A DNA stretch of 64,000 bases from Hyaloraphidium curvatum (lineage: Eukaryota; Monoblepharomycota; Hyaloraphidiomycetes; Hyaloraphidiales; Hyaloraphidiaceae): contig JAIVFI010000016.1 of NCBI GenBank assembly GCA_025558095.1, positions 677,508-741,507 on the forward strand. Reading direction: 5' to 3'. This document shows, piece after piece, positions 1-64,000 of this stretch (within the stretch, counting starts at the first letter, position 1; each line of letters begins with the position of its first letter). The notes beneath the pieces are model-generated. The model searched no databases and was not told where the DNA came from. It saw only the letters and a program-made list of their open reading frames with translations. Made by a program: the position numbers and the translations under genes.

Positions 1-510
1 GGGGGAGAACGACGTGCGGGCGTGGAACGGGTGGCCGACGGTCTCGTCGAGGGAGGAGATGCGGGCCCATGCGGCGTCGGAGAGGCCAAAGAGGTGGTTC
101 ATCCAGCTCATGCATGCGTCGCGGGGGTCTCGGACGACGACGAGGTACTTGACGTCGTCGTAGAGCGGCACGCCTTCGGCGGGGGTGTGCGTCTTGACGA
201 ACCTCCGGTGCGCCTGCGATTCGACGGCCGCGATCGAGGCGCCCTCGGGCATCGTGTGCATGTCGAGCCACGGCGAGATCGCCATCACGTCGCGCGGGGA
301 CGGGTCCTGGAAGACCAGGAGGTCGACGATGCGCTGCGTCCAGGTGGTGCCGCTCTTGGGGTAGGTCGAGATGACGATATCGCCCTTGCGGGGCACGGAG
401 GCTTCCCAGCGCTTCGAGTCGGTGAGCCAGTCGAGGTAGTGCTTTGTGGCGGGGATGACGGGGAGGGGCGCGTTGCCGGCGGTCTGGGGGGCGGATTCCT
501 GCGAGGGCAT
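1..510 (-). CDS. Sulfotransferase, C-terminus cut by window edge
   Basis: The reading frame runs from an ATG at 510 down to base 1 without a stop, giving the first 170 residues. Residues 50-57 read YPKSGTTW, the 5'-phosphosulfate-binding loop of PAPS-dependent sulfotransferases, and residues 124-131 read VVVRDPRD, the start of the 3'-phosphate-binding motif. Family members are usually 260-330 residues, so about half is missing beyond the edge. It has no signal peptide, which fits a cytosolic enzyme that moves sulfate from PAPS to small hydroxylated or amine substrates; the substrate cannot be read from the sequence. The plus-strand frame over the same bases has no recognisable motif. It is divergent from the thioredoxin gene. 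Confidence 0.9.
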   Translation of the reverse strand, partial: MPSQESAPQTAGNAPLPVIPATKHYLDWLTDSKRWEASVPRKGDIVISTYPKSGTTWTQRIVDLLVFQDPSPRDVMAISPWLDMHTMPEGASIAAVESQAHRRFVKTHTPAEGVPLYDDVKYLVVVRDPRDACMSWMNHLFGLSDAAWARISSLDETVGHPFHARTSFSP

Positions 511-881
511 CTCGGGATGCCGGGCCTGTCAGCTGATAGATGATGCGGAGAGCAGATCTCGGTGTCGAAGAATGAAGGCGAGCACTGGAGGGCGAACTCG
601 CCTCATATACGCGCCAGGCATCGAGCTGTGCATGCGGGTCTGCATTCATCGCCGTGCGCCGGGCTGTTCCCGCAGAGCAGGCAATCTGCAAACGGGCGCA
701 TCCAGGCAGATGCTGAGCATGTGACGTAGCCGGGCCCCTGTTGTGTTCTCGCGAGTTTCGTCAGCTTAGGCCGCGAGAACTCTGAACCGCGGCAGCACGC
801 GACGCGACCGGCTCCACAAGCGGATCTCCCTGTCCCGCCCACTCCCGTCCCCTCACCGCGTCATCCCTCCGCGAAACCAAA
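511..881. promoter_or_regulatory. Divergent intergenic region, sulfotransferase/thioredoxin
   Basis: This 371-bp gap lies between two divergent start codons and must hold both promoters. The short overlapping frames on each strand look random. I see no recognisable motif beyond a CT-rich run just before the thioredoxin ATG. Confidence 0.5.
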
Positions 882-1443
882 ATGGGCGGCGACAACGTCA
901 AGGCGCTCGTGACCAAGGCCGACTTCGACGCCTTCATCCAGGCGAACCCCAAGGTGCGCTGCCCCGCCGCCCGCGCGGCCAACAGGCGGCCGCCGCCCCC
1001 GCCCCGCCGCCCGCCGCCCCCCGCCGGCCGGATCTCTGAGACGCGCGTGCCGCGGGCGCCGGCGGCCGCGGCCCCTGCGGGATGGGCATCGGACCCCGCT
1101 CACCGCCCGCCCCCGCAGGTCCTCGTCGACTTCTGGGCAACGTGGTGCGGCCCGTGCCGCGCCATCTCGCCGTACGTCGAGGAGCTCGCCGGCCCCAAGG
1201 GCGGCTACACAGGCACGATCGTCTTTGCCAAGGTCGACGTGGACGAGAACGAGGAGGCCGCGGGCGAGGCCGGCATCTCGGCCATGCCCACCTTCCAGAC
1301 CTACCACGTGGGCGATGTCGGGCTCCTGGCCTTGCGGGTTGCGCTGACGCGGTCCGGTGCAGAAAGGGAAGAAGGTCGGCGAGGTCATCGGCGCCAGCAA
1401 GGAAAAGGTCAAGGCGCTCGCCGACGCACTGGTCAAGCTCTAG
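882..1443 (+). CDS. Thioredoxin
   Basis: Exons 882-953, 1119-1307 and 1363-1443 join in phase 0 into 113 residues. The active site WCGPC is at residues 33-37 (redox cysteines 34 and 37), followed by the conserved cis-proline motif AMPTFQ. Length and motif order match cytosolic thioredoxins, which reduce protein disulfides using thioredoxin reductase. There is no targeting peptide. The 165-bp first intron is very GC-rich and one of the longest in the window; its donor is GTGCGC and the second is GTGGGC. The gene ends 62 bp before the stop of the converging LACTB2-like gene. Confidence 0.95.
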
Positions 1444-1505
1444 GCGCCCGTGCCGTGTGCCGGAAGAGGCCAATTTATTCGTAGTTGCGCGTCGGTGCCG
1501 GCCCG

Positions 1506-2591
1506 TCACGAGATCACCTCCCACGACGACCCGTCGACGTCGTCTTCGCCCGCCCCGGGCCCTCCGGCCTTTCCGCCCGCCGGTGCCGCCCCGCCCTTGC
1601 CCATCTCCCTGTCCTTTTTCTCCCGGTCCTTGATCAGCCCCATCACCTGCACCATGTTGAGCCCACCGGGCCCAAACACCTTTTCCGGGTCCTTCCCCGC
1701 GGGCGCGTGCCTCACCACCGCCCCCCTCTCGCCCAGCTCCGCCAGGTGCACCCTCACGGCCCCGCGCACCGCGTCCCCCTCGATCCCGAGCTTCTTCGCC
1801 ACGGCATCCACGACCGTCCGCGTGGGAACGAGCTTCCCGGCGCCCTGCGCCTTGATCGCCGCGACCACCGCCCTCCCCAGCGCCTCGTGCGCCTCGAGCG
1901 CGCGTTCGAGGACCGTCGCGGGGCCCTCGTGCGGCAGCACGGGGGTGCCGTGCAGGGGGAGGAGGAAGTAAGGGAAGAGCTGCAGGAGGGAAGCGAGGGT
2001 CGCGGCGTGGCCGCGGGCGGTGGAGAGGGAAAGAGCGGACAGGGAGAGGGCGGGGAGGTCGGCGAAATCGGGGGGCAGGGGCCGGGAGAATGCGGCATCG
2101 CCGGAGAAGAGGGCGCCCTCGGATTCGAGGAAGAAGGCGAAGCCGTCGTCGTGCGCGCCCGGGGCGGCGAGGCACCGCACCCGCTCCCCTCCCACCTCCA
2201 CCTTCGTCCCATCCTCGAGCTTCTCCTCGCCCCTGCCCGCGGGCCGTCCCCTGCGCACCGTCGCACGGGGGAACTCCCGGAGCAGCGCCGCCAGGCCCCC
2301 CGCCGAGTCCGGGCCGCCCGTCAGCAGCACCCCCTGCAGCTCGCCCTCCCCCACGGCCTCCCTGACGGCGGCGGACAGCGGCGGCGGGCCGACGACGTAC
2401 GGCCCCGTGTCGATGAGCAGGTGCGGCCGCGGGCCGGGGGCGGGCGGGTGCACGAGGTACGCGTTGGAGGAGGGGAGGGCGAGGCGGGTGATGCGGGGGG
2501 TGAGGGGGCGGAGGAGCGTGGAGAGGCGGCGCAAATGAGGAGAGAGGGGTGGCGCCAAGCCGAGAAGCGGCGGAGTTTGGAGGAGGAGCAT
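1506..2591 (-). CDS. LACTB2-like metallo-beta-lactamase, metal site degenerate
   Basis: This single exon encodes 361 residues from the ATG at 2591. The frame stays open upstream to 2723, but that extension is low complexity. The order follows LACTB2: an N-terminal strand ending NAYLVH, LLIDTG near residue 58, then the place where THxHxDH should be, PGAHDDG near 144, LFSGDAAF near 161, PLHGTPV, and a C-terminal winged-helix region. The key motif is replaced by TGGPDSAGG at residues 91-99, so its metal-binding histidines are absent; D95 remains. LACTB2 is a zinc-dependent single-strand endoribonuclease. By inference this copy is catalytically dead or weak. It faces thioredoxin tail to tail. Confidence 0.8.
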   Translation of the reverse strand: MLLLQTPPLLGLAPPLSPHLRRLSTLLRPLTPRITRLALPSSNAYLVHPPAPGPRPHLLIDTGPYVVGPPPLSAAVREAVGEGELQGVLLTGGPDSAGGLAALLREFPRATVRRGRPAGRGEEKLEDGTKVEVGGERVRCLAAPGAHDDGFAFFLESEGALFSGDAAFSRPLPPDFADLPALSLSALSLSTARGHAATLASLLQLFPYFLLPLHGTPVLPHEGPATVLERALEAHEALGRAVVAAIKAQGAGKLVPTRTVVDAVAKKLGIEGDAVRGAVRVHLAELGERGAVVRHAPAGKDPEKVFGPGGLNMVQVMGLIKDREKKDREMGKGGAAPAGGKAGGPGAGEDDVDGSSWEVIS

Positions 2592-3147
2592 CGGGAATGG
2601 GGGTTCGAGGGGAGGGAAGGCGGGGCGAGATCCGAGTGCGCCCCGGGGCGTTCGCTCTGCTCCGAAAGAGCAATCGCCCTTCCGCCGCCCGGAGTCTATC
2701 TTGAAGCACAATTGCCGGTTCAATTGGAGGTTGACGGTCCCATATCTCGCGCAGAAAGGGCGGGCTCGCCGTTTCAGGATCGCGCTTGCGATGGTCTCAG
2801 AGGCACACCCGTCCGTTTAGTTGTCCCTGGGCGCCCCTGGCGCCGCGGATGGCGAGCGCCCCGCGTTTCGAGCGCATTCACGTTGCCGGATAACTGCGCG
2901 GTCACGCCGCGCCGTCGGAGGCGGGACTCGACGGAGGGGGACGGCGGCCGCGGGTCCCCGCGTCCCTCCGGAGCCGCGCGGCAGTCTACGCATTCACGCC
3001 GGCGGCGCGCCGACTGCCCGCTCTGCTCCACTGGGACATTTGAATCTTTGGCCGGGCGGCTGCCTCGCTGCTCCGGGGCCGCTTTAGGAGGACATAAGCG
3101 CGTCGGCGCGGCCGCTGGCCTTGATTCCCTCGACCCAAACATCGAAC
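2592..3147. promoter_or_regulatory. Divergent intergenic region
   Basis: These 556 bp separate the start codons of the LACTB2-like gene (minus) and the Ser/Pro-rich gene (plus). Frames crossing it are Arg/Pro-rich shadows. I see no RNA gene or repeat. Confidence 0.45.
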
Positions 3148-5112
3148 ATGCTGCCGACGGCCCCCATGCTGCCGACGGCGCCCGCAGGCGACGTGCCGCG
3201 CACCTCGTCGGCGCCGCCGACCGCCATGCCGCCGATCGCCGCCGCCGCCGCGACGCCCTCGCCGCTCTTCTCGGCGTGGCGCGACGGCCCGGCCTGGCGC
3301 GAGGGCTCGGCGCCCATGGCCGTCGACGGCTCCGCCGTCTCGTCGCCCGGCCTCTTCTACTTCGACGACCCGCGCGACGAGTCGGGCTCCGACTCGGAGA
3401 TGGAGGACGACGCGTCGGCATCGGACTCGTCGCGGCGCATGAGCGGCGTCGTGCGCGGGGACAGGCGCCCCTCGCGGCCCGCGGCATTCTTCTCCGTGCC
3501 GGGCGGCGCGCAGGGCGTGCAGCCGATCGCCGCCGGCGCGCCCGGCAACTCGGACGACAGGCTGGTCGGCTCGCCGTACCGCGGCAACGGCATCGTGCTC
3601 GGCTCGCCGGGGAGGTTCCAGGCGCCCAACCCGAACCACTGGGCCCGCATGCACGTGGTGCCACTCACCGAGGGGTTCAACCCGCGGAGATCGTTCTCGT
3701 TCTCGGGCGAGATGGCCGAGGGCGCGCGGCGCGAGAGGTCCGCCTCGGTCGGCGAGCCGGGCAACTCGCAGTCCAACAACTCGGCCGGCAGCGGCGGCAC
3801 CCCCACCCCCCCGCTGCAGCCTCCCGCCGGCAGCGGCGGCCCGCACACACCCTCGCACACGCGCAGCAAATCCATGTCGCACACCCAGCCCGGCTACCAG
3901 GCCCCCGACCTGCCCGTGCACCCCGCGCTCTCGGCCTCGGCAATCACCCCGCACCCGCGCAAGAACCGCATCTCGGCGCTGCTCCACGAGGACACGCAGG
4001 AGCACGAGATCGAGCACGAGAGGGGGGTCACCTGGCTGCTCAAGCGGCAGCTCGGGATGCTCGGCATGGGCGGGCCCGCCGAGGCGCCGCAGCTCTCGCC
4101 GCACCCGGCCGTCAAGACCCCCGCGCGGCGGGCATCTTCCGTGCGCGAGCCGCGGATGGAGTTCATCCCCCTCGCCCCGCCGACCTCGGACTCGGTCGAT
4201 GACGGCGCATCCGAGACGGCCCCCTCGACCGCCGGCCGCTCGGACCCCTCGCTCCCCTTCCCCCTCCCCCCGGCCCACGCCGAGCCCGAAGACCTCGACG
4301 ACGCCGACACGGCGTCGATGCGGTCCGCGTCGGCGTCGCAGGAACCGCTCACCCCGCGGTCGGACCGCGAGCTCGAACCGCTGGCGGCGGTGCGGGGAAC
4401 GAGGAGGAGGGAGAGCTTCCTGGTGGACGAGGAGGAGCTGCTCGAGGCGCACGCCTTTTCGCCCACGCACCAGGCGTTTTCGCTGCGCATGTCGCCGATC
4501 CCCAACTCGCAGCTCAAGATGCCGCTCAACTACGTGTCCAAGACGTCCAAGCTCAATCCCGAGAACAATGTGGGCGCCCCCCCGCCGCCCCGGACCTTTC
4601 GATCCCGCTGACGTCCGCCCCAGTTCCTGCAGCGCCAGACCTCGGTCTTTGCCATGCCCCTCTCCGAGCCCTCCTCCTCGGCCCTCTTCACCGGCCCCGA
4701 ACCCGTCTCCCCCGCCCTCCCCAACCCGTACTTTGCCCGCGTCATGGAATCCTCCACCGGCCCCGGCAAGCGCAAGCGCGCCGCCTCCCAATCCACCGAG
4801 AACGGCGAGCCCGAGCCCGGCGGGCGGCGGTACGAGCCCTACGCCAAGCGGCACCACCGCAGCCTCTCGGGGTCGTGGGACCGCATGGGGTCCCCCGGCG
4901 GCAGCCCCTCCCAGGCGAACGCGCAGCCGCTGCGGGAGATGCCGCCCCCGGAGCCCGGGCCGCCCTCGGCGGGGGTCAGCAGCCCACGGCTGATACCGCA
5001 GGTCACGACCTCGGGGGGCTTCACGGGGGCGATGCTCAACCTGACCGAGGCGCAGGAGCTGGCGAGCAGGTGGAGCATCGGGGGGAAGGAGAAAGGGATG
5101 ATGGAGGAATGA
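3148..5112 (+). CDS. Ser/Pro-rich, probably nuclear protein of unknown function
   Basis: Exons 3148-4569 and 4624-5112 join in phase 0 across a 54-bp GTGGGC...CAG intron into 636 residues. I do not recognise a catalytic domain. The protein is rich in Ser, Pro, Gly and acidic patches and carries many S/T-P sites, several followed by basic residues, as in cyclin-dependent or MAP kinase substrates. A basic stretch (KRKRAAS, then YAKRHHRS) near residue 540 could be a nuclear localisation signal. The best ordered-looking block is the splice region, with SPIPNSQLKMPLNYVSKTSK before it and FLQRQTSVFAMPLSEPSS after it. A phospho-regulated cell-cycle or signalling regulator is possible but unproven. 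The ATG at 3148 is the first in frame. Confidence 0.7.
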
Positions 5113-5717
5113 TGCGTGCAGCGGTAACGGCGGTTGGGGGGCGGTTGTCGCCTTGCGGTCGGGCTTTCGTTGCTGCGGGGCGGGTCGGGTTGCCGTGGGT
5201 GATGTGCTGGGTGCTTGGTTTCGCGGCGTGTCGTTTTCATCATGATCCTGAGCGATCCGCACGGCTTCGGTGGAGGCGTTCCGTCCGGGAATTGTTTGGT
5301 CGGGATTCGGGTCAAACCCCGCCGGATGGGGCACGGGGAACTTGTGGTCAACCTGCAATCCGACGCACCATGATCGGGTGGCGTCAGAGCACTTGTCCGT
5401 GCGGACGGCAGCCGTCCGACAAGGTGCCAGCATTGCTTCGACGCTCCGATCGGTACATTCGTCACCGAGTGAGCCTCTTCGTCCCCGGACGCAGGTCAAA
5501 CGTGCCGCCAAGCCGGATGTCGGCAGCCCGCACGTTGATGCCCCTGGAATGACGCCCTTGCAGTCCCGACAGATATTCCGAAGATAGGTGATGGGTGCGG
5601 AGGGATTGTCGCGATGCTGTGTCCCCGATCGGTTGGCTGGGGTGCGGCAACCGGCCGGAGCCGGCCGCGCTAAAGCCGCCCAGGGTCTCTAACCTTCCAC
5701 GCCAGGGGACCACCGCC
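5113..5717. other. Intergenic region, 605 bp
   Basis: This lies between the stop of the Ser/Pro-rich gene and the start of the FAS1 gene and should contain a 3' end and a promoter. It is less GC-rich than the flanking exons. No frame shows a family motif. Confidence 0.4.
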
Positions 5718-7251
5718 ATGGCCCGTGCCATGGCCGCCGTCGCCGCGTCCGTGCTGCTCCTCGCCGCCTCGGCCTCGGCGCTCAACACGCTCGACACGGT
5801 CGCAGCCATCGCCACCGGTAGGCCCATCCCCCGGCCGCGGATGGACCCGCTCATCGGCGCTTCACAGGGTCGCAGAGCAAGCCGTACTCGCTGGCCACGC
5901 TCAATGCCGCGCTGCAGATCCTGCCGGCCATCCGTTCAGTGCGTGTGCGTCCTTCATCGCCCCGCGACGGGGCCAACGTGCTTTTCCCCTCGATCCATCA
6001 GCTCCTGGCCGGCAACGTCACCTTCTTCGCGCCGACTGACGAAGCCTTCGCGGCCCTCGCGCAGTTCTACGCGGACCGGCCGCCCGCCGTGCCCGAAATC
6101 GACCTCGCCTCCCCCGACGTCGGGCGGGCCATCCTGCGCTTCCACATCTACGATCCGTTCGACAACTACACAGCCATCGTCCCGTCCAAGCTGGAAGCCG
6201 GCGAATCCCAAGGGCTCACGTCTCTGAACCCGCAGGTCGCGGGGCTCTGGTGGCGGAACAACAGCGGCATCGCCGACCTCACGTACAGTGGGTTCGGCAG
6301 AGCGCCGCGGCACAAGCGCCTCTTTAATCACGGGATCAGCTTCGCCAAATGTCTATTTCCCCCAGGTCTACCCTCTGGAGACCATTCGCACCGATTCGGG
6401 TCTCCTCATCCCCGTTGGAAGCGTCATGGTGCCGCCTTACTGCGCGGACACGTCGTTCCAGTACGACACTTCGATAACAGAGTCGTTCCGCATGGCGCTC
6501 GAGAGGACCGGGCTCATGGCCCAGGTAGAAGCCCTGGACGAGGTGACCATGTTCGTGACACCAAAGCGTGAACCCGTTGTGTGGTGCACTTATCGAACGC
6601 CCCCTCAGTTTCGTACCCAGTAACCAAGTGTTCTCGGATCTCGCCCAGGCGGGCAACGACTTTGAAGCCCTCCCGTTGGACCAGCAGACTGCCATTCTCC
6701 GCGACCACATCGTCCCCGGCGAGCGGAGGTACCTCTCGTCCGCCGCCAACGGCACCCTCACCGCGCTCTCGGGGGCCCAGATCCCCGTTGTGGTCTCCAC
6801 GAACGGTACCGTCACGGTCGGTGGCGCACTCGTGCAGCCCAGCGACCGGATGCCCGACTACCTGATATGCAACGGCGTGGTCAGTGATTCCAGAAGGCTT
6901 TTGTCGATCACCTGTACTCACCCAGTCTGGCAGTACCATGTGGTCGATGGCGTCGTCCGCGCCGGCGAAGGACCCTCGGGAACGACCGCGAGCGGAACGG
7001 TGCCGGCCACAAGCGCCACTTCTGCGATCAGCACGAGGCCCACCACCGCCGCAACGACGGCAGCAACGTCCGCGGCTTCCACCGTAACCAGCGCCTCCAC
7101 CTCGGCCACGACTAGCGCCTCAGCCTCGGTCGCCACGAGCACCTCTGCCCAGGTGACCACGAGCCGGCCCGCCTCGGCGATCGGCAGGACGGTCGGGCTG
7201 GAGGCCGCACTCGCGGTGGCGGCTGCCGGCGTCGCGGCCCTGCTGCTCTGA
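5718..7251 (+). CDS. GPI-anchored fasciclin (FAS1) domain surface protein
   Basis: Exons 5718-5817, 5868-5938, 6002-6287, 6340-6550, 6609-6883 and 6926-7251 give 422 residues; all phases agree. Residues 1-22 are an Ala/Leu signal peptide. Two FAS1 modules follow: the first with SLATLNAALQ and NVTFFAPTDEAFAAL, the second with VTIFVPSNQVFSDL and a closing YHVVDGVV. A Ser/Thr/Ala-rich stalk leads to a C-terminal hydrophobic tail after a small-residue site, the usual GPI-addition signal. FAS1 proteins act in cell-surface adhesion. The second intron (5939-6001) and last intron (6884-6925, 42 bp) are in frame and less certain than the other three; donors vary (GTAGGC, GTGCGT, GTGGGT, GTTCGT, GTGATT). 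Confidence 0.85.
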
Positions 7252-7985
7252 TTCCTAGGACTGTGCTAGCAGAGACCTATTCTTACTAGATCAGAGACCT
7301 ATCCTGTACAACCATTTATTCGAAGTGTTGCTTCGTTGGGCTTTCATCCTGGTTCTGGGGACCAAATGCCCATGGTGCGATCTCATTGTGTGGGGCGATG
7401 TGCAGGAACTTGACCGTTCGCGGCTGCTGAAGTGCTCTGTGACAGACCCAGACCCGGGAGTAGTCTGGGTTGTCCGCCGTGAGGCGAAAGGAAAAGAGGC
7501 CAACGAAGTGTAGTGGTGCCTTCATGAGGCGCAGCCGTGCCTGAGCATATACATCGGCGCCTACGGATCAGCTACCCAAGATCGTCCCCCGAAGCTCACC
7601 CCCAAGTCCCGATCCACGAGTCCATGCCCGCGTCCGGATCCTCAGGGAGATTCAATCCCCGTGATGACGTGTACGGGCAGATCGGGTCTGGGTCTGCCAC
7701 AGCTCGAAGAAGGAAAGTTGAAAATTGATTCTGTGAATAGAGCTCGCCTCCACTTCACGCGGATGGCGGGTTTGGGCGCGTCCTCGTTGAGTAGACGCGA
7801 GGAAGTCGACGCGATGCCTCTGGACTCGTTCTGATCCCAGAGAAATCTCAAGGACCACCAAGACATGGTACTTCCCGACGACCACAAAGACCTTCGATCG
7901 ATCTATTCTAGCCGATTATGCCTCGCACCTTTAGATAGTCTCACGCAAAAAGCGTTCCAATTTAGACTAACCTGAGGTATGATCT
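7252..7985. other. Intergenic region between convergent genes, 734 bp
   Basis: This AT-richer stretch separates the 3' ends of the FAS1 gene and the CFEM-like gene. The 10-mer AGAGACCTAT occurs twice, at 7271 and 7293. Small ORFs here show no protein-like composition, and I see no RNA gene. Confidence 0.4.
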
Positions 7986-8823
7986 CTAGAGCGCCACGAC
8001 GGCGGCCACAAAAGCACCAGCGAGCGCCGCGGCGGGCACGGCGAGCTTGCCGGCCGAGGCGGGGCGGGAGGCCGGGGTAGCAGTGGCGATCGTCGCCGGA
8101 GCGGAGGCGCTCGTCGTTGGAGCAGAGGCGCTGGTCGTCGGGGCGGCGGCAGTCGTCGCGGCACTGGTTGCGGCGGCCGTTGTGGTGCGGAAAGCAGTGG
8201 TCGAGGTTGTGTCGTCGTCCACGACGGTGGGGGAAGCTTCGGCGGTCGCCGTGGTTTCGGATGGGGCCCTGCGCCATCACGGATCAGCGATCCAACGAGC
8301 GGCGTACCCCGTAATGGACTCACATGGTAGGAGAGGCAGAAGAGGCAGTGGCGACGTCGCCGCAGGAAGCGGTTCCGGTCAGGGTGACCTTGGGGAGCAG
8401 GTCTGGGCTCTGGGACGCGATCGTGCAGGCCTCTTGGAACGAGCCCCCGAGCTCGTCGACGTCGCTTGGGGAGAGATCGATCTCACCGGAAGCAGCGCAC
8501 TCTCTCAGGCAGGTGATGTAGCCGCCGGTGTTGGGGCACACGCAGTTGATCATGTTCTGCGCGGATCTGTCAGCGCCGACCGCACGAAGGAAGCTTCCCG
8601 CACTCACGCCGGCAGTATCGAACACGTTGTTATCTATGTACCGCTGCGAGCATGTAAAGATGCCGCCGCACGACGCGATGCCGACGCAGGTCGTTCCGCA
8701 CGGGTTCACGTTCTGACGCTTCGCGAGCACGGGGTGCTTGTCGAGCCCCACGGCGACGATGGGATTCCACGCCTCGGCGGTGGAGAGGAGGGCGGCGACG
8801 ACGGCAAGAATGGCGAGTTTCAT
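7986..8823 (-). CDS. CFEM-like cysteine-rich GPI-anchored secreted protein
   Basis: Exons 8324-8823 and 7986-8268 join in phase 2 across a GTGAGT...CAG intron into 260 residues. Residues 1-19 form a signal peptide. The mature part has eight or nine cysteines ending in a block with NCVC, CLREC and a last Cys about 25 residues on, which resembles the second half of a CFEM domain, although the strict spacing is not met. The second exon is a Thr/Ser/Ala stalk followed by a hydrophobic tail typical of GPI anchoring. CFEM proteins bind haem or take part in wall and host contact; here only a secreted, wall-linked location is safe to infer. Confidence 0.75.
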
Positions 8824-9389
8824 CGTGCGGTCTAGTCGGCCCGAGAAGGTCAGCGAAGTGCGCGGGGGAAAGTCCGCACCGGCGAATCCCGTCCGCTGGC
8901 CGTGGACGCAACTATCGCGAATCGGTCCCATCGCGGCCCAAGGACCCGGAGGCCAGCGGCGCGCACTCACTTGTGCCTTTACGGGTCGTCGAAGTGCCGC
9001 TCCGTTCGCTCAGGACGTGCCTTTTATTGGCCGGTTGCAAGAAGGCTGTGCCGGCGACCCGCTGTGCAAGCCGCAGCCTCACTCCCCCGCGGAACCAGCA
9101 AAAATGCAAAAAAGGGCAAGAGAAGCCTTACGGTGGCTACATCACAGCCAATCACAAGCAACACAAGCACGGAACTTCATTCTTCTCGCTTGGGTGTGGT
9201 CCAGCGGCTTGTCATTCAGCGCCGAACTCGCGGGACCATTGTACGCGGCCAAGGGGAGCGATTCGTCCATTGCCCTCAAGAGCTCGAGGAGGAGTGATCA
9301 TCTGGGGACGTACGATGAAAGAGGACGGACGCAGGGGATTGATGAGCTTCGATTTGATCTATTGGTCCGCCCATCGGTTGCCACAGCGC
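8824..9389. other. Intergenic region, 566 bp
   Basis: This lies between the start of the CFEM-like gene and the stop of the short-chain dehydrogenase gene, so it should hold the CFEM-like promoter. Frames that cross it are antisense to, or run into, neighbouring exons. I see no motif to report. Confidence 0.4.
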
Positions 9390-10223
9390 CTACTGAGCCG
9401 TCCACGCCCCGTCCATCGTCACCGAGCTCCCCGTCATGTTGTCCGCCGCCGGCGAGCACAGGAACACGACCATCGCCCCGACCTGCTCGGGGGTCGTGAA
9501 CGTCTGCGACGGGTGCTTCTCCGAGACCAGCTCGAGGGCCGCCTGCTCAACCGGAATGCCCTTGGCCGCCGCCCGCGCGTCGATCTGCTTCTGCACCAGC
9601 GGGGTGAGCACCCAGCCGGGGCACACGGCGTTGGAAGTGACGCCACTGCCGGCCGTTTCCAGCGCGATGACCTTGGTCAGGCCGATGAGTCCGTGCTTGG
9701 CCGCGACGTACGCCGATTTTTCGGCGGACGCGACCAGGCCGTGGGTAGACGCGATGTTGATGATGCGGCCCCACTTTCGGGCCTTCATTCCCGGCAGAGC
9801 GGCCCGGGAAGTGTGGAACGCCGACGACAGGTTTATCGCGAGCACGGCGTTCCATTTGTCCACGGGAAACGACTCGACAGGAGCCACGTGCTGGATTCCC
9901 GCACAGTTGACGAGGATGTCGCACTTTCCCAGCCGCGCCTCGGTGTCCTTGACCAGGTCCGCGCAGGACTCGCCGTCCGACATGTCAGCGGGATTGTACT
10001 CGACGCGCACTCCGCGCGACTCCAGCTCGGCACGGAACGCCTCGATCTCGTTGCGGTCGCCGAAGCCGTTGAGCATAACGTGGGCGCCTTCTGCCGCGAG
10101 CGCCCGTGCTATTCCGTGGCCGATGCCTCCTGTGCTCCCACTGACGCACGCGACGCGCCCTTTGAGGCTCATCGCGGCGGCCGTGCTGCTGAAGCGGCGC
10201 AGAAAGCGTGGGCCGGCTGGCAT
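9390..10223 (-). CDS. D-3-hydroxybutyrate dehydrogenase (short-chain dehydrogenase)
   Basis: This intronless gene encodes 277 residues. The cofactor loop GSTGGIGHG is at 29-37, NCAG at 106-109, the catalytic Ser at 159, and Tyr172 and Lys176 in the YxxxK motif. The tail with GAMVVFLCS and MTGSSVTMDG is typical of bacterial BdhA enzymes, which interconvert D-3-hydroxybutyrate and acetoacetate with NAD. The first 17 residues (Arg, Ser, Ala; no acid) look like a mitochondrial leader added to a bacterial-type core that would start at Met18. The absence of introns among intron-rich neighbours fits transfer from bacteria, but this is only inference. The gene is divergent from the ion-channel gene. 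Confidence 0.9.
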   Translation of the reverse strand: MPAGPRFLRRFSSTAAAMSLKGRVACVSGSTGGIGHGIARALAAEGAHVMLNGFGDRNEIEAFRAELESRGVRVEYNPADMSDGESCADLVKDTEARLGKCDILVNCAGIQHVAPVESFPVDKWNAVLAINLSSAFHTSRAALPGMKARKWGRIINIASTHGLVASAEKSAYVAAKHGLIGLTKVIALETAGSGVTSNAVCPGWVLTPLVQKQIDARAAAKGIPVEQAALELVSEKHPSQTFTTPEQVGAMVVFLCSPAADNMTGSSVTMDGAWTAQ

Positions 10224-10767
10224 AAGCGGGCGCAGGGCCCGGACAAGCCAAGGGGGACAGCTGATGGGGGACGGCGAGGCGTAAGGCGTCGGTTTGTTTA
10301 CTCGGTCGCAAGGACACTTTGAACCTGACAGGAAACCCGCGACAGGCTAAAATGGACATCAACGTGGAGTCAAATGACAGTTCAAGCTAGGAAGAGAAGA
10401 GTAGCTCCCATCCAAGTGCTTCGAGATCTAGTCGAGGGGGCATGAGAGCCTACGATCCTGCGTAACGGCCGGACTGATCGGGTATGGCCGTGTTCGCTCG
10501 GGCATTGTCCGAGGTGGCAAGACTTAGCTGTCCCGAGGGTCATCTTGCGGATGGACGGGCAATCGGCCTTTTCGAATGAGGACTCAGCGACTGGGGCGGG
10601 GTCGTCGGGCGTTAGAAGGGACCGACTAGAGGCGCACCGCCCCGCCTATTGCCGACACCCGTCACCCGCTCCCCCCACCCGTCGCAATGGAGCTGCGGCG
10701 GAACGGACCGACTGCGCCCCGCCCCGCCTGTGGCCGACGCTCGTCAGCCCGCTCGCCCGCCGTCGCG
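10224..10767. promoter_or_regulatory. Divergent intergenic region, dehydrogenase/ion channel
   Basis: These 544 bp separate two divergent starts. The middle is AT-richer. The frame upstream of the channel start stays open from an ATG at 10687, but the added residues are Arg/Pro-rich and would bury the signal peptide. I see no defined element. Confidence 0.4.
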
Positions 10768-12011
10768 ATGTCGCTGCGGCGGCTTCGGCCGGCCCTTTGT
10801 GCGCTGGCGCTGCTCGCACTGAGCGTATCCGCGGCGGCCGATGAACCCCCCGGGCGCCCGCGGGCGGTCCTTGGCCGGGCGGCGACCGGCGAGTTCCTGC
10901 CCCTCACGGCCGTGCCCGAGGGCGCGAGGACCGTCACGCTCGGCGTGCAGGTGATCAACATTTACGGCCTCGATATCGGGGCCTCGGACGTGGACATGAC
11001 CGCTTATGTCTGGGCCAATTGGGGCCGCAACATGTCGGACCCGACCCAGACGCTGGAGTGGGTCAACTCCATCTCCGGCGGCGCCTCGGTGCAGCGCCTA
11101 TCGGACGTGCCCGCCACCTACCCGGACGGCTCGTCCTGGCAGGAGCTGAAGGTTCAGGGCACCTTCTACCAGGCCTTCAACCTCCGCTCCTTTCCTCTGG
11201 ACAAGCAGAACCTCCAGATCGTCATTGAGGACCTTGCCCAGACGGCCGACTCCGTCGTGTATCTCCCCGACACCCGGGGCTCTGGCTATGATCGCTCCAT
11301 CTCCGTCCCCGGCTGGAGCGTGCGCTCGATGACGATTGAGCCGTACCTGCACGACTACGGGACCAGCTTCGGCAACCCTGAGGGCAACACCACGCAGCGG
11401 TACTCGGCCATCGTGGTTACCGTCGTCATCCAGCGGGCCAGCAACACCTTTGCGTGGAAGGTGGTGCCGCTGTGTTTTGTCCTCATCGTCGCCTGGAGCG
11501 CGCTGTTTGTCCACCCCAAGATGGTCGAGATGCGGCTCGGCCTGTGCGCCACCGCGCTCTTGACCTGCATCTTCTTGCAGCAGACCTCGATCGACGCGGC
11601 TTTGGTCTCGGGGCTTGTGCTCATGGACCAGCTCTACATCACCGCCTACGTTCTTATCATCTTCACCTTCCTTCAGGTTCGTTCCTTGAATTTGCTTCCT
11701 TTCTGCTCTCTCGGAAACTGACCCCATCCCTCCAGTGCCTCTGGGACACCGCCATATTCCACGCCATGGAGGACCGCGAGGACGATGCCCGCCGTCTTCT
11801 GCAAGGCGAGGAGGTCAAGCCCGACGACGCCTCGGACATCCCGCTGTGGTCCCTCACCCCCGCGCCGCGGCTGCCGACCTCGTCGCTGCTGGACCGGATG
11901 TCCTCGCGCATGGCGATCAGGAACCTGAGGAGGATGGACTACATCAGCGTGGGCTTGCAGGTGATTGCGGCGATCGTGACGTTTTCGGTGCTGTGCTCGA
12001 CGGCGCCGTGA
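10768..12011 (+). CDS. Pentameric ligand-gated ion channel (Cys-loop superfamily, Cys-less)
   Basis: Exons 10768-11676 and 11736-12011 join in phase 0 (donor GTTCGT) into 394 residues. Residues 1-23 are a signal peptide. A beta-rich extracellular domain of about 205 residues carries the superfamily FPLD motif (142-145, followed by KQNL) and a PGWSVRS strand. Four hydrophobic helices follow: M1 at 229-248, with the conserved proline at 234; M2 at about 255-275; M3 at 281-303; and M4 at 372-391. A cytoplasmic loop of about 65 residues lies between M3 and M4. There is no cysteine pair flanking FPLD, as in prokaryotic members. It should form a plasma-membrane cation or anion channel; ligand and ion are unknown. 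The intron and host-like composition argue against contamination. Confidence 0.88.
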
Positions 12012-12126
12012 GCCTGTCGGTTTGTCGGCGGACGGTGGCTGAGGCACGGTTGGAACGGGCTCTGTCGACTTCTTTATTGGAATTGCTGTATCGCTGCTAT
12101 CATTTAGACTTCTTTGCCAGGAATGA

Positions 12127-12528
12127 GGCACCTTCCTCGATTTCCTCGCTGCCCATCTACCGCCGACCCTCGAAGACCTGGAGTTCCTGCGGACGGACAT
12201 CCCCGACGGGATCCTCTCCAAGCTGCTCCGCGCCATCCCGAACCTTGTCAGCCTCTGTGCCGCCCTCTCTTCGGCGCCCCTCCAATTCTCCCGGGACCTG
12301 GCCGCGATCCGCCGCCTCAAGAAGCTGAGCTCTCTGGACGTCAGCCCGGGCGATCTACCGGGCCGGGAGGAGCTGCAAGAGCTTCCCGATGCGGCCGGGG
12401 TGATGCACCGGCTGCAGGAGGTGGTGCTGGGTTTCGCAGCAGGGGAGTTAGAAGAGTGCGGGTTGGACGTGGAGTGGGTGAGGGAGGCTTTCGGCGGGGT
12501 GAAGGTCTCGTTTGCGTGCGACGAGTAG
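12127..12528 (+). pseudogene. Headless C-terminal fragment of a leucine-rich-repeat protein
   Basis: A frame of 133 codons opens right after a stop at 12124 and ends at TAG 12526. It has no ATG near its start and only 115 bp separate it from the ion-channel stop, so no upstream exon fits. The translation is Leu-rich with LRR-like spacing (LPPTLEDLEFL, IPNLVSLC, LKKLSSLDV) and ends in an acidic tail, like the C-terminal part of fungal F-box/LRR proteins. It is probably the remnant of a gene whose 5' part was lost. A short expressed peptide cannot be excluded. Confidence 0.4.
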
Positions 12529-12812
12529 TGGGTGGATGGAACGGCAGTCACTGGTCGACCTACTACAAATGGAGCACAGCGAGTTGCACTCTCTGTCGGC
12601 GTTCGGGCGTTTTCGGATCGGCGACGTCGGCTTTGCGCGGTCGGCTCGCGAGCCGACGCGGCGTCGGTGGCTGAGCCTGCGAAAGGGGCGCTGGATCGGC
12701 AACCAGTCTCCCACGACCGAAAAGCTTCGGATCCCCCCTATTCGCGGTGCCTCGCGAGCATCGATAGCGCAGCATTCGGTCCCGGGCGCCGCAACCCCGC
12801 CTCTGCCGAACG

Positions 12813-14287
12813 ATGGCCCCCGCAGCCTCTCGCGTTCCCAGCGCGGTGTCACGCCTGCTCTCCAAGTTCTCCCCGGCGGCCCTCCCCCCCAAGACCGTCC
12901 AATACTTCTCGATACTACTGCTTCTCCGCGTCCTTTTGGCAAAAAGGAAAATCCCGCGTCGGCAGGAGGACATGGCGTACATCCTGTTCCTCGCGCCCGC
13001 CGTGATGACCATCATGCACACTTGGGGCCGCTCGAAGTGGCCCATGTCAATGAAATGTGGGTCGTAGCGATATCGTTTGGCCCGTCGGGACCCCTGACCG
13101 GCTTGCTGCAGACCGCCTGTTCCTCGACAAGACGATTTGGCCGACAAGCGTGTCCCCGCGCTACGAGGTCCTGCAAGGCTGCCACCAAACCCACCCGAAG
13201 GACGCGTCGTGCACGGCAAGCATGATCAAGGAGCTGCCGATGAGCTTCCGTGGCGTGCTGAAGTGAGTCTCGCGGGGTGCGGGCTCTTGGGTCATCCTCT
13301 CACCACTCGACGCCCATCCAGCCTCTACCTCCGGTTCTACCTCGTCCAGTTTGCCGTCACCTACCTCATTCAAGCCGCCGTCTTCTTCGCCTCCGAGTCG
13401 CAGAACCGCTGGCTGCACTTCCAGCGCGACCTGCGCAAGCGCCGCGAGCGCGAGGAGGAGCAGCGCCGCTTCCGCGAGGCCGCCGAGAAGGGCGACGTGG
13501 CCGAGGAGGATGCCGACGAGGCGGGGAAACCGCTGCGCAAGATCGACTCGGCCGTGGACGTTGGAGCGCTCGGCAGCTTCACGTCGATGACGGGGATGCG
13601 GTCCACCCACGTCGGGAGGGACCGGTTCGTCAGGCCCGACAGCCCCCTGCCCACAAAGGCGGGCAAGCCCGCCCTTCCGGCCAAGCAGGACGACGACTCC
13701 CTGCAGATGGCCATGCACAAGCGCATGCTCGCCCGCCGCCGCCGCTCCTCGATCGTCCCGCCCCCCGTGGTGCCCCTGACCTCGTCGAGCTTCCGCGAGT
13801 TCTTCCTCTGGTTCTTCTTCGACAGTCTCCCCGAGCAGCTGTTCCGCTACGCCGAGGCCGTCGCCCGCTCCACGGCCTTCTTCTTCTCGGCCTGCGCGAT
13901 CGGCCGCGCGCTCTTCTGCGTCATTGGGGCCTTGGACAAGAGGCTCACCGGGAAGGAGCTCGCGGACGTGTCCAAGCGGACGCTCCTGGTGTACCTCTGC
14001 AACGTGATTTCCAACTCGCCCATGGTGCTGGAGCGGCACTCGCGCGTCGCGATCGTCAACAGGTGGGCCTCTTCGGACTCTCCAACGCCATGTCCCTGAA
14101 CTGACCGCCCGTTCTGCACAGGATGATGGCCACGTACCTCCTCGGCGAGCTGCTCCCCGCCACCAAGGCGAGCGCGTGGCTCGGAGCCCTTGGCGCCGTG
14201 GCGGCCACGGCTTACACCGCCAAGGGGAGGCTGGGGAACCTGGCCATGGGCATCTTCTCAGCGGCCTGGAGCGCGGTGGAGATGTGA
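12813..14287 (+). CDS. TMEM135-like multi-pass membrane protein
   Basis: Exons 12813-13056, 13112-13262, 13322-14062 and 14122-14287 give 433 residues with consistent phases. The motif GCHQTHPKDASC near residue 110 matches the conserved Cys-x-x-x-HP...SC segment of TMEM135 and its fungal relatives, followed by a membrane region (LRFYLVQFAVTYLIQ). A charged, kinase-site-rich linker (residues 155-260) precedes further hydrophobic segments and a C-terminal glycine-rich pair of helices as in the Tim17-related fold. TMEM135 proteins act at peroxisomes and mitochondria in lipid handling and organelle shape. Assignment rests on the Cys/His signature and topology; other Tim17-like families are possible. 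Confidence 0.6.
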
Positions 14288-14450
14288 GGACCGGGAGCGA
14301 TCGGCGTGCTCGGTGGCGAGGTTTGTTCGTTGGACCGGGAGGACTGGATGTTGGGGTGATCCGGTCGTGGCGAAATAAGGACGTCTTCGGGCTTGGAGCT
14401 GTGAAATTGATACGATCTTTGAAGTACACTTGTTTCCTTGTCTCGTGGTG

Positions 14451-15303
14451 CTAGAGCTGCCTGCAAAAGACCTTGTGCCGCCCCCAATCCGCCTTGTGGC
14501 ATTCGGCAGAGCAGTACCTGGTCATGGGCGTCAGTCACCACCGCTAGAAGGCGGCGCTGCACCCACCTCACGGCCTTGCACGCGCTGCAGATCCGGAAGT
14601 TGGCGTACTTGTTCTTTTCCGGTGCGAATGTCTCCATCTTGCGGCACCGCGCGCAACCATGCTGCACCCAGACGTGCCACGAGGCCGGCGGCCGCTCGCC
14701 CTCGCCCGTCGGCCCCATCGGGCCGAGGTTGCGCATCAGCGAGTGCTGGCGGAGGTACCTCGATCCGTGATCGAGGACCTTATCGAGGTCCTCGGGGGGG
14801 AAGCGCACGGGTCCGATCGCGGGGTCCTTGCTGCGCACGGCGTAGACATCGAGCTCGGACATGATGGCGGCGGCGATCTTGGCCCTCCCGGCACTCCGAC
14901 CGGCCCAGGACTCCTTTCCGGCGCCAAAAGCGCACCTGGCCGCCTCCAGCGCGTCGGCTGGGACCGGAGCTCCGGCGTGCATGCAGAGGAGGCACCAAAC
15001 AGCAAGTGGGTGCTTCTGGAGCGAGGCCGACGCGATCCCACCGAACTTGCAGAGCTCCTTCGCGCGGGGCTCGAGCGCTGCGAGATGTGCGGGTGTCAAA
15101 CGGTCCATCGCGTCCAGGACGGTGCGGAAATCCTGGTTCCTGAGGACCGAGATCCACGTCACGCCGTTGGTCTGCCCTTGGGACACGTAGACGCCGGCCT
15201 CTTCGACAGCACCCTCCTCGACGAGCTGCACAGCTTTCAGAGCGGGCAATGCGGCAAGGAGCGTCCTGTCGTCGGCCCAGAAGTCTAGCGAGTAGATCCC
15301 CAT
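14451..15303 (-). CDS. MYND zinc-finger protein
   Basis: Exons 14567-15303 and 14451-14517 join across a GTGGGT...CAG intron into 267 residues. The C-terminal 55 residues form a complete MYND finger: CARC, then CSAC, YCSAEC, and W..H...C, with all eight zinc ligands present. The second half lies on the short last exon, so reading the first exon through the intron gives a false extended protein. The N-terminal 200 residues are helical and resemble no named domain. MYND fingers bind proline-containing peptides and usually serve as protein-interaction modules. It converges on the TMEM135-like gene with 163 bp between stops. Confidence 0.85.
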
Positions 15304-15542
15304 CGCAGGCGAGATCGCGGGCCGATGAGGTGGCGCTCCGAAACAGCAGCAGGCACGAATCCGTCCTCCTTCTTCCCAGGCCGGACAGGAGACCAGAGAA
15401 TGAAGAATATGCTGCGGTGGGAGCGTCTACAGCGGCACGGCCCCGCGGTATCCGGGCGTGTCTGAAGGGTCGAGACGATGCGCGAACGCGTCAGTCAACG
15501 AGACAACATCTGTCCGAGGTCGTCGCTCCACATCTCGCCACG

Positions 15543-16766
15543 ATGGCCGCCGCCGCGCTCCCGCAATCGTACCGCGTCGCCTTCCTCGGCCTCGGCGTGA
15601 TGGTGCGCTTTCCGCGCTGCCCATCGCGATGCAGCTAAACCAGAACGCGTCTCCCTGGCGCGTCTCCCGTCTCCCTTATTCGACAGGGCTTCCCCATGGC
15701 CGGTCACCTCGCGGTGCGCCCGCCGCAGCACTCGGTGCGCGTGTGGAACCGCACGGCCGCCAAGGCGAAAGCGTGGGCGGAGAAGTACCCGGGCACTGTG
15801 GGCGAGTCCCCGGCAGACGCGGCGAAGGACGCGGACTTTGTCATGATCTGGTGGGGCCTGCCTTGCGTTTGCAAGGCAAAAGTGAAGGAGCTGACGGCCT
15901 GGATAGCGTGGGCAACGACGACGACCTCCGCTCCGTCGTGCTGGGAGAGCACGGAGCTCTGGCGGGCATGAAGCCCGGCGCCGTCATCGTGGACCACACC
16001 ACCGCATCGGCGTCGGTGGCGCGGGAGCTCCATGCGCTGGCCAAGGAGCGCGGGGTCGGCTTCCTGGACGCGCCCGTCTCCGGCGGGGAGGCCGGGGCGG
16101 TGAACGGCGCGCTAACGGTCATGTGCGGGGGGGACGAGGGGGACTACGCGAGGGCGGAGCCGGTGATCAGGGCCGCATACGCCAAGATGTGCAAGCGGTT
16201 GGGTGGCGTGGGGGCGGGGCAGCAGACAAAGATGGTGAACCAGGTTCGTCGGCTGGGTGGGTTCAAGCAACGGTTCCTCACCTTTGTTGCCAGGTCTGCA
16301 TTGCCGGCCTGCTCCAGGGTCTTTCCGAGGCGCTGGTCCTGGCCAAGAACGCCGGGCTCGACGTTGACGAGGTGGTCGACGTGATCTCGAAGGGCGCGGC
16401 CCAGTCCTGGCAGATGGAGAACAGGTACTGCGTTGCCGGCGGGCGTGCTCCCGCCGTGCTGACCCGGTCCGAAGGTACAAGACGATGGCCGCGGGCAAGT
16501 TCGACCTCGGCTTCCAGGTCAAGTGGATGCGCAAGGACCTCGCGATCGTGCTCGAAGGTAAGTTCCACGTCCCTCTGTTGTCGCCCCTCGCAGTCGCTCA
16601 GCTCCACCGTTCCGTGTTTGCAGAGGCCAAGAAGCGCGGCCTCACGATGCCCGTTACCGCGCTCGTGGACCAGTTCTACGCCGAGGTCGAGCAGATGGGC
16701 GGCGAGAAGTGGGACACGAGCTCGCTGATCGCGCGGCTGGAGGCCAAGAAGACGCTGTCGAAGTAG
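15543..16766 (+). CDS. 3-hydroxyisobutyrate dehydrogenase-family oxidoreductase
   Basis: Six exons (15543-15602, 15687-15850, 15907-16243, 16294-16424, 16475-16557, 16624-16766) give 305 residues and all phases close. The N-terminal Rossmann loop FLGLGVMGFPMAGHL is split by the first intron. CVGNDDDLRSVVLG, then FLDAPVSGGEAGA (substrate motif near residue 120) and the catalytic Lys in GQQTKMVNQ follow, with an all-helical C-terminal domain. The family oxidises beta-hydroxyacids such as 3-hydroxyisobutyrate (valine breakdown), tartronate semialdehyde or related compounds with NAD(P). The exact substrate is not fixed by sequence. There is no clear mitochondrial leader. The TauD gene follows 184 bp downstream on the same strand. 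Confidence 0.92.
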
Positions 16767-16950
16767 GATCTGATTACAAGATAGATGAATCTCGTATTGG
16801 ACGAGCGAGCGCGCTGGAAGCAAAAGGCATTCGCCACAGCATGCAGCGCCACCACGTCGACTTGCCTGGGAGACAGGCACCACAACAACCGCTGCCCCGC
16901 CCCGCCGCCGCTGCCGGGCCCCACCGCCACACCGCCACCGCGCTACCGAA

Positions 16951-17949
16951 ATGGTCACCATCGAGCACCCGCTCCCCGGAGCCTGCTTCGGCGCCCGCAT
17001 CACCGGCGTCAAGCTCGCCTCGCTCTCCGACGACGAGTGGAAGCAGATCGAGCGCGCGTTCCACGACCACGGCGTGCTCGTGTTCCCGGGGCAGCACGTG
17101 ACGCCGGAGCAGCAGGCCGCCTTCGGGCGCCGGTTCGGGCGGATCGAGGAGCTGCACAAGGGCGCCATGGCGGTGCCCATTTCGAACAGGAAGGCGGACG
17201 GGAGCTTGGTCGGGCCGGAGGAGCATGCGAGGCTGACGCTCATTGGGAACGAGGGGTGGCACAGCGATAGCACCTGTGGGTATCTGCCCGCGGAAAGTGG
17301 CCTGGGGGAGGCGGGCTGGCCCTTCCCCCGCGCTGCTCGGAATGGAAGCGCAGTCGACTGACCCATTTCAACCTTACCAGACATGCCGGTCTCGGCCAAG
17401 GCGTCCTGCCTCTGCGCCCACGTTGTCCCTCCCAACGGCGGCACCACCGAGTTCGCCGACATGCGCGCGGCGCTCGACGCCCTCGACGCCGACACCCGCA
17501 AGCGCATCTCCAACATGGTCGCCTACCACTCGCTCTTCTACTCGCAGGCCAAGGTCGGGCAGAAGGTCGGGCCCGGGTTCGCGTACGGCTTCTACGAAGG
17601 CCCGCAGCCGCTCCGCCCCCTGGTCAAGAGGCACCCCGTCACCGGGCGCGAGTCTCTGTTCATCGGCCGCCACGCCTACGGCATCCCCGGCCTGCCCGAG
17701 AAGGAATCCGAATCCCTGCTCGAGGGCCTGGTGCAGTTTGCGTGCCAGGCGCCCCGCACGTACGAGCACCGCTGGGCCCCGGGCGACGTGGTGATCTGGG
17801 ACAACAGGTGCATGCTGCACCGCGCCAGGCCGTACGACTACGACGGGCACGAGAGGACCCTCTATCACGTGCGGATCGCGGGGGAGCCGGCGACCGAGGC
17901 GGCGGTCAACTTTGCGGAGATGCACAGGGGGGTGCAGTCGTCGCTATGA
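16951..17949 (+). CDS. TauD/TfdA-family 2-oxoglutarate-dependent dioxygenase
   Basis: Exons 16951-17275 and 17381-17949 join in phase 1 (donor GTGGGT) into 297 residues. The iron ligands are His104 and Asp106 in WHSDS and the distal His255 in MLHRA; Arg267 is placed to bind the 2-oxoglutarate carboxylate. Length and motif spacing match the family, whose members hydroxylate taurine, sulfonates, alkyl sulfates, phenoxyacids or similar small molecules. A sulfur-linked substrate would suit the sulfotransferase elsewhere in the window, but the two are 16 kb apart and nothing in the sequence shows a shared pathway. Confidence 0.92.
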
Positions 17950-18143
17950 GGCCTGCTACGAAGGGTGACAGGAGGTCTTGGGCAGTGAAGTCAGTTGTAC
18001 GTGGTCTAGTTGTATCTTCCATTGTGTGGTTTGTCAACGACGGTGAGATGAATTGTTCCCAGAATTCGTAACCCCATAGCCTGCCAAATCTGCAGTTGCA
18101 TCCAACTCACTGTACATGGCCTCATCGGCGACCCAACCGCGCA

Positions 18144-19391
18144 TCAACCAGCGACTGCGCGTCCGACTTTGCGCACAACCCACCACGCCGCCACCCCTGC
18201 GCCCCAGCCCCCTCCCAGCCCACCAGCCTCGGCCGCCTTCTTGACCAGAAACCAGCTCCCCGCCCACACCACGCCCTTGGCTGCTTTTGCGACCACGCGC
18301 CCCGAAGCGTACCACCACGTCCTCCTCATCCCGGTTCCCCCGCACGACGAGCAGACCCACTGGTAGTCCGGCACCCAGCGGGCCACCGCGCGGGGGAGGA
18401 ACCGCGACGCGGAATGCCGGGTCGAGTGCCGCCCGCGGCGCTGGCACGACCGACAGGGGTAGTGTCCGAAGGGGACCTCGCCCTCGGCGGCGGGCGGGCG
18501 GTCCGCGAGCTCCCATTCGCCGTCATCCTCGGCGCCGGCGGGGGGGTGCACGAGAGAGGTGAAGAAGGTGGGGAGGTGCCGGACGGTGGTGAGGTACCGC
18601 GCGTTGAGCTCGGGGAGGGAGGAGAGGATGAAGGTGAGGGCAGATTCGAGGGCTGTCGGAATATGGAAGGCCGGGTCGCGGGAGGTTTCGAGGCGGCGGA
18701 GTTCCAAGGGTGCGGTGCCGTCGGCGGGGAGCTCGAAGATGCGGGCGGTGCCGGGGGACGGAGGAGGAGTGGAGGCGCGGCGCTGGGGGAGGGAAAGGCC
18801 GACGGCGAGGTCGACAGCGTCCGGGGCCGAGGGCTGGCCGCCCCGCGGGGGAGCAAAGATGTCGATGCGTTCGCGCCGCGCAATCTCCATGGCCAGCAGC
18901 GCGTCCTCGTGCTCGCGGTCCTCCTTGGAGCGGGCGGCAGCCTGCTGGCGCGGATATTCCGCTACAGGCGGCAGCGGAACGGTCGGGTAGAGCTCGTGGT
19001 ATGCCGGGGGCGGATCCAGCGGCACGTGCGGGTTGTAGGTCGGCGGCGTGTAGGCTGCGTGCGCTGAAGCGGGCTGCTGGGCGGGCTGGCGGGCCGGCGG
19101 AAGCTGGAGCACGAGGTGCATTGGCGGCGCCGACGGCGGAGCGCCTGAGCCGGAGCCGACACGGCCTCCGTGCAGCGTGGATAAATCGTCCGAAGAGAGG
19201 AACTCGTCTTCCGAGGCGTCGGCGGCGCCGGCATGGGCGGGGTGCGGCCCCGTTTCGGGCTCTTCTTCCGCGATGGAGATGTCCTCGTCGAGCTCAATCC
19301 AGCGACGCCGTCGCGACGGCCCTGCGCCGCCGAGCAGGCTGCGGTGCCCGCTTGTGCCCTCGCGGGCCATCGAAGACGTGACGACGGTCAT
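18144..19391 (-). CDS. Hypothetical protein with PPxY motifs and a CxxC zinc pair
   Basis: This intronless frame gives 415 residues from the ATG at 19391. It is open further upstream to 19628, but that part is not protein-like. The N-terminal half is disordered and holds two WW-ligand-like motifs (PPTY and PPAY). The middle has a helical block (SALTFILSSLPELNARYL). The C-terminal third has CRSC and, about 40 residues later, CSSC followed by GGTG, a likely zinc ribbon. The tail is Trp/Gly/Ala-rich and weakly hydrophobic. WW-domain proteins such as Nedd4-type ligases or the WW protein at 38.3 kb could bind it. I do not recognise the family. Confidence 0.65.
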   Translation of the reverse strand: MTVVTSSMAREGTSGHRSLLGGAGPSRRRRWIELDEDISIAEEEPETGPHPAHAGAADASEDEFLSSDDLSTLHGGRVGSGSGAPPSAPPMHLVLQLPPARQPAQQPASAHAAYTPPTYNPHVPLDPPPAYHELYPTVPLPPVAEYPRQQAAARSKEDREHEDALLAMEIARRERIDIFAPPRGGQPSAPDAVDLAVGLSLPQRRASTPPPSPGTARIFELPADGTAPLELRRLETSRDPAFHIPTALESALTFILSSLPELNARYLTTVRHLPTFFTSLVHPPAGAEDDGEWELADRPPAAEGEVPFGHYPCRSCQRRGRHSTRHSASRFLPRAVARWVPDYQWVCSSCGGTGMRRTWWYASGRVVAKAAKGVVWAGSWFLVKKAAEAGGLGGGWGAGVAAWWVVRKVGRAVAG

Positions 19392-19949
19392 TGGAGCGTG
19401 GGTGAGGTTGGACGTGGCAGTTTGCGAGTCCACGCAAGCAGCCGCCTGCCGGCCAAATGGGGCCCGGCGTCCCACTCGTCGCGGAACCGCGATCCCTGCC
19501 GCACGGACCCGTGCAGGGTCTTTGACATGGAGATTCGCAAGCTGCCGGAATGTCTGATTGGGCTTGCGCTCTGGGATTTCGTTACCATCACGAGCGCCAA
19601 AGAGCGGCATAGCAGAGGCACAACCCAACTTGCTGGCGGTTCTCCCGCCGCATCACATCCATTTAGCATCCTTCTAAGCAACTCGACCGGGCATTTCCAA
19701 CGGCCGCATCCTCAACTCGCGCAGACATTTCCACCGGCCGCATCCTGACCAGCGTGCCGGCTCGCTGCACTGGCTTGGCGAGGATGATTGGAAGCCTCGG
19801 CAATCCGTCGTCGATCTCCAAGCGGCAAATGAGACGGATGATCTATATATAGAAACACTGTCTAAACAGCTGGGGAATACCTGCACCTTGTTTTGGATAA
19901 ATCGCACCCCGAAACGCTCCGTCGAGTAACACGGATGATGGCCGAGCAA
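19392..19949. other. Intergenic region, 558 bp
   Basis: This lies upstream of the PPxY gene and downstream of the Cys-rich secreted gene. It holds a small direct repeat (19691-19746) and a TATATATA run near 19844, placed where the 3' processing region of the Cys-rich gene would be. Confidence 0.4.
19691..19746. repeat. Two tandem copies of a 22-bp sequence
   Basis: CATTTCC, A/C variable base, then CGGCCGCATCCT recurs with 34-bp periodicity (19691-19712 and 19725-19746), two differences between copies. It is short and noncoding; origin unknown. Confidence 0.6.
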
Positions 19950-20705
19950 TCAGCTGGGCGGAGGGTTCATGCAGCATCCGGCATACAAGCCCGCAGTGAG
20001 AGGCCCCGGTGCGCTGGGATCGCTGTCTACCCCCACGCAGACGGCAGTTCCGGACCCCACGACCCCCGTTCCGACATCGCAGGAGAGGCCCTGGCCAGTC
20101 GTCACGAACAGCGCCGCGTTGTCGGCCCCGGTGGTTATGCAACTCTTTGCGCCCGCGAAAGCACAGTTGCCTCCCAAGACAGCGGCGGCGACGCAACATC
20201 CGTTAGTGCAGATGCCGGTCGCGGACGTCGAGCCGGTGGCAACGAACTGCCCCGTGTTGACATCGCAGCCTTCGAAGGCCCGCGCATCGTCGCACTGCTT
20301 GTACTCCGGGTTCCCATCGCAGGCTGGGGTAGCGTAGCGGCGGTACAGCGCGTGCCGTCCGCCGCTGATGGATTCGACGCAAGCGACGTGGCCTTCAGGG
20401 GTGCCGGGGTACCCAAACTCGCTGGCCTCGGGATGCGGGACGGGGGAGGGAAGGGAGGGAACAAGTGGTCAGCTTTGACCGGATTGGGAAGCGGCATTCC
20501 TCGCCCACCAGAACTGCTCGGCCCCGCAATCGCTGCACGAGCGGCGGAAAACAGTGGCAACCCCCTGGGATACCGGCCTGGAAGTCGTCAGCGGCGGCCG
20601 CTGAACGACAGGGACAATCGGGACTCACCCGGCGAAGGTTGGAGCTGCGAACACCACGAACGCCGCAGCGGCGAGCGCGAGAACGGTGGTTGGTGGAGCT
20701 TTCAT
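19950..20705 (-). CDS. Secreted cysteine-rich protein
   Basis: Exons 20629-20705, 20509-20577 and 19950-20421 give 205 residues; donors are GTGAGT and GTGGGC and phases close. A signal peptide covers residues 1-25. The mature part starts with CSDCGAEQFCEFG, contains about 16 cysteines and has two CC-type pairs (NGCCVAA and AGCCMNP). No enzyme motif is present. The cysteine pattern, small size and secretion suggest a disulfide-locked wall or effector-like protein. I do not recognise the family. The single-exon frames that cover this region are interrupted, so the spliced model is needed to recover the cysteines. A palindrome cluster with a T tract sits about 115 bp upstream of its ATG. Confidence 0.75.
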
Positions 20706-21151
20706 CGTCGAGACGACGGGCCGAGGTTCACAGCGGACGGATGTCTAGCCAGGCAGGATTATTGCACGGCTGTCGGAATGGGGATGCAGTGCGACAGGAG
20801 CGCGTTGTGGTGAGTCCTTTTTTTTTTTTTTGCAAGTTCGGCCCGAAGTCCAGTTCGGGCCGAAATGTGGGACTTCGGGCCGAAGTCCGCAACAGGCCGT
20901 GGTCTAGATCGAGCGGGTCCTTGGCGCCAAGCCCTGAGGACGCATTCGACACTCGCAGGTCCGCTTCAGGAGCGCCTTAGTAAGATTCCAACGGAGCGCT
21001 TTGTCTTCTTTCGTCGAAAGTTCTCCGCCGGACGACTTCTTGACTTCGACACGGACGGATCGGGAGGTTCAGCGATGCGCCTGTTTCGCAACCACCGTGT
21101 GCAACCGAAACAACAACTACGGAAGCAGTCCATCCGACCATATTCATGTCC
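20706..21151. other. Intergenic region with palindromes, 446 bp
   Basis: This stretch lies between the start of the Cys-rich gene and the stop of the transcription factor, both on the minus strand. It holds the T tract and palindromes at 20818-20885; the rest is unremarkable and probably contains the 3' untranslated region of the transcription factor. Confidence 0.45.
20818..20885. repeat. T14 tract followed by three TTCGG-S-CCGAA palindromes
   Basis: A run of 14 T (20818-20831) is followed by TTCGGCCCGAA (20837-20847), TTCGGGCCGAA (20854-20864) and CTTCGGGCCGAAG (20873-20885). Each is an odd palindrome around one G or C. On the minus strand the block ends in A14, as the 3' end of a retroposed short element would. 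Confidence 0.75.
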
Positions 21152-24100
21152 TCAGCTCCTTTCTGCCTTCGGCTCCAGCATCGGCTCCAGTATGGCCCCG
21201 ACACCCTTGAGATCCCCCAACCTGCTCGCCGCCTGCGCCTGAACCCACTCGTCAGCGACCTCGGAACCGAGAAGTCGGCGCCGCTACCCACCCAGCTCTG
21301 CTCCCCGTCGTCGGCCAGCCTGACAAACACGCCGTACGCCGCCTTGGCGTTCTCCCAGTGCCCGACGTTGTGCGCGAGCGTCTGCAGGCACGCTTGGATG
21401 TCTACGACGAGCTCGCGGATCATGGGGACAGACGCCTCGGCGTGCTTGCGATACTGCAGGAGATATTGCACGTGGACCATGCCCTGGATGTAGAGCGAAT
21501 CAGAAGTGCCCGTAGGGAGCGCGCCAAAGAGCTCACCGCCGAGAGTATGGGAAGCAGCGTGCTGGCGGGGAACCGCTCCCCGGCCAGCCACGGGTCCCCG
21601 GCGTACATCGGCAGCACGCTCTTGATGAGTCTCGAAACGCAGATGGCGTGCGCATTGGCGTGGGTGAAGCCGGGCGTGTGGATCCAGTCGGGGTCGGGAT
21701 GGCGCAACATGTGCAGCCAGTTCCGCGGGGTATGGAGGAGGATCTCGGCCGAGTGGTACCAGAGGAAGCAGTGGAGGCTGCTCGTCAAGGGGTGTTAGTC
21801 AAGCAAGCTGGCATCCAACGCCGTGAAAAGGAACCCACAGCCTGTGCCCCGCCACCTTTCCCCACTTCTCCTCTCCGATCTCCACCAGCCCCTTCCCGTC
21901 CCCCTCCCCGTCCAGCCCCTTGAGCACAATCGGCACCTTTTCCTGAAACTCCCTCAGCATCTCCTGCGTCGCCGCCCTCATCCCCTCGGCCTCCTGCACC
22001 AGCGCCTGCGGCACCGGCCCCTGCGGCGGGTCCAGGCTCGCGTCCCACTCCCCGGGCCTGTGCACCGCGAGCTTCCTCTCGCCGAACCACCTCCTGACCA
22101 TGCGCACGCGGTCATTGACCAGCACCAGCAGCGTCGCCGCGGCCGTCTGCCCGTTGTCGAGCAGCCCGCCGACCGCGATCCCCAGCGCGCGCTCGCGCTC
22201 GGGGCCGGGCGCTTTCTCCATCCACAGCACCGACTCGGAGCAGGAGAGGGGGTACCGCCTGTCGGCAGGCCAGAGGCCCTCCATCTGCATGCGGTCGAGC
22301 CACTGCCCGATCGGACGGCGGCCGTCGGCCTGCTCGATGCCGAACGCGGGGAGCGCTGAGACGGCGGCGGTCCACGAGTGCTCGACGGCGGCGGGGAGCA
22401 TGGCGAAGCCGGTGTCGGTCGAGGGGAGGGCAACGCCGGGGTACTGCGAGAGCAGGATGGTGGGGCGGTGGTCGCGAAGGGCGCTGATGGCCGAGTCCAC
22501 GTTGGCGCCGACGACGCAGGCGCGGCAGTGCTCCTCGGCGTCGAGGTAGTCGACCAGCGGCATCGCGTCGCACCTGGCGCGGTAGGCGGCGGTGGAAGGG
22601 CAGTCAGGGTCGCCGAAGCGCATCGAGGCGTGCACCGCGACGGCCACGGCGTGGATATCGTGAGCCTCTTCGGTGTTGCCGGCGCGCGAGTGGGTCACGC
22701 AGGCGAGGATGGCCGACTGCAGCAGGGCCAGGCGTGCGGGCCGGGTGGTGGCGTTGACGACCGGCCGGCCTGCGCGGTCGAACGCGTCAAAGGCTGCCAT
22801 GATGGAGGACCTGCACCGCTCCTGGAGGCCCTGCAAGCCGATGCCGCCCATCGCAGCGTCAATCTCGCGCGCGAGCGTGTCGCCCTTGCGGACGGAGGTG
22901 ATCGCAGCGGCCCAGACGACCGTGTCCACCAGCACCTGGCTCACCCGGCCGACGATGGCGCGGGCGACGAAGGTCGGGTAGTGGAGCACCGGGGCCGTCT
23001 GGTCGAGGGATTCCGCCACGATCTTGGCGATCTTGGGCAGCAAGTGCGGGTGCGAAAATGGAACCGTCGTCGGGGGTTGCGACGGCGTCGTGGGCGGCTG
23101 GGATGTCTGCTGTGGCCAGCCGGGGCTCGTGCCTGCGCCCGGGAAACCCCCTTGTTGCTGCGCGTAGCCCGCGCTCCAGTAACCTCCGGCGTCCGCGGCT
23201 GCCTGGGGCGCGATGCCGCCGGCGCCGAAAGGCGGGTAGTACGTGAAGTTCTGGCCGTTCATGGTGCCCTGCACCATCCCCGTGCCTGCCGCGGCCAGCT
23301 GAGCATCGTACGCGCCAAAGTACCCCTGTGCGGCCTGGCCGTAGCCCGCGTAGCCGCCGTAGGACCAGTCGGGCCGGTACGCGGCCTGCATGGCGGCCTG
23401 CTGGCTGGCAGCGGCGGCCGCGGCAGCCGCTGCGGCCTGGGCCTGCGCGGCCTGCTGGGCGTAGAAGTTGACCATGGGGTCCTGCGACACGCCGGGCCCG
23501 GCGAAGGCGGGCTGGGGAGGGAACCCTTGGCGCAGGGCGTAGTCCCCGTAGGCGAGCTGGCCGGCGGCGGCAGTCGCGGCGGCGTCGTACTCGCCGGAGC
23601 CCCGGGGCGGCTGCTGTTGATCGGGAGCTTCGTCCGAGGCGGGTTCCGGCTGCGAGGCCGGCTGCTGGCCTCCCCCGCGCTTGCGGGCCGCACCGCCGCG
23701 GGGGGAAGGCGTCGGCAACGAGCCGTCCTTGCCGAGCTGCGGGCAAACGGGCGCCGTCGACTTTAGCATCCCTTGGTGGCGCGACAGAGCATCATGCCGA
23801 CTGCAGTTATCGAAGATCGGATGGTTTTTCGGCGGCGGCCGGGTGGTTGGGATGGGGGATGGGTGCCGGGTGGGGAGAGCCGATGGGCCGGCAAGACGGC
23901 GGGCGGAACGGCGTCAGAGGAAATTCCCAAGACAAATGCGACGAGCATTCCCACGTGAAGCCCTTCCCGCAGTACTGGCAGGTGAAGGCCTTCGACTCGG
24001 TGGTGTGGCCCCGCTCGTGCCGCCGCTGGTCGTAGGCGCGCACGAACGCCATGTCGCAGTAGCGGCACTTGTACGGCTTCTCCTGCGAGTGGCTCAGCAT

Positions 24101-24262
24101 GTGCGACTTGAGGTTGTTGGCGCGCGCGAACTGCTTTGCGCAGATGTGGCACACGAACGGGCCGACGGCGCTCGGCGGGGCGCCAGCCGGCGAGTGCGGC
24201 CGCACCGCGAACATGCCCGGCGCGCCCGGGCCGCCGCTCCAGTCGCCCGGCGGGCCCTGCAT
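21152..24262 (-). CDS. C2H2 zinc-finger transcription factor with fungal middle-homology domain
   Basis: Exons 23955-24262, 21839-23800, 21537-21777, 21292-21483 and 21152-21205 give 918 residues; all phases close. Fingers lie at residues 38-58 and 66-86 (both C2H2), and a third starting C95/C98 is completed across the first intron as GFTRHDALSRH. A Pro/Gln/Ala/Tyr-rich disordered region, including a run of ten alanines, links to the fungal-specific middle-homology domain (HYPTF near residue 375, then LHCFLWYHSAEILLHTPRNW and AHAICVSRLIKSVLP). This layout is known for nuclear regulators of carbon, lipid or xenobiotic genes. Targets are unknown. Single-frame reading splits it into several apparent ORFs. 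Confidence 0.9.
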
Positions 24263-24509
24263 CTCGAGCCAGGCGGGGAGTCAGCCGGGTGTGCGCCAGG
24301 TGAGGTGAGCCGGTTGGCTCGGTCGGGGGTAACTAGGCAAATCCGCTAGGCGCGGGCGCCCGCGGAAAAAAGAGAACCCTTGCGCCTTTGCCGTCGCGCG
24401 GTGCGCTCTGCTGGTTCAGAATCTGAAGCGAAGCATTGTAAATAAGCATGGGGGACGAAGTACAACAGTCTGGAATCACGCCGACCGCCCGCGGTCTTCG
24501 CTGTCGGAT

Positions 24510-26727
24510 CTACGGCTTTGCCTCCGACACCGCCGTGATCGCCTCGATGCCATCAGCTGCCAGAACAGCCGGCTTTCCCCTGTCCACCACACCCTCGACC
24601 GGGGGACCCTTGTCCAAGCTGCCCAGCTCGGCCCCACCCGCTTCCTCTTCCTCCTCCTCCTCGGCCGCGACGTTCATCACCCTCCTCCAGGTCACGGCTC
24701 CGGGCAGCGTCTCGATCGGCAGGAACAGCGCAATTATTGCGGCCACCGTGAGCACTACGAACGACACAAAAGGCGGGATCGCGTTCCTCCATGCCACGTT
24801 GATGGTCAGGAGCGACCCGGAGATGAGCGGGGCGATGACGGAGGAGATGCGGCCGAGGGACATGGCGGCGCCGAAGATTTGAACCCGCACGGCGGTGCGG
24901 AAGAGCTCGGGGGTGTACAGCCAGAGGGCAGTCATGCAGATCTGTTGGGCTAATGGTGGACCCGAAACGTCAGCGAGATGGGTCAGATGGCTTCCCCAAA
25001 GCAGCTCCTTGGAGACCTACTGGCGTTGAATGCCACCGTCGTCACGATGCTCCCGGCCCGCAGCGCCCCCGTCCGCGACCCGTCGGCGTTGTAGGTCGCC
25101 GATACCGCGACAATCCCGAACCCCAGCAGCGACAGCCCTGTGAGCTCTGTTCCCAACGCCAGCGCCCCGACACGGCCCGTGTGTTTCCAGTCCAGGAGGT
25201 ACCGAGCAACCACGGCCGAGGGGATCGCGGCGACGGTGTAGATGATGAGGTCTCGGTACGTGTCGGACTCATCGGTCAGCCCGAGGCCGCTCAACATGAC
25301 CGCGACCATGGAGTTGAACCCGACCCAGCTGCGGATTGCCAAAACATCAGAAGCTTCCTCGACGTCGGCAGTGGGGCCCACCCGTAGTAAACGATGGTCC
25401 AGAACACCATCAGCAGCGTCGTGTTCCTCCGCACCACCTCGTCCGGCGCGATGTGCTCCCTCCACATCTTCTTGAGCTCCGCCCACGACCCACCCAGGTC
25501 CTCCCACGCATACGCGAAGAAGTTCTTGTCCCGCGGCACCGCCTTGGCGTCCCTGGACGCAGCCAGGGCGTCCTCCTCCCGCTGCGCACGGACGAACTTT
25601 TCCTCCCCGACGATCGGTTCCGCGTGCTTGTTGTACTCGGCGACGTTGCGGAGGGCATCCAGGGCGTCGGTGTAGCGGCCCTTGGATACGAGCCAGTAGG
25701 GGGTTTCGTGCAGGCGGAGGAGGAGGCGCCGCATGGCGAGCATGATGAGGTTGAGGATTGCGAGGGTGAGGACGTAGTACCGCCAGCTGCGCAAAGAAGG
25801 GACGAAGTCGTCAATCGCAGCCGAAAAGCATGTCTGGAAAACCCACCCCGCGTTGTCGTAGGGCGCAGGTCCCCAAGCCGTCTCGAGGGGGAGCAGAGCC
25901 CACGCCAAGACCGACGGGACCACAGATCCGCACGTAAACAGCATGTTCATGTACGACAGCTTGCTCCCGTGGACCCGCGGGACCCATTCCAGAAACAGGC
26001 ACGTGTCCACGGCGACGTTGCCGCCGTAGCTCATCCCCAGCAGCACCACGGCGATGCACACCAGGGCGAAGTTGGGCATAACGGCCATTAGGATGCCCGA
26101 GGCGCCGCACAGGCCGAGTGTGAGGCCGAAGGTGATCCGGCGGCCCTTGAGGGCGGCGAAGAAGGACCAGATGATCTCTCCGACGGCGGCGCCGAGGTTG
26201 AAAAGGGTGATCATGAGGCCGGAGGCGGCGGAGGAGACGCCGAACTGCTCCTGGAGGATCGGCTGGATGTAGGCAACGCAGGTGAACCACTTGAAGATGA
26301 ATTGAAGGGAATTTAAGGGACAGAGAGAAGGAAGCCGTACGGTTGTGTCACTTGCCGGCCTGGGACAACGGATCGCGGCACCCACGAATGCGTCGTTAAA
26401 CCACCCCATCGAGCACGTCCAGAAGAGCCTCCAGTGGTACCTCCCGAACCCCAAGCCGGCCAGCGCGGCCTCGACCATCGCGTCGTCGTCCCGGCTCCGC
26501 TTGGCGTGCTCCAGCGCCAGCGTGCCCCACGTCGAGCTCCGCGTCAGCCCGGGGATCGCGTCGTCGACGGGCTGCAGTCGCAATTGCTCCAGGGTGCCGA
26601 CGCGGGACATGGTTTTGGGGGTATGCGTGTGGGAGGTCGCGGAAGTCACTACCGACGGGTCGGGGGCGAAGGAGACTGCCACGTTCGAATCGCCGGGCTC
26701 CGACGCCGGAGGGCTGAGTGCGGCCAT
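24510..26727 (-). CDS. Major facilitator transporter, SV2/SVOP-like
   Basis: Exons 26386-26727, 25847-26289, 25382-25786, 25021-25328 and 24510-24949 give 645 residues; four introns of 53-96 bp, donors GTGGGT, GTGGGT, GTGGGC and GTAGGT. After a cytosolic N-terminus, GLGFGRYHWRLFWTCSMGWFND opens the first helix as in SVOP-type members. About twelve helices follow, with WRYYVLTLAILNLIML, a long central loop, VYYGWVGFNSMVAVML and the YTPELFRTAVR motif typical of the sugar/SV2 branch. The substrate is unknown; relatives carry organic ions or sugars. A Glu-run is near the C-terminus. Starting at 26727 avoids an Arg-rich extension. Confidence 0.88.
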
Positions 26728-27043
26728 CGCTTCGAAGGACCAGCGGCCGCGAGGAGGGCACCCGGGCGCGATTCGCACAAGAGGTTGTTGGACGGGGGAT
26801 CGCGCAATCCGATCCGCTACGTCCCTTCCGGAGAGGACCCTGGACGGACGGACTCATCGGATGCTTACAAGGAGCATCAAACAAGGTAGGCTAAATTTCT
26901 CGCTGTGATCTACATCGTCGATGGCACAGCCGGCGGTCGGACCTCGGCAAGAGAGATCAGACTTCTCGGAAACTCCACTCCTGCGGAACAACATCTTCAT
27001 TCCATCCCCAAAGAAGGATCAAAAAGCACAAGTCAAGCATGTT
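26728..27043. other. Intergenic region, 316 bp
   Basis: This is the promoter side of the MFS gene and the 3' side of the gene at 27044. It has short AT-richer stretches; I see nothing else. Confidence 0.4.
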
Positions 27044-28863
27044 CTAGCCGTTCCAAAGCAGATTTTCCGGTCCGCAGGCGGCGTGCTCCTCAACCATCGT
27101 CGCGAAGCTCTGCTGCCCCCCCCCGCACCGACCGCACGTGTACCGCGCAGTTGGGCCCCCGTCGACGATGGCGAGCTGCACAAGAGCCGATCGCGCATCC
27201 ACCATGTCCGGATGCGCTTCCAGCACGGCGCGCAGGGTCCTCTTATCGGCAGGCAGGCCGAGGGTGGCGACCTCTCGGCGGAGGCGGCTGCGCACTTCCG
27301 GCTTCCACATCCTGGTCGCATCCACAAGGGCGCCCCTTGCATCACTCCAGCTGGCGGAAGCAATGGCGAGGAACTCGTGGGCATCTTCAGGCAGCATCGT
27401 GTATCGATCCAGCTGGGCGTACGAGGCCTGCGACACGATCCACCGCACTGCGGCGCGCCGCACGACGGCCCGAGGACCTCGCAGGAGATGTTCATCGAGC
27501 CCGACGCTCCACTTGCGTACGTCCAACGCCAGCTCCGGATCCAGGTGAGCGAGCAGGGCTCCCGTCATGGGGGCAACGACGTGGTGTCGAGCAGCGAGCT
27601 CGCCGAGCTGGCGCCGGACGCGCCTTTCCCACGCCAGCTGCCATTCAACCTGCGGCTCCTTGAGCACCCCGCGAAAGCCGCGCGCGGATCCGTAGATGCC
27701 CTTGCCGAACTTGGGCCACTCGCACGCCGTCCACGGTAGCGCATCGACTGCGGCCTGCATGGCCGATCGTGCCGCTTCTTGACGCCGGAGGACGGCCTTT
27801 TGCAAGATCTCGCGGCAGGACCGCGGTCCCGAGGGCTCAATTTGGTCGACCTTGTGACGCTCCAGGTAAGGAAGAACGTGGTCGTGCAACCCCCGGACCA
27901 GGTCTCCGATCCAATCGTTGTCCGAAGCCGGGCCAACGAAAGCCCCGAGGCCAGGCGCGTGCAGCGAGACAAGCCACGCGCGCAGGCCCGCCCTGGTCGA
28001 ACCTGATTCACCGAGAATGAGGTCGACGAGCGCCTTTGGAACCCTCCCAGCTCGAATCTCCTCCCTTCCAAGCCCGATGGCGAAGCGCCGCAGAACGTTG
28101 GTCCGGACGAGGTTGGTCTCGGTGCCGATCCATTTGGCAGGCAACGCTGCGCCAAGCGCGGACCCGAGAGCACGGTCGGGCATCCGCGCGAGCAGCTTCG
28201 TGGGCTCCGGATAGCCAACGATCCACGTCTCCAGGGGGAACGGCCTCCTCGCACCGCCGACGGCGCATTCGACAAGATCCCGGATCGCCTCGGTGGCAGC
28301 AGATTCCGCCGCGCTCCCATCATGCTCGAGATTTCCCGGCGCTCCGCAGCACCCAGGAAAGACAATTCGCCGCTCCGCAGAGCAAAGAAATCGCGGTCGG
28401 GCGCGGCGGTGCGCAGTCACACGAAAAGAGCGTGGGCTGTCGCCCGGCGGTCCTGCACTCCGACCTCGGGCAGCTTGGGCATCTCGAGACCGAGGTGCGC
28501 TTCGAGCTTCGCGAGCGTGACAATGGATGCGGCCTCCTCCGCCGTCACCTCAGCTCCCGCGCGGAGTTTGCGGACGATCAGGGCCCGCATGTCAAAAGGC
28601 ACGTCGCCGTGTCGCACACCGAGTGCCCGGAGGACCTTGGCCGCCGCCGAATCACGCTTTCGATGTTCTTCACGTCGCTGCCGCCGAAGATACATCCAGG
28701 ACGAGATGGTCCCTGCGTCTCTCACTGACCACGGCCCGCCCGGCTCGAACGGGGCCTCGGGAAACTGTAGATCCGTGAGGGCAAGATCCGGTGCTACTGC
28801 AGCGGCGATGAGGCTGCTGACGATGTCGGAAGCCACTTTCTCAGGTCGGGAGTCCTTCTCCAT
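27044..28863 (-). CDS. Large helical protein of unknown function with C-terminal Cys/His cluster
   Basis: Exons 28423-28863 and 27044-28372 join in phase 0 across a 50-bp intron (GTGTGA...GAG) into 589 residues. The frame stays open upstream of the ATG at 28863 without another ATG, so a further 5' exon is possible. The protein is Arg/Ala/Leu-rich and mostly helical. Its last 35 residues hold CGRCGGGQQSF and EEHAAC, a possible C2HC zinc site. The first exon contains long amphipathic helices rich in Glu and Arg. I do not recognise a family. Its composition resembles the N-terminal parts of the MYND proteins here, but there is no MYND finger. Confidence 0.6.
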
Positions 28864-28949
28864 TGCTTCGATCAGCTCGTGGTGGCGAGTCCACTCCAGC
28901 ACCTTTCCGGTCACGCGGCGTGCCACCCGGTTCCGCCCCTCATCGATCC

Positions 28950-29341
28950 TGACGATTGGCGAGGCGTGCTCCCCGCGCGACGCCCATCCCGATTCGGACC
29001 TGTGGAGGGCGCTGTGCGGGCTGGATTACCTCCGTGACCTGCGGCTGGACGACGTGCGCTCCTCGGACCTCACGGACGACGGGCTGCCTCCGAACCTCGA
29101 ATCGCTCGCCGTCGGCAGTGTGGTGGACCTCGCCGACCGGGAGCAGCTCGACGCCCTGCGGCAGTTGTTCGAAGGCGGCAAGGTGCGGGTGGTGGTCGAG
29201 CGCGGGTTGGTCAGGGAGAAGGTGGCGGACGACGATTGGGACGAGGAGAGGGAGGCGCTGCGCGACGAGGAGGAGGGCTTCTGGCGGGGGTTGCGCGGGC
29301 TGGGCGTGGGCAGCGTGTTCCACGTCCCGAAGGAGGCTTGA
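28950..29341 (+). pseudogene. Headless C-terminal LRR fragment
   Basis: A plus-strand frame ending at TGA 29339 carries DLWRALCGLDYLRDLRLDDV, a DLTDDGLPPNLESLAVGSVVDL segment and an acidic tail, typical of the last repeats of LRR proteins. No ATG opens it, and it directly abuts the 5' end of the minus-strand gene before it. It ends tail to tail with the protease gene. A truncated remnant is the simplest reading. An unseen upstream exon nested within the neighbouring gene is the alternative. Confidence 0.4.
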
Positions 29342-29500
29342 GTTCGCGGCCATGTCGACGCACGTCCATCAATTGACGCAGATCACATGCACTGCATCGA
29401 CAATGGCGAAAACGCCAGCCGCGCGGCCCGCTTGTCTGCGCACCCGAACAGCGCCAGCTTCGCCTTGGCCTTTCCGACAACGACCGATCAGCACCCATCC

Positions 29501-30940
29501 TCACGGCGGCGGAATGATGGCACCCACGTCGACGCCCACACACCGCCCGCCTTTGGCACGGAGCAGATAGCCGCCCCCTTGCGCGGCGAGCACGGTGAAC
29601 CGCTGGTACGCGATGTTCCACTCCATAGGGAAGATGGAGCAGGGGTACATGTAGACCGGGGCTGCGGAAGGGCGCGCACGTTGGGATCAGCTCCGAACGG
29701 GCAGATTGGCGCGGGGAACCCACGGTTCCCCGGCAGAGTGGTGTTGGCCGTCGCGCACAACATCGGTGCCTCGGACTCCCGCCGCTCGCACCTCGAGATG
29801 GTGACCGCGTTCCCCGGGTACACCTCGTTCCCCAGGAGCGAATCCCAGTTGGACAGCTGGAAGGTGGTGCCGGCGCCCTGCCGGACGAGGCCGCAGGTGC
29901 GGTTGGCGGGACACTGCACCGTGCGCGGGGGGATGTTGGTGCGGGGGGTGCCGGAGAGGGAGAGCCGGAAGGTCCTGCCGCGGAGGACAGGTCTGCGGGG
30001 GGGGGCATATGGGGTCAGATGGGAAGAAGGGGGCGGGCGAGAAGGCTCACCTGGCCGCAGAGGTCGTCCGGATCGGGCGGCGGGTGGTGGTCCGGCGCCG
30101 GGTCGTCGCCGGCAGCGGCGGGTTGGCCATGACCTGCCTGATCCATGCTTCCTGGTAGCTGACCCTCGCGGTGCCGAAGTAGTGGAAGGGCATGGAGCAG
30201 TTGTACACGACGAAGCTGTTCGCGCCCACCAGGACCGGCTGGCCGTCCCGCGTGGCGACCAGGGGGCCGCCCGAGTCGCCGTCGCAGATGCCCGTGCTCC
30301 GCGCGCCGGCACAGATCAGGTCGTCGTCGAAGGGGATTTCGGGGTTGGCGGCCTCGCACTGGGCATTGGCGATGACCGCCGTGGTGGTGCGCTGCAGGAT
30401 TTTGGGGTAGGGCCCGCGGCCATAGAACAACGTGCTCCCGAATCCCATGGACTCGACGGGTGTGCCCGGGGGCGGGAAGGCGGGGTCGGCGTTGAGCGCG
30501 ATGGGCACCGGGGCGGGCCCGTAGGATGCCGGCGTGCCGAGCACCAGCACCGCGACGTCGTTGTCTGGGAAATTGTACGCCGGGTGCACCCGCATCGACG
30601 CCACGGGCCACTCGGTGCCGCCCTCGGCCGCCGTGGTGCGGGAGATGTTCCAGCGGCCCGCCGCCACGCGGAGGTCGTGCGGGTGCTTGCCGTCGACGCA
30701 GTGCGCCGCCGTCAGTGCGAAGCCCGGGGCGATGAGCGCCGCGCCGCAGCCGATCCAGCCGTCGGCGGTGGTGATCAGCGCGAGGAAGAAGGGGTACGCC
30801 GTGCCGTTGGGCGCGCGCGTGCCGTTCACGATGTTGGGCACGGTGGCGCGGGGGAGGGCGGCGCCGGCGGGTAGCGCGTGTGCCAAGAAGGCGAACACCG
30901 TGGCCATCGCCGCCGCGGTGGCGCGATTGGCGGCGCGCAT
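29501..30940 (-). CDS. Secreted S1-family (chymotrypsin-fold) serine protease with C-terminal extension
   Basis: Exons 30051-30940, 29724-29992 and 29501-29661 give 439 residues; phases close (donors GTGAGC, GTGGGT). A signal peptide covers about residues 1-28; IVNG near 37 marks the mature start after a short pro-segment. The triad is His80 in TAAHC, Asp128 in DNDVAVL and Ser223 in GDSGGPL. The residue at the trypsin-189 position is Gly rather than Asp, so cleavage after Arg/Lys is not expected. A Thr/Arg linker leads to a 150-residue Cys-containing domain ending with YLLRAKGGRCVGVDVG, which resembles a carbohydrate-binding ricin-type strand. Fungal S1 proteases are uncommon. Confidence 0.88.
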
Positions 30941-31552
30941 CGCGGGCACCGGGGGTGGGGAGTGGAGGTTTCGCGGGTCGGGGCGCAGGCAACTTCAGCC
31001 GCCCGGACAGGTGACGATATGATCCCCCCGCAGATACCGGAAGCGTTAATGGACGTGATGCGGCCCCGCTCCGATCGATCCTCGGTTGCCCATCCGATCG
31101 ATCCCCGGGAGCTGGAACCTGTTGTGTTCGGCTGGCTACCGGGCCCCCGACTCCCGGGTCGCGGTTGACTGGCATCGGAACCGACCGCCTTCCCCGCCCG
31201 GCCGATCCGTCCCCCTTGGATACAACAGCGCCACTGAGTTTTCGGGCGGCGAGATGGAGCGGCCGAGTGGATGGGGAAGAGGGGAGCGGACGGGCGTGCT
31301 TCACACGGAAGCGAGGAGAAGGATCGGAAAGAAGCCCGCCGCGCCAGCCGGACTGCCAAATCGACGTCACCGGACGCCTTGCGCCTCCCTTGCTGAGTCT
31401 GCACCCTCGATCGGGCCGGGTTTCCAGAAGACGGGCAGGGCGGGCTTCGCCACACCGGCCACGGCGCAGAACCCGCCCGGTGCGGCCGGCGCCGAACCCG
31501 CCCGCAAACAAGTTCTCCGCGGAGCACACGGGTACCGGATCCCGGCTGCACG
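30941..31552. promoter_or_regulatory. Divergent intergenic region, protease/adhesin
   Basis: These 612 bp separate the start codons of two secreted-protein genes and must hold both promoters, which could allow co-regulation. No motif stands out. Confidence 0.4.
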
Positions 31553-34500
31553 ATGTCCGGGCGGTTCGGGACGGTCCGGAGGGCGGCACTGCTGCTCGTG
31601 ATGGGCCTGGCGGCGCTTTGTGCTGCCGCGGGAGCCGCCGGTGCCGCGGGGGATCCTGCCGGGTGGACGGCCGGGCCGAAGTGGTGGGTGCTCTCCGGCC
31701 TGCCGCGGGTGCGAGCCGGAGCTGGGCGGGGCAGCAAGATGACGCCGTGGCGCCCTCGCCCTCTTCCGGCGACGCGACATCTCCGCCGTCAGCGCTGACG
31801 GTCCCTTCCCGCCGCAGCTGCCCCGGCTGCGCGTACGCCAACGCCCAGCGATGCTGCTGGTGAGCTGCTCTTTCTCCACCGCCGTCCGCGCTGACGTGTC
31901 CGTGCAGCCCATCGCGGCCCCCGCGCACGGTGCTCGCGACGCGCACCTTGTTCGCCACGCGCGTCGTCAGCCGCGGGGTGCGGAGGACGGTGACGGCCAC
32001 GCGGACCGTCACGGGGGCGCTCTTGGTAAGAAGAGAGTTGGACGAGGGCGCGGAGGGGCTGCGGGAGCGGGATTGGCCGCCCGTGCGGGAGGCGGAGGAG
32101 GGCGATCCGGCGGGGGGCGGCGACCGGGAGCCGGACGCCGCGCGCCCCTCCCTGCCCGGTCTGCCGGCCCCCGCGCTGTTCGCGCGGCACGAGTGCGGCG
32201 TCTGCCCGCCGGGCGCGCGGCTCTCCCCCTCGGGCGGGCGGGTCTGCTGCCCCCCGCGCAGGACGGTCAGGAAAACCGTCACCGTGCGCAGGACAAAGAC
32301 CCGCACGTCGACGCGGACCTCCATTGTGACGAGGACCGTGACGATCACCAGGCTTCCGCTGCCGGCAAACGCGACGATCGACGGGATCCTGTGGGTCCTC
32401 CCTTGCGGGCACCACGGGAGACAAGAAGCTGACGCGTTCCTGAATGCCAACCAAGGTTCACCGACAACGACGGCAGCGGCACCTACTCACCCGGCACGGA
32501 CTCCCTCTTCCCCTTCGAACGCGTCGGCGCGTTCAGCCTCCCCTCCGCCTCCCGTCTCGCCCGCCGCCAGACCTTGCTCGCCGAATCCGCGACCGACGCG
32601 CGCGGATTCTTCCGCCTCTCGTTCCCCCGGGTGCCGTTTCTGGCGGTGGGGATCGCGAGGATGGCGCAGCCGGGGACGCTGCTGTGGAACGCGACGGCGG
32701 GGGCGGATGGGGGTTTTCCGGCAGGGGTGGTGCAGGTCCCCGTGCCGCCGGGTGCGTCAACGACGGCTTCGGGGACAACAAAATCGAGGACGGAGGCGAG
32801 CGCTTCGGAGAGCACGACCTCGAGTTCTGCGAGCGCGACGGCCGGCGAGAGCCGGAGCTTGACGGCGACGACCAGCGAGTCGCGGAGCTTGACGGCGACA
32901 ACCAGCGAGAGCCAGAGTCTGACGGACACGACCAGCGAGAGCCAGAGCCGGACCGCAACGACGTCGGAATCGCAGAGCTTGACGGCCACGACCAGCCAGT
33001 CCCGCAGCTTGACGGCGACGACCAGCGAGTCCGCTTCCGCAACGGCCACGACCTCGGAATCGCAGAGCCTGACGGCGACGACCAGCCAGTCCCGCAGCTT
33101 GACGGCAACGACCAGCGAGAGCCAGAGCTTAACGGCGACGACTTCGGAATCGCAGAGCTTCACAGCAACGACCAGCGAGAGCCAGAGTCGGACAGCGACG
33201 ACGAGCGAGAGCCAGAGTCGGACGGCGACGACGAGCGAGAGCCAGAGCGTAGCGGCGACAACTAGCGAGAGCCAGAGCCGGACAGCAACGACCAGCGAGT
33301 CGCAGAGCCTGACGGCCACGACCAGCGAGTCGCAGAGCTTGACGGCGACCACCAGCGAGAGCCAGAGCCGGACAGCGACGACGTCGGAATCGCAGAGCTT
33401 GACGGCCACGACCAGCCAGTCCCGCAGCTTGACGGCGACGACTAGCGAGTCTGCTTCCGCAACGGCCACGACTTCGGAATCGCAGAGCCTGACGACCACG
33501 ACCAGCGAGAGCCGGAGCTTGACCGCAACTAGCAGCGACAGCCAGAGCCGGACAGCGACGACCAGCGAGAGCCATAGTCTGACGGCCACGACGAGCGAGA
33601 GCCAGAGTCTGACGGCCACGACGAGCGAGCGCCAGAGCTTAACGGCGACGACCAGCGAGAGCCAGAGCCGGACCGCAACGACGTCGGAATCGCAGACCGT
33701 CACTTCGAGCACGACTTCCGAGTCCCCCACACCCTCGACGGTACGTCCTTGGCCCGGCTGCAAATTCGCGGCGCTGCTGATGCCTTTGCGTCCCCAGACC
33801 TCCGAGTCGGAAACGCCGAGCTCCACTTCGGAGACTCTCTCAACCGCCTCGGAGACGCTCTCCAGCACCTCGTTCACGGCGTCCAGCTCGACGCTCTCTA
33901 CCTCCTCCGAAACCCTGACCAGCACGTCGGAAACTTGGACGAGTACCTCGCTCACGGCATCCAGTTCTACGCTCTCCAGCACCTCCGAAGCCCGGACTAG
34001 CACGTCGAAAACTCTGACCAGCACTTCGTTCACGCCGTCTAGCTCGAAGTTGACGAGCACGTCGGAGACTGCGACCAGTTCTACGCTCTCCAGCACCTCC
34101 GAGACGCTGACGAGCACGTCGGAAACCCCGACGAGTACCACGCCTTCGAGCACCTCCGAGACTGCTACCAGTTCCACGATCTCCAGCACCACGGCGACGG
34201 CGACTCCAAGCTCGACATCGGAGACCCGCACGCTCAGCACATCGTCGGAGACTGCCACACCGAGCTCGACCTCGGAGACTCGGACGCCCAGCACCAGTTC
34301 GCTGACCATCACGTCGTCGGAGACCCCGAGCACCAGCTCGTTGACCCCAACGACCAGCTCCAGCACGTCCGAGACGGCCACGACGAGCTCGTCCGAGACG
34401 GCAACCAGCACGTCCTTGTCGCAGACGACCACGGAATCGAGAACGACCTCCTTCACCCCCACATCTGTGCGTGCCCGCCTCAGAAGGCGGCCCGGCGGCT

Positions 34501-36067
34501 AACGCTCCCGTGCCAGACCACGTCGCGGACCAGCACGACCGTGGGGCCGTCAATCACCACGATCCTGGCCACGGACGACTACTACTTCGAAATGACGCCC
34601 GACATCGCCTACGTCGACCGCTCGACCAACGACCCCGTCTCGGCCGAGATGGACGCCCTCCTCGAGGGGGCCATCCTGTTTGCCGGCGCCAACGGGACCT
34701 CTGAATGCGTCCTCTCGCTGGCCATGGACTCGGGCTGCTACGCGGTCACGATGATCTGGGCCGAGTACGACGCCTCGTACGGCAGCGTGGTCAACCGGCG
34801 CGCGATCGGGTACGCCATCCCCGAGCTCGGCGAAGCGGCGAGCAGCATCAACCTGCGGATCCTGTACGGGCTGTACCGCTTCCAGCCCGGCGCCAACGCT
34901 GCCGTCGGCGCCGTGTCGGGCGGATCCCTGGAGATCGTCTTTTCGAAGGTGGCGGGGGTGCCGATGGTGCAGGCCGTCACGGCGGTGCCGACCACCGCAC
35001 CGCGCTGCGGGGGGGTGGCCGCGGGGCCGGCCGCGTCGACGTTCGATTTCGGGCCGACGTTGCCGGCGTCGGCGGCGGTGAGCTGCACTGCGGTACCTCG
35101 GACGAGCACGACGGCCGCGGCGACGAGCTCGTTGACCCCGACGACCAGCTCGGAAACTGTGACATCGAGCACGACGAGCGCGACGGTGGGTTTGGGCAGC
35201 ATCCGCGGTATTTGCCAGGTGCTGACGCTCTGGATCAGCCCACCTCGACCTCGCGGACGGAAACCTTCACTTCCTCGACGCTGAGCATGACGGTGGGTCC
35301 CCTGGCCGTAAAGTACGCCCGTGTCCGGACTCAACGGCTCCACCCCACCCGCAGACGACAAGGAGCAGGACGGCGACCACGAGCTCGCTGTCGGTGGGTT
35401 CCCCGCGGCCGGATCCCATTGGTGGTGCTTACTCTCGCTCCCAGCGGACGGTTACGGGGACGACGAGCTTCTCGCACACGGTGGGTGAAGGAGTGGAGCT
35501 CATTTCGCGTACACGGTCGGACTCATCGACGATGCATCTGCAGACGTCGCAGACACAGACGACCTCGAAATCCCTGACAACCAGCCGGACCCAAACCTTC
35601 AAGGTACCTTCCCTCCACCCATTGGCCATCCGCACCCTCACGCACACTCCCTCCCAGACGACGACCTTCAACGGCGGCACCCCCACCAGCTGCGCCACCC
35701 CCTCCGCGTTCGACGTCTGCGGCGCCTATTTCGCCTGCCAGAACAACAACCAGGGCAACCTCGCCTCGCCGCCCTTCCCCTCGGGCCTGAGCATCTCCGA
35801 GTGCGAGTGCCAGTGCAACGACAACCCGGCGTGCTACGGGTTCGTTTCCCCCTCCCCGGCGCATGCATCGGAACGCGCAGACTGACCGTTCTCGCACGCA
35901 GGATAAGCTACCAGCCCTCGACGGGGACCTGCATCCTCCGCGGCAACACGGTGTACAACCTCGGCGAAGTGTACCCGGCGGCCGACTGGACGTGGAAGAC
36001 GTACCCGGGGATCGGCACACCGGCGTGCCCGCCGACCGTCGCCAACGTTGGGTCATGTCCAGCGTGA
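31553..36067 (+). CDS. Mucin-like multi-domain cell-surface adhesin
   Basis: Twelve exons (31553-31687, 31735-31859, 31908-32390, 32456-33740, 33798-34466, 34517-35185, 35239-35292, 35355-35393, 35445-35480, 35544-35603, 35658-35839, 35902-36067) give 1,300 residues with all phases consistent. After a signal peptide come two Cys modules (CPGCAYANAQRCCP and CGVCPPG...CCPP), each followed by a T-x-T-rich strand. An SdrD/Cna-B-like fold begins GILFTDNDGSG. Next are 28 ten-residue TTSESQSLTA repeats, a longer Ser/Thr region, a folded domain (residues about 915-1060) and four micro-exons of 36-60 bp coding only Thr/Ser-rich links. It ends in a Cys-rich PAN/apple-like domain (CAT...CGAYFACQ...CECQCND, GTCILRGNTVYNLG). 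There is no GPI tail. A secreted wall or adhesion protein is inferred. The first intron boundary is the least certain. Confidence 0.85.
32847..33686 (+). repeat. 30-bp minisatellite, 28 units, coding
   Basis: Twenty-eight in-frame 30-bp units encode TTSESQSLTA variants. Most differences are at the Leu/Arg and Gln/Arg positions. A five-unit block (units 4-8, ending with ESASATATTS and ESQSL) recurs as units 18-22, showing a higher-order duplication. The array lies inside exon 4 of the adhesin. Confidence 0.9.
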
Positions 36068-36304
36068 GGAAAAGCGAGGAGTTCGGGCGGATCAGGCGCT
36101 AAATGAACGGCGTGGTGTGGGGCGGGGGTACGTAGGATATGTCAATAGCGGCCACCCGGTGACGCGTGCGCCGTTTTGTTGCAAAGCGAACCCAGTGAGC
36201 GTGGTCGAGGAAAGAGCAGACTCGCGCAAGAGAGCTACGGCACGCCTGAGCAGAATTGCCATCCGAAGATAGTACAAATGGATCCAAACGCACGATGGAT
36301 GTAG

Positions 36305-37678
36305 TCAGACGCAGCTCGAAGAATCGTGGCCCCAGACTCCGCAAGAGGCGCACTTGTCCGACGATCCCACTTTCCCGGCCCCTCCGTCCTCCAGATCGCT
36401 CTCATCTGAGTAGTAGTCCTCCCCGCTATCGTCTTCGGAATCTCCCAGCGAAGCGTAGTACTGGCTCTCGAGCTTCCTCTCCACCGAATCGAACTCCTCC
36501 TCGATCTTGACCAGCACCGCCCTCCTGTGCACCTCGGTCAGCTTGGACCGGCGCCAGAGCTCCTCCATCAGGTCGTCGCGGATGCGGATGCCGCGGATGC
36601 GCACGCTACCGACCAGGTCGTACCAGAGGTCGAGGCGCACGCGGGGATCGAGGTCAAGCAGGCCCTGCCGCGCGAGCGAAGCCGTCAGATGCATTTCCAC
36701 GGACGCACGGGGGGGACCGGGCAGACCTCGATGACGCTCCCCGGTCCGCCCTTCCAAGCCTTGCCGGGAAGACGCAGCGGGAACACGCCGTCGGGCTCGA
36801 TGTGCATGCCGGAGGCGGCGGTCTTGGATTCCTCCGTGTGCCCGAACCCGCGCCCCTCGAACCCTCCGCAGTCGGCGTAGATCCAGACGGCCAAGGGCAC
36901 CTTGGTTAGCCCCCGCATCCCCTGGCGGCAGTAGAGGGTCGGGATCTCCATCTCCTCCCCGAAGGCCAGGTCCGTCTCGCGCGAGTCTTGCACGGCCCAG
37001 AAATCGCGCAGCGACTTGGGGTCGTCTGTCTCGGGCACGAACGCCAGCCACGGCCCGCCGGGGGGCGGGCGCCAGCGCGGCGGTAGCGGCCCTGCATGTG
37101 CTCGAAGCCGAAGCCGCAGCAGGTGCCGGTGACGATGACGTTGTTGAGGATCGCGGCGGCTTGGGTAGAAGACCTGTGGATGGGACGAGGTTGATCTGTT
37201 TTGAAGCATGCCGACATGGCGGTGGCTTCTGGACCCAGTCCACCCACCCATTGGCCGGCAGGTGCAGTACCAGCGACACCGCAAGGGCCACCTTCCCCTG
37301 CGCCAGATCCTCCTCGAACATTGCCCTGGTGAACTCGCTGCCCGCCGACGGCTCCGCCCCCTCGACGGCTAGCACGCCGGACCGCTGACGCACCGGCGCC
37401 TCCCCGACCGAAACCGCTCCGGCGTCCGATTCTCCGGCCGAAATCAGGTCCCCCTGCTTCGACATTGCCTGCGCCGGCTCCAACGCCGCCGCTCCGGCGA
37501 CGGCCTGGCCAGCATCGTGCGCGAACCGGCACCGTTCGCCGAACCTGCACGCACCCGAGGCGAAGAACCGGCACGGCTCCGGTGCCCCGAGGGCGGAGTG
37601 CGAGAATCGGCACGAGTCGCCGGCGCGGCACCGGCCGCGGGCGAAGAAACGGCAGGGCTTGGCGGACGGGCGGTCCAT
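36305..37678 (-). CDS. CCCH zinc-finger protein with zinc knuckle, apparent frameshift
   Basis: Exons are 37248-37678, 36709-37173 and 36305-36664. Two CCCH fingers open the protein (CRFFARGRCRAGDSCRFSH and CRFFASGACRFGERCRFAH), as in RNA-binding proteins. The middle holds a conserved-looking block (AILNNVIVTGTCCGFGFEHMQ, later WLAFVPETDD and ADCGGFEGRGFGHTEES) that I cannot name. The C-terminus has an acidic Ser/Asp/Tyr stretch and a zinc knuckle CASCGVWGHDSSSC (CX2CX4HX4C). Within exon 2, near 37074, the frame must shift by +1 or -2 to pass from HMQGRYRR to RPPPGGPWLAF. No intron longer than 26 bp bridges it. It may be a sequencing error or a real lesion. Confidence 0.65.
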   Translation of the reverse strand: MDRPSAKPCRFFARGRCRAGDSCRFSHSALGAPEPCRFFASGACRFGERCRFAHDAGQAVAGAAALEPAQAMSKQGDLISAGESDAGAVSVGEAPVRQRSGVLAVEGAEPSAGSEFTRAMFEEDLAQGKVALAVSLVLHLPANGWVDWVQKPPPCRHASKQINLVPSTGLLPKPPRSSTTSSSPAPAAASASSTCRAATAALAPAPRRAVAGVRARDRRPQVAARFLGRARLARDGPGLRGGDGDPDPLLPPGDAGANQGALGRLDLRRLRRVRGARVRAHGGIQDRRLRHAHRARRRVPAASSRQGLEGRTGERHRGLPGPPRASVEMHLTASLARQGLLDLDPRVRLDLWYDLVGSVRIRGIRIRDDLMEELWRRSKLTEVHRRAVLVKIEEEFDSVERKLESQYYASLGDSEDDSGEDYYSDESDLEDGGAGKVGSSDKCASCGVWGHDSSSCV

Positions 37679-38287
37679 GGTTGCGCGAAAGTCTCGTGCG
37701 TCATCGCGCGCACGGCAAGCTGCGAGCGGACAGTCTCCTGGAACGCAGACCATACCTGAAAACTAGCGCGAACCCCCTCCGCGGAGCGCAGCGATCCTCC
37801 GGATCCCGAACGACCAGGCCGCGCACCCAGACGCGGAGGCGCCCCCGCGACGAAAGCGCTCGGCGCCTCCCGCGCTACCGCGCACCCCGCAGACCGAGCT
37901 GGAGCTGCTCCAGGCAGGAAGGGAGCCCGTGCCCGGCGGCGATCCGCGCCGAATCGGAGCTCCCGATGTCGGGTGAGAGCAAGGACGGAAGCCTGGCGGT
38001 TCTCGGGGCCCCGCCTACGGCGAACCTTCGGACGGCCAGGCTTCAGGATCGGGGTCGCTGCAGGGGGCGTCCACGGCGGCTGGGAGGGCGGCCGGTGAGG
38101 TAAGTCGTCGGGTGGAGGGCACGGCTCAGTGGCTCTACGAGATGGAAGGGTAAATTTCGGGGGGCAGGGCTTCGCTTTTCGTGTATATTGTCTTTTGAAC
38201 GAACCGACCCCCTCCCTCGCGGGAAACTCTCCCTTTGTTCGGCACTCCGCCGCGTCCAAACACCAAACCCCGCACACACATACACCC
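37679..38287. other. Intergenic region, 609 bp
   Basis: This lies upstream of the CCCH gene and downstream of the WW gene. A minus-strand frame runs through it into the CCCH gene but has no ordered composition and is more likely promoter and leader. Confidence 0.4.
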
Positions 38288-39564
38288 TCAGTACCTCCTC
38301 CCCGGCCTCGTCATCGCGCCCACCATCAGCGCCGCCCCCGGGTTGCGCACCGCCATCCCCAGCACCGCGCCGCCGACCAGGATCTGGCCCACGCTCGGGC
38401 CCGTCTTCTGCGGGGGAGGAGGCTGCGTGTAGTACTGCTGCTGCGGCGGGGGGACGTAGGTCTGCTGCACGGGGGGAGGGGGGGTCGCGGGGGCGGCGTA
38501 CTGAACGTAGACGACCTGCTGGAGGGGAAAGGGGTGTGAGTGTGATGTAGGGGAGGGGGGGAGGACGGGGGCGGCTCACGGGCTGCGGGGCGGGGGCGGG
38601 GGCGGCGTAGGTCGGCGCGGCGAAGGTGGTGGCCTGCGGCGCGGCGTAGGTGGTTACCGGCGGGGCGGCGTAGGCCGGGGCGGCGGCGGCGACGGGGGGC
38701 GGGGCGTACGCGGGGGCGGCGGCGGCGACCGGGGGCGGGGCAAACTGCTGCGGGGCCGGGGCCGGCTTGGGGGGCGGGGCGAAGGTGGTGGTCGGGGGCG
38801 CGGCGACCGGGGGAGGGGCGGCGGCGGGCTTGGGAGGCGGTGGGGCGTAGACCTTCTTGGGCTTCTCCTCGGGCGCTTCCTCGATCTCGGGGGTGCCTAC
38901 GACCCGGAGGCGCGGCATCAGCATCCCGACGGAAGGCAGCCGGGTGCGGAGGCAACCCACGGGGATCGTCCCACGTCACCACCGCCGGGTCCTTGTTCTC
39001 GTCGACAAAGAAGAACCTTCCCGAGGGCGGATCGAGCACCGCCAGCCATCCCTTGGGGAGGCCGTTCTCCTGCAGCTCGGGCTCGTCCTTCGGGGGAGGC
39101 ACGACCTCTTCCTTGGGCGGCGGGACCACCTCGGCGGCCTTTGGCGGCTCCGCGGCGGCGGCAGCTTTGGCCGCCTCGGCGGCCTTGACTTCCGAGGGCT
39201 TTGTGCCCTCGCCGACGGGCAGCACCGGCACGGGCGCGCCCGAGGTCTGCATGCTGACGAAGGGGTTGCCGGCGGGCTTCGCGGGGGCGGCGGGGGCGGG
39301 CGCCTCGGCGTCCTTGGGCGGCTCGGCGGCGGGTGCGTCCCCCGCGACATCCTTCAGCCGCGGGTCATCCCACGTGACTGCCGCGGCAGGGATCAGCCGC
39401 CACCCCTCCCCGGCACTCGGCGACGCGCGCTCACTCTCCGGCGGCGTCTTGGTCTCGTCGACGTAGTAGAACTCGCCGCTGGCCTCGTCGAGCACCGAGA
39501 TCCACCCCGCGGGCAGCGGGCGCAGCTGGTGCGCGGGGACGTCGGCGGGCGCGGCGTCGGACAT
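38288..39564 (-). CDS. Two-WW-domain protein with proline-rich linker
   Basis: Exons 38961-39564, 38580-38896 and 38288-38518 give 383 residues. The first WW domain starts LPAGWISVLDEASGEFYYVDE at residue 18, but about 20 residues are inserted before its final VTWDDPR. The second (LPKGWLAVLDPPSGRFFFVDE, residues about 167-200) is regular, and its WDDPR is completed across the first intron. A long Pro/Ala/Tyr-rich linker follows, and the protein ends with a glycine-zipper hydrophobic segment (SVGQILVGGAVLGMAV). WW domains bind PPxY ligands; the PPxY protein at 18.1-19.4 kb is a candidate partner, by inference only. It is probably an adaptor. Confidence 0.85.
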
Positions 39565-39750
39565 GGCGGGCGTGCGGCGGGGGGGCGGCGGATGGGCGGG
39601 GGGAGGGGAGGCAGTGGGTGCCCTGGCGGCCAGGGTCGTCGCGTGGCGGGCGGGATGAGGCGATCGACTCCACAACGCGAGGCCGAAACCCGGACACGGA
39701 TCGCACCTGCGCCGTCACTCGGAACCTTAGAATCACGGTGCAGCACCGCA

Positions 39751-40831
39751 TCACTTCGCATACAGCCCCCGCCCGCGGATCACCTCCCACACGTGCTCCC
39801 CCACGACCTCCGCCACCCCCTCCTCCTTTTCCCCCTTCTCGCCCTCGGGAGCCCCGTGCCAATCCCCCACGCGCTTCCGCGCCTCCGTCGACGACATGTG
39901 TTCGAACCCCGTGCCTTCCCACCCGGGGATCTCCAACACGTCGCCCGGGAAACGGGCGATCTCGTCGTCGACCGGAAGCGCGCAGGGGGCCGACAGGGGC
40001 CGGGAGGCAAAGACGACGCGGGCGGGGGCGCCGAAGAAGGGCGCGAGGGAGGCGGAGAGGGGGACGGCGGGGGGGTAGTACTTTGGATCGAACAGGCCTG
40101 CGGGCACACCGGGGAGCGATCAGCGGATCCGGATCCGGGGGTGACATCGGCCAGGCAAGGAACCCACGGACCACCGTGTCCCACCCCAGGATGAACCACC
40201 ACCGCGCCTTGACCCCCCCGCCCCCGCGCGGATCCGCGGCCCACGCGGCCAGGCACGCGGCCTTCTCCGTGAACCTGGGCGCGGTGATCATCCCCACCGC
40301 CACGTTGTCCGCCCCGCCTGCCCCGGCGGCGGGGAGCGCGACGAGGTGCCGCATCGTCGCCAGCATCATCCCCGCCCTGTCCACCGGGCCCGCGCGCCCG
40401 GGCGGGGCGGCGGCGACCGAGCCCTTGTCCATGTTTGTCGTGGCGAGGAGCAGCAGCTGCGCGTCGAACGCGATCGGGGGTGGATGGGAGGAGGAGGCGG
40501 TGCGGGGGTAGGGCACGGCGGTGTGCGCGCGGAGGAGCAGGGCCTCGTGGGCGCGGGTGGGCGGGTCGAAGGACGAGTCCAGGACGAGGACCTCCAGCGG
40601 CCTGCCCGGGTCTGCGCCCTGTCCCGCTTTTGCGTCGGGATCGACCGGCCTAGGCCATCCCGGGTTCGCCTTAGGGCCGCCCTTGGCCCGCGCCAGGGAG
40701 GCGACGAGGCGGAAGGCGTGGCGCGCGGGCTGCCCGGCCATCGCCGGCCCGGGCGGCAGCGCGGCGTACGCGTCCTGCAGGGCCGCGAGCGCGTGCGATG
40801 CGAGCGATGCGTCGTCGGCGGGGGCGGCCAT
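39751..40831 (-). CDS. NMN adenylyltransferase-like protein (POF1-type)
   Basis: Exons 40168-40831 and 39751-40097 join in phase 1 (donor GTGGGT) into 336 residues. The nucleotidyltransferase loop VLVLDSSFDPPTRAH (residues 81-95, His95 catalytic) replaces the usual GSFNPPTxxH. FILGWDTVVRLFDPKYY is the central motif rebuilt across the intron, and MSSTEARKRV near the end is the SSTxxR phosphate-binding motif. This layout fits the fungal POF1 branch, which makes NAD from NMN and ATP. Asp-Ser in place of Gly-Ser may alter efficiency. It is divergent from the MaoC gene over only 70 bp. Confidence 0.85.
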
Positions 40832-40901
40832 CGGCGCGCTGATCGGGAGGAGGAGACAAGGGATTGGGCCGCGGTCAACAGTTCCGTGCCCTGCCGACGC
40901 G

Positions 40902-41929
40902 ATGGCCCTCCTCCGCGTCTGCCGCGCCGCACCGGCACGGAACCGCCATGCATTCGGCCCGCGTTTCGTGTCGGCCGCGGCGGCCGCCGCCCTCCTCGCG
41001 CACCGCCCGCCGCCCCACGAGTTTTCCTACTCCCTGCGCGACCTGCTGCTGTACAACGCGTCCGTCGGCGCCGGATCGGACGGGGGGGAGCTCCACCTGA
41101 CGTGGGAGGGGGCAGACGGGTTCTGCGCCGTGCCGACCTTCTACACCGTGCCGGCCTACCGGGCCAGGGCCGGGCTGCCCGAGCTGTTCCCCGAGGTGTT
41201 CGCCGACGTACGTGGGTTCCGCCCGAATGCACCACCGATCCGCTCACCCCGTTCCCGGGAAAGGCACCGAACGTGCTCCTCTCCCAGTCCCTCGACGTCC
41301 ACCGCCCCGTCCCCCTTCCCCCCTCCCCATCCACCCCGCTCGTCCTCCTCACCCGCCTCGCCGTCCCCTCGGTGCACACGACATCCAACGGCAAGCACGG
41401 CATCCTCCTCACCCGTGCCGAGACCTTCCACGCGGGCGAAAAGCTGGCGACCAACACGGCGGCCGTGATGCTCTCTGGCCGGCCGTTCCCCGGCGCCCCC
41501 CCGTTGCCCGCCCCCGCACCCCCACCTCCCCCCCTGCGCGACCCCGAACCCGCATCCGAGGACCGCATCCCCACGAACGCATCCTACGTGTTCCGACTGG
41601 CCCTGGGCGACGCCAACCCCATCCACACCGACCCCGCCTTTGCCCGCGCCGCCGGGTTCCGCGCGCCCCTCCTGCACGGCGTGTGCACGATGGCGTGGGG
41701 GCTGCGCGCCGCCCTGGGGAAGCTCGGGGTGCGGATGGGCGACGTGCGGGGCGTGGAGGCGGGGTTCAGGGCGCCGGTGCTGAACGGGGACACCGTACAC
41801 GTGAAGTGCTGGAGGACGGAGGAGGGCGCGGGGTACGCCGTCGAGTGCGCGGGGAAGGAGGCGGTGCGGGGGCAGGTGCGGCTGCGCAGGGGTGGCGGGG
41901 GGCTGGCGGGCATGGTGCGGTGGGAGTGA
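40902..41929 (+). CDS. MaoC-type enoyl-CoA hydratase 2 (double hot-dog)
   Basis: Exons 40902-41207 and 41264-41929 join in phase 0 (donor GTACGT) into 323 residues. The first hot-dog has RDLLLYNASVGAG and VPTFYTVP, as in the N-terminal half of the hydratase unit of peroxisomal multifunctional enzyme 2. The second holds the catalytic signature YVFRLALGDANPIHTDPAFA then GFRAPLLHGVC. These enzymes hydrate trans-2-enoyl-CoA to (3R)-hydroxyacyl-CoA in beta-oxidation. The Arg-rich, acid-free N-terminus suggests mitochondrial import; the last residues (VRWE) are not a PTS1. It shares a very short divergent promoter with the NMNAT-like gene and ends 22 bp from the DENN gene. Confidence 0.9.
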
Positions 41930-41951
41930 ATTCGGATCGAAGGGGTCCGTT

Positions 41952-44900
41952 TCACCACTGGCTCGAGGGGTCGTGGTCGCTGTCGCCCGAGTCCGAGCCG
42001 TCCGATCCGGAGCCGTCCCACATCCCGGAGAGGATGCGGGCCGGTCCGGCCGGGGTAGGGGACGGCTTCGCGGCGATCTCGAACGAGTGCGTGCGGCGCG
42101 GGGCGAGGCGGACCGACGCCGTCGGCGGCCCCTCGGATCCCGGCGGCTCGATCGAAGGGAGCGCAGGCGGGGCCGACCCGGGGCGGACGAACAGCTCCGG
42201 ATCGAAGGACGCGGGGACCGCCGGCCCGTCGGCGACGGGGTCGCGCTCCCGGTGCGGCGGCGGCGGCACCCTCCGCGCCTCCCCCACGGCGAACCGCCCG
42301 TCCCTCAGGAGCCCGACGTCCTGCCGGGCGAGCTTGAGCCGTGATCGGTTGCGCTTGGCGGCGACGGCGGCGTCGAAGAAGGCGGTGTCGGGGTGGCTTC
42401 CGCGGGCGCGGCGGAGCAGCTCGGAAAACTGCTGCGATCCGAGGAACTCGGCGAGGAAGGGCTACAAATGCACCGTTCAGAACCTCGGATCGGAATGTGG
42501 GCGGTGCACGGATGGCCCACCCGCGCCTCGGGCCTCGAAGCCGCGAGGAACTCCCCCGCCCTGAATCCCACCCCGTCCCCGCGATCGGACTCCATGAAGC
42601 GCCGGTAATCCTTGAACAGCGACGTGAACACCCTCAGGAAGGCTTCCTGCACGCGGCGGGGATCAAACGCGCGCGGGCACGGCCGGCAGGCCAGGTGGGC
42701 GGTGCAGGCGGGATGCACGAGGAGGGGGCAGTCTGCGGGCGGCGGTAAGCGGGGGTACCGGAAAGATGCGGGGCGGGAGGGGGACGCACGTGCGCATTTC
42801 AGCCCGACGTCGGGGAGGGGAAGGCCGCAGGCGGAGCAGGTGCCCGAGGTCGTGTCGGGCGAGGCGTCGAGCAGCTCGTGGCCGCCCGCATGGCGGGCAT
42901 CCCCGACGTGCTCTTGAGCAGCCGACGCGGTGGACGGCGCAGCCTCGATCTGCTGCTCCGCCGATGCCTCCCCGAGCGACGTCCGCGACCCCCCGCCCGA
43001 ACCCGACCCCAGCGCCTCCAACGACCCGGACTCGGCCGTCCCCTCCCGAACCGGCGACACGCTGATCTCCGACAGACCCCTGACCAGCGCCATGCTCCCC
43101 CCCGGCCCCAGCACCCGGCATCCGAGCGCCCGCTCGTTCGGGCTGGGGAGCAGGTCCGCGTTCAAGGGCGACAGGCCGTCCGAGGTGCGCCTGTCCCCCG
43201 TATTGCGGGAAAAAAGCGAGGAGAGGAATCCCCGGGCGGGAGGGGCGATGGTGAGCGAGGTGGAGGAGCGGGAGAGGCTCCGGCGAAGGCGGGGCCGCGC
43301 AGGGTGCGAGGAGGTGGGTGGGGGCAGGACGTGCCGGCCGTGGCCGTCGAAGCCGCCGAGGTCGTGGTGGGTACAGGAGGAGTGGGGGGATGGAGAGGGG
43401 GCCGGAGGAGAGGCGTCGGGTTCCTCGTCGACGGATGCGAGGTTGGGTCTTGTGGGTCCCGCGGGTTGATCGCCGGCCGATTCTTTGAATCCAGGCTGGT
43501 CCGACCGTTGAGGTTCCGGGCTCGAGGCGGGCGCGGCACCGCTCTTGCTGCGGGTGTCCGACCAAAGCGCCAGACTTTCCCCATAAGCATGTGCCAGGGA
43601 CGTCGGCGGCAGACCCAAACCGTCGAGCTTCACCAGCTCGTCCAACCGAGCCATCAGCTTGTCCCTCTCGTGCGGCGGCAGCTCCACGTGCGCCCCGTCA
43701 CGCGGGAACCTCACCGCCCCAGAATCCAGGTCCACCACCACCGCATCCGCCGGAACGTGCCCCTCGATCCCCTCCAGCCCGGCAAACAGCCCCGACCCCG
43801 CTCCCTCCCTCACTGCACCAACGATCCACGGCACCGGGGCCTCGAGGTAATCCCACATCCGCCTCGGGAGCACGGGCACGCACGGCCACGGCCACTCGAA
43901 AGGGAACATGAGCGCGCGGAGGGCGGCGATCGAAGGGGCGAGGGCGGCGGCATGCGAGGAGAGGAGGAGCAGCGTACGTGAGAGTAGGAGGGAAGGGAGG
44001 AGGGAGGCGATGAGTGAGTGGGGCAGGCGGATGGAGAGGTCGTGCAGGGGGAACTGCGAGGAAAGGATGAGCGGGTGTCGGGCACGGAGTCGTCGCTACG
44101 CACGTTGCGGAGGACGGGGATCCGGTTCCACGGCGGCCTCGTTAGAAACACCGTCTGCCCCGCCGGGAGCTCGAGCTGGACTTCGCAGACCCCGCGAGGT
44201 GGCAGCGGCACGCCGTCCAGCAGCTGCGCCGCCCAGACCTCCGCCGGCGGCCCGCCCGCCGGCCTCGTCGCGAGCGAAAGCAGCCAATCCCGGTGCAGGC
44301 CGTACCAGGCCGCTTCGTTCGCTTGTCCGCGTTTGAGCAGACCTATGCAGCGCGGGATCCACGCGCAGTCGGCGTCGAACAGACCCCATCCGATTCCCGA
44401 AGCCACTTCTTTGGCAAGGGAGATCCGCTCCTCGAGCTCCGAGCCTTCCTCCAGCATCGCACGCCGCTTGGATGCCTGCGCAGCCGCAACAAAAGGGTTC
44501 GAGTTGGGTTCCGCGAGGAGGTTGGGGCGGCGGGTGAGCGAGTCGGGGACGGCGGCGGGGAGGGCGGCGATTTCGGCGCGGAGGGAGGCGAGTTGGCGGC
44601 GCAGGGAGCGGATGCTGGAGAGCAGGCTGTCGGCGTGTTCCCGCTCGGCCGGTGTCTGCGCAGAACCCGGCGTGAGATAGGATGTTGTGTCGAGAGCACT
44701 CGCCCGTCTTACCATGTTTGCTTCGCGCCACGACTCGATCCTTCTCGCAATCTGGTCGCGAAGAGAAGCTTCAGGCTTCTCCCAGAGCGTTAGGCAGGTG
44801 CCGTGGACCTCTTCTCCCGTGCAGTCCGTGAGGACGAACGAGTGCGTGGCGAGCGGCGGAGGCTCGGGCTCCGACTCGAAGCGGACCGAGACGTCGTTAG

Positions 44901-45506
44901 GGAAGCAAAACTGATCAATTGTCAGGAAGAGATAAGAGGCGGTGAAGGTAAACCACTCACCAGCGCCGTCCACTGAGGGAACCCGAACCGCTGCGACTTG
45001 CTGCCGTGGACAAAGAGCGTCTCTGGGTGCAGCTTGAGCTCACCCGGATGGCGAAGGCCAATGGAGTCGACGGATCCCGAGATTTCGAGGGAGGTGGCCC
45101 ACCCCGGTGCCGAAGACTTGGCGCTCCGCGCCTCAGTGGCGACCACCTTTTCCGGGAGGGCGGGCAGAGGCACCGGTCGCCTGAGCCGCCGCCCCGAACC
45201 CGACAACGATGCTGTCCTAGAATGCCGCCGTGCAGCAGAGGCACCAATCGTGACCGGCAGGCCCAGACGAGCCTGGTCCCCCGGCGACACCGAGAGCCGG
45301 CGCGCCGCGGGGAGGTCCGCATCTCGGCCCGCGCCAGCGCCGGCTGGTCCCCATGACCCCGGCAAGGCGATCTGCTCCTCAATAATGCACGAGGTCGGTA
45401 TGCCGGCGGCGAAGAAATGGTCGGCAACGGTCGGCAGGGGGACATGGGCTTCCGGGGCCGGGGTCGGCGTACCCCCCGCCGCGGGATCCCGCAGGTCCGG
45501 TGCCAT
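41952..45506 (-). CDS. DENN-domain protein (Rab GEF) with embedded C1-like zinc finger
   Basis: Exons 44961-45506, 44104-44910, 42790-44053, 42521-42732 and 41952-42461 give 1,112 residues; phases close. The uDENN part begins VADHFFAAGIP and continues through FGFPQWTALFCFPNDVSVRF. A coiled coil lies near residues 255-310. The core DENN domain has PLHDLSIRLPHSLI and then MFPFEWPWPCVPVLP. A disordered Ser-rich insert of about 200 residues is followed by CSACGLPLPDVGLKCAHC, VHPAC and CRPC, a C1/PHD-like zinc site, before dDENN helices (FLRVFTSLFKDYRRFM, FLGSQQFSELL). DENN proteins activate Rab GTPases in vesicle traffic. The placement of the zinc finger is unusual. Confidence 0.9.
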
Positions 45507-45669
45507 CGCCGTACAGAGGCAAGAAGCTAGCCGCCGCAGCAGCACATATCCATTGCGCGATTCGCTGCTCCGACGATCTCCAGAGACCAAGAACACCGAG
45601 GTCCGACCAAGGGATTCGCATTCGCACCGCATTCCACCGCCGAACATCGCACTTTCCTTCCGGCTCTCA

Positions 45670-46589
45670 ATGGCGGCTGCTCCGAAAGAGGACGATATCG
45701 GTCGCGCTTCTTCCGGGCTCTCGGAGGCCGAGTGGCTCTGCCTCTTCCCCGCGCATGGCAAAGTCCCCGACGCGCTATCCGGCCAGCCCCCGCCGCCGGA
45801 CCGCGCCGCGGCGCCCCGGAAGCTGCGCCCACTGAGCGAGAGCTCGATGTCCTCTGTTCTCCGGGCCGCAAACGCGCCGCTTGCGCTCCTGTTCCGCTTG
45901 CAGAGGAAGTTCGCTCACGGCGCGCGCTACCTGTTCGAGGTCATGTCTTTGTTATTTCTGGTCGGAATCGGGATCTGGGCGTCATTCTGGATTCTGTACG
46001 TGCCGGGCGGTTTTGGGCGGACGCAGGCCATCGTGGGAACGGTCACCGGAATCGTGCTCTTGTTTCGCGTAACGATGTGGAATTCGTTGCTCGCCGCCTA
46101 CCTCGCAACGATAAGCCCGGAAGGCCGCAAGAAGAAACAGGGTCCGAAGGACCAAGCTGCTGGGGCGGACAAGGCGAAGGAGGCACCCCGACGCGGCCAC
46201 CACCCACTAGCCCGCTGGACTCACACGCGCTCGCTGGCCTCGTTCGCTGGCTGGAGCTCTGCTGGGAGAAACAGGGCGACGGGGTGGCAGTGCAATCGGA
46301 CGACGTTGAAAATGGCCACGCGGACAGCCGCGGCCCGCCGGGAGTGCTCCTTGCCCATGACGACTCGGACCCTCTCTGCCCGTGTCCTTTGCCGAGCTGC
46401 GCCGGGTACGTCGCCCGGCGCGCCGCCGTGCTGCGCATCCTCGAGGTCGTAGCGAAGTCTGTCGGCCAGGAGGTTCTCGTCGTGTCGGGTTTCACGACAC
46501 TATTCGCCGGCGCCGAGACTTGGCGGACCTGGTGGTCGATCCTGAGGGCTCAGGGGACGTACGTGACGCTGGAGATGTCTTGCAGATGA
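45670..46589 (+). CDS. Two-TM membrane protein, frameshift or atypical intron
   Basis: From the ATG at 45670 the frame gives a short cytosolic part, two membrane helices (LFEVMSLLFLVGIGIWASFW; IVGTVTGIVLLFRVTMWN) and a Lys-rich segment. The protein-like frame then moves by one base near 46180. The second part (LDSHALAGLVRWLELCWEKQ to the stop at 46587) is helical and ends GTYVTLEMSCR. No GT-AG intron fits the phases; a GC-AG intron of 48 bp ending in ACTAG at about 46211 would, as would a single-base error. I do not recognise the family. It is divergent from the DENN gene over 163 bp. Confidence 0.55.
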
Positions 46590-47202
46590 GGCACAGCCGA
46601 TTCCTTGCTAGACTAGACGCGGTGATGCCATCGAGTACTACAGCATACAGATTTGCCGCTGATCGTGCGATGGATGCGGGACGGGGTGGCTGGAACGGGT
46701 GGCGCTTCGACGGGAAGATTCTTCTCCGACCTCGCGCCCTGTTGTGCTTGACCCCCATCTTCCTTGTGTCTTCGCCCGCGCAATATGGCACCCACATCTT
46801 CCGAGCCCGACGAGCGAGTCGTGCTCCCGCACCTGCGTGCGCTGTTCGACGCGAGTATGCCGCAGAGGCCGGCCTCCATCGCGCGGCAGATCTTCGAGGC
46901 CATGGCGGGATGGCCGGAAAGACCGGGCTGCCCGTGGATCCCGGTCCCCGATCCGCGCGTCCGCCCCTCCGACCCCCGCGCCCGGCACCCCACCCCGTCA
47001 GACTGTCTTGCAATCGACTATGCGCTCGGATACCCCGTGTGCCTGCCGCCATTTGGCACGACGACGGCTACAGAAGCGACGGGTCCTCGGGGGAATGCGC
47101 ACGCACCAGCCCGCGCAACACCCCCTGCCTGGGCCGTGCGTCGCCCCCTCCCCTGCCCCGTTCCATTCCGGCTCCATGGGCCCCCGGCGACCGCGGTGAA
47201 CG
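46590..47202 (+). other. Intergenic region with a possible small gene from ATG 46785
   Basis: An ATG at 46785 opens a frame with a plausible helical start (DERVVLPHLRALFDASMPQR, ASIARQIFEAMAGW), after which composition decays. The frame itself runs without a stop into the methyltransferase in another phase, so splicing would be needed to end it. Several GT/AG pairs near 46945-47010 could serve and I cannot choose. It may be a small hypothetical gene or chance. Confidence 0.25.
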
Positions 47203-48600
47203 ATGCCGGCGCACCTCCCGGCGCCGTCGCGGCTCTCGGCGTGGGCGATGCTGCGCCCCATCCTGGCGCTGCTCTCCTGCGCGGCGCTGGTGTCCCTGCC
47301 CCCGCCGCGGCCGGTCCGTGCGGGGGCGCTCCCCGTCCCCGGCAGCGGGGCGCGATGGACCGCGGAACCCGAGGGCCCCGAGCTGCTCAGCCTGAGGCGC
47401 AACGCCTCGTCGTGGCTCCGCGCGTCGGTCGGCGCCTACGCGCGGCACTACAACCCGCTCCCCCTTCTCCGGGCCGCCGACGACCCCCGATGCCCGGCGC
47501 CTCTGGCAAGCGCGCTGCGGGAACGGGCGAAGGGGGTGGAGCGGGCGGTCAACGCGACGGGGGCGGCGCTTCTCCGGCTCGCGGACAGGATCGCCGCGCC
47601 GGGGTGGCAGCCGCCCCCCGGCACCGCCTTCGCGCCCGCCGCGCACGTGCTGCCGGTCGACGCGGAAAAGGCCTGCAGGACGGGCACCCGCGATTCGGCG
47701 GAGAGGTTGCTGGCGCACCTGGCGCGGGACTGGTCGGACGGGTGGGAGCACACGGGGGACGTGGTCGCCCGCGAGGTGCTGCCGCTCATCGGGCGGCACG
47801 TGCCCAAGGGGGGGAGGGTGCTTGTTCCCGGTGCGGGGATGGGCAGGCTGGCGTGGGAGATTGCGCGGATGGGGTACGCGGTGGAGATGAACGAGTGCGT
47901 CCGCCTCCAGCTTCCCGATATTGGCACGGGCTGACGGGCCTTGTTCGACGACAGATGCTCCCCCCTCGTTGCCCTCGCCGCCCACGCCGTCATGTCCCGC
48001 ACCTCGACCCCCGAGCTCCTGCACCCCTGGGCGCACCTGCACCGGAACCTCCGCCACGGCGACGCGCGGGACCTCCTCGAAACCGCCGCCGTGCCCAACC
48101 CGCTCCCCGCCCTTGCCTCGCAGCAAGCAGCCGCGCCGGTCGCGGTCCGCGTGGGCGACTTCCACCGCCTCTACCCGGCCGACTCCGCAAACCCGGAGGG
48201 CAGGTTCGACGCGGTGGTCGCGTCGTACTTCCTCGACAAGGCCGGGGACGACGCGCTGGATACCATGCTGCGGATGGACGGGGTGCTGCGGGAGGGCGGG
48301 GTGCTGGTGAACGCGGGGCCGGTGGATTGGAAGCGTGGGTGGCTTTGCCGACCGGCCGGACGGGGTGCTGACCCTCCCGGTTCCCCGCTTTTCGCGCGAC
48401 GATCGATCGGATGGATTGCAGACGGCGCGGAACCGCTGCTCTCGTCCGACGACCTCGCGCTGTTCTGGTCCTCGCGGGGCTTCTCAAAACTGCACCGCGG
48501 GGAGGTCGGGGCCGACTACTCCCGCCGGCCGGGGGCGACGCTGGCGCAGGAGGGGCACGGGGTGGCGGTGCTCGCCATGCGCAAGCGGGGTGGCGGGTGA
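47203..48600 (+). CDS. N2227-like (carnosine N-methyltransferase family) methyltransferase
   Basis: Exons 47203-47894, 47955-48334 and 48422-48600 give 416 residues; donors GTGCGT and GTGGGT. The SAM-binding motif I is VLVPGAGMGRLAWEIARMGY, followed across the intron by VEMNECSPLVALAAHAVM, matching the family GNEFS...ML region. FDAVVASYFLDKA and LVNAGPVDWKHG are the later conserved strands. Family members N-methylate histidine-containing dipeptides or related imidazoles. An N-terminal hydrophobic stretch (LRPILALLSCAALVSL) looks like a signal peptide or membrane anchor, which typical cytosolic members lack. Starting at the internal Met of that stretch would not remove it. Confidence 0.88.
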
Positions 48601-49311
48601 TGGCCGTGGTCGAGGGAGAACGGAAGGGGGGCATGGTGCTGGATGGGTGGGGGGTGCTGAGCCGGGCGGGCGCGGGCGCCTGCTCCCGGACCAACGGCCG
48701 CGATTGCTGGATGGGGACGAATGGGGAGTTGCACGGTGTACGAAGGATGGATGGGCGGCAGGCCGCCGTGTTGTGGGGTGTGACGGGTGGGGTGCGTCCC
48801 TACACGCGGGGGCGGTGCCGCCGACGGGCAGGGCAGGGGAGCCGGGCCTCCCCACCATCGATCGATCGACGCGCATCCCCCCTGCCTGCATCCAAAAGCG
48901 TTGCCATCCGCGCGCCAGGGAGGCCCCGACCCGCGATTTCGGGTTGGGGAGCCAGCTCGCAGGGTCCGCGGTCCAGCGGGATGGCGAAACCGCCCTAGCG
49001 GGTGGCTGGGCGCCGTCGACAGGCACCGCCCGGGCGCCTCACGCGCGCCGCACGGAGCAGGTGCGTGTCTCGCGAGGGCGAGAGGGGGAAGGGAGTTGCG
49101 GCGGAGGCGGAGGGGAGGGGCGGGGGCGGGCAGCCGAGCGGGGAGCAGGGGGCAGGCTGCCGGCGGGCGTGCCCCGAGTGCGGGCGGGCGCCACCGGCTG
49201 CGGGCGTGGACGGGCGGGCAAGGGACTGCGGACGGCGGGGCGGCGGGCGCAGAGGAGGCCACGTGGCGGTGGGCGGCGGCGGCACCCGAGCAGACCGCTG
49301 ACGGTGTTCCG
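48601..49311. other. Intergenic region upstream of kinase, 711 bp
   Basis: This very GC-rich stretch lies between the methyltransferase stop and the kinase start. Frames are open because stops are rare at this GC content, not because of coding. It probably holds the kinase promoter and a long leader. I see no repeat. Confidence 0.4.
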
Positions 49312-52300
49312 ATGGCCCCTCACAGCGACCGTGCGGACGGCGGCGTGCCCCCTCGGCCGCCGTCTGAGACGCGGGCGGGCCCGCGGGAGGCGCGGCTGCG
49401 GGCGGCAGAGGGCGCGGGAGGCGGCGGGGCAGCCCGGGCCGGCAGCGGGGCATCCTTAGGGCGGTCGCCCCGCTCGCCTGCCACGCCCCGGGACGCCCCT
49501 CGCCCGCCGGCTGCGCTCTCAGCTCCCATCGCCACGCCATCGACGCCGGGCATCGACGTGTGGACGCCCGATACGCCGGCAGCGACCCCGGCACGCACCG
49601 CACCCGGAGGCGCCCCCCACGCACCCACCGCCCTCCCCTCAGCCCCCTTTCCCGCAATGGACTTTAGGTTTCCGCCGACGATGCCGCTGTCGGCGGCGCC
49701 CGGGATGCCCCACGACCCCGGCCCGCGCACCATCGACGACTGGAACGCGCGGCTGCGCTCGCGCTCCGAGCAGATCATGATGGGGCAGGCCAACTTCGCG
49801 CAGCCGCAGTTCGCCGCCGCCGGATTCGCCCAGCACGGCGTGCCGCCGCAGATGCCGCTCTCGTGGGGCGCGCCGGCGCAGGCGCAGCTCTCCCACGTGC
49901 ACCCGCTCTCCAACCCCGGGAACCCCCCGCCCGCCCAGCAGCACACCTCGGCGCCGCAGTTCGGCTACCCCGCGCAGCTGGGCGCGCAGCTGGACGCGTG
50001 GGACCGCGCGCGCTCGCGCTCCGACACGTACGCGCTCGGCAGCGGCGGGCCGGCCCCGCTCCGCACGCTGCCGCCGCAGCCGCACCCGCCGCCGGCGCTC
50101 AACGGCTACGCCTCGCTGCCGGACTCGTGGCGCGGGCTGCTGAGGCACAACCAGCCGCCGCCCCAGCCGGACCAGCAGGCCGCGCACTCGCGGCAGCCGA
50201 CGGCGGAGGACCCCGCCGCGGGCTACTTCTTCCAGGCGCACCACGCCCGCGACGACGACGACTTTGACCTCGAACCACCCACCCTGACCGTGCACCTGGC
50301 GCCCGACGACGACCTCCCGTCGGCCCTCTCGGCGCACTCCTCCTCCCGCTCCAACCAACCCCTCGGGCCGGCCGCCCCCTCGGTCGACTTTGCCATGTCC
50401 TCGCCCCCGCTCGACCTGCGCTACCCCGACCTGGACTACACCCTCCTCAAGCGCATCGGGGAGGGCGCCTTTGCCGCCGTCTTTTCCGCCCTCGGCCCGC
50501 ACGGCCCGTGCGCGGTCAAGGTGGTCCGCAAGGCCCTCCTGACGCCCAAGCAGCGCGCCGACGTCCTGAAGGAGGTCTCGCTGCTGAGGCGGATCGACCA
50601 TCCGAACATCATCCGGTTGCTGGATTTCGGGGAGAGCAGGGAGAGCTTGCCGGAGGATCGGGCCGAGGGGGGCGAGGAGGGGTACTACTACCTCGTGCTG
50701 GAGCTGATGCCGGGCGGCGAGCTGTTCACCCGCGTCCAGGAGGTGCGTCGACTGGGCCGTGCCTGTCTTGCTCCCCCGCTGACGTGATCCTCGCCACGGT
50801 ACAGCTAACTTTTTTGTCTGAGGAGGCCTCGCGCCGCGTCATCGTCCAGGTGGCCCTGGCCGTGCACCACCTCCACCGCATCGGCATCGTGCACCGCGAC
50901 ATCAAGCTCGAGAACCTCCTCTTTGCCCCCTCCCCCAGCTACGACCCCTCGCTCCCCACCGACGACCCGCGGATGCAGGAAGACGGCGGCATCGGCACCG
51001 TCAAGCTCGCCGACTTTGGCCTCTCCAAGGAGATCCACCACGACCTGACCGCGACGCCCTGCGGCACCATCGGGTACACGGCCCCCGAGATCGTGCTCTC
51101 GAACCCGTACAGCAAGAACGTCGACATCTGGGCGCTGGGCTGCGTGCTGTACACGCTGCTGTGCGGGTACCCGCCGTTCGGGGGGGAGGCGGAGGAGGTC
51201 ACGCGCAGGGTGGCGGGCGGGGGGTGGGAGTTCGGGAGGCCGTGGTGGGATCACGTGGGATGGGAAGGTCCGTCGCGCCGCGCGTGCTGCCGCGGCGAAT
51301 GGGGGCTGATTTGCCGTTCGGGGGACAGCCAAGGACCTCATCACCAACTCGCTCATCCTGGACCCGCAGCGCCGCTTCACCATCGAGCAGTTCCTCTCGC
51401 ACCCCTGGATCCGGCCCGAGCTCGAAAGGCTGGGCATGCGCCCGCCCGCGCCGCAGCTGGCGCCCGCCGCCGCGGCCCTGGCCGGCCGCCAGGGGCCCGC
51501 GGTGCCGGTTTGGGAGAAGCCGCCGGCCCCGGGGTGGGAAAAGCCGCCCGCGCAGGCGCAGGCGCAGGTGCAGCAAGGGTGGGACCGGCCCGCGCAGCAG
51601 CAGGGTTGGGGGGTGCCGGCGGGGGGAAGAGGGGGGTGGGAGACGCCGCCGGCGTGGAAGGTGCCGGGGGTGCTGTCGACGCCGGCGGACGAGAGGAGGG
51701 AGTTTACGTTCGGGGCGGCGCCGGCGGGGATGGACGGTGGGTTCGCGCGGAGCTGGAGACTGGACATCGCTGATCTCGAAGTTGGTGTTTTCGGGCGACC
51801 TACAGAGGATCCGCGCCCGCAGGACACCCCCTCGCCGCAGCTCGATGGCGCCGGCGCCTACGACTGGAACGCTCTCGCCTCCCTCGCGCACGACCGCGGC
51901 CTGCGCGCGCAGCAGGAGATGCTCTCCTCGGACGGGTACGCGGGCGAGCAGCACCCCGCGTGGCAGCCCCCGCCCGCGACGCACCGCATCCCGCTGCTCA
52001 GCCCCGCGGTGCCGGCGCTCCCGCCGCGCACGCCGTTGACGAGGGAGGCGATCGACGCGAGCTACTTTGCCGTGCGCGGGCTGGAGGAGGAGGCGGAGGC
52101 GAGCCACACCAGCGTGCGGTCGCTGGGGCCGTCGGGGAGGAACGGCAACGGCGGCCTCTTGCCTGCCACGGCGTCCATTGCTTTCGGTGGGGCCGCGATG
52201 CCGTCGGGGAGCATCACCCCCGGCGGTTCGGTGCGCAACGCCAACTTCGGGATCGTGAGGGCGGCTCCCGGCGGGCTGCTGGGGAGCGGGTTCTACGCGC

Positions 52301-52776
52301 GGTCCCGGGCCGCGCGCACGCCCGGGGGGAGGGAAGTGAACGTGGGCCCGAGCCCGTTGGCGTTCGCCGCCTCGGGGCCGCCGAGCGTGCCGCTGTCGGA
52401 GGGGTCGACGCCGTCCTCGGAGGGATCGGGGGCCGGGTTCGACGCGTCGGCGGGTAGCACCGGCGCCACGGCTGGCCTGGCGCCTCCTCCCGCGCAATCG
52501 GGGGGCGGCGGCGGGTTCGAGCTCAAGATCGGGGACTCGAGCCTGCTCGCGCGGCGCAAGGGCGGCAAGGCCCTACTCAAGGCCGCAACGGACACCCCGC
52601 CGATGCCCTCCCCCGCCGCCCTTGCGGTGGGCAAGGGCATGCAGCCGCGGACCTCGACGGCGCCGGGGCTGGCGATGCCGAGCGTCGGGGCGGACGTGGT
52701 GGACCGCGCGCAGGAGGCCGAGGAGGACGGGGCGAGGCTGGGGATGCAGCAGCTGAGGATTTCGGGGAGGCGGTAG
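49312..52776 (+). CDS. Srk1/Rck2-like MAPK-activated serine/threonine kinase
   Basis: Exons 49312-50742, 50805-51267 and 51329-52776 give 1,113 residues. A later Met at 49656 could instead be the start. After a 370-residue Pro/Ala/Gln-rich N-terminus, the kinase domain begins LLKRIGEGAFAAVF near residue 376, with the lysine in CAVKVV, HRDIKLENLLF, an insert before VKLADFGLSK, CGTIGYTAPE and VDIWALGCVLYTLLCGYPPF. RRFTIEQFLSHPWI ends it. This arrangement, including the insert before DFG, matches fungal Srk1/Rck2 kinases acting below the stress MAP kinase. The tail contains FELKIGDSSLLARRK, similar to the conserved C-terminal element of that family. A 39-bp in-frame segment ending near 51822 might be an intron. 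Confidence 0.88.
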
Positions 52777-52837
52777 CGGGACGGGCGGCAAATTGTGTAG
52801 ACGCTCTTTTGGACGAGGGAATGGTACGGAATGCTCT

Positions 52838-53550
52838 TCAGAAGTCGCTCAGCCACGTTATGAAGGCCCTGTTGGTGCCGTTAGCGAGCAGCTTCTGCAT
52901 GTCGTCGTACGACAGGCCGTTTGGCTGTGGATGTATAAGATAGGCAGATCAGGTGACATGCTGGATCCGGTGCCATCGGGGACTTACGTGTTCCTTTCGT
53001 AGCTGGTCCAGCAGACGGCGAAACTCCTTGGTCACGCTCCACTGGCTGATCGCTTTCTCCGTGGTCGGATCGATACGAACGGTGTTATCGTCGAATCGGG
53101 CAACTAGATCCACGGCAGCGATGAAGGTCCTCATGACCTCGTTCTCTGCCCGGTGGAGCTCGGCGACCTTGTGGGGAGCATCGGCGTGCACATCCCCCCG
53201 GAGAAAGACGCCCGTGGCCTTCTTCATGCCTTCCTTCCACTTCGGGGAGCGGACAGAGGCGGCGATGACCCGGTCGACTTGCTCGAGGGTCTCCGCGGGC
53301 AACCTCTCCCGGATCCAAAGAAACGCCGCGATCGCTTTTTTTAAACCTCCGTACTGCGACGTTTGACCTCCGCCATGGCCTTGCACTGCTTCCTCTGATG
53401 CTTCCAGCCCTCCTTTGGGCGTTCGGGTCCGGAGTAGAACACGACCTTGCACCCCGAGCAGGCAAGCAGGGGCTTGTGCTCCGTTCCGCGGGCCCTGCAC
53501 GTGCGGCAGGCAGGCTGCGCTTCTTGACCGACCGCAGCAGAATCAGACAT
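52838..53550 (-). CDS. MYND-like finger protein with two ligands replaced
   Basis: Exons 53347-53550, 52988-53305 and 52838-52924 give 202 residues; the last donor is a perfect GTAAGT. The finger reads CRTC, CSGC, then YSGPERP where YCSxxCQ is expected, and W..H....C, so two zinc ligands of the second site are Ser and Arg. A helical domain follows (LPAETLEQVDRVIAASV, HRAENEVMRTFIAAVDLVARF, TEKAISQWSVTKEFRRLLDQL). The first intron is tentative: GTTTAA...GGGAG, 41 bp, spans an A7 run at which the single-exon frame breaks. It faces the orphan nuclease-like ORF head to head with 72 bp between starts. Confidence 0.7.
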
Positions 53551-53622
53551 TGCTTCTTTCGCTCTGAGATTCGCGTGGCACCGCTGTCGCTTCTCTCCAT
53601 CCCGCTCCTCCGCGTGCAACCC

Positions 53623-54192
53623 ATGCCGCCAAACCTCCTTGCGCATGGCTACGAGACTGTCACCCCGCCCACGCCTGCGGATGCTGGCCGCCTTGGAGAC
53701 GTTCTCATCACGCACCGCGAAACCCGGAAACGGTGGTTGCTCGAGATCAAGACCCTCACCTCTATGGCCCATTTGCACACGGGCCTGGTCTTCTCGGTCC
53801 CGGGCCACGCAGTCGAACGGCGGGTCGAGGCCGCCAGGAAGGACTACTCCCGTTTCGTCTTCAACGCCAACTTCTACCCTCTGATCGTGATTGCTTTTGA
53901 TTCGTACAGCGCTGTCTCTGACACTTTCTCGCGCTTCTCCTCGGAGATGGGGCGCATCCAGTATCCCGGGATCGTCGGCCGCGATGGGCAGCCCGTGGAC
54001 CTCGATGGCCTTTACTCTCGTTTTGTGCGGCGCTTCCGCGAACGGATCGCGGTGGCCTGGGCTCTTGGCGTCGCGGCCCAACTCCAACACTGGCTTCAGC
54101 TGTGCACCGAAGCCGCCGCTGTCAACGCTCCGGCCCCCGCGCCGGTCGCTTTTGGTTTGAATGTAGATGAGGAGCTGATTCTTGGGGCGTAG
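53623..54192 (+). CDS. Orphan ORF with PD-(D/E)XK-like motif, possible retroelement 3' end
   Basis: This single frame of 189 codons starts from ATG 53623; it is open upstream, without clear homology. GRLGDVLITHRE followed by WLLEIKT gives the Asp...Glu-x-Lys spacing of restriction-like nucleases. VERRVEAARKDYSRF, then NFYPLIVIAFDSYSAVSDTF, resembles the segment after the endonuclease in some non-LTR retrotransposon polyproteins (lysine helix, then a strand ending in aromatic-Gly/Ser). No reverse transcriptase is present upstream. It is either a 5'-truncated element remnant or a domesticated nuclease. Unusually for this genome it uses some T-ending codons. Confidence 0.5.
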   Translation: MPPNLLAHGYETVTPPTPADAGRLGDVLITHRETRKRWLLEIKTLTSMAHLHTGLVFSVPGHAVERRVEAARKDYSRFVFNANFYPLIVIAFDSYSAVSDTFSRFSSEMGRIQYPGIVGRDGQPVDLDGLYSRFVRRFRERIAVAWALGVAAQLQHWLQLCTEAAAVNAPAPAPVAFGLNVDEELILGA

Positions 54193-54315
54193 GGGGATTT
54201 CTAGGTCTACGGTGGGATTGCTAGCTCCTCATTACACTTCACCGCTGTCGAAGGACCGCTGACTGGGCCGGCAAGGGCTTGCCGCGCCGGCAGAACGCGA
54301 ACCCGCATCGGCCCG

Positions 54316-55705
54316 ATGCCCGGCAGCGGCAGCGAAGTGGCCATTGAGGCGCACGGGGACGCGAATGGCGACTCGGGGGCTGCGGCCGAGGCGCCCGGCT
54401 CGCTCGAGGAGCTCATCTTCCTCGGCACCGGCACGTCGGGGTCCGTGCCCGCCACGCACTGCCTGATCCGCCGGCCGGTGCTCTGCCGCGTGTGCTTCGA
54501 GGCGTCGTGCTACACGGTGGTCGACGAGGTGTCGGGCGACGTGGTGGCCACGGGCTCGCTGGTGCCCGGCATGGGCGGCCAGGAGATTTCCGCGATGCTG
54601 GTCGGGCCGGCCTACTTCCGGGCCGTGATGGCGGGCCACGCGGCCGAGCCCGACCCGGACGCCGCGGGGACGAACCCTATCAACGGGCTGCTGCGGCCGG
54701 CAAACGACGTGTTCCCGGACAGGCTGCCCGCGGCCGGCGAGGAGGAGCCCGCGCCCGCCCCGCTCGGCGACTACCCCGACACGGCGGACCGCCCCGTCAC
54801 GTCGCTGCCGCACCGCCGCCACATCCTGACCTGGAACAAGAACCGCCGGCGCAACACCTCGGCCGCCCTGCGCGTGCGCCTGCCCTCGGGGGAGGAGCGC
54901 ACCGTGGTGATCGATTGCGGCAAGAGCTTCTACGAGGCCTCGCTGGAGCACTTTCCCAAGCACGGCCTGCGGCGGATCGACGCGCTGGTGCTCACACACG
55001 GACATGCGGACGCGTGCTTCGGGCTCGACGACCTGAGGCAGTGGACCATCGGGCCCAAGGAGTACCGGACGCAGGACGCCATTGACGTGTACCTGAACGA
55101 GGAGACGCTGGACGTGGTGGCGGGTGCGTTTCCGTACCTGGTGGACAAGAAGAGGGCCACGGGGGGCGGCGACGTGACCAGCCTGAGGTGGGGTCGCTCC
55201 CGTGCCGCCAGGTGTCGCGCCCTGACGACAGAGGTTGGCTGTGGCCTACAGATTCCACACCATCACCAGCTCCCCCCCCACCCCCTTCCTCGCCGCCGGC
55301 CTCCCTCTGCTCCCCTTCCCCGTCGAGCACGGCGTCCTCCACTCCACCCCCTCGGGCGCCGGCACCCCCTACGTCTCCCTGGGCTTCCGCGCCGGGCCTC
55401 TGGCCTACATCTCCGACATTTCGCGGATGACCGAGGAAGCGTGGGGAGCGTGCCGCGGCGCCAAGGTGATGGTCCTCGACTCGCTGCGGGACGACCCGCA
55501 CCCGAGCCACTTCGGCATCGGGCAGGCGGTCGAGGTCGCGCTGGAGATCAGGCCGCGGCTGTGCCTGCTGGTGGGGTGGAGCCACTTCATGGAGCACGAG
55601 GAGATCTGCGCCAAGCTGGCGGCCCACGAGGGGCTTAGGGAGGCGGGGGTCGTGATGCGCGCGGCGTACGACGGGGAGAGCGTGCGGATGGCGGATTGGG
55701 CGTGA
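54316..55705 (+). CDS. Metallo-beta-lactamase-fold phosphodiesterase (PhnP/tRNase Z-like)
   Basis: Exons 54316-55187 and 55252-55705 join in phase 2 into 441 residues. LIFLGTGTSGSVP opens the fold near residue 33, NTSAALRVRL and VVIDCGKSFYEA follow, and ALVLTHGHADACFGLDDLR carries the complete metal motif HGHADA. Exon 2 has the later strands and metal residues (PFPVEHGVLHSTP, LAYISDISRM, GWSHFMEHEE). About 110 residues inserted between the first two strands are not in bacterial PhnP. Fungal relatives of this type are predicted cytosolic phosphodiesterases of unknown substrate. Unlike the LACTB2-like protein at 1.5 kb, all metal ligands are intact. Confidence 0.85.
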
Positions 55706-55812
55706 GGTAACTTTAGCGCTCCGTCTGGCTTTTGCTCTTTGCAATAGCTGCTTTGCATATACACCGTTGGCCAGCAACGTTTCGCTCTGGGTATCTTTCC
55801 GTCCCGCAATGA

Positions 55813-57176
55813 TCAAGCCAGCCCCACCGCGAACACCACCGCCAGCATCAGGGCTCCGAGCGACCCGGATTCCCTCCCCGAGCCCGAGAGCGAGGCAGAG
55901 GGGGTGGTCGACGGTGCCGCCGCGGTCGCGGTCGCAGCGTTCCGCACCGAGGTCCTCGTCGACGCCCCGCTCGCGGTCGACGTCGCCGCACCGCTCGCCG
56001 TCGACACCTGATCCGATGCCCCCGCATCCAGCCCCGCCCCCGTCTCCGCGACGACCACCTCCTCCCCGCCCGACGTCGCGGTGATGTTGGTCAGCCCCTC
56101 GAGCACGGGGCAGTCCGAAGCCGCCTCGTAGCCCTGGTTGTACTCTTCGCCGCCCTGCGAGTAGCACGGGCAGTCGGTGTCGTACTCGATCTTGCCGTTC
56201 ATGGTGCACATGGTCGTGTAGCCGGTGCCGCAGGTGGGGTAGAGGGACTTGCACTGCGCGAGGGAGGCGACGGGGCCGAAGCAGCCGAGGGTGTAGGGGG
56301 GGTGCGGGCTCAGGTGGTAGTCTGCAGGCGGCGCGATCAGCCGAGGCCAGGCAGCGGCACGTGAGGGAGCAACCCACGGTAGACTTTGGAGGCGGCCGGG
56401 TAGGTGACGTTGCCGACCGTGATGGCCGGCACGGGCCCGTAGTGACCCCCGCACGCATCCAGGTCCGTCGGCAGCTTCCCCGAGCTTTCCCACCGCCCGT
56501 AGATGCCCCTCCCGTCCAGCGAGTACCCGACCAGCGGGCTGTGCGAGCCCGCGGCGGAGATGTCGTAGTCGCACGGGAGATCCGCGTGGGCGTGGTAAGG
56601 CGTGGCGTGGAACCCGCACCCGTCGGCCAGGAGGTAGTCCTTCAGGGCCGAGGTGCCCCCACAGTCGCGGGCCATCTTGGATCGGCACGCGGGGACGTCG
56701 ACGCCGCCTTCGCAGGTGCCCTTGTCGCACACAAAGCCGGCCTGGAAGCCGGCCTCGAAAGGGCCGTAGATGCTGACGCCGTAGAGGGTGTAGCCGACGG
56801 CGCCGCGAAGGGGCGCGGCGGAAGTGGCGGAGTAGGCGGGGAGTGCCTGGCGCACGCAGGTGGGCGTGTTGGACGCCACCATCGCGTTGTCCGACGGCCA
56901 GCGGTTGCACTTGTTGGTGGTGAGCGAGCCGGAGAACAGGCCGGTCGAGGCGTCGAAGGTGAGGTTGCGCGAGACGTAGTTGGCCGAGCCGTCCTGCGCG
57001 CACGTCGCGTGCGTCGCGCACTCGGTGCTGCTCGTCTGCCCCGTCGTAGCCACGAGACCGCCGAGTGCGCCGCCGCCGGGGGGCCCTCCTCCGCCGGGCT
57101 GAGCCGCAGCGGAGCCGGCGAGGAGGGCGACGTGGGCGACGAGGGCGACGCGGGCGAGGAGGGTGCGGGGGGCCAT
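55813..57176 (-). CDS. GPI-anchored YHYH-domain secreted protein
   Basis: Exons 56378-57176 and 55813-56321 join in phase 1 (donor GTGGGT) into 435 residues. A signal peptide covers 1-25. The domain includes YTLYGVSIYGPFEAGF, FHATPYHAHADLPCDY and SPLVGYSLDGRGIYGRW; the namesake VYHYHLS is created exactly at the exon junction, followed by PPYTLGCFGP. Twelve or more cysteines suggest disulfides. The end is a Ser/Thr/Ala-rich stalk and a hydrophobic GPI-type tail. The function of YHYH proteins is not settled; the clustered His and Tyr could bind metal. It is tail to tail with the MBL phosphodiesterase, 107 bp apart. Confidence 0.88.
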
Positions 57177-57755
57177 CGCGGTGTCGTGGTGCGCTAGAGG
57201 AGTTTGCGGAAACTGCAGCAGGCACTATCGCTGCTCCGAGGCTGCCCTGGCAGTTGCTCCTTATACCAGGGCCTTGCTGGGACGCGCTGGGGAAACCCGG
57301 GTCAGCATTGCATAGCCGCTGGGTTCCTCGTCACGCCCTCAGCATTTAGAGTTCTCGCGGGATCCCCCGGTTCTCGCGATGCCCGGCGGCGCGCGCCAAC
57401 TGGAAATGTTGAACTCAGGGATTCTATCTCATTTTGCTTGGCTGATGCCCGCGAGGCGAGGGAGGAAGGGGACGTCGACCTGGGCGGCCCCGGTTGTAAG
57501 GCGGGTCCGGAGGCCCGACCAACGGGGCGAAGAGTGAAACGGGAAAGCGAAACGGTGTATTTATTGTCGTTCGGCAATGCTGCGGCGGCACATCGCAGTG
57601 GATTTCGGGGTGCGCTGTCCGCCCTCCGCGAGCGAACGGTCGCGCACACGCTGAGGGAGTGCGCCGAGGCGCGGAAGTGGTTCAGCCTGGGGGCGGGGGC
57701 CGAAGTCGCCATGCGGGAGTGATCGGCTCGCGGGATCGTGTTGGAATATGCATGA
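57177..57755. other. Intergenic region, 579 bp
   Basis: This lies between the YHYH start and the F-box stop, both minus strand. It should hold the YHYH promoter. Frames crossing it are short and unlike protein. I see nothing else. Confidence 0.4.
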
Positions 57756-59351
57756 TCAGTCATCGTCCGGATCCGAGGGAGGGTCGCTTCCGACGTCCAG
57801 GTCCGAATCCCCCTCGATCCCGCCCTCGGCCCCGCCGGTCCAGCCCACCTCGGCCTTCCACGCCCGCACGCTCGCCGTGTCCCAGTCCAGATCATCAGAG
57901 AGGCACTCCTCGTAATGATGGTGCGGATACGTGGCGAACCGAATGCCGGCGCGGCGGAGCCGCCTACGCGTCCGCGCCTCCCGGCGGACGAAGGCGCACC
58001 GGGCCTTGCGCAGGGTTTCGAGGGAAGGCATCCGGGAGGCCGCGAGCGCGAGCTGCGGGTGGCGGAGCGTGGAGGTGCTCACATCCAGATGCCGCAGGCG
58101 GCGGAGCGAGGATACGGCGGCGAGGCAGGCGGTGCCGATGTTCTCGTGTGCTATGGTCACGGATTCCAGCCCCGGGAGGCGGGCGAGGATCGCGCGGATG
58201 AACGCGGTGCCGCCGAAGACAGTGAGCACCAGTCGACGCACGGTCCGCGGAACCGAACGGGACAGCGCGTCGAGCGTGCCGTCGTCCGCGCTCAACTCGG
58301 CGAGGATCAGGGAGTCGAGCTCGGGAAGCTCCCGTACGGCATCGCCGAGCGCGCCGTCTGCGACGTCCCAATACGTTAGCTCCAGTTCGCGGAGACTGGT
58401 CCCCGACGAGATCATCGATGCCAGACGAGCGTCGAACTCCGCGGGCTCGCCGGACCTCCACGAACCCTTCACCGGGAGCCGCTCCAGGGACGGCACCAGC
58501 GGAGCCAGGAACGGGATGCATTCCGCGCCCTCGGCGAGATTATCGTCGAGGGCGATGTCCAACGATCGCAGCTTGTGCAAGCGCGAAATGGCGGCCAGCG
58601 CTTCCCTATCGACCCCGACCACCACCGCAAGGTCAAGGAGCTGTGCAGGAGCGGCGCGTAGTAGCGATGCAGAAGAGGATCCAAAACCTTCTGCCTGCCA
58701 CACCTCGGGTTCCATCAGGCAGAATTGCTCAAGGTGATCGAGGCCACGCATGGCCCGCTCGACGCCGTGCGTGGAAGTGCCCGCCCAGAAGGCGCCAAAG
58801 CGCAAGGCCAGTCGACGGACGGGCAGAGTTCGCGCTGCTTCCATGATGCGGATGCAAGTCGCGAACTCGTTCCCTTCCTCGAGGGGCAGAAGGAGCGTGT
58901 CCAGGCGCCCGAACCTGGGCACCACCGACGCGACGGCAGCACCCGTAGCTCGCGGGCTCGGTTCCTCCCTTAAGATATCCTTCAGGTCGAAGAGGACCAC
59001 ACACGTCACCATGCTGCAATACAGGTCCCCGTGCGGTGAGGCGAGAGAGGCAAACACGGCAGCGCAGCGCGCGCCGTCGTCAAGCTCGCGCGGTCCGAGA
59101 TGCCGGTAGACCCGCGACGCCGCGGCCGCCAGGAAATCCGAGCTGACACCGGCGAGAGGAGCCACCACTTTGCGAGTTTTGGCACATGAGCATTCGCGCC
59201 GGAGGGGCTCCAGACCGTATCCCTTGCCCGCGAAGAGGCACGGCGGGGCGACGAAATGCACGATGCGGTCGACGACTTCCGGGGGCAGCCTGCGCCGCTC
59301 GGCAATCTCGGAACGCGGAACAGCATTGTGCACCGGCTGAAGGTCGGCCAT
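57756..59351 (-). CDS. F-box/leucine-rich-repeat-like protein
   Basis: This intronless gene encodes 531 residues. RRLPPEVVDRIVHFV at residues 20-34 is an F-box-type start, which binds Skp1 in SCF ubiquitin ligases. About 15 irregular Leu-rich repeats follow (for example LHKLRSLDIALDD, TSLRELELTYWDV, LPELDSLILAEL, LRRLRHLDVSTS), likely forming the substrate-binding arc. An Arg-rich helix and an acidic tail (SDLDVGSD, PSDPDDD) close the protein. The two headless LRR fragments at 12.1 and 29.0 kb share this style but not obvious sequence identity. It is divergent from the PhoD gene over 79 bp. Confidence 0.8.
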   Translation of the reverse strand: MADLQPVHNAVPRSEIAERRRLPPEVVDRIVHFVAPPCLFAGKGYGLEPLRRECSCAKTRKVVAPLAGVSSDFLAAAASRVYRHLGPRELDDGARCAAVFASLASPHGDLYCSMVTCVVLFDLKDILREEPSPRATGAAVASVVPRFGRLDTLLLPLEEGNEFATCIRIMEAARTLPVRRLALRFGAFWAGTSTHGVERAMRGLDHLEQFCLMEPEVWQAEGFGSSSASLLRAAPAQLLDLAVVVGVDREALAAISRLHKLRSLDIALDDNLAEGAECIPFLAPLVPSLERLPVKGSWRSGEPAEFDARLASMISSGTSLRELELTYWDVADGALGDAVRELPELDSLILAELSADDGTLDALSRSVPRTVRRLVLTVFGGTAFIRAILARLPGLESVTIAHENIGTACLAAVSSLRRLRHLDVSTSTLRHPQLALAASRMPSLETLRKARCAFVRREARTRRRLRRAGIRFATYPHHHYEECLSDDLDWDTASVRAWKAEVGWTGGAEGGIEGDSDLDVGSDPPSDPDDD

Positions 59352-59430
59352 GGCTCTGTCTCCGTGAACCGCGACTCGTCTCCTTCAATCGCGCGTCGCT
59401 TTGTTTACTCCGATCGCCGCGCGTTCCCCG

Positions 59431-60735
59431 ATGCCCGACACGTCGCATCCCGCGCCGCTGACGCGCCTCGCGTTCGGCTCGTGTTCCAACGCCCGCAAGG
59501 GGCGGCAGTCGGACGTGTGGGATGCCGTCGCCGCGCGGCAGCCCGAGCTGTGGGTGTGGACGGGCGACGCGGTCTACGCGAAGGGCGGCACGGGGAGCTC
59601 GGAGAAGGCCCTCGATCGCGTGAAGGATGCCTACGGACAGATGCTGGGCGCGACGCTGGGACGTTGGGCGGCCAACACCACGGGCGACTCGGCCTACGCG
59701 TCGTTCGCCCGCTCGCTGCCCCTTCCCGTCGTCGGCACGTGGGACGACCACGACCTCGGGAGGAACGACGGGGGCAGGCACGTCCCGCGTCTGCCCGAGC
59801 GGCAGGCCGCCTTCCTCGACTTTCTCGGCGTGCCCGCCGGATCGACCCTGCGCGCGCGCCACGGCGTGTTCGCGCACCACGTCTACGGCCCGCCTGACCG
59901 CCGCGTCAGCCTCATCCTGGTTGACACCCGCACCTCCCGCGACGACCACGTCGTCCCCTCGGTCGCCTGGTACATGGACACCACCCCGCTCTCGACCTTC
60001 TGGGCCCTGCTGGCCGCCTGCATCCGCTTCGCGTCGGCATACTCGGGTCTCACCGCCCTCGGCGACCGGCGCGGACGGCAGATGCTCGGGGAGGAGCAGT
60101 GGACCTGGCTCGCCCGCGCGCTCGCGGAGCCGGCCAACGCCACCCTCCTCGTCTCGTCGGTGCAGGTCGTCGCGACCACCCCAACCACCGAATCGTGGGG
60201 CCACTTCCCCCGCGAGCGCACGCGGCTCCTCCGCCTCCTCCGCGAGGCCGACCCCGCGGGACTGGTCATCGTCTCGGGGGACGTCCACGTCGCCGAGGTG
60301 CTCGGGCTGCCGGGTCTCCCGGACCTCGAGGTCACCTCCTCGGGGCTGACGCACAGCTGCGCCGACTCGCTCAAGGTGCAGGCGCTGTGCGACTTGGTGT
60401 GGTCGTTCGGGGGGGAGCACAGGCGGGGGGTGTTTGTGGGGAGGAACTGGGCCGACGTGTCGGTGGACTGGGAGGGGGAGAAGGTAACGGTGGAGGTGCG
60501 GTCGCTGGAGGAGGGGAGCAGGGGGGAGGTGGTGCTCAGCGTCGAGAGGGGAATGGGGGTGCGGGCGACGGAGCTGATCCCGGCGGATGTGGACGGGGTT
60601 CAGGGGGTGGTTCCGGGGCCGGCGTGGATCGCGGCGTTCTACCTCGCGGTGCTCGCGGTGCTGATTGCCCTCGTCGCGGTGACGCGGTGGCACTTCGGTT
60701 CGAGGCGGCGGTCCGCAAAGCGGAAGGCAGAATAG
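59431..60735 (+). CDS. PhoD-like metallophosphatase with C-terminal membrane anchor
   Basis: This intronless gene encodes 434 residues from the ATG at 59431; the frame opens earlier without an ATG. LAFGSCSNARKG, LWVWTGDAVYA and TWDDHDLGRND supply metal and phosphate ligands in PhoD order, followed by ILVDTRTSRDD, WTWLARAL and IVSGDVHVAEV. A hydrophobic helix (WIAAFYLAVLAVLIALVAV) and a basic end (RRRSAKRK) form a tail anchor, with no signal peptide. PhoD enzymes cleave phosphomonoesters and diesters. The tail would keep the catalytic domain on the cytosolic side of a membrane. It is the last gene before the subtelomere. Confidence 0.92.
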   Translation: MPDTSHPAPLTRLAFGSCSNARKGRQSDVWDAVAARQPELWVWTGDAVYAKGGTGSSEKALDRVKDAYGQMLGATLGRWAANTTGDSAYASFARSLPLPVVGTWDDHDLGRNDGGRHVPRLPERQAAFLDFLGVPAGSTLRARHGVFAHHVYGPPDRRVSLILVDTRTSRDDHVVPSVAWYMDTTPLSTFWALLAACIRFASAYSGLTALGDRRGRQMLGEEQWTWLARALAEPANATLLVSSVQVVATTPTTESWGHFPRERTRLLRLLREADPAGLVIVSGDVHVAEVLGLPGLPDLEVTSSGLTHSCADSLKVQALCDLVWSFGGEHRRGVFVGRNWADVSVDWEGEKVTVEVRSLEEGSRGEVVLSVERGMGVRATELIPADVDGVQGVVPGPAWIAAFYLAVLAVLIALVAVTRWHFGSRRRSAKRKAE

Positions 60736-60854
60736 AGGATTCCCGCAGCAGGGCTGACAACGATCGATCGATGTGTCCGCCGGGAGGCGTGAGGAAGGGT
60801 CTTCCGCGTTCGACAGATTCCCGATTCTTGGCTGCCAAGCAAGGCCAAGGTATA

Positions 60855-60869
60855 CCTAACCTAACCTAA
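60855..60869 (-). repeat. Inverted interstitial telomere-type repeat (CCTAA)3
   Basis: Three perfect CCTAA units lie 120 bp after the PhoD stop, in the opposite orientation to the terminal TTAGG array. They sit at the boundary between the gene-bearing and repeat-bearing parts. Confidence 0.8.
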
Positions 60870-61326
60870 GTGCGACATCTACCCCGCTTCAATAGAGTTA
60901 GGGCACTGTCTGCCGGGGTCCGCTGGGGCCGGGGTTTAAGCTCCGCCGGGGCCGAATAGTCAATGCACGGGCTCGCTGACTGGCCTACCGCTTTGGAGAG
61001 TCATTTCGGGCCCGGGCGGCGATATGATCGAACACGCAGGCGACCCGGATGGCTCGAGGGCGCCTTGCGTGACGAGACGCTCCGCCCACCCAAGCGCCGC
61101 ATCACCGCCCCAACTCCCTGCTGCCGCGCGAAATGAGCCACCCCGCCACATCCACCTTCGACTCCCAAGCCGCCCTTGCTGCCGCCGACCTTGCCGGCTC
61201 CGCGCTGCATCTGCCCGAGTCGTGTGATGGTGCGCCCGCGGCCGAGAATGGCCCGTTGCCGCGGGATTCGGCAACGTGTGCGGGGAGTTCGGACCGCCTC
61301 GTCGTGGACCTAGTACCTTGTTGGGT

Positions 61327-61399
61327 GTAGAAACGGCGTTTCTACGTGTACCCACAAGTCGCCACACGGGTGGCGACTCCCAGGAACGGCGTTTCTTGG
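61327..61399. repeat. Subtelomeric hairpin unit A
   Basis: Palindrome GTAGAAACGGCGTTTCTAC (61327-61345), hairpin AGTCGCCAC/GTGGCGACT with loop ACGG (61357-61378), then a second, imperfect copy of the palindrome core around AACGGCGTTTC (61381-61399), followed by GGCGTCACCTCCG. Confidence 0.85.
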
Positions 61400-61542
61400 C
61401 GTCACCTCCGTCCCGCCCAACTCCGGAACGCAGCCTTGCACACAATTCCGCGTAGAAACGGAGCTGCCGGGAAATGACGACACCGCCAGCTCCAGCGCTA
61501 TCCACCAGTAGGCTGATAGCCCGGGAGGAGGTGTAGCGCGTG

Positions 61543-61560
61543 GACGCCGGCGAGGAAGGC
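61543..61560 (+). repeat. Subtelomeric 18-bp box, copy 1
   Basis: GACGCCGGCGAGGAAGGC is identical to 62603-62620, with weaker similarity on both sides, marking duplicated blocks downstream of units A and C. Confidence 0.7.
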
Positions 61561-62209
61561 GGCCGCGGCTCGGGTCCCAACTAGTAGAGGTCCGCCCCTT
61601 CCCCTCAGCGCGGTCCGCGGTCCCCACGGCGCCTTCCATACTATAGCGCGCTGCCGCTGCTGGCGCAACGAAGGCACCCGAGGTGTCTCCGGGTGTGGGG
61701 TGAGGTCGAGTTGCGCGGGGGGCGGACGGACGCGGGACGACCTTGCGGCGCCGTCGCCCACACCCCGAGTTCCACTCTGCCGGCTCCGCGGCCCCCATGG
61801 GCTCGACGCAGTGTGGTGCCCTACCGGCTGGCGGCGGCGCGGGGTCCGCGGACGGTTGGGGAACCGGCGCCGGCGCCGCGACCAAGTTGGACACGGACAC
61901 GGCTGCCACCCCCTTCCCCACCGGTGCCCCGCCCTGCGACGCGACCCGTTGCCTTGCGCGACCGAAGCGCGTGTCCTCTGCCGTTTGCCGGAACGGGGAC
62001 GCGGTTTTGCGCGCGGGCCAAGTCCGTGGACCCGGACCTTCGCCGCGTCCGCGCTCGGAGGGTACCGCTCTAGGGCTCCCGCGCACGTGCCTGTGCATTC
62101 GCCGGTATCATGCCTACACGCTCTGGCGATGGGGGACGCTGACTACGAGGTTGGTGTTGGGGGAGGGGCCCCCGCTGTGGTCGTCCTTGGCCTAGTACCC
62201 TGTTGGGCG

Positions 62210-62280
62210 CAGAATCGGCGATTCTGGCAGTCGCCACCAGTCACCAAACGGACGGTGACGGCCAGGATCGCCGATTCTGG
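62210..62280. repeat. Subtelomeric hairpin unit B
   Basis: Palindrome CAGAATCGGCGATTCTG (62210-62226), hairpin GTCACC/GGTGAC with loop AAACGGAC (62240-62259), then CCAGGATCGCCGATTCTGG (62262-62280, one mismatch), followed by GCGTCACCTCCG as in unit A. Confidence 0.85.
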
Positions 62281-62388
62281 GCGTCACCTCCGCCAAACCG
62301 AACTCCGGATCGCAGCCCTGCCCGCTATTCCCCTCGGATTCGCCAGCTCCGAGCACCGCTGACACCGCCTATACCCTGGACCGGGTTG

Positions 62389-62457
62389 CGAACGGCGTTC
62401 GGAAGCCTTGCCATCACTTGCCAAACGGAGGGCAAGTTTTCCGAACGCCGTTCGGAA
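62389..62457. repeat. Subtelomeric hairpin unit C
   Basis: Palindrome CGAACGGCGTTCG (62389-62401), hairpin ACTTGCC/GGCAAGT with loop AAACGGAG (62416-62437), then the perfect palindrome TTCCGAACGCCGTTCGGAA (62439-62457). Confidence 0.85.
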
Positions 62458-62602
62458 GACTTGCGATCCCGGACCCGCCACTCCGGACGACCACTGTGCC
62501 CCCCCGGCGATTGCGGACGCCGGTTCCCGGGTACCATTGGCTTGAGCAGGTCCGGCGCCGTCTTCTGCCGGGTGGAGAGCCGGGAGGAAGGCGAAGAGCC
62601 CC

Positions 62603-62620
62603 GACGCCGGCGAGGAAGGC
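62603..62620 (+). repeat. Subtelomeric 18-bp box, copy 2
   Basis: Second exact copy of the 18-mer at 61543-61560, 1,060 bp further on. Confidence 0.7.
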
Positions 62621-63865
62621 AGCAGGAGGAGGACGTCCAGTTGGCGGAGCTTCGTCGGTTCCCCCTCCGCCGGCCGCTCGATCCCAGGGTAGAATAGAGC
62701 CTATCCCGCCGTTTTGCATGCGGGGGAAGGACGCCTGACGAGGTCCTGGGGTGGGGTGAGCCGGCCTCGGGGGAACGGCGCCCTCGTCTTGGGACCCTCT
62801 CGTGGCGTCGCCGCCCCCTCCCCTCCCCGGCCTCTCCCCGCCTCGGCACCCCCACCAGCTCGCCGCAGTATGCCCTTCTCCAAACGTGCGGCGTCGCGCG
62901 GTCCCTCGGCCACCTGGGCACCGGTGCCGACCCCGATAAGCAAGCGGACACGGCCACGTCCGTGGCACCCTCCCTCGCCGTCCTGCCCCCTCCCGACGCG
63001 CCCCCCGCGCTTTTTCGATTATGGCGCATGGGTTCCGGCGTTGGCCCGCGCCCTGGCGGGGTTTTGCGCGTCGGAGTTCTCCTCGGGCCGGCACCTTCGT
63101 CGCCACGGGGCTCGGCCACTTATGTCCCCAGCCAAGCGGCTGGACTACCAACGGCTCTGTTGTACCTATGCAATCGAGCAATGGACGTGGGAGGAGCCCC
63201 GGCGGGGTTGGTGCATGACCGGCAGACTCGCTGCCCACCAGGTCGGGGGAAGACAACGTGTCGCCTGAACCTCGCCGGCCACCCGCAACCGCACGGCAGA
63301 TGATTGCAACAGATACGCAATGGTGATCGCGCTCGTTCCTGGGCAGTTTGACGCCGTCCAGGTTCACCAGGGTCCGCGCGCCCCCACGGCTTCCTTGGGC
63401 CAGTGACTGACGATGGGCCAAGATCGACAGGCCCGAGTCCCGCCCGCCGCAGCTCATTCGTTTGCCGTTGTTGATCAAGGAAAGGGCGATGTCCGGGAGC
63501 GTGGGGCCTGGAAGGTCCAACCACCTCGCGCTCCCCGGCCGGATGACCTCCCACGCCCAAGGCCGGCGCCGTCGTCCGAAGTTGACAGCGACGGATCCCA
63601 CCGCTCTTCCTTCATTCGATTGCCAATGTTCGTCCGGGATCCGGCCGAGCTTGGCCCATAGTCGGTCGCCGAGCTCCCTCTCGCCCCGCTTGCGCGGACG
63701 ATCGGCAAGCAAGGCGTGGGGAACCCGCGAAAGTCCTTCCTGTCCCGCCCCTCGAAGTCATGGGGTTGAAGAGGCACATGAGGCATCCCGGCCCGCGCGA
63801 TAGAACTCCCCCCCGCGACTCTGCGGGGCATCGGGCGCTAGGGCCCGCGTCCCGGGGATGGAACT

Positions 63866-64000
63866 TTAGGTTAGGTTAGGTTAGGTTAGGTTAGGTTAGG
63901 TTAGGTTAGGTTAGGTTAGGTTAGGTTAGGTTAGGTTAGGTTAGGTTAGGTTAGGTTAGTTAGGTTAGGTTAGTAGGTTAGGTAGGTTAGGTTAGGTTAG
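63866..64000 (+). repeat. Telomere, (TTAGG)n
   Basis: The first 18 units are perfect TTAGG. The last 45 bases include shortened TTAG and TAGG units. G-rich strand orientation fits a right chromosome end. The unit is five bases, not the TTAGGG usual in fungi. Confidence 0.95.

Follow-up and report, generated by a model that had tools for sequence, protein, structure and literature searches.

A conserved hairpin at the terminus of a subtelomeric repeat in Hyaloraphidium curvatum, possibly an RNA end copied onto broken chromosomes

Hyaloraphidium curvatum is a little-studied water fungus of the Monoblepharomycota, related to the chytrids. The window considered here, a stretch of 64,000 nucleotides, forms the 3′ end of contig C16 (741,507 bp) in a genome of 31.9 Mb and 55 contigs. 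Its last letters are telomere repeats (TTAGG), which are also found at the ends of contigs C1, C2, C3, C8, C10, C11, C14, C36, and C43. Among the ten telomere junctions read, the first telomere unit is TTAGGG or TTTAGGG at five, and the preceding base is C at nine. The last recognized gene before an array of three palindromic units (A, B, and C) is a PhoD-like phosphatase frame (PF09423; window positions 59431-60732). Elsewhere in the window, a 30-bp repeat present in about 28 copies (32835-33682) may, judged by eye, belong to a serine/threonine-rich surface protein. What are the palindromic units, and how did they come to stand at a chromosome end?

Palindromic Units and the Repeated Element

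The original prediction described each unit as an odd palindrome, an inner hairpin with an 8-base loop, and the palindrome again, a design that is seen on direct reading (Table 1). In unit A, the first palindrome (P1) is AGAAACG-G-CGTTTCT, the inner hairpin is GTCGCC-ACACGGGT-GGCGAC, and the second palindrome (P2) is AGGAACG-G-CGTTTCT. The corresponding parts are AGAATCG-G-CGATTCT, GTCACC-AAACGGAC-GGTGAC, and AGGATCG-C-CGATTCT in unit B, and CGAACG-G-CGTTCG, CTTGCC-AAACGGAG-GGCAAG, and TTCCGAACG-C-CGTTCGGAA in unit C. Pairing is imperfect, with a G:T step in P2 of A and B and an outer mismatch in P2 of A and P1 of C; the x word that follows P1 has decayed in the window's A copy. Direct reading and alignment also confirmed that the varied word of the palindrome recurs in the flank (CCGGAACG in A, CCGGATCG in B).

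Table 1. Coordinates of the array and of neighboring features in the window.
Feature	Position	Strand	Parts or basis
Interstitial CCTAA repeats left of the array, orientation opposite to that of the telomere	60854..60869	+	Read in sequence
A unit	61310..61408	.	P1 61327-61345, x2 61358-61363, 8-nt loop 61364-61371, x' 61372-61377, P2 61382-61396, x4 61398-61406; putative element RNA on the minus strand
Family A copy, precise left end CTAGTACC, ragged right end at B start	61310..62191	+	Alignment with copies on C3, C10, C22, C36
B unit	62192..62290	.	P1 62210-62226, x2 62240-62245, loop 62246-62253, x' 62254-62259, P2 62264-62278
Family B copy, stopped after ~175 nt by C start	62192..62367	+	Alignment with other copies
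C unit	62368..62467	.	P1 centre 62395, x2 62417-62422, loop 62423-62430, x' 62431-62436, P2 62439-62457
Family C copy, precise left end CCTATACCC	62368..63782	+	Sequence comparison
88-bp patch, 99% identical to C11:805172-805259 (opposite strand), last letters TTTAGG = telomere start	63783..63870	+	Sequence comparison
(TTAGG)n telomere, terminus of contig C16	63866..64000	+	Read in sequence

Each unit in the window is the first ~100 nt of one copy of a repeated, apparently non-coding element. The DNA queries against the genome were the originally predicted interval, complete copies of A and C, the C unit, the start of D, and the final part of the window; a pattern search was added. At least 26 copies were found on 17 contigs (counts from the DNA searches are lower bounds), and the units were shown to recur near other chromosome ends. 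Four families share one common body. Family A is found on C3, C10, C16, C22, and C36; family B on C8, C10, C16, and C22, with a 48-bp piece on C30; family C on C6, C11 (two copies), C12, C14, C16, C22, C33, and C35; and the newly found family D on C8, C9, C10, C11, C26, C28, and C43. The count of 26 leaves out the C10 array's second, inverted copy and, on C19, a fragment with body sequence only. The C10 array (807.5-814.6 kb) is mirrored about a telomere and is probably a fold-back assembly artefact.

The copies are concentrated at contig ends: 24 of 26 lie less than 10 kb from one, and all 24 face outward (plus strand at contig 3′ ends, minus strand at the starts of C9 and C22). The internal copies are on C26 (115 kb from the contig start) and C30 (36 kb). 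Eight of the 15 contig ends bearing the element carry a visible telomere (C3, C8, C10, C11, C14, C16, C36, and C43), a tally in which the last bases of C6, C12, C28, C33, and C35 lay outside the sequence read; the letters read at the starts of C9 and C22 hold no telomere. Other chromosome ends lacking such units had been named as evidence against the original prediction. Units do stand at other ends, and none is present in the last 1.6 kb of C1 and C2; thus, they are not a general feature of chromosome ends, and the idea that a telomere requires the element is rejected. The C1 and C2 ends (L009, L030) consist of a Ty3-like element, recognized on C2 by a Pfam match to gag and on C1 by sequence overlapping it, that is cut at differing points and followed directly by telomere repeats, i.e., they are broken ends healed without the hairpin element.

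The longest copies read are ~1.4 kb. Eleven pairwise comparisons of the body, in which indels were ignored and no formal test was applied, gave no consistent third-position excess, and the long GC-rich frames were therefore dropped as genes; in two comparisons (win_A/c22_A and c43_D/c26_D), one position is about half as variable. No Rfam family reached its gathering score in the whole window, where E<=1 yields three weak matches to microRNA models only. The element has no poly(A), and neither a reverse transcriptase reading frame nor gag was seen in its copies.

Pairing and Covariation of the Arms

Single palindromes are hardly unusual in this GC-rich sequence: the window has 26 with arms of at least 7, and ten Markov windows have 14-24 each. 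When the sequence was scored for ungapped 28-bp arms around a 3-20 nt loop, an arm length picked only after the units had been seen, B and C were the two best sites in 64 kb, with 24 of 28 Watson-Crick pairs against a best of 21 in any of 20 Markov windows; A scored 20, which 17 of the 20 Markov windows matched. Folding z-scores range from -3.1 to -7.8 for A, B, and C units (seven units, both strands) and from -1.7 to +1.2 for four D units, which lack the long hairpin. By our own reading of the folds, this hairpin is present in 13 of 14 A, B, and C folds, the exception being the minus strand of the window's A copy.

In alignment A2, columns 20-47 pair with columns 62-89 in a single ungapped register, in which P1 pairs with P2 on the outside and x1 with x' on the inside. 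Being palindromic, P1 and P2 can each also fold alone while x2 pairs with x', and this is the three-helix version of the original prediction. Nine copies were aligned, namely the units read whole or nearly so with cut copies left out, and were judged to represent about five independent lineages. The long register has 17 of 28 pairs compensated (0-4 in slid registers) and the three-helix reading 13 of 22 (0-5), values that none of 500 shuffles reached in either case. Pairing is kept in 86.5% of cells in the long register and 93.9% in the three-helix reading. The count of further pair types is not in excess over shuffles, 216 and 388 of 500 of which reach it. Between families, the changed stem positions of the long register are often compensated (24/32 from B to C, 16/25 from A to C, and 8/16 from A to B); within families, the figures are 4/13 in B and 0/6 in A and C, where four pairs are broken. 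Such figures agree with a picture in which selection acts on source copies while dead copies decay.

Pairing is perhaps not the whole constraint, since the C33 copy, altered on both arms of P1, has its x word altered alike in the direct repeats x1 and x2. The same picture would be expected if a protein recognized the word or if template switching took place between repeats, and template switching has been put forward, in the available portion of one study, as the origin of compensatory changes and of the creation and upkeep of hairpins (PMC8794818). Overall, the fold z-scores and the compensation in both readings support the covarying arms and maintained structure proposed for these units. The units are better described as one long hairpin at the terminus of a repeat element than as free-standing palindrome-hairpin-palindrome modules. 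A recognition word in several half-sites, which had also been suggested, may still be present, given that the x word co-changes in direct repeats that need not pair. We have high confidence that the structure is real, that its arms covary, and that it forms the terminus of a subtelomeric element. Family D, with the same body yet no strong fold, shows that the element can do without the long hairpin.

Ends of the Element and Their Possible Origin

The left terminus is precise. It is kept in 23 of the 26 copies, which start at nearly one base (CTAGTACC in A and B, CCTATACCC in C, CCTATGG or a near variant in D); the second C copy on C11 has a small deletion just inside it, and the D copies on C8 and C9 start in variant form. 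GGATTATGCATAATCC was rejected as a mark of the element's right end, having been found inside the left end of family D. The left flanks look mostly unrelated, with the exception of the inner A-B junction common to C16 and C22. As the DNA directly left of A differs between these two composites, A-B seems to have been transferred as a unit, with the precise end of A. Six junctions have an uninterrupted left sequence known from another copy, a set outside which the C10 A/D junction falls. Microhomology of 2-3 nt with the element start is found at five of them (CTA at C16 A/B, CC at C16 B/C and C11 C/C, CCT at C11 C/D and at the C28 D copy); the sixth, C22 B/C, has none and ~2 nt of filler. Neither poly(A) nor telomere repeats occur at 22 of the 23 left junctions read. 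The remaining one, that of the D copy on C8, is preceded by CCTAACCTAACCTAAC (L100:27-42), an inverted telomere repeat (CCTAA).

The right end is ragged. Seven of the 26 copies run directly into a telomere (A on C3 and C36, B on C10, C on C14, D on C8, C11, and C43), seven into the next element, and ten into other DNA, and two right ends are unseen (C12 and C35). The abutments represent six distinct junctions: A/B (on both C16 and C22), B/C on C16, B/C on C22, A/D on C10, and C/C and C/D on C11. Seven right ends lie inside the unit (A at position 51; C at 55, 57, 60-64, and 62; B at 74 and 76), in x2, the loop, x', or just left of the P2 centre. The three left-truncated copies start at C 26, C 54, and B 78, at most 2 nt from the P1 centre (28), the edge of the loop (56-63), and the P2 centre (80), respectively. 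Although these breakpoints number only ten and the dyad zones were defined after seeing them, their position in the hairpin suggests breakage or polymerase switching there. One internal 48-bp B piece (C30:36.1 kb, L105) is, by eye, flanked on both sides by GCTAGCTC, like a repaired-break patch.

On sequence comparison, the DNA next to the copies is borrowed wherever it was traced. The 88-bp patch that precedes the telomere of the window matches C11, the DNA past the short C copy on C6 matches C6:11 kb, and the C22 flank has relatives on C7 and C12. The D copy on C26 continues into a probable LTR, a sequence that on C3 adjoins a gag-like start, and the D copy on C9 seems, by eye, to continue in the same way. 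The body of the window's C copy is 72% identical to a C copy on C11 until ~63526, and its homology with the D copy on C43 extends to ~63678; 63679-63782 is without known relative.

How could one end be so precise and the other so ragged? The reading we prefer, to which we give about an even chance, is that the unit corresponds to the folded 3′ terminus of a HeT-A-like RNA that was reverse-transcribed onto broken chromosome ends later capped by telomerase. We infer both the RNA and the enzyme. The left end of the element would be the 3′ end of a minus-strand RNA terminating in ...UAG(G); so read, every family has UAG or UAGG as its last letters, apart from the variant D copy on C8. At a broken end without a telomere, the free 3′ strand would anneal to this RNA end through 2-3 nt (CC, CCT, or CTA) and be extended by a reverse transcriptase acting in trans, for which the hairpin would be the recognition site. 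A bare substrate is suggested by the 22 left junctions without telomere repeats. Synthesis, or later erosion, would halt anywhere, often within the hairpin, and the resulting end would gain another element, switch to other DNA, or receive a telomerase cap. Breakage or switching at the hairpin may have acted jointly with such RNA-templated addition. Counted against RNA-templated addition are the lack of a strong fold in D, the lack of poly(A), the internal copies on C26 and C30, the starts of C9 and C22 with no telomere in the letters read, and the C8 D copy behind an inverted telomere repeat; 3′-primed reverse transcription also does not explain the three left-truncated copies.

The genome holds reverse transcriptases (150 of 175 RVT_1 candidates were scored), and these profile scores revealed no link to the element. 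Some matches are regularly spaced, by 2011 bp at C37:308-314 kb, 2028-2029 bp at C12:482-491 kb, and 1239 bp at C36:187-192 kb, like tandem arrays of reverse transcriptase-bearing repeats. A 302-aa open frame beside the C copy on C22 (L002:3-908, minus strand), resembles by eye the C-terminal part of a reverse transcriptase; it was rejected as an autonomous partner because it points outward, opposite to the expected RNA, lacks a Pfam match, and has relatives on C7 and C12. In a more daring and improbable version, a fungus with telomerase would have a second healing system, in which non-coding RNAs with a compensated hairpin and a 3′ end in ...UAGG, identical to the final four bases of the telomere repeat, are copied onto bare ends by reverse transcription, perhaps through the telomerase reverse transcriptase itself. 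If true, telomerase would possess a non-telomeric template.

Could DNA repair alone have built the array? Break-induced replication, end joining, and template switching can be proposed to have spread the subtelomeric repeats, with arm identity kept by template switching inside the inverted repeat rather than by selection and with hairpins as points of breakage or switching. Its main argument is that the in-unit breakpoints (seven right ends and three truncated starts) cluster near dyads, a small sample with zones set post hoc; the borrowed DNA next to the copies (the C11 patch, C6:11 kb, the C22 flank on C7 and C12) and the proposed making and maintenance of hairpins by template switching, in the part of PMC8794818 available, agree with it. 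However, such a patchwork does not predict a single left terminus in 23 copies, a constant outward orientation, or complete left ends abutting truncated neighbors, and the x words co-change in direct repeats too. We consider it possible, if rather unlikely. That no more than 8 of the 15 contig ends with elements showed a telomere counts slightly against RNA-templated addition and slightly in favor of this origin.

Helitrons insert between A and T and have a 3′ end of CTRR with a hairpin. A Helitron-like, one-ended rolling-circle element, whose 3′ hairpin and CTAG would form the constant left end, is suggested by the minus-strand end of A and B (hairpin, 13 nt, CTAG) and by three Helitron-like protein matches above the cut-off in the genome. 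These matches are internal (C2, C8, and C35), however, and a T follows CTAG at only one of eight distinct A/B junctions, while C and most D copies terminate in ATAG(G) rather than CTRR. The variable end would moreover be the start, the reverse of expectation, and a rolling-circle origin seems improbable. Equally doubtful is that the hairpin is primarily the site of a sequence-specific DNA protein, such as a recombinase or a subtelomere binder, with co-evolving half-sites and only secondary mobility. The P word occurs in both palindromes and the flank, and the x word three times in direct and once in inverted orientation, all co-changing between families, as such a site would have it. Yet the C1 and C2 ends manage without it, it is located at an element terminus in the copies read, and its direct repeats could equally be alternative pairing partners. 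For a foldback element or recombinase site, the structure is at the left end only in the copies read, and the natural right end may be unseen.

Comparison With Known Systems

Among systems known to us, Helitrons resemble the element in the 3′ hairpin near CTAG of A and B and differ in their A/T target, in the CTRR that C and most D copies lack, and in which end varies. The linear mitochondrial DNA ends of H. curvatum and the double-hairpin elements of Allomyces may offer further comparisons. Judged by title, no publication was found on Hyaloraphidium nuclear telomeres, and the available text of a review of fungal telomeres gave no matches to the search terms as whole words, which stems such as "palindrom" would escape (PMC8381367).

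The closest likeness is to the telomeric non-LTR elements of Drosophila, HeT-A, TART, and TAHRE, whose arrays arise by terminal reverse transcription according to the available part of PMC5537684. The copies described here recall those arrays in their exact left terminus, uneven outer end, constant orientation, and end-to-end abutment. Both form same-direction, head-to-tail arrays at chromosome ends with the 3′ end (here the putative one) toward the centromere, and both have a long non-coding 3′ region and possible erosion of the outer 5′ end. In contrast, the H. curvatum ends have telomerase-type caps, and the copies of the element, ~1.4 kb at most as read, show no gag or reverse transcriptase, no poly(A), and a structured end with compensated arms. 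Measured against telomeric non-LTR elements in general, the copies show one orientation at ends (24 of 26), a fixed, presumably 3′ left end (23 of 26), and a ragged, presumably 5′ right end; at 22 of the 23 left junctions read, the poly(A) or telomere repeats typical of such elements are missing.

Two fungal systems, MoTeR (PMC7367193) and FoTeR (PMC12857005), are likewise terminal, with 5′ truncations healed by de novo telomeres and rearranged ends in the portions of these papers available. Their 3′ ends lie in telomere repeats, however, which is the case at only one of the 23 left junctions here (on C8, inverted), and the reverse transcriptase frame they carry was not seen in the element. 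Endonuclease-deficient Penelope-like elements, or Terminons, are also added to uncapped ends and truncated at the 5′ end, but are described in the accessible text as ending on the 3′ side in a short telomeric stretch and as carrying a reverse transcriptase of their own (PMC5537684), neither of which was seen here. In retrotranscription of telomerase RNA, a copy of a non-coding RNA and telomere repeats patch a break through few homologous nucleotides (PMC2246262, as far as available); those loci are interstitial and in rodents, whereas the repeat described here has several families near chromosome ends.

The distinction between telomerase and retrotransposons becomes less sharp where elements are added to chromosome ends. 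The family described here provides a natural record of hairpin breakpoints and suggests that broken ends are possibly patched with RNA copies alongside normal telomerase. The known cases compared carry a reverse transcriptase gene or are seated in telomere repeats. If a non-coding, hairpin-ended family is indeed added to bare ends in a chytrid-related fungus, the healing enzyme and its RNA template would become directly testable.
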